This document shows positions 1-32,453 of a stretch of 32,453 nt of DNA, in pieces. Under the pieces are notes generated by a model. The model did no database searches and was not told the DNA's origin. It worked only from the letters and a program-made list of their open reading frames with translations. Each line of letters starts with the position of its first letter. Within the stretch, counting starts at the first letter, position 1. This DNA comes from a virus, in the IMG/VR virus record IMGVR_UViG_3300028612_000045, positions 1 through 32,453 of that record; one strand, written 5' to 3'. The position numbers and the translations under genes are program-made.

Positions 1-384
1 GGGGTGGTGGACATCCTCAAGGGGGCGGGCTTCAAGATCACGGAGGTGAAGACCGGCGGCGGTGCGGAGGATAAGGACATGTATGCCAACCACCGGACGG
101 AGATGTGGGGGCGCATGCGGGATTGGTTGTCCGGCGCGACCCTGCCAAATCAGACCATGTTGATCGAAGACTTGTGCGCGCCGATGTACGACTTCACGCT
201 GAAGGGGCAGTTGAAGTTGGAGCCGAAAGAGAAGATGAAGAAGCGCGGGCACGCCTCGCCTGACTACGGGGACGCGCTGGCGTTGACGTTCTCCAAGACG
301 ATCAGCCGCCGCGACACCCGGTCGTCCCGGCAACTGAAGCGAAAGAGGGTTGCCAAGGACGTGGAGTACGCGCTATTTGACTGA
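1..384 (+). CDS. Terminase large subunit, C-terminal part (5' truncated by window edge)
   Basis: The reading frame is open from base 1 and ends at 382-384, leaving about 127 residues. This is the end of the packaging ATPase/nuclease that cuts concatemeric DNA and pumps it into the prohead through the portal. The stretch SPDYGDALALTF matches the conserved end of the RNase H-like nuclease domain, where the aspartate of the 'SPDxxDALALTF' motif belongs to the metal site. The ATPase domain with its Walker motifs would lie upstream of the window. A basic tail of about 20 residues (RQLKRKRVAK) follows. A GTG at position 4 is only an internal codon, not a start. The genes that follow (small protein, portal, scaffold, capsid) are the expected neighbours. 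Family identity rests on this motif and on synteny. Confidence 0.85.
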   Translation, partial: GVVDILKGAGFKITEVKTGGGAEDKDMYANHRTEMWGRMRDWLSGATLPNQTMLIEDLCAPMYDFTLKGQLKLEPKEKMKKRGHASPDYGDALALTFSKTISRRDTRSSRQLKRKRVAKDVEYALFD

Positions 385-432
385 TATTCCTCCCTGGATA
401 CAGACAGGTTTCACAGGCATGACCTGTTTGGG

Positions 433-457
433 CTCCCCGGCTTGCGCCGGGGAGTTT
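433..457 (+). terminator. Hairpin terminator after terminase gene
   Basis: Perfect 9-bp stem CTCCCCGGC (433-441) and GCCGGGGAG (446-454) with a TTGC loop, followed directly by TTT. It lies about 50 bp after the terminase stop and before the next gene. The T-tract is short, so termination may be partial. Confidence 0.6.
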
Positions 458-503
458 CCCTGTGTTAGCTTGAGTCGTTGTAATATCTGATAGGAGAAAG
501 AGC

Positions 504-707
504 ATGGGTGGTTTATTTGGTGGCTCGAAGACCCCTGCGCCGATTCCGCCGCCCGCTCCCCCCTCGCGTTCGGACGCGGAGGTCCGGGCTGCCGCGTTAG
601 CCGCGCGGCTGCGGAGAAGTGGGGCGACGGGTCGGACGGAGACGGTATTGGCGATGGGCGCGGATGAAGAGAACAAGACCGCCAAGCAATTGTTGGGCGC
701 AGCGTAG
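504..707 (+). CDS. Small conserved phage protein between terminase and portal
   Basis: 67 residues, starting after a clear Shine-Dalgarno (AGGAGAAAGAGC then ATG). The N-terminus is glycine- and proline-rich (GGLFGGSKTPAPIPPPAPP), followed by an alanine/arginine-rich helical part (residues 24-42) and the pattern GATGRTETVL. Small proteins of this kind are common just upstream of the portal gene in podoviruses, with a Pro-rich head and a 'RxxGRxxTVL'-like tail. No function has been assigned that I can name. An overlapping - strand frame exists but lacks a ribosome-binding site and runs against every neighbour. The gene is followed 17 bp later by AGGAG for the portal gene. Confidence 0.75.
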   Translation: MGGLFGGSKTPAPIPPPAPPSRSDAEVRAAALAARLRRSGATGRTETVLAMGADEENKTAKQLLGAA

Positions 708-730
708 ATGACCTTGTCAGGAGATTGACC

Positions 731-2347
731 GTGAGTGACCTCGCCGCGCAGATCATCAAGCGTTTTGGACAGTTGGAGAGTGAGCGGGGAACCTGGGAGG
801 CCCACTGGGCAGAGATTGCCGACCGGGTTCTGCCACGGTACTCCGACACCTTCTACTCATCGACATCCGAGCAGACCAAAGGCGAGAAACGCACAGAGAA
901 GATGCTCGACAGCACGGCGGGGCTGGCGCTTGAGCGTTTTGCCGCTGCGATGGAGAGTATGCTGACGCCGCGAACGCAACGCTGGCACAGGTTGAAACCA
1001 TCCGACGAGTCGTTGGCGCGTGACCGTGATGTCAAGTTGTGGTTCGAGGGCGCGACCAACGAACTGTTTAAACAACGCTACGCGACCAAGGCGAACTACG
1101 CCAGCCAACAGCATGAGGTCTACATGGGCCTGGGTGCGTTCGGCACGGGCATCATGTTCACGGACTTCCATGATCAGGGTGGCTTGAGATATCAGGCGAC
1201 CAACCTCAAGGAGATTCTCTTTGAGATGAACCACCAGGGAATTGTCGATACGTCCTACCGGAAGTACTCGCTGACGGCGCGGCAGATGATACAGCGTGTC
1301 GAGGCTGGGCGTTGGGACAGCGTACCGGACGATGTCAAGAAGGCGACAGACAAGACCCCCGACAAGCGTTTCGAGATTATCCATTGTATTCGCCCGCGCA
1401 TCGAGGTCGAGCCTGGACGGCTGGACGCCCGTGGCAAGCCGTGGGCGTCCTACTATATCGCGGTCCAAGGCCAGCATGTGTTGAGCCAGGGCGGGTTCGA
1501 TACTTTTCCATATCAGATCAGCCGGTATGTTACGGGGCCGGGGGAGAAGTACGGGCGGTCCCCGGCGATGTTCGTGTTGCCAAGTATCAAGGTCTTGAAC
1601 GAGCAGAAGAAGACGATGCTGACGCAAGGTCATCGTGCCGTGTCCCCCGTTCTCCTGTCGCATGACGATGGCATCCTCGACACGTTCAGTATGGCCCCCG
1701 GCGCGATGAACCCAGGCGGTGTTACCGCCGAGGGGCGACCCCTCGTCCATGCTCTCCCCGTAGGCAATCTGGCGGCGGGGCAGGAGTTGATGGACATGGA
1801 GCGGCAGATAATAAACGACGGGTTCTTGGTTTCGTTATTCCAGATTTTAGTCGATACGCCGACGATGACGGCGACCGAGGTGCTGGAGCGCGCCCGCGAG
1901 AAAGGTGCGTTGCTCTCTCCGACGATGGGCCGTCAGCAGTCCGAGATGCTGGGGCCGATGATCGAGCGGGAGGTTGACGTTCTGTTGAAACAGGGTCTGC
2001 TCCCGCCCATGCCTGATATCCTCATCGAGGCACAGGGGGAGTTCGAGGTTGTATATGACAGCCCGCTATCCCGGTCCCAGCGGGCCGAGGAAGCGTCGGG
2101 CTGGCTCCGCACGCTGGAAGCCGCGATAGCGTATGCCAACACCACGCAAGACCTGTCGGTCCTCGACCAGTTTGACTCCGATGTCATCTACCAGCAGCTT
2201 GCGGAGATCAACGCCGTGCCAGCGTCGTGGATGCGTGCGCCCGCAGCCGTTCAGGAGATACGCGAGGCTCGCGCGCAACAGCAACAGGTGCAGCAGATGG
2301 TAGAGGCCGCGCCCGCCGCCGCTGGGGTGATGAAGGCTTTGAGCTAG
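731..2347 (+). CDS. Portal protein (head-to-tail connector, T7 gp8-like)
   Basis: About 538 residues, the usual size for the podovirus connector family (T7 gp8-like head-to-tail connecting protein). Twelve copies form the ring through which DNA is packaged and ejected. Family-like features are the N-terminal LESERGTWEAHWAEIADRVL, a conserved middle segment GPGEKYGRSPAMFVLPSIK, then PTMTATEVLERAREKG, and a Gln-rich C-terminal helix (AQQQQVQQM). I prefer the GTG at 731 because AGGAG at 719-723 lies 7 nt upstream. The TTG at 725 would sit almost on the ribosome-binding site. The stop codon overlaps the GTG start of the next gene, suggesting coupled translation. Neighbours (terminase before, scaffold and capsid after) agree. 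Confidence 0.95.
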   Translation: MSDLAAQIIKRFGQLESERGTWEAHWAEIADRVLPRYSDTFYSSTSEQTKGEKRTEKMLDSTAGLALERFAAAMESMLTPRTQRWHRLKPSDESLARDRDVKLWFEGATNELFKQRYATKANYASQQHEVYMGLGAFGTGIMFTDFHDQGGLRYQATNLKEILFEMNHQGIVDTSYRKYSLTARQMIQRVEAGRWDSVPDDVKKATDKTPDKRFEIIHCIRPRIEVEPGRLDARGKPWASYYIAVQGQHVLSQGGFDTFPYQISRYVTGPGEKYGRSPAMFVLPSIKVLNEQKKTMLTQGHRAVSPVLLSHDDGILDTFSMAPGAMNPGGVTAEGRPLVHALPVGNLAAGQELMDMERQIINDGFLVSLFQILVDTPTMTATEVLERAREKGALLSPTMGRQQSEMLGPMIEREVDVLLKQGLLPPMPDILIEAQGEFEVVYDSPLSRSQRAEEASGWLRTLEAAIAYANTTQDLSVLDQFDSDVIYQQLAEINAVPASWMRAPAAVQEIREARAQQQQVQQMVEAAPAAAGVMKALS

Positions 2348-2613
2348 TGGCGGTCGTGCATCTAACGGAACAGGTTAGAGACTTTCTTGTCAATCGTGGG
2401 CAAGCCTACCGCAAGACTTTCAAGACAATATATGGTGAACGGGTCTTGACCGATCTGGCGCGTTTTTGTCGAGCGAACGAGAGTACGTTCGCACCAGACT
2501 CACGGGCTGAAGGAATTTTACAAGGACGACGCGAGGTGTGGCTCCGCATATCAAGACACCTCAACCTGTCCGAAGATGAACTTCAGGTTTATTTTAACCC
2601 AACGGGAGAGTGA
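2347..2613 (+). CDS. Bbp19-family phage protein
   Basis: About 88 residues. The frame is open far upstream inside the portal gene, but similarity to the family begins only after the portal stop. The likely start is therefore GTG at 2347, overlapping that stop, or GTG at 2356. The core, with the segments DLARFCRANESTF, PDSRAEG and QGRREVWLRISRHLNLS, matches small phage proteins related to Bordetella phage Bbp19, which are found near portal and scaffold genes in this podovirus type. The molecular role is not established; a virion or assembly role is inferred from position. It is followed by GGGAGAG and a 35-aa ORF one base after its stop. Confidence 0.75.
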   Translation: MAVVHLTEQVRDFLVNRGQAYRKTFKTIYGERVLTDLARFCRANESTFAPDSRAEGILQGRREVWLRISRHLNLSEDELQVYFNPTGE

Positions 2614-2614
2614 T

Positions 2615-2722
2615 ATGCCCAAGAACAACCCTGGGGCTTATGCCAGGAAGTGCGGTGCTAAAATACCTAAACCCAGCACCAAGCGGCAACCGCTCCGTCG
2701 TGCTACAGCAAGGAAGAAATAG
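2615..2722 (+). CDS. Small, very basic protein (35 aa)
   Basis: Short ORF beginning at ATG 2615 with GGGAGAG 5-11 nt upstream and ending at TAG 2720-2722. Translation gives 35 residues with 11 Lys/Arg and no Asp or Glu. It starts MPKNNPGAYARKCG and ends in ARKK. It exactly fills the gap between the Bbp19-like gene and the scaffold gene, and its end supplies the AGGA ribosome-binding site of the scaffold gene. The charge suggests nucleic acid binding, possibly a minor head protein, but I recognise no family. The good ribosome-binding site and tight fit argue that it is a real gene. Confidence 0.6.
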   Translation: MPKNNPGAYARKCGAKIPKPSTKRQPLRRATARKK

Positions 2723-2731
2723 GAAACCATT

Positions 2732-3625
2732 ATGGCTGAAGGAACTGGGTCCGTTGAGGCGGGCAACCCAGGGGAAGCTACCGCGCCCTCTGGTGAGACA
2801 AGCGCAGACGTTACGGCAGTATCGGGTTCGCCGCTAACGACCGAGCCCAAAGCGTCCTGGCTCGACGGGGTGACAGACCCCGCGACGAAGGCTTGGGCAG
2901 AGGCGAAGGGACTCCAGAACGGGAGCTTCGAGAACGTCCTTGGGAGTTACCACAATCTTGAGAAGATGGTCGGCGCGGATAGGGCGGGGCGTACCATCAC
3001 CCTGCTTGGCGACGACGCCACCCCCGAAGAACGGGATACCTACTTCAATAAACTAGGCCGACCCGAGAGCGCCGCGCAGTATTCCGTGACGTTACCCGAG
3101 GGGCAGACCGACGATACCCGTTTGAACATGATGCGGAACAAGGCGCACGAACTCGGCATCTCCGACGCACAGTTCTCCGGTCTTGCCGAGGCCGACGCGG
3201 CGTATCTCTCCGCTACGATTCAGAGCGTTGATGATGAGGCGGTTGTCTCTGCCTCTGACGCGGAAGCGCAGTTGCGTACCGAGTGGGGCGCGGCGTTCGA
3301 CTTGAAGGTTGCGGGTATCGACGTGGCTGCGCATAAGTTGGGGCTGTCGGTGGACCAACTCGACGGTCTGCGTAAGGCGCTGGGTCCCGTTGGAGCGATG
3401 AAGTTCGTGGATGGTCTGAACACCAAGATTGGCGACCACAGTTATGACGAGGGTGAAAAAATTATCCCCGGTCACCGGACGCCCGCGCAAGCCAAGCAGG
3501 AACTGGCTGACCTGACCATGAACAAGGAGTTCCAAGACGCCTGGATGGATAGACAACACCCCGGTCACAAGGCGGCGGTTGAGAAAAAAGCCGCGCTTGC
3601 CCGTCTGGTAACGGGCATCATCTGA
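2732..3625 (+). CDS. Capsid assembly scaffolding protein
   Basis: 297 residues, acidic and alanine-rich, lying between the portal block and the major capsid protein, the standard place for a podovirus scaffold. It has a disordered N-terminus rich in Gly, Ala, Thr and Glu (residues 1-45), then a segment WLDGVTDPATKAWAEAKG, followed by GSYHNLEKMVGAD and a 'GRPESAAQYSVTLPEG'-type stretch. These are typical of phage capsid assembly proteins that template the prohead and leave before DNA enters. The C-terminal end is basic and helical (HPGHKAAVEKKAALARL), as expected for the coat-binding end. The start follows AGGA at 2721-2724. The stop shares ATGA with the next small gene. Confidence 0.85.
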   Translation: MAEGTGSVEAGNPGEATAPSGETSADVTAVSGSPLTTEPKASWLDGVTDPATKAWAEAKGLQNGSFENVLGSYHNLEKMVGADRAGRTITLLGDDATPEERDTYFNKLGRPESAAQYSVTLPEGQTDDTRLNMMRNKAHELGISDAQFSGLAEADAAYLSATIQSVDDEAVVSASDAEAQLRTEWGAAFDLKVAGIDVAAHKLGLSVDQLDGLRKALGPVGAMKFVDGLNTKIGDHSYDEGEKIIPGHRTPAQAKQELADLTMNKEFQDAWMDRQHPGHKAAVEKKAALARLVTGII

Positions 3626-3792
3626 TGAAACAGGCCCGGTTGGAGGCATTGAAACTGGCGATGACCCACGGGTTATCGCCAGAGGAGACACTCAGATTGG
3701 CGGAGGAATACTTTCAGTATATCGAAGAGGGATTGAAGGTGATGGAATTCCCCCGACAGAACCGTAGACAACGCCGAAAGACGCAGGAATAG
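3625..3792 (+). CDS. Small helical protein (55 aa) coupled to scaffold gene
   Basis: ATG at 3625 overlaps the scaffold stop (ATGA), so it is probably translated by re-initiation. The 55-residue product is mostly helical (MKQARLEALKLAMTHG, then SPEETLRLAEEYFQYIEEG) and ends in a strongly basic tail (RQNRRQRRKTQE). No clear Shine-Dalgarno is needed with such coupling. I do not recognise a family. A helical body with a basic tail next to the scaffold could be a minor head or assembly factor, but that is only inference. A - strand frame covering this region is a shadow of this and the scaffold gene. Confidence 0.6.
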   Translation: MKQARLEALKLAMTHGLSPEETLRLAEEYFQYIEEGLKVMEFPRQNRRQRRKTQE

Positions 3793-3979
3793 GGGGCAAG
3801 ACCAGCCCTGTTGCAATCTTCCGGCATCTGTGTCAGTAATACGATAAGAGCGCACCATGTGGTGTGGAACAGGCAACGTCGATAACCCTGGCGGGCCGAT
3901 AAAAAAGCCCTAGTACTGGCCCCGCATCAGCGGATAAGCCTTCAGCTTTTGTTTTAACGACAGAAGGAAGGCATTTCCC
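3793..3979 (+). promoter_or_regulatory. Untranslated leader/control region before capsid gene
   Basis: The 187 bp between the small helical protein and the capsid gene has no convincing ORF. It contains an imperfect hairpin (GCGGGCC with GGCCCCGC around 3891-3926, one bulged G), a T-rich stretch around 3945-3957 and AGGAAGG before the capsid ATG. The length, compared with the overlapping genes around it, suggests a dedicated promoter or long 5' leader for high capsid expression. I cannot place a confident -35/-10 pair. Confidence 0.35.
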
Positions 3980-4846
3980 ATGTCAAACGAAATCCTAGAC
4001 TGGTCAGTTATTGACTATAAATCGACTGTTGAGCATCTGCTCCAACAGCGGGGGTCTAAGTTTCGTGTAGCGGTTATGGAAGAGAGCTACCACGGTAAAA
4101 GTGGTGCGGCTGTCAACCAATTGGGCGCGGTGACGGCGCAAGCCAAAACCACACGCCATGCCGATACTCCGCTCATCGAAACACCCCAAGATAAACGCTG
4201 GGTCTACCCCACGGATTACGAATGGGCAGACCTGATTGACGATCAAGACAAGTTACGCATAATCGCTGATCCCACTTCTCCCTATGCTATTAATGGGGCG
4301 ATGGCTTTGGGCAGGGCGATGGACGATCTGATCGTTGCGGCGGCGACAGGAGTCAGTAAAACAGGTGAAGATGGTACTACCTCAACATCTTTTCCGGCTG
4401 CTCAAACTGCCAGTACGACATCTGGTGGTCTAACGGTCGCTAAACTGCGTGAAGCCATGCAGTTGCTTATCGCGGCTGAAGTCGATGTGGACAATGAGCC
4501 TCTGTTTTGTGCCATTGGCGCACAACAGCATGACGATCTACTTGGCGAGACCCAGGCGATTAGCCTCGATTTCACCAACAAGCCCGTCTTGGTTGATGGA
4601 CGTATTAAAGCCTTCATGGGTTTTAATTTCATCGACAGCCAGCGTCTTGCTATTTCTGGTACAGATCGCACCGTCATCGCTTGGGCGAAATCTGGCCTTC
4701 ACCTTGGAATCTGGAACGATATCAGTGTTCGGATTTCAGATCGCGCCGACAAGTCTTACTCAACCCAGGTCTACGTCAAGGGAACCTTTGGCGCTACCCG
4801 TGTTGAAGAGAAAAAAGTCGTCGCAATTACTTGTTCGGAGGCTTAA
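3980..4846 (+). CDS. Major capsid protein
   Basis: 288 residues, directly after the scaffold gene and a long leader with AGGAAGG in front of ATG. The sequence, with its RGSKFRVAVMEESYHG, QDKRWVYPTDYEWADLID and PYAINGAMALGRAMDD segments, fits the phage capsid family in which a short (about 290-330 aa) HK97-fold subunit is used with a separate scaffold. It forms the icosahedral shell. Codon choice (frequent GCT, CGT, GTT) and lower GC than the flanking genes fit a highly expressed gene. It ends with GGAG just before the next start, and a strong hairpin terminator lies after that next gene, so the two appear to form one transcription unit. Confidence 0.88.
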   Translation: MSNEILDWSVIDYKSTVEHLLQQRGSKFRVAVMEESYHGKSGAAVNQLGAVTAQAKTTRHADTPLIETPQDKRWVYPTDYEWADLIDDQDKLRIIADPTSPYAINGAMALGRAMDDLIVAAATGVSKTGEDGTTSTSFPAAQTASTTSGGLTVAKLREAMQLLIAAEVDVDNEPLFCAIGAQQHDDLLGETQAISLDFTNKPVLVDGRIKAFMGFNFIDSQRLAISGTDRTVIAWAKSGLHLGIWNDISVRISDRADKSYSTQVYVKGTFGATRVEEKKVVAITCSEA

Positions 4847-4848
4847 AA

Positions 4849-5313
4849 ATGGCTACATTTTATAGCGTCCAGAAGACCAAGTGGGACCAAAACACTCCAA
4901 CGGAGAAGATCAAGACCAGTGAGAACGCTGGACGGGTTCGTGTTTCGTATGCTCTTTATGAAGCCTCGTCTTTAGCGGCGGCTTCTGTAGTTGAAATGTT
5001 CAATCTTCCGAATAACGCTCGCGTTCTTTCGGGGGAGCTTGTGCATGATGCTCTCGGGGGTAGCACGACCCTGTCGGTTGGGCACGCAGCCTATAAGACT
5101 AGTGCTAGTGTAACCGTAGCTCTTGATGTTGATGAGTGGAAGGCGGCGGCAGCTTCAACCTCGATCACCACTGTCGATGTTGCGGCGACCTCTGCTTTAG
5201 GCAAAAATACGGTTGTTGATGCCGATGGAGACGGCGTCCCCATTACCGTGGTTATTGCTGGTGCCACTGGTTCTGGCACAATCGAACTCACGATGTACTG
5301 GGTTCTCGATTGA
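4849..5313 (+). CDS. Capsid-adjacent protein, possible head decoration protein
   Basis: 154 residues from ATG 4849, which has GGAG 8 nt upstream; a longer frame from a TTG at 4831 would overlap the capsid gene and is unlikely. The protein is rich in Ala, Ser, Thr and Val with alternating beta-like stretches (VEMFNLPNNARVLSGELVH, then GSTTLSVGHAAYKTSASV) and a DADGDGVP turn. Small beta-rich proteins co-transcribed with the coat gene are often decoration or head-stabilising proteins. That role is an inference from position, composition and shared codon usage with the capsid gene. A terminator follows 8 bp after the stop. Confidence 0.7.
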   Translation: MATFYSVQKTKWDQNTPTEKIKTSENAGRVRVSYALYEASSLAAASVVEMFNLPNNARVLSGELVHDALGGSTTLSVGHAAYKTSASVTVALDVDEWKAAAASTSITTVDVAATSALGKNTVVDADGDGVPITVVIAGATGSGTIELTMYWVLD

Positions 5314-5320
5314 TTGATCT

Positions 5321-5352
5321 GAGGGTGGCTTAGGCCACCCTCATTTCTTCTT
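5321..5352 (+). terminator. Rho-independent terminator of the capsid unit
   Basis: Perfect 9-bp stem GAGGGTGGC (5321-5329) and GCCACCCTC (5334-5342), loop TTAG, followed by ATTTCTTCTT. It lies between the capsid-adjacent gene and the tail tubular gene and would separate abundant head transcripts from the tail genes. Confidence 0.75.
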
Positions 5353-5363
5353 AGGAGCAATAA

Positions 5364-5939
5364 ATGACCGACGCGGTGAGCATCTGCAACCTCGCCCTAC
5401 AACGGGTCGGCTCGAAGACTATATCCGCCCTGTCCGAAGACACCACGGCGGGCCGAGCGTGTAATCGTGTCTACGCACAGGCCCGCGACAGTGAACTCCG
5501 CGCCCATCCGTGGGCGTTTGCGCGTGAGCGGGTCAAGGTTGCGGCGGATAGTACAAACCCGGTGTTCGGGGCGGCAAGGCGTTATGCTCTCCCCTCAGAT
5601 AGTCTGAGAATACTCCCGACGAACGGGGTGGGCGGTACGGATACGCAGGACGATTTTGAGGTGTTCGGGAGGTTTATCCACACCGACCACAGCACCCCCA
5701 TTAACCTGAATTATGTTAAGCGTGTTACCGATGAGAATACGTTTGACGCGCTGTTCGTGGAACTCCTGATCGCCCGTATTGCCATGGACGTATCGGAGAA
5801 GGTGACACAGTCAAACAGGAAAAAGGACGACGCTCGAGTCCATTACAAGGAGGTTCAGAAGGAGGCGCGGCGGGTCAATGCGTTCGAGCGCCCGCCACAG
5901 AGACCCCCCGTGGACGCTTGGGTAAATGCGAGGCTTTAA
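5364..5939 (+). CDS. Tail tubular protein A (T7 gp11-like)
   Basis: 191 residues, close to the T7 gp11 size. It forms the adaptor ring that joins the portal to the nozzle. Family hallmarks are visible: SICNLALQRVGSKTISAL near the N-terminus, then RACNRVYAQARDSELRAHPWAFARER, a common start of gatekeeper proteins, and RRYALPSDSLRIL. The start has AGGAG 8 nt upstream. The stop is immediately followed by the GTG of the tail tubular protein B gene, its usual partner. Confidence 0.9.
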   Translation: MTDAVSICNLALQRVGSKTISALSEDTTAGRACNRVYAQARDSELRAHPWAFARERVKVAADSTNPVFGAARRYALPSDSLRILPTNGVGGTDTQDDFEVFGRFIHTDHSTPINLNYVKRVTDENTFDALFVELLIARIAMDVSEKVTQSNRKKDDARVHYKEVQKEARRVNAFERPPQRPPVDAWVNARL

Positions 5940-8693
5940 GTGGCAAAAGTTTCGTCAATCCAGAATAATTTCAACGGCGGGGAAATTTCGCCGCTCTTGT
6001 ATGGTCGCCCCGATATTGACCGCTACAAGACCGGACTGAAGACCTGTTTAAACTTCATACCGCTTGTCCAGGGGCCGGTCGAACGGCGTCCCGGTACAGT
6101 TTTCGTTAAAGAGGTGAAGACGAGTTCCCTGTCCACCAGGGTCATTCGTTTCGAGTTCTCTACCACCCAAGCATACATCATCGAGTTCGGAAACCTCTAT
6201 TGCCGTTTCTACAAGGACAACGGCCCCATCCGTTCGGCCACCTCTACCATCTCGGGCGCGACAGCGGCGAACCCCGTTGTCGTGACGGATACCGCACACG
6301 GTTATCTGGACGGCGCAGAGATTTTTATAACTGCGGTCGTTGGCATGACGGAGTTAAACAATAAGTATTACCTCGTCAGTAATAAGACCACAAATACCTA
6401 CGAACTCCAGAACATCGACGGTGTCAATATCGACGGTTCCGCTTTTACCTCTTATACGTCCGCCGGGACTTCAGAACAGACCGTTGAGTTAGCCACCACA
6501 TACGCTACGGCTGATCTGTTCCAGTTGAAATTCGCGCAGAGCGCCGATGTCCTTTATGTGGTGCATCCTCGTTATAAGCCGCGCAAGATTTCCCGTTCGG
6601 CGGACACGGTCTGGACGATAACCGATATCACGTTTTCCGATGGACCGTTCTTGCGTACTAATGTTAGCACAACCACGTTGGGTCTTTCAGGGACCACGGG
6701 TTCCGTTACTGTGACGGCGTCGGCCATCGTGGGTATCAACGCGGGCGACGGGTTCAAATCGACCGATGTTGGGCGTCTCATCCGTTGGCAAGACGCCGCT
6801 TCTGATTGGACATTCTTGACGATCACGGCTTTCACCGACACTACTCACGTTACCGCCGCCATAGACGGCCCCGACGCTTCTGCTACGACCGCCACAGCGA
6901 ACTGGCGGCTTGGGGCGTGGTCAGTCACTACGGGCTTTCCCGGCGCTGTTACGTTCCACCAGAACCGGCTCTGTTTCGCAGGGACGCCCGATGAGGCGCA
7001 ACGGGTCGATCTAAGCCGCACGGGGGACTTCGAGAACTTCGCGCCGACAGAGGTCGATGCCACGGTGGTCGATGATAACGCCATTACAAATAACCTGTCA
7101 GCCGACACGGTTAACGCCATCCGCTGGCTTGCTGACGACGAGAAAGGTTTGTTGATTGGGACTGTCGGCGGCGAGTGGTTGCTCCGTCCGTCCGATACGG
7201 GCGGGGTCACGACTCCCGCTAACGTCCAGAGTAAGCGGTCGTCAGCCTATGGGAGCGCCAACATTCAGCCTATCCGGGCCGGTCGCGCGATTCTGTTCGT
7301 GCAGCGGGCGCTCCGTAAGGTCCGCGAGTTAACTTATGTTTTTGAGGATGACGGTTTCAGAGCCCCCGATCTGACCTTGGTAGCGGAGCATATCAGCCGC
7401 ACGGGGATGGTCGAGTTGGCTTACCAAGCGGAGCCACAGAGTCTTCTGTGGATACCCCTGACGGACGGGACGCTGATCTGCCTGACCTACGAGCGAGACC
7501 AGAAGGTAGTGGGGTGGTCCCGTCATATCCTTGGGGGTCAGAGCGATGCAGGGACCACACCAGCGAAGGTCAAGAGTACTGCTGTTATCCCCAATACCAC
7601 GGGGACGGCGGACGAACTCTACGTGGTTGTTCAGCGTAGCATCAACGGGGCGACCCGCCAGTATATCGAATACATGAAGCCACATTGGGAAGAAACCAAT
7701 GCCCAGGAAGCCGCCTTCTTCGTGGACAGCGGTTTGAGCCTGGACGTACCGCTGACCATAACTGGCATTACCGCTGCCGATCCAGCCGTGGTGACCTCCG
7801 CGTCTCATGGTGTAGATGACGGCGACGATGTCCGAATTACCGGGGTCAACGGCATGACGGAGGTCAACGGTAATGCCTACATTGCAGGTGAAGTTGCGAC
7901 GAACACGATGGAGTTGTTCAGCAACACCAAGCAGAACACTACCATCTCAGGCGCAACAGCGGCGAACCCCGTAGTTATTACCGCCGTCGCGCACGGGCTA
8001 TCCAACAGCGACGAGATCGGCATATTCGGTGTCGGTGGTATGGTCGAACTGAACGGCAACGGGTACACCGTAGCCAACAAGACCGCCGATACTTTTGAAT
8101 TATCCGGGGTGAACGGAACGGGCTACACCGCTTTTACCAGTGCTGGTGACATACGCGCCGCTGTCGATAGCAGCGCCTTCACTGCTTACGTCTCTGACGG
8201 GGTAGTCAGGGAGCGGTCCACTATCATTACTGGTCTCGGTCATCTTGAGGGACAGGTCGTCAAGATATTGGCCGAGGGCGCGACCCACGCCGACAAGACG
8301 GTTGTCTCTGGTTCTATTACCTTGGATAGGTCATCTGCCGTTACCCATATAGGTCTTGCTTATACGTCTGATTTCGAGACCCTACGGTATGACGTTGGCG
8401 CACAGGACGGCACCTCCCAGGGTAAGTTCGTCAGGTTCCATCGCGTCATCGTGCGCTTCCTCCAGACCTTGGGGGGTGCTATGGGCCCGGATACCTCCAA
8501 TCTCGACCTGTTGGTCCTCCGTGAGGGCGGGGATTCGATGGACACCGCCGTTCCGCTGTTCACGGGCGACCATGAGTTAGTTTGGGATGGCGAGTACAGC
8601 AACGATGAACATTTTTTCTACCGGCAGACCGACCCCCTACCTGTTACTATCCAGGCCATTATGCCCCAGATGGTGACGCAGGACCGAAGCTGA
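5940..8693 (+). CDS. Tail tubular protein B (T7 gp12-like nozzle) with three inserted repeats
   Basis: 917 residues from GTG 5940, directly after the gp11-like stop. The N-terminus (NFNGGEISPLLYGRPDIDRY, then PLVQGPVERRPGT) is the signature of the gp12-like nozzle at the tail tip, as is the segment FHQNRLCFAG (about residues 338-347). It is longer than T7 gp12 (794 aa). Part of the excess is three copies of a roughly 50-75-residue module starting at about residues 104, 607 and 669, each with '(I)(S/T)GxTAAxPxVV...HG...(I/V)xGVxGMxELN...Y'. This pattern resembles the small beta domains often labelled FCCH-like in phage proteins. They are probably surface-exposed binding or spacing modules. The stop overlaps the next ATG. 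Confidence 0.9.
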   Translation: MAKVSSIQNNFNGGEISPLLYGRPDIDRYKTGLKTCLNFIPLVQGPVERRPGTVFVKEVKTSSLSTRVIRFEFSTTQAYIIEFGNLYCRFYKDNGPIRSATSTISGATAANPVVVTDTAHGYLDGAEIFITAVVGMTELNNKYYLVSNKTTNTYELQNIDGVNIDGSAFTSYTSAGTSEQTVELATTYATADLFQLKFAQSADVLYVVHPRYKPRKISRSADTVWTITDITFSDGPFLRTNVSTTTLGLSGTTGSVTVTASAIVGINAGDGFKSTDVGRLIRWQDAASDWTFLTITAFTDTTHVTAAIDGPDASATTATANWRLGAWSVTTGFPGAVTFHQNRLCFAGTPDEAQRVDLSRTGDFENFAPTEVDATVVDDNAITNNLSADTVNAIRWLADDEKGLLIGTVGGEWLLRPSDTGGVTTPANVQSKRSSAYGSANIQPIRAGRAILFVQRALRKVRELTYVFEDDGFRAPDLTLVAEHISRTGMVELAYQAEPQSLLWIPLTDGTLICLTYERDQKVVGWSRHILGGQSDAGTTPAKVKSTAVIPNTTGTADELYVVVQRSINGATRQYIEYMKPHWEETNAQEAAFFVDSGLSLDVPLTITGITAADPAVVTSASHGVDDGDDVRITGVNGMTEVNGNAYIAGEVATNTMELFSNTKQNTTISGATAANPVVITAVAHGLSNSDEIGIFGVGGMVELNGNGYTVANKTADTFELSGVNGTGYTAFTSAGDIRAAVDSSAFTAYVSDGVVRERSTIITGLGHLEGQVVKILAEGATHADKTVVSGSITLDRSSAVTHIGLAYTSDFETLRYDVGAQDGTSQGKFVRFHRVIVRFLQTLGGAMGPDTSNLDLLVLREGGDSMDTAVPLFTGDHELVWDGEYSNDEHFFYRQTDPLPVTIQAIMPQMVTQDRS

Positions 8694-9121
8694 TGTTTGA
8701 GGTCGTACCTTTCAAAGTGGAACACTTAGCCGCCATAAAACTACAGCATATGCAAGCGCACCTAAGTAACTGGGTGACGTTGGAGCAAGGGCGTGCGCTA
8801 GAGCAGTTTCCGAGTTATACCGCTATGGTGGACGGGCAACCTATCGGTGCGGCGGGTGTCCTCCATATGTGGGTGGGGCGCGCGATGGCCTGGGCGTTCA
8901 TCTCGAAGACGAGTCCGCATAATTTTCTCAAGGGGCACAGGGTGATCAAAAGGTTTCTCGATGGCTGCTACACCCAGCGAATTGAGATGACCGTCGATTG
9001 CGATTTCCCCGAAGCGCATCGTTGGGCCAGGATGCTCGGTTTTGAGATGGAGTGCGAACGGATGAGGAATTACAGCCCGGATGGCCGGGACTGTGCGCTG
9101 TACGCCAGGATACGACCATGA
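8693..9121 (+). CDS. GNAT-like protein, T7 gp13-type (possible internal virion or accessory protein)
   Basis: 142 residues. Starts at ATG overlapping the nozzle-gene stop (TGATG). The order beta-strand, helix, 'YTAMVDGQPIGAAGVLHMW' followed by 'IEMTVDCDFPEAHRWARMLGFEME' is that of the GNAT acetyltransferase fold, in which the last part (HRWARMLGFE) is the usual 'A..ly.k.GF' C-terminal motif. Phages of this type carry a GNAT-like gene at this exact place, and T7 gp13 belongs to the same group. The acetyl-CoA loop (Q/RxxGxG/A) is not clear, so enzymatic activity is uncertain. It could be a structural relic needed for virion assembly. ATGA overlap with the next gene. Confidence 0.7.
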   Translation: MFEVVPFKVEHLAAIKLQHMQAHLSNWVTLEQGRALEQFPSYTAMVDGQPIGAAGVLHMWVGRAMAWAFISKTSPHNFLKGHRVIKRFLDGCYTQRIEMTVDCDFPEAHRWARMLGFEMECERMRNYSPDGRDCALYARIRP

Positions 9122-9621
9122 GCGGTGTGGAACCAGCCCTCGTGTTCAAGATTCTTGGTTTTGCGATGTCCGCGATTGGTCAGATTCAGGCTGGCATTGA
9201 CACGCAGAACGCCGCCAATTTCAACGCCCAGGTCGCGTATAACAACGCCCACGCCGCGCGCTTGGCTGGGCTTGAGAAAGGTATGCGCGAAAAACGCCTC
9301 GCCATGAAGCGCGCCGGAACGAATCGCGCGCACGACCCGGATAAGATGGACCTGTTGGAGAATACTGCCATGGAGGAGGAGTTGGCGTTTCAGTCCATCA
9401 TCCACGCTGGTGAGGTTCAGGCGACGGGTTTTGAGAACACCGCCCGTCTTGATATCAGCAAAGGTAAGGCTGCGAAGCGAAAGGGCTTCTTCGACGCGGC
9501 TGGCACGGTCCTCATGGGTGGGGCGAAGGCGTTCGGTGGGGCCGGTGTCCCGCCGGTTACTACCACCCCCGGATTTGGGGACGTTCTTTCCTTAAAGGGT
9601 ATAGGTGCTGGGCCAATATAA
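9118..9621 (+). CDS. Internal virion protein (T7 gp14-like)
   Basis: 167 residues from ATG 9118 (ATGA overlap with the preceding stop); an upstream start at 9052 lies inside the GNAT-like gene and is unlikely. The protein opens with a hydrophobic segment (VFKILGFAMSAIGQIQAG) then a long alanine/asparagine-rich helix (NAANFNAQVAYNNAHAARLA) and glycine-rich end (GTVLMGGAKAFGGAG). This 'Gly/Ala start, QNAAAxxNAQxAxxNA helix, second helix' layout is the pattern of gp14-like ejection proteins, which pass into the host and line the DNA channel through the outer membrane. Its location between the gp13-like gene and the large internal proteins agrees. Confidence 0.7.
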   Translation: MSGVEPALVFKILGFAMSAIGQIQAGIDTQNAANFNAQVAYNNAHAARLAGLEKGMREKRLAMKRAGTNRAHDPDKMDLLENTAMEEELAFQSIIHAGEVQATGFENTARLDISKGKAAKRKGFFDAAGTVLMGGAKAFGGAGVPPVTTTPGFGDVLSLKGIGAGPI

Positions 9622-12218
9622 TGGCAAAATTCACTTCATTCGACGCCCCGACAGAAGTCGCTGGACCAATTAAAGTTCGCCGCGCGACGGCTGATGACTT
9701 CGGTATCGGAAAAGAGATAGTCGCTGTTGGTTCATCTATTACAGACTTTGGGAAGGTTCTCAAAGAAAGAGAAGACAAACGCTCTATCACATCAGCGAGG
9801 GCGCAGTTCTCCGAGTTTCAACTTAAATTTCAGAAAGATGAGATTCTGCGGCAGAGCGCCGCGCCTGTGGGCGCGCCCGGTCATTTTGAACAATCGAAAA
9901 GGGCGTTCGATGACGGCATAGGTGAACTTACGAGAGACATGAATGATATCCAGAAGTTCGCCTTATCTGGTGTCATCGCCACGGCTAGGGTCGGGAACCT
10001 AACCACCTCCATGCGGTTCCAGGCACAGAGTATAGTCAAAGGTGATCTGCATGATATTTCGGTGATTAAAAAGGGTATTAACGCACAGCTATATTCAGGC
10101 ACACTGAATCTCGAACAAGGTCTGGAGTTGTTTAGGGACGCCCTAATCGACAGTACTATTGGCGCAGACGGACAGCAGGATTTGGTAACGAAAGCGTTAC
10201 CTGTTTTTCGTAAGCAAATACTTGATGGAGCATTAGTAGAACCCTTAATAGGTCTTAAACGTCTGCGGGAAGGGGGCTTCACAGGTTTCCCCCCTGATGA
10301 GTTAGTCCAATTTAAAAAGGACTTAGTAACCCGCATAAATGGTACAGCTAAACGGCGTAAGGCCGAACGGGTTGCCAAGGCTGCTCAAACTCACGCTACG
10401 GCTTTCGACTTGGCGACGGGGGTGGGAAGTCTTGCAGAGGTGGACGCCGCCAGCGTGGGCCTTCCTCCAGATGTCAGGAATATGTTTCGCAAACTAGCGA
10501 TGGACCGGGACCGGCCCGTGCGGACTATCGAAGAAAAGAATGCGGCCAGCGCCGACCTGTTAGCCCGTTACGCTGAACTTGGGGTGAAGATAAAGAAGGG
10601 TAGGCGGTCTTCAGACGCGGCTTTAGAAGACCTCTTAAAGTTTCAGAGAGATGTCACTAACCTTGTGTCGGAGGGTTTAGTTTCATCCGGTGAGGCACGG
10701 CGCGTTGTCCGGAATGTTGAAGAAATTCTCCAAAAACGGATAGGTGATGCTGGCGCGGGTATCGACGGGTGGGACTTCTTTGACATTTATAATCAAACAC
10801 CGTTCAACATAGGTATGGACCGGGTAAACGAATATATTAATGATAATAGTCTTGGCGCTGCCGCGCACGTCGATGTTGCCCGCCGCTTCCATGCGTATCT
10901 TGACAGCGCCGGGGTCTCACAGGGTTCTGAACAGACGGAAAGCCGGGATGAACGAGTTAATAATTTAGCGGATTTAGCTATCAAAGACTACATTAAGGCA
11001 GAAACCCCCGCAACCAGAGGATTGTCGGACGTACCGAACGCGATTATCAGTAACGGTAAAGTCCGACCGGGGGCACCGGGTAAGCGTGACCTGAAAAGTT
11101 CCAGAAGCGTTGGGGGTAACACCCGCATAGAGTATGACAGGATCAGTAATACCTACGGCAGAGTAACCCGTGACAAAGACGGCAACGTCGTTGACTTTGA
11201 ACAAATAACCAAAAAGGAAGCCCTGGCCCCGCCGTCTACTCCGGTATCATCGAGCCTTAACCCCGCTGACGGTAGAGTGTTGATCGACCCGTTGACTACC
11301 TTGGGCGCGCGCGACGGTGAAGATGGCGCATCGACCCCAGCGCCGGGTCCTAGACTGGGCGAAGTGGACGCCGGAATAGTGATGATTGATCCAGACCGGG
11401 AACCGGGTGAGGCTGAAGATGGCGCATCGACCCCAGCGCCGGGTCCTAGACTGGGCGAAGTGGACGCCGGAATAGTGATGATTGATCCAGACCGGGAACC
11501 GGGTGAGGCTGAAGACGAAGACCAGTTTCACCAGCGGTTGGCGAAGGCGGTCGATGAGGAAGTGCAAGCCGGAACAGAGCTGATTGATCCAGACCGGGAA
11601 CAGGGTTCATTAACCAGGATACCCCCTTGGAGACAGGTCATACCTTCAGAACAGGCCATCTCCCTCGTCCAAGCTGATCTCCTGGTCAATGAAGGCACGG
11701 GCGATAACTTGACCGGCATCCCGACAGGCGAAGGTGGCATAACCGAAGCCCGGAAATTGGAGATCGAACGGAGGAAAGGGCGTCCGCTGACAGATGAGCA
11801 AGCCCGTAATGAGGCTGTCCGCGAAGACAGCGTGGCGCTGCATGACAATATGCAGGGGTTCGACGTACTCAGCCCCCCAGTACAAGCCGCTGTCCTCGAC
11901 CTTGCCTACTCCGTTGGTATTAACAACGTGCTGGACCCTGCCGAGTTCGGAAGTCTACGCATAGCCATAGCCGAAGGCCACGCACCTAAAATCCTTGAGG
12001 AAACCTTGGACACCGCCATCGTGGATGGTAAGTCGGTCAAGGGTCTGGCTCTAAGGCGGGCGCGTATGTTCAACAAAGCCAGCACCGATTTCCGCATTAC
12101 CGCCGTCGAACAGTTGCCGGATGGCACCATAAACTATCTGTCGGGGACAGAGGTTCTGCTCACGTTCAGACGCCCTCGTCACCCCCGCAGTGAAGCCGGT
12201 AAAGAAAGCGTTAATTAA
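9621..12218 (+). CDS. Internal virion protein with C-terminal lysozyme-like domain (gp15-like position)
   Basis: 865 residues; ATG 9621 overlaps the preceding stop. Residues 1-550 are helical and charged, as in ejected internal proteins. Residues 567-630 are two identical 32-residue units encoded by a perfect 96-bp tandem repeat, with a shorter third echo ending in IDPDREQG at about residues 653-662. From about residue 680 the segments LLVNEGTGDNLTG, IPTGEGGIT, RPLTDEQARNEAV and AAVLDLAYSVG resemble a phage lysozyme/GH24-type fold, with a candidate catalytic Glu in NEGTG. A peptidoglycan-cutting domain in an ejected protein would open the cell wall at infection. The linker before it is Pro/Gly/Asp-rich. 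The domain call comes from motif reading only. Confidence 0.7.
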   Translation: MAKFTSFDAPTEVAGPIKVRRATADDFGIGKEIVAVGSSITDFGKVLKEREDKRSITSARAQFSEFQLKFQKDEILRQSAAPVGAPGHFEQSKRAFDDGIGELTRDMNDIQKFALSGVIATARVGNLTTSMRFQAQSIVKGDLHDISVIKKGINAQLYSGTLNLEQGLELFRDALIDSTIGADGQQDLVTKALPVFRKQILDGALVEPLIGLKRLREGGFTGFPPDELVQFKKDLVTRINGTAKRRKAERVAKAAQTHATAFDLATGVGSLAEVDAASVGLPPDVRNMFRKLAMDRDRPVRTIEEKNAASADLLARYAELGVKIKKGRRSSDAALEDLLKFQRDVTNLVSEGLVSSGEARRVVRNVEEILQKRIGDAGAGIDGWDFFDIYNQTPFNIGMDRVNEYINDNSLGAAAHVDVARRFHAYLDSAGVSQGSEQTESRDERVNNLADLAIKDYIKAETPATRGLSDVPNAIISNGKVRPGAPGKRDLKSSRSVGGNTRIEYDRISNTYGRVTRDKDGNVVDFEQITKKEALAPPSTPVSSSLNPADGRVLIDPLTTLGARDGEDGASTPAPGPRLGEVDAGIVMIDPDREPGEAEDGASTPAPGPRLGEVDAGIVMIDPDREPGEAEDEDQFHQRLAKAVDEEVQAGTELIDPDREQGSLTRIPPWRQVIPSEQAISLVQADLLVNEGTGDNLTGIPTGEGGITEARKLEIERRKGRPLTDEQARNEAVREDSVALHDNMQGFDVLSPPVQAAVLDLAYSVGINNVLDPAEFGSLRIAIAEGHAPKILEETLDTAIVDGKSVKGLALRRARMFNKASTDFRITAVEQLPDGTINYLSGTEVLLTFRRPRHPRSEAGKESVN
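11319..11510 (+). repeat. Perfect 96-bp tandem duplication inside internal virion gene
   Basis: Two identical copies, 11319-11414 and 11415-11510, in frame and each encoding 32 residues that begin EDGASTPAPG and include VMIDPDREPG. The copies match at every base I compared, so the duplication is recent or is kept uniform by recombination. A diverged partial copy (GATTGATCCAGACCGGGAAC) recurs at 11582-11601. Confidence 0.95.
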
Positions 12219-15200
12219 TGGCTGAACTTTCACAACAGCCGAGTGTTTTTGACCCTAACAGGTCAGTTGTGTTAGGCGCGCCGCCAGAGGTGGCGTCCCC
12301 CCCTGCTATCTTTGACCCCAGTAGATCGACCCCGCTAGGTCTACCAAACGAAACGATACTGAACGAACGAACCGGGGAAGTCATTGAAGCGCCTCCTGGG
12401 TCCATTGCCAGAATAGGTCAGATATTCAGCCGTGGTCTGGACAAGGGAGACGCCGACACCAGGATCAGTAAATTGTATTACGAATTGTTCCTAGGCAACG
12501 ACACCCCGAGCATTAGGGCAGAGATTGCCCGTCTCCGTAAACAGAGCGGTGGAGCTATCAAGACCAAGAGTATCCTTGAAGAAATCTTCAGGGCGACAGC
12601 CCAACAGTTGCCGGTCCTGAAAGAGATTTTTGGACAGGCCGCTATCCGTGGCGCACAAGGCGCAATTACCTTTGGTACAGTTGGTTTAGCCTTTGCTGGT
12701 ATAGGAGTGGTGCCGGGATTTTTTAGCGGGCTTGGTGCTGGTGCTTTGACCGGCACAATCGAGGCCGCGTTCGTCCTTGAGACGGGCGAGAGTTTTGCAG
12801 AAATAAGTGAGTTCAAGGACAACAACGGGAAACGGGTTCACCCGACGGCGGCGCGAATAGGTGCGGTCATGGCGGGGGCGCTATCGGCAGGGCTTGAGGT
12901 TGTGCCGATGACGTTGCTTTTTCGTCTGGTCCCAGGCAGTAAGAATGTTATCGCCAAGCTGGGCGACAAGGCGCTGAAGTCTCTCAAAATACCGACCGGC
13001 AAAACGGCGTTCAGGAAACTCATTCTCAACATATCCGCCATCATGGTTGTCGAAAGCATCACGGAAGGTACACAGGAAGCCATCAAGATTGCGGCTGGTG
13101 AAATCGTCAAGGCAACCTCTGATAGAGAGTTTAAACGCATCAGTGCCGACGATGCGCTTGACAGAGTAGCCCACGCCACCATCGAGGCGTTGAAGGCGAC
13201 CCCGTTGATTGCTACTGGTTTCTCGGTACCAAGATATGCCACGGATGTTGTTCAGGGGCGTATAGAAAGAGCCGCCCGTCCGAACACCAAACAGGAAAAG
13301 GTCAAAGACCTCACGAACGAAACGGCGGACAGTATTACCGCCAAACTCCGCAAGGCCCCTGTGTCGGAAGACCTGAAGACCTACGATGTCGGCACTCTGA
13401 ACGAGACAGAGAAGGGGGAATTGAGACAGGCCGGTATTGAGATAGCCGACAACGGCACCATTGTCGCGGAAGACGCAGAACTTATCGCGGCAGAGAGCCA
13501 GCGGCGCACCGACTTTTATAAGAAACAAGAGACGGCGCATAGTAAGGCTGCTGACAGGGGTGAAGCCGCCGCGCTTCGTAAGGTCGCACGCGGGCGCATC
13601 AGGGAGCTTGACGAGGTGGTAAAGACCATCGATCAGCGCGTTGACGACACTATGGAGAGCATCAGCCTTGCGGAGAAAGCTGGTACATCAACGAAGCGTC
13701 TATACAACCGGGTCAACTCGCTCTTGAAGAAACGTGAGATATTGGACGAGGAACGCGCCAATCTCCTAACCTCTGATACTATGCTGGCGAAGACCCGAGA
13801 GGCGTTGAAGGCAACGGATAAACCGATCAAATTAAAAGGCGCGGAACTTATAAGGGCCGAGCGACGTATCGCTCAAGCCAGGGAGCGGGCTTTGCAGAAG
13901 GGCGTGCGCGAGGGTATTCGTCTGGCGAAGACCGATGTTGCTGCCGCACAGAAAGCGGCGATTGACGCCATTAATAAGTCTAATCTGGACGAGGCAGACA
14001 AGGGCAAGTTTTTGAACATCATCCGTAATATCACTAATGCGGAACAACTTCAGAGGGCGCTACCCAAGATACAAAACCGGATTAACAAACTGGTTGAGAA
14101 ATCCCGGCGTAAAACCCTTATGAGAAAACTGAAAAAAGCCGTCAAGACCTCCAAGGTTAAACGTAATAAGGGGAAGTTTGGCCCGGAGGTTCAAGCCGTT
14201 TTGGACACTGTTCGTAATGCGTTTAACCTAACCCCCGAAGTAGCACAGGAGAGGTTAGAAGCCCGCGCTGAAGCCGGGACTATGGAAATACCAACACCGA
14301 TTGAGGCACTGGAAAACCGGGTTTTGGCGTTACGGTCTGATGCCGCTACAACGAATCTTGTTGAACTTGAACAACTACTGGAAACGGTAGTGGCTTTGCG
14401 TGAACTTGGTAAGGGTATTCGTAAGGCTTACATATTAGGAAAACTAGAAACCAGCGCCGCGCTCCGTAAAGAGTTCCTTGAATTGATAGGCGATGAGCGC
14501 GTAGGCGAGACGGACGCGCAACGCCGTGGACGGGAATTGTTAGCGGCCATTGAAGTCAAAACCTTTATGGGGATGAGCGCCGCTTGGTGGAACAAGATTA
14601 AACGGGTCATGCGTTCGTCCGACAAAGAGCGCGTCGATACCTTGGTGGACCGACTGACCTTATTTGATGAGAGCCGTGCCTATGACCGGGGCAAAGAGAG
14701 CGCGGTTAAACGCTTTACTGAACTTATTCTGGCCGCGTTGAACACAACGTCCGAACGTGCCGCGTGGAAGAAGTTGGTGGCTGACGAAACCGAACTGCTT
14801 AACATGGGTCAGTTTACACACTCTGACGGTGTGACCCGATTACTCGACGTTGAGACCCGCGCTGAATTACGCAAACGGGTCATGGAATTAAAAGACCCTA
14901 CACTCCGCGAGAGTTTCTTGGCAGAGAAAGGCAACGCCTATACGGAAGAAATTATTACGGCGCTGGAAGACCAGATGAGCGAACAAGATTGGCGGTTGGT
15001 AGACGCGCAGTTGGAGTTTTACGAAGAGTATTACCAGCGCATCAACGAGGTTTACCGGCGCGTCCACGGTTTTAATCTGCCCAAGATCGAATTTTACAGC
15101 CCCGTCAAGCGGGAGTTCGCAGACAAGACCCGGGACGAGTTTATGAAGGGAATCATCTATCGCGGTGGTGTTGCGCCGGGTAGTTTGAAAAGTCGTAAGC

Positions 15201-16519
15201 CTAACATCCGTGCTATTAGAGCCATTGGCGACCTGACGGTCCTTCATTCACACATCAGTGAGATGGAATATTTTATTGCTTACGCTGAAAAGGTCCAGGA
15301 GTTGAACCATGTTGTCGGCGACAAGGAAGTGCAGACCCGTATTCTTCGTGTCTTTGGCAAAGACCTTTTGCAAACTATCAATACCGATCTGGATCATTTT
15401 TCTAAACGTGGAGTGCAAAATTCCATAGCCGGTGAAAAGATTTTCCAGACCCTTATGCGGAATTTCTCATTCGCACAGCTTGGCGCAAAACCGCAAATTG
15501 GTCTGAAGCAGTTGGCGTCATTCGCGGCATACGCAGAAGACGTAAGCGCCTTTGAATTTTCAAAGGGTATCGTGAAATTCTTCGCCAATCCCAGGAAGGC
15601 ATTGCGTCTTTTGAATGAGAGCGAATTGTTCAGAAAACGCGGCATCAACATCGACCACGATTATCAGGCGCTTTTAGCTGATAAATCCTTTTTTAACGTG
15701 GTGGGTAATAACCCGAGACTCGCCGCTATCTTGATGATACCAATTAAGTTTGGTGACAAAGGCGCTATCGCTATCGGCGGTTACGCCCACTACCTCGCCA
15801 AGTTGAAACAAAATGGTGGCGATAAAAAAGCCGCATTACGGGATGTTGAACGCCTGACCGTTCGTACCCAACAATCCACCGACGTTGACCAGATGTCAGA
15901 ATTGCAACGGACGAGTAGCCTAATCCGGGTGATGACACAGTTTATGTCTTCAGCCAACGCATTAACCCGTGCCGAATACAACGCAATCGTAGACAAAAGC
16001 GCAGGGCGTATCGACAATAGAGAGTTTGCCAAGCGCATTATCATCTTACACGCCATCATCCCCGGCGTAATACAACTTATAGCCAACGGGTTTTCCTGGC
16101 ATAGCGAAGATCAATTACGGGCTTCATTGTTGGGGACGCTCAACGGTATATTTATTTTTGGTGATCTGGCCGACAGCGCCTTCCGGTATATGTTCGAGGG
16201 GGAAGGAGGTTTGTTCGATTTAGAGAGCCGTCACCCCCTTGGCTTCTTTACTGACTTCCTACTCGCCATTGACGATTTCGCGGAGAACGGTGTTGCCTGG
16301 GAAGACTTTGTCGAGGGAACCAAAGCGATTGACCGTATGCTCAAGGCGGGTGGCGCTCTGACGGGTGTGCCGATCCTGACCCTCATCAATGAAATGCGCG
16401 GAGTAATACGGGTTATGAAAGGTGCCGCCAGGGGTGACGACGAGACGGTAAAAGCCGGGATAGCTGGGATGTTGGGATATTCCTCCTACACCATTGATGA
16501 GAAGATACTCGCGCCATAA
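12218..16519 (+). CDS. Large ejection-type internal virion protein (T7 gp16-like position)
   Basis: 1433 residues; TAATG overlap with the previous gene. Being the largest gene before the tail fibre in this gene order is typical of the gp16-like ejection protein that enters the cell with the DNA. The N-terminus has two similar short motifs (VFDPNRSVVLGAPPE and IFDPSRSTPLGLPNE, residues about 10-45). A strongly hydrophobic Gly/Ala stretch at residues about 140-190 (GLAFAGIGVVPGFFSGLGAG) could insert in a membrane. The middle (about 360-720) is Lys/Glu-rich and probably coiled coil. I see no transglycosylase domain here, unlike T7 gp16; that job may be done by the lysozyme-like domain in the preceding gene. 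The C-terminal half has a NALTRAEYNAIVDKS-type helical segment seen in similar phage virion proteins. Confidence 0.75.
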   Translation: MAELSQQPSVFDPNRSVVLGAPPEVASPPAIFDPSRSTPLGLPNETILNERTGEVIEAPPGSIARIGQIFSRGLDKGDADTRISKLYYELFLGNDTPSIRAEIARLRKQSGGAIKTKSILEEIFRATAQQLPVLKEIFGQAAIRGAQGAITFGTVGLAFAGIGVVPGFFSGLGAGALTGTIEAAFVLETGESFAEISEFKDNNGKRVHPTAARIGAVMAGALSAGLEVVPMTLLFRLVPGSKNVIAKLGDKALKSLKIPTGKTAFRKLILNISAIMVVESITEGTQEAIKIAAGEIVKATSDREFKRISADDALDRVAHATIEALKATPLIATGFSVPRYATDVVQGRIERAARPNTKQEKVKDLTNETADSITAKLRKAPVSEDLKTYDVGTLNETEKGELRQAGIEIADNGTIVAEDAELIAAESQRRTDFYKKQETAHSKAADRGEAAALRKVARGRIRELDEVVKTIDQRVDDTMESISLAEKAGTSTKRLYNRVNSLLKKREILDEERANLLTSDTMLAKTREALKATDKPIKLKGAELIRAERRIAQARERALQKGVREGIRLAKTDVAAAQKAAIDAINKSNLDEADKGKFLNIIRNITNAEQLQRALPKIQNRINKLVEKSRRKTLMRKLKKAVKTSKVKRNKGKFGPEVQAVLDTVRNAFNLTPEVAQERLEARAEAGTMEIPTPIEALENRVLALRSDAATTNLVELEQLLETVVALRELGKGIRKAYILGKLETSAALRKEFLELIGDERVGETDAQRRGRELLAAIEVKTFMGMSAAWWNKIKRVMRSSDKERVDTLVDRLTLFDESRAYDRGKESAVKRFTELILAALNTTSERAAWKKLVADETELLNMGQFTHSDGVTRLLDVETRAELRKRVMELKDPTLRESFLAEKGNAYTEEIITALEDQMSEQDWRLVDAQLEFYEEYYQRINEVYRRVHGFNLPKIEFYSPVKREFADKTRDEFMKGIIYRGGVAPGSLKSRKPNIRAIRAIGDLTVLHSHISEMEYFIAYAEKVQELNHVVGDKEVQTRILRVFGKDLLQTINTDLDHFSKRGVQNSIAGEKIFQTLMRNFSFAQLGAKPQIGLKQLASFAAYAEDVSAFEFSKGIVKFFANPRKALRLLNESELFRKRGINIDHDYQALLADKSFFNVVGNNPRLAAILMIPIKFGDKGAIAIGGYAHYLAKLKQNGGDKKAALRDVERLTVRTQQSTDVDQMSELQRTSSLIRVMTQFMSSANALTRAEYNAIVDKSAGRIDNREFAKRIIILHAIIPGVIQLIANGFSWHSEDQLRASLLGTLNGIFIFGDLADSAFRYMFEGEGGLFDLESRHPLGFFTDFLLAIDDFAENGVAWEDFVEGTKAIDRMLKAGGALTGVPILTLINEMRGVIRVMKGAARGDDETVKAGIAGMLGYSSYTIDEKILAP

Positions 16520-16575
16520 TGTCTAACACATGGTATGTTACCACCCCGAGAAGGGATTTGAATTATGACGATTAG
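16519..16575 (+). CDS. Possible 18-aa minicistron bridging to the tail fibre gene
   Basis: ATG 16519 overlaps the preceding stop (TAATG) and the frame (MSNTWYVTTPRRDLNYDD) runs 10 bp past the fibre start at 16565. It may only serve to carry ribosomes to the fibre start. An inverted repeat TAACA (16524-16528) / TGTTA (16536-16540) lies inside, so the stretch may instead be regulatory. Confidence 0.2.
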   Translation: MSNTWYVTTPRRDLNYDD

Positions 16576-19500
16576 TTCAACAGCCAACCGAACGAGTACC
16601 GCTGGTAATGGCAGCACGACCGCGTTCAGCTTCCCGTATCTGTTCTTCGCGGATGATGATCTGAAGGTCATCCTGGTTGTTGACAGCACGGGCATCGAGA
16701 CCACCCAGACCATAACCACGCACTACACGGTCACCGGGGCCGGGGTGGCGGCTGGCGGCACGGTGACGATGGTGACGGCTCCCGCCTCGGGTGAGACGCT
16801 GGTCGTTATACGCGAGGCGCAATACACCCAAGGGCTCGACCTAGTCGAGAACGACCCGTTCCCGTCCGCTCTTGTCGAGCAACAGTTCGACACGCTGACC
16901 ATGCAGACCCAGCAACTGAAGGACATAACCGACAGGTCGCTAAGACTGTCTGACGGCGATACCGCTGACACGAACACTCTGATGTTGCCAGCCAGTACGG
17001 CGCGCGCCAGCCGCATCATGTCGTTTGACTCAAGCGGCAACGTGACGACGACCGCCGTCGATAGTCTTAGCTTGGCGACGTTACAGGCGTTTACGAATTA
17101 TCAGATCTTCACCGCGACCGGGAATGGCTCGACAACCTCCTATACGCTGGCGGCTGAACCAGGGCAGGAAGCTAACACCCAGATATACCTGGACGGCGTC
17201 TACCAGTCGAAATCAAATTATTCACTGACCGGGGCCACGCTGACTTTCTCCACCGCGCCGCCGAGCAGCGTCGCGATAGAGGTGGTATTCGGTACGGCGG
17301 CAAGCACTTATGTACCTGTCGATAACAGCATCGCCTACGAGAAAATTAAAACCAGCGACATCGACACTGATTTGTCGAGTGTCAGCGGCAGCGATGACAC
17401 GTTTGCAAGCGCAAAGTCGATCAAGACTTATGTAGACGCACAAGTCACCGCGAGCGACCTCGATTTTCAAGCCGATAGCGGCGGGGCCTTGTCAATCGAT
17501 TTGGATGCAGAGTCCTTAACGCTGGCAGGTGGAACGGGAATCGATACGGTTGGCAGCGGAAACACGGTAACGGCTGCAATCGATAGCACTGTTGCCACGC
17601 TGACCGGCTCGCAAACGCTGACAAATAAAACGCTGACCGCGCCAACCCTAACTGGTTCGGTTGTCGCCACCGGAACAATCGACGGACGGGATTTATCTAC
17701 AGACGGCAGTAAACTGGATGGCATCGAGGCTTCGGCTGACGTGACGGACGCGACCAACGTAAATTCCGCTGGCGCGGTCATGGAGACTGACTACAACGCA
17801 AATACAGTCCTATCCGCCAATGCAGACAACACGCCGCTCCCCCTGACGATTGCGGCCTCTAGGCTCTTAGGCAGAAAATCATCAGGCAATATCGCAGCTT
17901 TAGATGCCGAGGAATCGCGTACCATTATTGGCGCAGGACCGGGGAGCGGGCTTTACGCGGCTGATTATAGTGTTACTCCTGCCTCTGGCGATATTACATC
18001 CGCATTTAATACTATGGTAGCTGCGGCCCGCTCTTTGGGGGAGATTATCCTATACTTTCCTAATGGTAAGTACCAATTTGACAGTAAGCCAAGCGATTTA
18101 GGTGGGTTAATTTTGTTGGGAGAAGGCAACTCTTCTACTAATTTCTTGTGTAATTATAATCCCGCTTCAAATACAGAAGGATTTCTAGAGTTCACTACTG
18201 GGAAAGGTGGTGGTTTGAGAGACTTAGGTGTCTTAGCATCTGCCACTACGGCCCGTGGTGCAGCTATTAAAATAGGTGAGTCCAGCGGCGGTGGTGCAAC
18301 GGATGGTGACTACACGTTCCTACAGAATATTAATATAACGGAAAATGTGTCTACTGGACTCTGGTACGATGGTGTTCACCTAGACGGCACACAAACAACT
18401 GGCGGCATTCGAGATGTTTTTATGCTCGATGTCGATATATTTGCTTGCTCACACGCCAGCGTATATGCCTATAGAGCAATATCTTGCAGACTTCATAGCG
18501 TGCAAGGCTTTCCAGCGGGCGGTACTGTTGCCAAGTTCATATTTACCGGTGCCTCAACCTTACAATCTACGAACTGCACTTTACTTGGTTGTTTAGGAGA
18601 TATCGACTGGGATTGGGTAGCAAATACTTGTGCTTATGGTATTCACACCACGATTGATATAACAGCAAACACGGCTAATTCTCTCATTGTATCTGCTGCC
18701 ACCGGCACCATAACAAATGCTTCTGTTTCGTGTGCTGTCTCTAATCCGATTGCAACCTCTTTATCTGGCACTCACACCGTGGGGACAAATTCATCTGGCA
18801 ACAGCGCGACATTGCAAAAATCCAATGAATTTGAATTTAAGCTGAATGGCGATACAGCAAGTCAACTTGGCACAGTAACTTGGAACAACAACTCAGGCGC
18901 TGAGACGGGCAACATCTGGGCAACAGGTGATAGCTCGTCCGGCACTGTTTTTCGCATCAAGAGCCTTGGCAGCATTGATCTTGTCCCCGGCGGCGTCGGT
19001 ATTGATGGCACTGCTGGTTGGAGCCATTCAACGGCGTCCTTGACTGCTGCTAACGCCGCTGGACCGGCCTTAATGAACGAGGCAGCGTCAGTTTCTAACC
19101 CAACGCTAATACCTGACAAAGGTGTACCAGCCACAGGGTTCGGCTCAAATGGCGCAAACACCGTCTATGGCATCTCCAACGGCTCGGAAAACCTCCGGTT
19201 CGGCAACGGAGCTGTGACTGTGACAGGTTCGCTAACAGTTAGTGGGGGCGTTCGCGTGCTTGATGGTACGGCACTTGGGTTTGGTGATGATCAAGATATC
19301 ACTCTAACCCATGACCACAATGTGGGGATCGGCCTGAACGCTGGCTCTACGATATATAGAAGCGCGGCTGGTCAGTACGATGCTGCTTTTACAGTTCGAG
19401 AAGCCGTAGCAGCCAGGGCACATTTTGAATGGGGACATAGTAATACAGGAGGTTACGGGTCTGTTCTGGGTGTTCAGAATGGTGGCGGTCAGCCATACAT

Positions 19501-20542
19501 CTCATTTATGTCTGGCCCCGGCACAAATTCTAATACATTCCGAACATACGGCAAACGCGGAGCAGGTATTTACTACAACGGCAGTACCTCGATGGTCTTT
19601 TACGACGTTTCGACGGCCACTGCCGACAACCAAACCGCTACCACAAGGATGACGCTAAATACTACGAACGGTGATCTAACTGTTACCGGATCGCTAACGG
19701 CAAACAATGCTGCTGGCCCCGCGCTGATGAATGAAGCGGCGACTGAAACCAACCCGACGCTGGTCCCAGATAAAGCAGACCCCGATACAGGTGTGGGTTG
19801 GGTTTCGGCCAATATCGGATCGCTGGTTGCCGGTGGAACTTCCGCGATGCAGTGGAGTGCTACGGGCGTCGGCGTCCTTATGGCTCCTTCTTACGCTCTG
19901 GATGTTCGTGGTTCGGGAGGGACTGCTACTCAAATTTCTCGTTGGGCTGATGGGACTCCGACGCAATACGTTGGCATTTACAACGCCAACACCGGTGGCT
20001 ACACGCCGAATGCGGCAAATGCCACGCTGACAGTGCGCGGGATGACGACAACCTTGCGCTCGATAAACGCTGGTGGCACAGTCAACGCCAGCGGCGCGGA
20101 TTATGCGGAGTATATGACCAAGGCTGTCGGCTGTGGGGACATAGCTAAAGGTGCAGTCTGTGGTGTTGATGCAGACGGCAAGTTAACTGATGTGTTCGAG
20201 AACGCCCACAGCTTCGTCATAAAATCAACGGACCCAAGCTATGTCGGTGGCGACAATTGGGGCATTGCATCAACGGACTCCGATGGCGACCAGACCATGC
20301 TTGAGGGTGTTGCACTGGAGGCTGCTCGTCAAAAGGTAGATCGTATAGCTTTTAGTGGTCAGGTGCCTTGCGCCATTACAGGTGATGTGGCAGTAGGCGA
20401 CTATGTCATTCCGCAAGCAAAAGGCGGCGACATTGAAGCCGTTGCAGTCAGCAACCCGACATTCGACCAGTATAGGCTGGCCGTTGGTAAAGTCTGGAAA
20501 CTAACCAGAACGCAACATATTGTTGCCGTCAAGATCGGATAA
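16565..20542 (+). CDS. Tail fibre protein (T7 gp17-like N-terminus, mosaic receptor-binding part)
   Basis: 1325 residues; ribosome-binding site AAGGGA. Residues 1-150 are the T7-fibre-type attachment domain (TAGNGSTTAFSFPYLFFADD, then REAQYTQGLDL, FPSALVEQQFDTLTMQTQQL). Next come beta domains with NGSTTSYTLA and YLDGVYQSKSNYSLTGA (residues about 190-240), and collar-type repeats (DGSKLDGIEASADVTDAT). Residues about 460-760 have an N-terminus like the pectate-lyase-like fold (DITSAFNTMVAAARSLGE, YFPNGKYQFDS) and are more AT-rich. Two related motifs, NAAGPALMNEAASVSNPTL (about 832-850) and NAAGPALMNEAATETNPTL (about 1051-1069), flank a further module. The C-terminus (GADYAEYMTKAVG, then a beta-rich end) resembles a self-cleaving or trimerising chaperone domain of the peptidase G2 type. 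It recognises the host surface. Confidence 0.88.
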   Translation: MTISSTANRTSTAGNGSTTAFSFPYLFFADDDLKVILVVDSTGIETTQTITTHYTVTGAGVAAGGTVTMVTAPASGETLVVIREAQYTQGLDLVENDPFPSALVEQQFDTLTMQTQQLKDITDRSLRLSDGDTADTNTLMLPASTARASRIMSFDSSGNVTTTAVDSLSLATLQAFTNYQIFTATGNGSTTSYTLAAEPGQEANTQIYLDGVYQSKSNYSLTGATLTFSTAPPSSVAIEVVFGTAASTYVPVDNSIAYEKIKTSDIDTDLSSVSGSDDTFASAKSIKTYVDAQVTASDLDFQADSGGALSIDLDAESLTLAGGTGIDTVGSGNTVTAAIDSTVATLTGSQTLTNKTLTAPTLTGSVVATGTIDGRDLSTDGSKLDGIEASADVTDATNVNSAGAVMETDYNANTVLSANADNTPLPLTIAASRLLGRKSSGNIAALDAEESRTIIGAGPGSGLYAADYSVTPASGDITSAFNTMVAAARSLGEIILYFPNGKYQFDSKPSDLGGLILLGEGNSSTNFLCNYNPASNTEGFLEFTTGKGGGLRDLGVLASATTARGAAIKIGESSGGGATDGDYTFLQNINITENVSTGLWYDGVHLDGTQTTGGIRDVFMLDVDIFACSHASVYAYRAISCRLHSVQGFPAGGTVAKFIFTGASTLQSTNCTLLGCLGDIDWDWVANTCAYGIHTTIDITANTANSLIVSAATGTITNASVSCAVSNPIATSLSGTHTVGTNSSGNSATLQKSNEFEFKLNGDTASQLGTVTWNNNSGAETGNIWATGDSSSGTVFRIKSLGSIDLVPGGVGIDGTAGWSHSTASLTAANAAGPALMNEAASVSNPTLIPDKGVPATGFGSNGANTVYGISNGSENLRFGNGAVTVTGSLTVSGGVRVLDGTALGFGDDQDITLTHDHNVGIGLNAGSTIYRSAAGQYDAAFTVREAVAARAHFEWGHSNTGGYGSVLGVQNGGGQPYISFMSGPGTNSNTFRTYGKRGAGIYYNGSTSMVFYDVSTATADNQTATTRMTLNTTNGDLTVTGSLTANNAAGPALMNEAATETNPTLVPDKADPDTGVGWVSANIGSLVAGGTSAMQWSATGVGVLMAPSYALDVRGSGGTATQISRWADGTPTQYVGIYNANTGGYTPNAANATLTVRGMTTTLRSINAGGTVNASGADYAEYMTKAVGCGDIAKGAVCGVDADGKLTDVFENAHSFVIKSTDPSYVGGDNWGIASTDSDGDQTMLEGVALEAARQKVDRIAFSGQVPCAITGDVAVGDYVIPQAKGGDIEAVAVSNPTFDQYRLAVGKVWKLTRTQHIVAVKIG

Positions 20543-20553
20543 GGAGAAAGAAC

Positions 20554-20919
20554 ATGGCTATTGTATACACGAATGAGATCAACACGGCAGAGCTAATGAA
20601 GTCCTCCGCGGTTATCGACGGGTCCAATGATGTATTGCTTTACATCCCCTACTCTTTGGTCGCTAGCGATGGCGAGTTTAGGGCACGGGATGCTCGGATC
20701 GTCACCTATGTAGCGGCGGATTTGTCTGCGCCGTTCATCCCATATATAGACCTCGCTCAGTCGGATTATGACACGATGATCGCGGAATATGAGGCGCTTA
20801 ACATTGTTGATGACGTGACCGGCGAGACCGGCTTGGACACTATGAAGGCATCGCTCGCTGAGCAAGTCGCGGAGGCGAAAGCTCCAGTGATGGTTCCGGT
20901 TGAAGTGACTGAGGAATAA
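20554..20919 (+). CDS. Small tail-fibre-associated protein, unknown function
   Basis: 121 residues with AGGAG 8 nt before ATG, 11 bp after the fibre stop. The protein is acidic (KAPVMVPVEVTEE at the end) with a core DNVLLYIPYSLVASDGEF-like stretch (here NDVLLYIPYSLVASDGEF) and a helix DTMKASLAEQVAEAKAP. Genes of this size next to a fibre are often fibre assembly factors or minor fibre parts. I recognise no family and the role is inferred from position only. Confidence 0.6.
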   Translation: MAIVYTNEINTAELMKSSAVIDGSNDVLLYIPYSLVASDGEFRARDARIVTYVAADLSAPFIPYIDLAQSDYDTMIAEYEALNIVDDVTGETGLDTMKASLAEQVAEAKAPVMVPVEVTEE

Positions 20920-20925
20920 AATAAA

Positions 20926-20973
20926 ATGGCAACAAAAGCCATCGTGAATATCAAAATTGAGGAACCTAACTAA
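20926..20973 (+). CDS. Possible 15-aa minicistron before second fibre gene
   Basis: ORF MATKAIVNIKIEEPN starts 6 bp after the previous stop and ends TAATG with the next start at 20973. It overlaps the GAGGAA that would act as that gene's ribosome-binding site. It is either a very small peptide gene or a coupling element. Confidence 0.25.
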   Translation: MATKAIVNIKIEEPN

Positions 20974-21644
20974 TGACCTTAACCAAAGTTACGACCGGGC
21001 TGATCGGAAACCTAGCCGTGGACACGGAGAACCTTGCTGATAACGCGGTAGACGGCAGCAAGATATCCGTCGCGTCAGAGGCTCAAGGAGACCTGTTGTG
21101 GTACGACGGAACCAACTGGGCGCGGGTGCCCAAGGGCACGGCGGGGCAACTCCTACAGGGCAACGCTACGAGTATCCCGACGTGGACATCAGGTCACATA
21201 GTCCAGGTCGTTAATACCCAGACAGGGGCTGTCGCAACTGGTACAACCTTGATGGTGGCCGACGATACAATTCCTCAAAATACTGAGGGTGACCAGTATA
21301 TGACGTTGGCTATTACGCCGTCGAATACTAGCAATAAACTACTCATTGAAGTGTTGATAAATCTGTCACATGCGACTGCTGGTGGTCGGTTTATTATTGC
21401 GCTATTTCAGGATTCGACGGCGAGTGCGGTAGCGGCTGTCGCAAATCATTCCGCCAGCGCGCAAGTTACGGAGACAATTATATTGCGCCATTATATGGCG
21501 GCTGGAACGACATCAGCAACCACGTTTAAGGTCAGGGCTGGAGAAACCGGCTCTGGGACGACCACATTTAACGGGTCTGGAGGTTCGCGAGAACTCGGTG
21601 GCGTTATGGCTTCCTCGATCACAATCACAGAGATATCGGCGTAA
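20973..21644 (+). CDS. Second tail-fibre-like protein
   Basis: 223 residues from ATG 20973, coupled to the short ORF in front. The N-terminus (KVTTGLIGNLAVDTENLADNAVDGSKI) and the linker (GDLLWYDGTNWARVPKGTAGQ) are typical modules of marine-type phage fibres. The C-terminal 145 residues are a beta-rich domain beginning HIVQVVNTQTGAVATGTT with PSNTSNKLLIEVLINLSH, a jelly-roll-like end that is common at phage receptor-binding tips. It probably binds the host surface or acts with the main fibre. Function of the tip domain is inferred. Confidence 0.75.
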   Translation: MTLTKVTTGLIGNLAVDTENLADNAVDGSKISVASEAQGDLLWYDGTNWARVPKGTAGQLLQGNATSIPTWTSGHIVQVVNTQTGAVATGTTLMVADDTIPQNTEGDQYMTLAITPSNTSNKLLIEVLINLSHATAGGRFIIALFQDSTASAVAAVANHSASAQVTETIILRHYMAAGTTSATTFKVRAGETGSGTTTFNGSGGSRELGGVMASSITITEISA

Positions 21645-21692
21645 TGTCTTCAATGGTTCCGAATAAAGTTATCAAGAAGTAATGGTGTCCGC

Positions 21693-21929
21693 ATGAAACT
21701 CTCTGAGGGAATCCAGACCCTGTCGCAGGAGACGGTCGGCAAGCTGTCGGTGGCTATTGGCGGTGGTGGCACCGGGCTTCAACTGCTGTTGGATTGGGGA
21801 GGTGTTGTGATTCTCGCCGGGAATGCACTTTTGGTCGCTGGGGGCCTCTATTTGATGTCGGCCAAGATTATCGAATCTTGGCGTGACAACAAGGGTGTGC
21901 CCAAAAAGGGTGATCGTGATGACCCATAG
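21693..21929 (+). CDS. Holin-like membrane protein
   Basis: 78 residues with one clear hydrophobic segment (GGVVILAGNALLVAGGLYLM, residues about 36-55), preceded by a Gly-rich amphipathic part (KLSVAIGGGGTGLQLLLDW) and followed by a charged, hydrophilic tail (RDNKGVPKKGDRDD). This is the size and layout of small phage holins or their regulators, and the endolysin gene is two genes away. The ribosome-binding site is weak (AAGAAG at some distance), possibly limiting expression. The 3' end overlaps the next start by 11 bp. Another candidate holin lies at 22659, so which of them forms the pore is not certain. Confidence 0.6.
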   Translation: MKLSEGIQTLSQETVGKLSVAIGGGGTGLQLLLDWGGVVILAGNALLVAGGLYLMSAKIIESWRDNKGVPKKGDRDDP

Positions 21930-22245
21930 ACTTGCGAAAACTGTTGCCGGTTTCTTTCTCGGGCTAATACTGTTTACGTCACAAGGGTTGGCCGGAGGCC
22001 ACCCGCAATTATACCGTCTGGTTTTACCGTGCGTTCCAATCTCTGCGTGGATAGAAATGGCCCGAACCAATAACCTTGAGCCGGTGGACGCTCGCGTGGA
22101 CGACGATGGAGACACCTGGATAGTCTGGGAGAGCGAAAATGGTGTCTGGCGCTCGACGCTGACCGTCTCGGGAGGGAGGGTAATTTGTATGCTTGGCGGT
22201 CGAGGCAGGGTGATGATACCGGACAAAGCAGCGGAAGGTGGATGA
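21919..22245 (+). CDS. Secreted protein of unknown function in lysis cassette
   Basis: 108 residues from ATG 21919 with AAGGG upstream; an earlier start at 21883 would lie inside the holin-like gene. The N-terminus is a textbook signal peptide: MTHRLAK, a hydrophobic core (TVAGFFLGLILFTSQG) and a likely cleavage after GLA before GGHPQ. The mature part has exactly two cysteines (LPCVPIS and VICMLGG), which may form a disulfide, an acidic VDDDGDTW loop and a beta-like end. I recognise no family. Export and position suggest a periplasmic lysis helper or an envelope-modifying protein. Confidence 0.65.
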   Translation: MTHRLAKTVAGFFLGLILFTSQGLAGGHPQLYRLVLPCVPISAWIEMARTNNLEPVDARVDDDGDTWIVWESENGVWRSTLTVSGGRVICMLGGRGRVMIPDKAAEGG

Positions 22246-22248
22246 GCT

Positions 22249-22641
22249 ATGATAGACTGGCGATGGGATAATTTCTCGCCCGACGAGATGCGATGCAAGG
22301 GAACAGCAATGCTGATCGTGTCGGACCAATTTATGGACGCACTCCAGACGCTAAGGGAGGAGTTTTCCCGCCCGATGCTTTTGACCTCGGCGTGTCGATC
22401 TGCCGCGCATAACAAGTCGGTCGGCGGGCATCCTCGGAGCTTGCATGTTTGCGACGAGCCAGCCCGACCTGAGCAACAGGGCTGTCTCGCGGTCGATGTT
22501 GCCGTTACAGACGGCAGTTACCGGGGAAACCTTGTGGCGACCGCTTGGAGGTTGGGTTGGTCAGTCGGCTGGAACAAAACATTCGTTCACCTTGACCGGC
22601 GAGATTTTATCGCCTTAAAGCAGACCACTTTTGACTACTAA
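22249..22641 (+). CDS. M15-type peptidase endolysin
   Basis: 130 residues, typical for the compact phage peptidase M15_3 (D-Ala-D-Ala carboxypeptidase/L-Ala-D-Glu endopeptidase) group. Visible motifs: [15 protein letters not shown] (residues 46-60), SLH with zinc ligand His66, AVDV with Asp83, and FVHLD with His114. The usual short spacing between the first His and Asp is widened by an insert [12 protein letters not shown]. It cleaves peptide crosslinks of peptidoglycan at the end of infection. There is no signal peptide, so it needs a holin, and two holin-like genes flank it. ATG is preceded by GGAAGG (about 11 nt away). Confidence 0.88.
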
Positions 22642-22658
22642 CGCGAAAGGAACACATC

Positions 22659-22850
22659 ATGGAATTTCTTATGTCTGCGTTTGAGGTTTTCCCTGTCTGG
22701 CTTCAGGCCATCATGGCTCTGGTCACGGGCGCGACCGCAATCACCGCCTTGACGCCGACCACCGTGGACGACAGGGCGATCAATTGGTTGCTCAAGATAC
22801 TCAATGTCCTGGCCGGTAACTTCGGCAAGAACCGAAACAAGGATGCGTGA
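22659..22850 (+). CDS. Small membrane protein, second holin-like candidate
   Basis: 63 residues; AAAGGAAC 8-14 nt before ATG. A single hydrophobic stretch ([19 protein letters not shown], residues about 13-31) precedes a polar loop (PTTVDDR) and a basic end ([11 protein letters not shown]). It may be a holin, an antiholin or a partner of the spanins that follow. The stop overlaps the i-spanin start (TGATG). Confidence 0.6.
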
Positions 22851-23053
22851 TGTGGTCGCTCCTCGGCTGGCTCCAGGCCGTCGCGAAACTGGGCGTCTGG
22901 GTTACGGGCTGGCTGGACCGGCGGCGAATAAAAAAATACGTCAAAAATGAACTGCTGGTCAAACAACTGGCGGAAATGGAGGAACGTCGCCGCCGTGCTG
23001 GCAGTTCTCGGCCTGTCAGGATGCGAGACGACCCAAACAATCGTGATCGATAG
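22850..23053 (+). CDS. Inner membrane spanin (Rz-like)
   Basis: 67 residues from ATG 22850. An N-terminal hydrophobic helix (LLGWLQAVAKLGVWVTGWL, residues 4-22) is followed by a basic stop (DRRRIKK) and a helical, charged part (NELLVKQLAEMEERRRR), the layout of a type II inner membrane spanin. It is short compared with lambda Rz (153 aa). The strong support is the overlapping lipoprotein gene in another frame, as in Rz/Rz1. Together the two subunits would bridge the envelope and fuse the membranes in the last step of lysis. Confidence 0.65.
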   Translation: MWSLLGWLQAVAKLGVWVTGWLDRRRIKKYVKNELLVKQLAEMEERRRRAGSSRPVRMRDDPNNRDR

Positions 23054-23201
23054 CACTTGCGAGGTCTTCTGGCCGATCAGTTACAGCGCCAGCCAGGACA
23101 CGCCACAGACCGTGGAACAGGTAAGGCGGCATAATGCGCGGTACTTGGCGGTATGTGGGGCTGGGCGACTAAAACCTCGCCCCGGCGTGGGCGAAGCCTA
23201 G
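22947..23201 (+). CDS. Outer membrane spanin lipoprotein (Rz1-like), overlapping
   Basis: 84 residues from ATG 22947, in a different frame and starting inside the i-spanin gene; overlap about 107 bp. Residues 9-26 form a lipoprotein signal: basic RKWR, hydrophobic VAAVLAVLG and a perfect lipobox LSGC with Cys26. The mature part (CETTQTIVIDSTCEVFW) has two further cysteines and ends GRLKPRPGVGEA. This is the classical sign of an Rz1 partner. The last 4 bp overlap the end of the convergent - strand gene. Confidence 0.75.
   Translation: MNCWSNNWRKWRNVAAVLAVLGLSGCETTQTIVIDSTCEVFWPISYSASQDTPQTVEQVRRHNARYLAVCGAGRLKPRPGVGEA
23171..23196 (-). terminator. Terminator of the minus-strand operon
   Basis: Read on the - strand: stem CTTCGCCC (23196-23189) and GGGCGAGG (23182-23175) with one wobble pair, loop of 6 nt, then TTTT (23174-23171). 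It lies just past the stop of the last - strand gene and inside the end of the o-spanin gene. Confidence 0.65.
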
Positions 23202-23491
23202 CTGTCATAATACGCGACCAGCGCCCGCTCTTCCATCTCATCAAGGATCAAACTAAAGCGTTTGTCACGGCAATGCACCCAGAGTCCATCCGGGTCAAAC
23301 GGCATGTCTGGATCGTCCGCATTGGAGGCTTTGAGAAAGCACTCTGTGATCTCAACCAGGGGGTCTTCCGCCGATGCGCCCGCATAATTTAGGTTGGGGG
23401 GGAGGGCGGGCTTACCGGGTACGACAAGAGCATTGACTTCTATTACGTCGCCGCTGGGAAGCTCATACTCGAATTGAACGGGCTCACTCAT
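23198..23491 (-). CDS. Conserved-type small phage protein, unknown function
   Basis: 97 residues on the - strand with a good ribosome-binding site (AAGGAG, 8 nt before the ATG). ATGA overlap with the upstream gene indicates an operon. The product is acidic, with a beta-rich N-terminus (FEYELPSGDVIEVNALVVPG) followed by a 'PALPPNLNYAG...PLVEITECF' part. That resembles small phage proteins whose outline is 'x-beta-PGxPA...EVEIxxV', for which I know no function. The remaining half has WVHCRDKRFS and DEMEERAL. Part of the three-gene cassette 23890-23198. Confidence 0.7.
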   Translation of the reverse strand: MSEPVQFEYELPSGDVIEVNALVVPGKPALPPNLNYAGASAEDPLVEITECFLKASNADDPDMPFDPDGLWVHCRDKRFSLILDEMEERALVAYYDS

Positions 23492-23772
23492 ATCTCAATC
23501 TCCTTATCCCATATCATCGCAATGGTCCGGGCATACCCAGCCATGTCGATAACATTATCGATGTTGGCGGCAGTGGGGTCTTGGCACAGACGCACCAGCT
23601 TGACACAGATCATCTCCAGCGCGTGCCGAACGCGGGGGTCAGGGCACTGCACCACCATGACCTGGAGTACGGCGATTTTATCGAAGGTTTCGTAAGGGTG
23701 CCCATACGCCTCACCTCGAACTTGGGTGATCGTCTTGAGCGCCGCGTCGAACCGATCCGTGAACTCACCCAT
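23488..23772 (-). CDS. DUF6378-type phage protein (MazG-like helical)
   Basis: 94 residues, entirely helical. It contains GEAYGHPYETFDKIAVLQ and a second helix pair VKLVRLCQDPTAANIDNVIDMAGYARTI. The order 'YG.p.e.f..ia', 'K.aRl', 'D..iDmaGYa' is the hallmark of the phage family described as DUF6378, which relates to all-alpha MazG-type nucleotide pyrophosphohydrolases. The Glu/Asp pattern of the catalytic helices is only partly present, so hydrolase activity is uncertain. The start overlaps the upstream small gene by 8 bp, and its stop overlaps the downstream start. Confidence 0.75.
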   Translation of the reverse strand: MGEFTDRFDAALKTITQVRGEAYGHPYETFDKIAVLQVMVVQCPDPRVRHALEMICVKLVRLCQDPTAANIDNVIDMAGYARTIAMIWDKEIEI

Positions 23773-23890
23773 CGAGCATCTCCCATGCCTTGGCCGGGTT
23801 CACATCATACTGGAGCAGCCACTCGTAGGCTTCTTGCCGGGTCGCCTCGCCAGCGGCGATGCGCTCTCTCCAAATCTCGACGTAGGTCAT
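23765..23890 (-). CDS. Small protein heading the minus-strand operon (41 aa)
   Basis: ORF MTYVEIWRERIAAGEATRQE... continuing for 41 residues, with GGGAGGAA 6-13 nt before the ATG at 23890. It overlaps the next start by 8 bp. The protein is acidic and helical, ending in NPAKAWEMLDG. The strong Shine-Dalgarno and the promoter-like sequence in front make it real. I recognise no function. Helical mini-proteins at the head of early operons are often regulators or host-interaction factors, but that is only a possibility. Confidence 0.65.
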   Translation of the reverse strand: MTYVEIWRERIAAGEATRQEAYEWLLQYDVNPAKAWEMLDG

Positions 23891-23970
23891 ACTAAATTCC
23901 TCCCAAAAATGTTATTGACAGACAATGTTGGATATACCATACAGAGAGGGCTGTCAACAGGAGAAACATC
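23891..23970. promoter_or_regulatory. Divergent control region with paired TTGACAG elements
   Basis: 80 bp between two diverging genes. A TTGACA on the + strand (23915-23920) faces a TTGACA on the - strand (23957-23952), together an inverted repeat TTGACAG / CTGTCAA with centres about 36 bp apart. Each is a perfect -35 box pointing across the other: with a 17-bp gap the + strand -10 would be CATACA (23938-23943) and the - strand one TATCCA. Both -10 boxes are weak, as in regulated promoters. An AGGAG at 23959-23963 serves the HTH gene. The overlap means transcription in the two directions should be mutually exclusive. Confidence 0.5.
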
Positions 23971-24183
23971 ATGGGCGCAAAAGACGACGCATTCAACGAA
24001 TTGGAGAAGGTTATAGAGGAGTTCAAACTAGCACCCTCTACCGTAGGTCGTGAGATTGCGAACGACCCAGGATTCATAAGCCGGTTAGCCGACCCTACCG
24101 TCGATATTCAAACGAAAACGCTTGACAGGGTATGGCGGTACATATTAAAGAAACGAGGTCAATTGGATTTGGACTTGGATTAG
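23971..24183 (+). CDS. Small HTH-type transcriptional regulator
   Basis: 70 residues with AGGAG 8 nt before ATG. The segments LEKVIEEFKL, APSTVGREIANDPGFISRL (residues 21-39) and TLDRVWRYILKK match the short helix-turn-helix regulators (pattern 'i..fl...gms.t.fGr.avnDP.fv..L') common in alphaproteobacterial phages and prophages. The helix pair at residues 21-39 would contact DNA. It is the first gene to the right of the divergent control region, so it probably controls that region, including its own promoter. The acidic end (QLDLDLD) is unusual for a DNA-binding protein. Confidence 0.7.
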   Translation: MGAKDDAFNELEKVIEEFKLAPSTVGREIANDPGFISRLADPTVDIQTKTLDRVWRYILKKRGQLDLDLD

Positions 24184-24194
24184 GAGTAGGAAAA

Positions 24195-25328
24195 ATGGCA
24201 ATACATCTACCGTATGGCGGCTCGTCCGCCCACCGGGACATCGCGTGTCCCGGTAATAAAAAGAAATCAGAAAATCTCCCACAACGCCCACCGGGGGCCG
24301 CCGCCGTCGAAGGCTCCATGCACCATGAGGTGCAGGAGCGGTGTCAACGCGACGGTGTCACCCCGGAGCAATGCCTGGGCCTAGTATATAGAGAGCCCGG
24401 TACGGACATCACCCGCGAGTTCACGGAAGACGACCTGGACCTGTCGGAGATCTGTTTAAACGCCACCAACGCTCTACTAGATGAACTCGACATTGACGAG
24501 ATGATGGTCGAGCCGTTCGTCCAGTTCATAAAAGGTAAGTCAGGCGGGTCCATCGACTTGCTGGGCCTGTCGGTCAACCGTAAGACGCTCCTAATTGCCG
24601 ACTTCAAATTCGGCTCCGTCAAGGTGACCGTAAAAGAGAACGCCCAACACGGCGTCTATGCCATCAGTTCGCGAGTAGACCCGGCAACGAAAGATATGTG
24701 GTCTGATGTGAGAGAGGTGGTTTATGCGGTCATCCAACCCCGCGTGAAAGGCGTGGTCTCGACATACACCTATTCAGTCGGAGATATTGATAACTTCGAG
24801 AAAATCTATGTTGAGGCCATGTCACGCCATAACATCAACCCCGGCCCGCATTGTAGATACTGCCGCGCCGAACCGTACTGCGAGGAGAAACGCGCGGCGG
24901 TTGTCGCGGCGAACCTCTTGAGTGCGCGGGATCAAGACGAACTGAAAGCCGCCGCCAGCATCGTCAACGAGGTCGAGAGTTGGGTCAAGTCGATCAAGGA
25001 GGAGATGTACCTCCAGATGGCGCGCGGGGTTCCGCTGACCGGTTGGAAGCTGGTTGAGAAACGCCCGACGACAAAATGGACGGACGAGACGGGCGCGAAA
25101 GCCTACTTGAAGTACAAACGGATCCCCGCCAAGAGCATCGTGAAACCCGCACACCTGATGACGCCAATTCAGGTCGGCAAGATATTGCACAAAAAAGGTC
25201 GTGATCTAGACCTCTCAGATTTCACCATCACCGAAAGTTCCGGCACAACCATCGCCACCGAAGACGACAGCCGAGAGGCCGTCATGGTGTCGGATGTGCA
25301 GGGAGAACTGAAGGAGATGATGAAATGA
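24195..25328 (+). CDS. DUF2800 PD-(D/E)XK nuclease, Cas4-like
   Basis: 377 residues from ATG 24195 (AGGAGTAGG upstream; an in-frame start at 24132 lies inside the HTH gene). The nuclease signature is Asp121 in GGSIDLLG and Asp136-x-Lys138 in LIADFKFG, then Gln in the NAQHGVYA helix. Cysteines 18, 220, 223 and 229 (DIACPG and HCRYCRAEPYC) would hold a Cas4/AddB-type 4Fe-4S cluster. This matches the phage DUF2800 family, a RecB/Cas4-like exonuclease linked to phage polymerase genes and thought to act in DNA end processing or recombination. It starts the replication block. ATGA lies at its end. Confidence 0.85.
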   Translation: MAIHLPYGGSSAHRDIACPGNKKKSENLPQRPPGAAAVEGSMHHEVQERCQRDGVTPEQCLGLVYREPGTDITREFTEDDLDLSEICLNATNALLDELDIDEMMVEPFVQFIKGKSGGSIDLLGLSVNRKTLLIADFKFGSVKVTVKENAQHGVYAISSRVDPATKDMWSDVREVVYAVIQPRVKGVVSTYTYSVGDIDNFEKIYVEAMSRHNINPGPHCRYCRAEPYCEEKRAAVVAANLLSARDQDELKAAASIVNEVESWVKSIKEEMYLQMARGVPLTGWKLVEKRPTTKWTDETGAKAYLKYKRIPAKSIVKPAHLMTPIQVGKILHKKGRDLDLSDFTITESSGTTIATEDDSREAVMVSDVQGELKEMMK

Positions 25329-25384
25329 TAAGGGACCGCCTTACAGCCGGTGACCCTTCTTTTCTGCATCAGTTTACGATAGCG

Positions 25385-25483
25385 GAACAAGACAGTGTTC
25401 TTGAACAATTAAGAACTACTGCGGAATATAAATTTGTCGAACATGATGTTCGACAAGAATTTGGAATAGGAGTTGGAAACAAT
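25385..25483 (+). promoter_or_regulatory. Promoter/operator-like region with 23-bp palindrome
   Basis: AT-rich stretch with TATAAA (25427-25432) followed by a perfect palindrome 25434-25456 (arms TTGTCGAACAT and ATGTTCGACAA around one G), placed where an operator covering +1 would be. A second inverted element, TGTTC TT GAACA, lies at 25396-25407. The frame of the next gene is open through here, but codon use changes abruptly at 25484, which favours a regulatory reading. A -35 box is only weakly seen (TTGAAC at 25401, spacing too long). Confidence 0.45.
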
Positions 25484-26146
25484 ATGACCACAAACTTCCC
25501 AACCGTTATGAACCCCACCGACTTGGCTACCGCGCTTGCAAGCTCACAAGTACAAGAGACAACCGGGCTGGCCGGATTTTCTTTTCTCAAAATGGATTTC
25601 GAGAACGGTGAATGGCTCTTGGGCCAGGACAGCGACGACGTAACAAACTACGAGCTCCTGGTGAACACACCGTCCATCCAGCACGGCTGGATATTGTGGT
25701 CGGGTGGACGCCCGAACAAGACGTTCGTGAGCTTCACCCAACCGCTTCCGCAACCGATGGAAGCTATCGGAGATGATTACCCGAGCGAAGCGCGGTCCTT
25801 CCAGGGCGCGTTGATCGATGACGGTGAGCCGCTTGCGTTCGACACCAACTCTTACGGCGGGCGCAAGGGCATCGACGTTTTGCTTGGCAAGATCAAGGCC
25901 CATGCGGCAAAGGGCTCCAAGCACCTCTTCCCGAAGGTCAAGCTGACCAGCGAGAGCTACGCGAATAAAAAGCGTGGCGGCAAGCTGACGTACAACCCGG
26001 TTTTCGAGATCGTTGCGTGGTGCGACAACGATGGCAACGAAGAAGGTAAAGCCCCGGCACAGGTCGCGGCCCCGTCTGAAGAGGTAGCCGAAGCACCGGA
26101 AGAGCCGAAGAAGCGGCAACGCCGCAAAAGGCAAAACGCGGCTTAA
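25484..26146 (+). CDS. Replication-block protein of unknown function (possible ssDNA-binding role)
   Basis: 220 residues from ATG 25484, preceded by AGGAG and GGAAAC. The same frame is open back to ATG 25325, which has AAGGAG and ATGA coupling. That would add 53 residues, but those codons have G/C at the third base in only 14 of 53, quite unlike the rest, so I prefer 25484. Segments include FLKMDFENGEWLLGQD, GWILWSGGRPNKTFVSFTQPLP and KLTYNPVFEIVAWCDNDG; the end is a Glu/Ala linker then a basic tail RQRRKRQNAA. In related phages the DUF2800 gene is often followed by a ssDNA-binding DUF2815 protein, but I do not see that family clearly here. A terminator follows. Confidence 0.75.
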   Translation: MTTNFPTVMNPTDLATALASSQVQETTGLAGFSFLKMDFENGEWLLGQDSDDVTNYELLVNTPSIQHGWILWSGGRPNKTFVSFTQPLPQPMEAIGDDYPSEARSFQGALIDDGEPLAFDTNSYGGRKGIDVLLGKIKAHAAKGSKHLFPKVKLTSESYANKKRGGKLTYNPVFEIVAWCDNDGNEEGKAPAQVAAPSEEVAEAPEEPKKRQRRKRQNAA

Positions 26147-26165
26147 CCTCCCCGTAGTCGCGTTT

Positions 26166-26205
26166 AGGGGCGCGGGTCCTGTTCCTTCCCACCCGCGCCC
26201 CTTTT
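26166..26205 (+). terminator. Rho-independent terminator before DNA polymerase gene
   Basis: Strong stem: GGGGCGCGGGT (26167-26177) and ACCCGCGCCCC (26191-26201), perfect over 11 bp, extended by one A-T pair, 13-nt loop, followed by TTTT. It separates the DUF2800 unit from the polymerase unit, although some read-through may be intended since no clear promoter follows in the 15 bp before the polymerase ATG. Confidence 0.8.
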
Positions 26206-26216
26206 CGGGAGACCTC

Positions 26217-28235
26217 ATGCTGTATTTAGACCTCGAAACCCGCTCTGACGTTGACCTGATATTCCACGGGCTTCGCCGCTATGCGGAGGACTTCTCGACG
26301 GCGGTCATCTGCATGGCGTATGCCTTCGATAACGGGCCGATTGAGTTCTGGTGGAGCCACGACCCTTTCCCCCCCGATGTTATTGAACACATCGCTTCTG
26401 GCGGCTTGATCACCGCGCACAACGCATCCTTCGAGAAGCACATTTTCGACCACGTTATCTCTCGGACCCACGGCGTCACGCCGCCCACCAACGCGCAATG
26501 GCGCTGTTCGATGGCGGTGGGCCTCGCGAATGGGTTCGCCGGGGGGCTGGACGCATTGGCTGTCGGCCTGGGACTCGCCTACCGAAAGCACCGCGAGGGC
26601 GCACGGCTCATCCGCGAGTATTGCGCGCAGGGTCACCTGAAGACGTTTAAACCGGGCGACGCGGAGAAAATGAAAAACTACAACATCCAGGATGTCGAGG
26701 TCATGCGCGGGGCAGTGAAATGTATGCGCCCCTTGACCGATGGGGAATGGGAAGAATACCAAATCAACGCCAGCATCAATGATCGTGGTCTTCCCATCGA
26801 CGTTGCCTTCTGCACAACAGCCTTGGTCTACACCAGCGAAGTCGCCGACGATGCCAACGAGCAGATCAGCAAGCTGACCGGCGGCAAGATGACCAAAGCA
26901 ACCCAGCGCAACGCCAGGGATACGTGGCTGTTCCCGAAGCTGACGCCGCACCAGATGGGCTTGCTTGAGGTCTATAAAAAAGGTGAAAAGAAGATCAGCC
27001 TCGACCACGACCACAGACACTATCTTCTGAAGTGCGACGATCTTGACGGCGAGGCTCGCGCACTCCTCGAATATATCGACAACGCCGGTTCGTCGGTGCT
27101 CAAGAAGTTCGCGGTCGCCGCGCACCAGCACGTTGACGGGCGAATACACAATACGTTTCTGTGGAACGGCGCGGGCAGGACCGGGCGGTTTTCAGGCAAG
27201 GGATTGCAGCCGCACAACATCCGCCGCGATGTCTTCGACAACGATCAGGCCGAAAACCTCATTGCTGACATCCTCGCCGGTTACGAGATAGACCAGCCCG
27301 CCGACACGATGGCCCGCCTACTCCGCGCCATGATCTATCACCCTGATGGGCTGTACTGGGTCGATTGGAGATCAATCGAGGGGCGGGTAGCCCCCTGGCT
27401 GTCGAACCACGCTGACGGAGAAGAGAAACTTGATTTGTTTCGTTCCGGCAAGGATGTGTATGTCGTAACAGCGGCAAAAATGTTGAACATTGCGGAAGCT
27501 GACGTAAACGATACGCAACGTCAAATCGGAAAGATCGCGGAGTTGTCACTGCAATTCGGCGGAAGCCACAACGCCCTGATGACCATGGGCAAAAAATATG
27601 GCGTATATTTCACCGAAAACGAGGCTAAAAACATTGTTGATAAGTGGCGTTTAACTAACGTATGGGCGCAACACATTTGGGGTGCCTACGATAAAGCAAT
27701 CGGCTACCGCTTCACCCGGCATGTCAGATCGACAGCCAAGAAAACAGAAAAAGTGTACTGGGGGGCTATAGAGAACCCCGGTGTCGAGCAACAAGTCGGG
27801 CGGGTGACGTACTGCACCGACGCGGATGCTAATTTCATGTGGTGCAAATTACCATCAGAGCGGTTACTCGCCTACCCGAAACCGAGAATGGAATACATAA
27901 CAACACCGTGGGGTGAAGAACGGATGTCCCCGACGTTCCAGAGCCACTTCAAACCGGCGTCGGGAGAGCCGCCCATCCGCATCCATGCGCGGGGCGCGTT
28001 GTTATTCCAGAACACCGTGCAAGCGGTTGCCGCTGACTGTCTGCGCGAGGCGATAGTCGCGAGCCATGACGCGGGCCTGGAGATCGTCGGGCATGTACAT
28101 GACGAGATTATCGGTATCGGCTCCCGCGAGGACGGGGAGCGTCTGAACGACATCATGCTGGAGCAGCCGTGGTGGGCTGACGGATTGCCGTTGGACACTG
28201 GCGGCGTGTCGTGGGGTAGACGCTATGGCAAGTGA
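26217..28235 (+). CDS. DNA polymerase, family A, with 3'-5' exonuclease
   Basis: 672 residues. The N-terminal proofreading domain shows DEDD motifs: Asp5/Glu7 in LDLET, HNASFEKHIFD (68-78, Asp78) and YNIQD (155-159). The polymerase domain has motif A VDWRSIEGR (Asp383), O-helix R435-x3-K439-x3-L443-x3-F447 followed by GG, and motif C HDE (628-630). Aligned with E. coli Pol I (R754, K758, F762, Y766), position 762 is Leu443 and Tyr766 is Phe447. This is the phage replicative enzyme. The start follows GGGAG. The next gene begins inside its 3' end (28225), indicating a polymerase-nuclease-helicase operon. Confidence 0.97.
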   Translation: MLYLDLETRSDVDLIFHGLRRYAEDFSTAVICMAYAFDNGPIEFWWSHDPFPPDVIEHIASGGLITAHNASFEKHIFDHVISRTHGVTPPTNAQWRCSMAVGLANGFAGGLDALAVGLGLAYRKHREGARLIREYCAQGHLKTFKPGDAEKMKNYNIQDVEVMRGAVKCMRPLTDGEWEEYQINASINDRGLPIDVAFCTTALVYTSEVADDANEQISKLTGGKMTKATQRNARDTWLFPKLTPHQMGLLEVYKKGEKKISLDHDHRHYLLKCDDLDGEARALLEYIDNAGSSVLKKFAVAAHQHVDGRIHNTFLWNGAGRTGRFSGKGLQPHNIRRDVFDNDQAENLIADILAGYEIDQPADTMARLLRAMIYHPDGLYWVDWRSIEGRVAPWLSNHADGEEKLDLFRSGKDVYVVTAAKMLNIAEADVNDTQRQIGKIAELSLQFGGSHNALMTMGKKYGVYFTENEAKNIVDKWRLTNVWAQHIWGAYDKAIGYRFTRHVRSTAKKTEKVYWGAIENPGVEQQVGRVTYCTDADANFMWCKLPSERLLAYPKPRMEYITTPWGEERMSPTFQSHFKPASGEPPIRIHARGALLFQNTVQAVAADCLREAIVASHDAGLEIVGHVHDEIIGIGSREDGERLNDIMLEQPWWADGLPLDTGGVSWGRRYGK

Positions 28236-28512
28236 AAAATCACTCCAGGACTACCTCTTAAAGAGAGCCAAGTTCAACGGCATTTATGCCCGCAAGGTAG
28301 TCGCCGTGGGTCATACGGGCTTTCCCGATGTGCTGCTGGCGGTTGACGGGCACGCCATATTCGTAGAACTGAAGTCCCCAACAGGGCTAGGACGCCTGTC
28401 GAAAAAGCAGGGGCGCGAGATCGAGCGGATGGTAGAAGCTGGGCTAGTCGTCCTCATCATAGACACGGAGGAAAAAGTCGATGAACTCATCGTCGAAATC
28501 TTTGACGCCTGA
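28225..28512 (+). CDS. VRR-NUC domain nuclease
   Basis: 95 residues, a stand-alone VRR-NUC module. The signature is GFPDVLL (Asp35) and FVELK (Glu48, Lys50), then LSKKQ with Gln62, forming the PD-(D/E)XK-type site. Stand-alone phage members act as structure-specific endonucleases, probably on branched replication or recombination intermediates. Starts within the polymerase gene and ends within the helicase gene (32-bp overlap), and this VRR-NUC/helicase order is common in phage replication operons. Confidence 0.92.
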   Translation: MASEKSLQDYLLKRAKFNGIYARKVVAVGHTGFPDVLLAVDGHAIFVELKSPTGLGRLSKKQGREIERMVEAGLVVLIIDTEEKVDELIVEIFDA

Positions 28513-29740
28513 CCAGATCAAAGCCATCGAACGCCTGTTCGAGTACGACCACACCATCCTTGTCGCCGGGACGGGCGTCGGCAAGACGGTCATTGCCCTG
28601 ACCGCCATCCACGATCTGACACAGGAGAACTATCTGACCAAGGTTATCGTCGCTGCGCCCGCCAAGGTCATCGAGAAGATGATCTGGCCGCGCGAGGCGG
28701 CGAAATGGGAACACCTGACGGGGCTTCGTATCGTCCAGCTTGAGGGAACCGCCCCGCAACGCATCAAGACGCTCCTGGCGAACGAGGCCGACATCATCCT
28801 GGTCAGTTTAAACAACCTCAATTGGCTGTTGAAACAAGACCACGGGTGCGACGGTGTCGTCATCGACGAGCTATCGAAGGCGGCGGGGAAGTGGACGCGC
28901 GGGCTGAAGTCAAAGAAGCTGGCGGGCTATCTCACATGGCGAGTCGGCATGACCGCCACACCCGTCTCACAAAATTTTGAAAAATTATACGGGATGTGCC
29001 GCATCATCGATGAGGGGCGGGCGCTTGGCACGAACAAACAAAAATACCTCGAGGAATATTTCTACCCGGACTACCAGGGGTACAACTGGACCCTGAAAGG
29101 CTTCGCGGACGCTTCAATCACATCCAAAGTGCGCTCTCTCGTCCACCTCGTCACCGATGACAAGGTCAAAGTACTGCCACCTCTGCGTGAGAGCGTCTTA
29201 AAATTCGATATGCCAGCGGAAACGCGGAAAATCTACAACGAGATGAAACGGCACATGGTCATCGAAGATCGTGAGAGTTCAAACCAAGCCGTTAAATCCG
29301 GCGTCTTGCGACAGCTAGGGTCTGGCTTTTATTATCAGGACAACGGCGTTGCCACCGCGCTCGACACCGCCAGAGCAGACGCTGCCGGTCATTGGGCCAA
29401 GAGTCTGAAGGGTGCGCCGGGGATCGTCTTCTATGAGTTTGTCGAACAGCTTGTTCAGCTTGGGCGACTGCCCGACAACATCATGCGGGCGCAAATACAG
29501 TCGATGTCACACGGCATCGATGGACTCCAAAATATACATAATTCGGTATGTTTTTTCCAGCCGCCGTGGAGCAGGGACCAGCGAGAGCAAAGTGTCGGCA
29601 GAATCTGGCGGCAAGGCCAGACCAAGCCCGTCACGATCACGACCCTGGTCTGCAACGACACGCTGGACGAACTGGTCATGGCTCGCGTCGAGGACCGTGG
29701 TCAGTGGATGAAACTGTTTAAACAGCATTTGGAAGGGTGA
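28481..29740 (+). CDS. SNF2/DEAD-like superfamily 2 helicase
   Basis: 419 residues, ATG inside the VRR-NUC gene. Motif I AGTGVGKT (Lys35), motif II VIDELS (Asp129-Glu130), motif III GMTATP (156-161) and motif VI QSVGRIWRQGQ (370-380) are all present and in order. This is the compact SNF2-like helicase seen with phage polymerases that lack a DnaB-type partner. It likely acts as an ATP-driven DNA translocase with the polymerase or nuclease. The stop is directly followed by the unusual GGYNN tract. Confidence 0.9.
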   Translation: MNSSSKSLTPDQIKAIERLFEYDHTILVAGTGVGKTVIALTAIHDLTQENYLTKVIVAAPAKVIEKMIWPREAAKWEHLTGLRIVQLEGTAPQRIKTLLANEADIILVSLNNLNWLLKQDHGCDGVVIDELSKAAGKWTRGLKSKKLAGYLTWRVGMTATPVSQNFEKLYGMCRIIDEGRALGTNKQKYLEEYFYPDYQGYNWTLKGFADASITSKVRSLVHLVTDDKVKVLPPLRESVLKFDMPAETRKIYNEMKRHMVIEDRESSNQAVKSGVLRQLGSGFYYQDNGVATALDTARADAAGHWAKSLKGAPGIVFYEFVEQLVQLGRLPDNIMRAQIQSMSHGIDGLQNIHNSVCFFQPPWSRDQREQSVGRIWRQGQTKPVTITTLVCNDTLDELVMARVEDRGQWMKLFKQHLEG

Positions 29741-29750
29741 GATACCACAC

Positions 29751-30108
29751 GGCTTGGCAAGGCTTGGTGTGGCGGGCGTGGTAGGGCGCGGCGACGTGTG
29801 GTCGGTTGTGGTGTGGCATGGCAGGTCCGGCACGGTCAGGTATGGTCAGGTGCGAGGGGTTTGGCGAGGTAGGGCAGGTGAGGTTGGGCGCGTTCGGGCT
29901 TGGTTAGGTGTGTCCCGGTGCGGCAGGTAAGGTTAGGCACGGCACGGAGGGGTCTGGCAGGGTCCGTTGCGGCACGGCAGGTAAGGCAGGGTCCGGCCCG
30001 GTGGGGTAGGGTACGGCATGGCGAGTTCAGGCGGGGCGGGTGGGGTGTGGCTCGGTGGGGCGAGGTGTGGCTTGGTGCGGTGCGGTGGGGCCGGTAGGGT
30101 ACGGCAGG
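29751..30108 (+). repeat. Degenerate GGYNN pentamer array, non-coding, strongly G-rich on + strand
   Basis: About 358 bp in which GG recurs nearly every 5 nt: units such as GGCTT, GGCAA, GGTGT, GGCAC, GGTCA, GGTAC. By hand count 29761-29880 has 63 G, 26 T, 19 C and 12 A. The unit frame slips by one base at several points, so the pattern is not a codon effect, and no ORF here has a credible start or product. The 9-mer GGCAGGTAA recurs at 29922, 29976 and 30103. On the other strand it reads as NNRCC units. It separates the helicase gene from the next early gene. No known class of phage element fits; see findings. Confidence 0.85.
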
Positions 30109-30127
30109 TAAAATAGAATTACGCGAC

Positions 30128-30148
30128 AGAACTGGATGGTCCGGTTCT
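30128..30148 (+). other. Hairpin in the leader of the gene at 30179
   Basis: Inverted repeat AGAACTGG (30128-30135) and CCGGTTCT (30141-30148), 8 bp with one G-T wobble, loop ATGGT. Not followed by a T-tract, so more likely an operator or an RNA structure upstream of AAGGAG (30166-30171) than a terminator. Confidence 0.4.
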
Positions 30149-30178
30149 GGTCTTACAAAGCCAAAAAGGAGATATCCA

Positions 30179-30796
30179 ATGGCAAAGACACAAACAATTA
30201 CAATACCCGCTATGAAGATCGAGACGATTGAGATTTCCTTAATCGGTGACAGCCCTTTGATCACGCACAAGTGGTCAGAGAAAGCTAAGAAGCAAATGCT
30301 GGACAACCAGATGAAGATACCCAAGGTCGCCAGGGAAGCTAAAGACCCCTGGCAAGACTTCTGCGACAGTATGTACTGGCTCGACGGGCAACCGGAAAAA
30401 GCGACACAAAAAGACATAGACGATGGTCGTTTCGGCTTTCCGCTGATTGGCTTCAAAGCCGCTGCCGTGACCGCGTGTACCTCTCACGACATGACCAAGG
30501 TCGCTGCCCGCCAATCCTTCCATGTCTTGGGCGACATGGCGCAGATTGATGGTGACGCCCCGGTGATGCGCGAGGACATGGTACGTATCGGCATGGGCAC
30601 GGCTGATCTGCGCTATCGCGGGGAGTTTAGACAGTGGCGCACCACGTTCAAGGTTGCGTTCAACGCGGGGGTGATGTCAGCCGAACAAGTCATCAATGCG
30701 TTTAACGTCGCTGGTTTTGGTGTTGGCGTTGGTGAATGGCGTCCCGAGAAGGACGGCCAGAACGGACGTTTTCATGTCGCCGTAGAGGGAGAATAG
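30179..30796 (+). CDS. Conserved phage protein of unknown function (RAMP-like Gly-rich loop)
   Basis: 205 residues with AAGGAG before ATG. Segments VSLIGDSPLITHKWSEKAKKQML-like start (here SLIGDSPLITHKWS), FGFPLIGFKAAAVTACTS in the middle and FGVGVGEWRPEKDGQNGRF near the end match a widespread phage family that I know only as hypothetical. The last segment, with its alternating glycines, has the look of the glycine-rich loop of RAMP/ferredoxin-like RNA-binding proteins. That hint is weak and structural only. It is the first gene after the GGYNN array and directly before the gene at 30799, ahead of the primase, so a DNA replication role is possible. Confidence 0.75.
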   Translation: MAKTQTITIPAMKIETIEISLIGDSPLITHKWSEKAKKQMLDNQMKIPKVAREAKDPWQDFCDSMYWLDGQPEKATQKDIDDGRFGFPLIGFKAAAVTACTSHDMTKVAARQSFHVLGDMAQIDGDAPVMREDMVRIGMGTADLRYRGEFRQWRTTFKVAFNAGVMSAEQVINAFNVAGFGVGVGEWRPEKDGQNGRFHVAVEGE

Positions 30797-30798
30797 AG

Positions 30799-31269
30799 AT
30801 GCCTATGGTCTTCGAGTTAAGATTAGGAGCGCATCTCCGTGCCGGGTTAGACCCCGGCACGGTAGGCGCGGAGTTGACCCGTATCCGTGAACAGAACGGA
30901 GAGTTAACACCTGAAGTCGTCCTGATGGAAGCAAGGAAGCACAACAACACGCTTCATGCTCAATTCGATTGGGATGATACCGTTGCCGCTGGTAAATGGC
31001 GGCGCGAACAAGCCGCCGAACTAATCCGCGTCATCCTCATCAGAGACGACGGGGTCGAGAACAGCCAAGCAATAAGAGCGTTTGTCAAACTCGAGAACAC
31101 GAGGTCGGAGCCGTATCGCCCCGTTGTCGATGTTCTGGCGGACCCTGAAATGCGTTCGCGGCTGTTGGAAAAGGCACACAAGGAACTAGACGCCTGGACA
31201 CGGCGCTACACCAACCTTGAGGAGTTTGCCGGGTTGATCAAAACCATTAAGAACTGGCGGGGCAGGTGA
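30799..31269 (+). CDS. Conserved phage protein of unknown function
   Basis: 156 residues from ATG 30799 with GGGAGA upstream; an in-frame start at 30736 overlaps the preceding gene and is unlikely. Segments LTPEVVLMEARKHNNTLHAQFDWDD and AAGKWRREQAAELIRVI are typical of a phage family of unknown function found between polymerase and primase genes. The C-terminus is helical (DAWTRRYTNLEEFAGLIKTI). The stop shares one base with the primase start (TGATG), indicating coupled translation with it. Confidence 0.75.
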   Translation: MPMVFELRLGAHLRAGLDPGTVGAELTRIREQNGELTPEVVLMEARKHNNTLHAQFDWDDTVAAGKWRREQAAELIRVILIRDDGVENSQAIRAFVKLENTRSEPYRPVVDVLADPEMRSRLLEKAHKELDAWTRRYTNLEEFAGLIKTIKNWRGR

Positions 31270-32453
31270 TGCCTGTAAAAGCCAAAGAGTTTCTCGACAT
31301 CATCTTCGACAATCTCCACGACGATGAGTATGTCTGTGTGTCCCGTGCCATTGAGAAGAAGGATGGCACGGGCGTCTGGTTCAAATCCTACAAACGTGAC
31401 GCCCGACAGTTCCGCAAATGGAACCCAGCGGAACAGGCGCAAGCGTGGTACTTTTGCGTCTCAACGGTCAGCGGAGAGTTAAATGAAAACGCAACGATGG
31501 TTGGTCGCGGGCGAAGACATCTCCGAAGGTACTTTGCTCTCGTCCTTGACGACATTGGAACAAAAGGCAATCCACCGCCTGTTGAGCCGTCTTGGAAAAT
31601 TGAGACTAGCCCTAGAAACTACCAGTGGGGATATCTCCTTGACCCTGGCGGGGACTTCAGCCGCCATGAAGCTCTTGCCGAATTTTGTCATCAGCAAGGC
31701 TGGGGTGATGCGGGCGCAGGGGGCAGTTATCGCCTCATGCGTGTTCCAGGAAGCGCAAACCTCAAGCCAGGGCGGCAGCTTTTCCGTTCAGTGGTCACCC
31801 ACTGGGAGGACTATGTTTGGTCCTTGGATGAGCTTGCTGAAGACCTAGGCTGCGACTTCGACCTCATCGAGGTGCGCGATGTCGAGGTCCGCGAAAAGAC
31901 CGGCGGCGCGGCGGCGATGGACGGCATAGACCCCATGCTGGACTGGCTGGTGGACAATGGGCATGTCGTCAGGGACAGCGGCGGTGAATGGGTTGATATC
32001 GTCTGCCCATGGGCCGACACGCACACGACCGGATCGAACACTGCTGGCTACTCTCCGCTAGGGCGGGGGTCAGGCAAGTTCGTTCAGACCCGTGCGTTCA
32101 ACTGCATGCACGAGCATTGTGTTGACCGCAAGTTGGCTAAGTTCCGCGAGTGGGCCACCAAGCTAGGCGCGCCCAGCGTGTCGGGCTACGACCCGTTGCC
32201 GTGGCTACAGGATAAGTACACTTACGTCTCTACCGGCCAGATGGTCTACGATCTGCACCAACGACCTGTCGGCGGGGTGTGGAGATGGTCGTTGGCCGAC
32301 TTCACCAAAGACCACCCTGGCAAGATTACACCGCCGGGACGAGACGGCCCCGTCACCCTTGCCACCGCGTTCATCGAAGACGAGAACACCCGCAAGGCGG
32401 TGGACACCATCTACGAGCCGGTCTCGCGGGAGCGTGATACCGGGATTGTCGAG
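31269..32453 (+). CDS. DNA primase/helicase, RepB-type primase N-terminal part (3' truncated)
   Basis: The frame from ATG 31269 stays open for 395 codons to the window edge. The N-terminal half has FALVLDDIGTKG (Asp94-Asp95, the candidate metal site), TSPRNYQWGYLL and RLMRVPGSANLKPG (157-168), which is the order seen in RepB-type primase domains of phage primase/helicases. A zinc-binding part follows: CPWADTH (Cys246, His252) and NCMHEHC (Cys279, Cys284). The missing C-terminus would be expected to hold a superfamily 3/DUF5906-type helicase. It would prime replication with the family A polymerase. The call is by motif order; catalytic function is inferred. Confidence 0.85.
   Translation, partial: MPVKAKEFLDIIFDNLHDDEYVCVSRAIEKKDGTGVWFKSYKRDARQFRKWNPAEQAQAWYFCVSTVSGELNENATMVGRGRRHLRRYFALVLDDIGTKGNPPPVEPSWKIETSPRNYQWGYLLDPGGDFSRHEALAEFCHQQGWGDAGAGGSYRLMRVPGSANLKPGRQLFRSVVTHWEDYVWSLDELAEDLGCDFDLIEVRDVEVREKTGGAAAMDGIDPMLDWLVDNGHVVRDSGGEWVDIVCPWADTHTTGSNTAGYSPLGRGSGKFVQTRAFNCMHEHCVDRKLAKFREWATKLGAPSVSGYDPLPWLQDKYTYVSTGQMVYDLHQRPVGGVWRWSLADFTKDHPGKITPPGRDGPVTLATAFIEDENTRKAVDTIYEPVSRERDTGIVE

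Follow-up and report, generated by a model that had tools for sequence, protein, structure and literature searches.

Organization of the locus

The window (the whole stretch of DNA analyzed here) spans the 32,453 bases of a virus record, with relatives in IMG/VR and among mycobacteriophages and Gordonia phages. Between a helicase stop codon at 29740 on the 5′ side and the start codon of a small gene at 30179 on the 3′ side, it carries an array of GGYNN pentamers that runs in the direction of the genes. The features of the locus are named here after VIPR (Viral Interference Programmable Repeat), a system described in a preprint of April-June 2026 (PMC13142463).

29751..30111, + strand: array of about 74 GGYNN units for vrRNA (guide RNA) (autocorrelation, unit parse, and vipr linkage)
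30125..30152, + strand: hairpin between array and vipr, candidate 3′ tail or leader
30179..30796, + strand: vipr (phrog_4652), 205 amino acids, single-domain RAMP protein (profile match and fold model)
30736..31269, + strand: probable vap (vipr-accessory) gene, 177 amino acids, phrog_15946 (co-occurrence with vipr)

The preprint describes vrRNAs as 9 to 16 YNNGG repeats, with GGY fixed and NN hypervariable, adjoining a phage RAMP gene. The NN letters are reported to pair with double-stranded DNA, one target base being skipped between pairs, and the skipped base is usually a codon wobble position; vrRNA expression, Vipr binding, and recognition of double-stranded DNA are reported for SUSP1 (PMC13142463).

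Two observations concern other parts of the window. At 11318-11515 a 96-bp unit is present as two identical copies in tandem, inside a long open reading frame (9621-12218) in a region of large open reading frames. A 917-amino-acid open reading frame at 5940-8693 matches the Pfam ubiquitin-activating E1 FCCH domain in three stretches (6e-19), most likely as a beta-rich phage structural module.

Structure of the array

The original prediction of about 70 GGYNN units at 29751-30108, with a pyrimidine preferred at the third position, is borne out: the unit parse gives 74 units and an end at 30111, with GG at the start of 67 units and a pyrimidine in third place in 72 of the 74. A count of 63 G against 19 C in 29761-29880 proved exact. 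GG-GG autocorrelation over 29751-30108 has its highest peak at lag 5 (57 observed versus 23.1 ± 4.0 shuffled; z, 8.5), with extra peaks at lags 10, 15, and 20, and the period-5 signal survives comparison with shuffles of the same composition, as 0 of 1,000 dinucleotide-preserving shuffles reached the lag-5 value. As also predicted, the array holds no believable open reading frame; 5-nucleotide units with one-base steps interrupt every frame, and a reading as coding sequence is ruled out. The parse includes irregular units (GAGG and GTYNN), and some guides could therefore be decayed.

Departures from the 5-nucleotide period had been described as single-base phase slips. The steps in length are real but not random, being mostly specific 4-nucleotide units, usually GGCA, at 29771, 29820, 29873, 29922, 29976, 30035, 30089, and 30103. 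Their spacing is mostly 49 to 59 nucleotides (overall about 44 to 59), and they delimit six full blocks of 9 to 11 five-nucleotide units and two partial blocks (about seven guides). We infer from these steps that the GGCA units are guide boundaries, and the block limits below follow from them.

29751..29774, + strand: incomplete opening block of 4 units followed by GGCG (unit parse)
29775..29823, + strand: guide block v1; NN = GT AG GC GA GT CG GT GT AT; ends with GGCA
29824..29876, + strand: guide block v2; NN = CC AC CA AT CA GC (irregular GAGG) TT GA AG; ends with GGCA
29877..29925, + strand: guide block v3; NN = GA TG GC CG TT TA GT CC GC; ends with GGCA
29926..29979, + strand: guide block v4; NN = AA TA AC AC GG CT AG CC GC AC; ends with GGCA
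29980..30038, + strand: guide block v5; NN = AA AG CC CC GG AG AC AT GA CA GG; ends with GGCG
30039..30092, + strand: guide block v6; NN = GG GT TC GG GA GT TT GC GC GG; ends with GGCC
30093..30111, + strand: array 3′ end, GGTAG GGTAC GGCA GGTAA

The same punctuation recurs in relatives, many of whose arrays also terminate in GGCAGGY. Across 290 arrays adjoining vipr, GGCA accounts for 695 of 956 four-nucleotide units under a parser with no built-in preference for it, and the distance from one GGCA to the next has a median of 54 nucleotides, 62% of distances falling within 43 to 60 nucleotides. The entropy of NN in these arrays is mostly 3.7 to 3.9 of a possible 4 bits and is lower (3.4 to 3.5 bits) beside GGCA. 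Such spacing suggests a way in which one continuous array could be split into guides. We tentatively propose a contiguous, tail-less layout in which GGCA every 44 to 59 nucleotides, with biased flanking NN, defines or processes single guides, while recognizing that this proposal could well be wrong. The “staggered arrays with overlapping vrRNAs” mentioned in the preprint may be the layout found in the window (PMC13142463).

No structured 3′ tail was seen between guides within the array. The hairpin at 30125-30152 is retained in the sister contig L121, except that one U-G pair is replaced by C-G, a comparison of two sequences only. A search of 28500-32453 against Rfam at E values of up to 1 gave no match, including to hammerhead ribozymes, which lie between the guides in one form of VIPR array, although a diverged ribozyme could escape such a search.

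The Vipr protein and its probable accessory protein

The gene following the array had been taken for a conserved early gene. It is not a general one but the protein partner of the array, and it belongs to a family (phrog_4652) annotated as of unknown function. A profile of 93 family members matched the “SUSP1 Vipr protein” of PDB entry 36pp with an E value of 6.9e-18; the family profile is needed for this strong match, as the single-sequence search with the window protein gave a weak one (E = 2e-4). The AlphaFold2 model of the protein has a pLDDT of 96.1, and all 45 Foldseek matches of this model at E values of ≤0.001 were CRISPR RAMP proteins or complexes. Alignment of the model with Csm3 by VIA-align gave a Z score of about 11 over about 150 residues, and three glycines (G179, G183, and G196) are invariant in the family. 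The protein fits the description of Vipr as a small RAMP that has one RRM core and a G-loop. By profile and fold model, the gene at 30179-30796 is thus identified as Vipr, with the Cas7/Csm3 RAMP fold, and the protein is predicted to polymerize on vrRNA.

The gene at 30736-31269 is probably a vap gene, judging from its neighborhood: a phrog_15946 homologue lies beside vipr in 124 of 209 vipr-bearing loci, always on the same strand. Its 177-amino-acid product was modeled with confidence in most parts (pLDDT, 89.5), but neither a solved relative by sequence nor a confident fold match in the PDB was found for it.

Linkage of arrays to vipr

A pattern of eight GGY at 5-nucleotide spacing was found in at least 120 viral stretches, and a stricter pattern was found in 59 bacterial genome stretches that represent many phyla. 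With loci picked by these DNA patterns alone, the Vipr family was encoded in 89 of 120 viral stretches among the matches listed and in 39 of the 59 bacterial stretches. Many of the exceptions have a short match only or an array that sits where the contig ends, and some short bacterial matches are probably GC-rich coding sequence. Neither Vipr nor an array was present in any of 130 viral loci (1.14 Mb) fetched with unrelated patterns. When ten complete viral records of up to 74 kb were scanned, the pattern matched nowhere but at the vipr locus, and a reversed control pattern gave no match.

Arrays in vipr-bearing loci are on the strand of vipr in 290 cases and on the opposite strand in 6; they lie mostly downstream of vipr and otherwise upstream. 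Most of 80 relatives of the downstream gene have arrays, all on the gene strand, and arrays were found in all three fetched named relatives (mycobacteriophage and Gordonia phage). Relatives therefore do not have ordinary, nonrepetitive sequence at this place, which would have spoken against the original prediction. Nucleotide similarity is of no use for finding the element, as blastn against the phage collection returned no match for a relative's array or for the window's own region. VIPR is spread across many bacterial phyla, in their phages and prophages.

Some annotated genes of mycobacteriophages and Gordonia phages probably encode no protein and are instead guide arrays. Gene 43 of Gordonia phage Pipp, a “hypothetical protein” (L209:5605-5874), nearly coincides with a GGYNN array at 5611-5833, and the “hypothetical protein” encoded by gene 48 of Mycobacterium phage Donkeykong (L211:4480-4866) nearly coincides with an array at 4499-4842. 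Both are probably spurious open reading frames, and the same error may occur in records of other relatives. An unusual placement was seen at L038:6934-7168 (minus strand), where GGYNN arrays directly follow tRNA-like 3′ ends and a Vipr-family open reading frame overlaps the stretch that they occupy.

Guide turnover

L121 and the window are nearly identical in the flank between array and vipr. Within the arrays GGY is kept and most NN letters are changed, as would be expected of guides under changing selection. Guide v5 is largely conserved in L121 (about ten units); as the remaining guides of the two phages are different, its conservation suggests selection. Guide v6 and an L121 guide agree in 14 of 16 letters when the parses are compared by eye.

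One-base-skip matches and targets

The published reading rule was examined with 804 guides, all taken from arrays adjacent to genes for Vipr homologues. The DNA searched was fetched from phages and genomes and totaled 2.03 Mb; arrays in it were masked, and loci fetched by skip-1 patterns were excluded. Skips of 0 to 3 bases were compared, and guides with shuffled NN order (10 runs) served as the control. With one base skipped, there were 17 matches of at least 16 net matched letters (shuffle mean, 5.4), 7 of at least 17 (mean, 1.3; maximum, 5 in 10 runs), 4 of at least 18 (mean, 0.2; maximum, 1), and 3 of at least 19 (mean, 0.0). Skips of 0, 2, and 3 bases gave no excess over shuffles with the same guides and DNA. 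In all seven of the best skip-1 matches, the skipped base falls on the third codon position in a credible gene. This cross-check in relatives of the window, made from sequence only, supports the published one-base-skip mechanism but is not independent proof of it, given how few the matches are and that the sequences are related.

Two of these seven matches lie in vipr genes of other phages. One is between a guide from a Mycobacterium szulgai genome stretch (L240) and Donkeykong vipr (L211); it runs over 20 consecutive letters, or 21 with the next first letter included, and may be a case of VIPR directed against VIPR. In the other, a guide of L119 matches vipr in L069. In the alignment of the L240 array (starting at 3514, + strand) with L211:5304-5342, ten successive codons are matched at positions 1 and 2.

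Pattern searches of viral contigs with the window's own guides v3, v4, v5, and v6 gave no matches or matches at chance level, and no target was established. The few matches of v6 at 17 to 19 of 20 letters include three near-identical prophage stretches, in two of which the match lies opposite a repressor-like gene; none is claimed as a target, since about two such matches are expected by chance.

Proposed function and alternative explanations

The array almost certainly encodes VIPR guide RNAs, each block being a putative guide that Vipr would read as NNx to repress genes of competitors. The array would be transcribed with its operon, and each block of about 50 nucleotides (9 to 12 GGYNN units) would serve as one guide. 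Vipr would coat the RNA with, we infer, one RAMP subunit per 5-nucleotide unit; the protein would hold the fixed GGY, leaving the two NN letters free to pair with target DNA. With one target base skipped between pairs, 10 units would address a 30-base target (NNxNNx…) in which the skipped x usually falls at a codon wobble position, and target-bound complexes would act as repressors of genes in competing phages, prophages, or satellites. For the window's system, RNA production, DNA binding, and repression are postulated by analogy with what the preprint describes (PMC13142463).

The original prediction offered a replication origin based on an R-loop or G-quadruplex, with a G-rich transcript staying on its template and priming replication. 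The strong G bias of the non-template strand and the position after helicase and polymerase genes would suit an origin, but the cumulative GC skew climbs steadily without an inflection at the array, and arrays of relatives track vipr and not replication genes: homologues of the window's helicase and polymerase accompany vipr in 2 of 209 loci, and these upstream genes are, by this comparison, incidental neighbors. Some relatives have several arrays around vipr, one-base-skip matches in wobble phase have no place in such a model, and variation of NN is not needed for either structure, yet NN is near maximal entropy and behaves as guide information. We consider an origin very improbable. We would say the same of a platform on double-stranded DNA, a regulatory or nucleoid element whose GG dinucleotides are bound cooperatively by a protein. 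It would account for the regular 5-bp spacing of GG, but the 4-nucleotide GGCA steps shorten that spacing and so push GG further out of helical phase (10.5 bp per turn), and both the strand bias relative to vipr (290 versus 6) and a partner with a fold known for gripping guide RNA speak against it. Two elements of the earlier proposals persist: cooperative protein binding along the pentamers is expected at a 5-nucleotide pitch, and the form in which the array works is probably its G-rich transcript.

That the array descends from working VIPR guides no longer used in this phage is suggested by the irregular units in v1 and v2 and by two late boundaries that read GGCG and GGCC instead of GGCA. 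Such decay is nevertheless unlikely, given that both vipr and vap have intact, open reading frames, that the pyrimidine is kept in 72 of 74 units, and that v5 is conserved between two phages with otherwise different guides. A local accident of replication slippage would explain the low complexity of the sequence but not the occurrence of the same degenerate code, tied to one protein family, in phages and prophages across many bacterial phyla; moreover, the array contains weak 10- and 20-nucleotide rows only and no exact tandem repeat. Shuffles and array-bearing relatives rule this accident out, and we give it practically no credence.

Comparison with known systems

Class 1 CRISPR-Cas systems resemble the locus in the RRM-based RAMP fold that Vipr shares with Cas7/Csm3 and in the periodic interruption of guide-target pairing. 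The period is 5 nucleotides in the window's array, in contrast to 6 in class 1 systems, and the VIPR guide is read two letters at a time, passing over one target base. Unlike a CRISPR array, with near-identical direct repeats of tens of nucleotides and spacers, the window's array has no such repeats, and no cas gene is present among its identified neighboring genes. TRAP (trp RNA-binding attenuation protein) sites, in which RNA triplets every 5 nucleotides are bound by an oligomeric protein, share the 5-nucleotide pitch in RNA with bound protein. However, Vipr is an unrelated protein, and a TRAP target is one site of about 11 repeats whose spacer letters carry no information.

The closest likeness is to VIPR itself, known from phage SUSP1 and, as type II, from a Pseudomonas fulva prophage (PMC13142463; PDB 36pp), and the original view that no described phage element looks like this has been overtaken by that description. 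The likeness comprises GGY/NN pentamers, an adjacent small RAMP gene, the phage setting, and, for guides of the clade, a one-base-skip code with wobble alignment, and it probably extends to an accessory gene. The type II vrRNAs described there are about 100 nucleotides long, each with an invariant structured 3′ tail, whereas in the window about seven guides run together, divided by 4-nucleotide GGCA units and tail-less within the array. VIPR has been proposed to be ancestral to CRISPR effectors and to represent the first noncontiguous guide code; the window's array is a further case of a kind already published, with an array layout that is itself worth testing.
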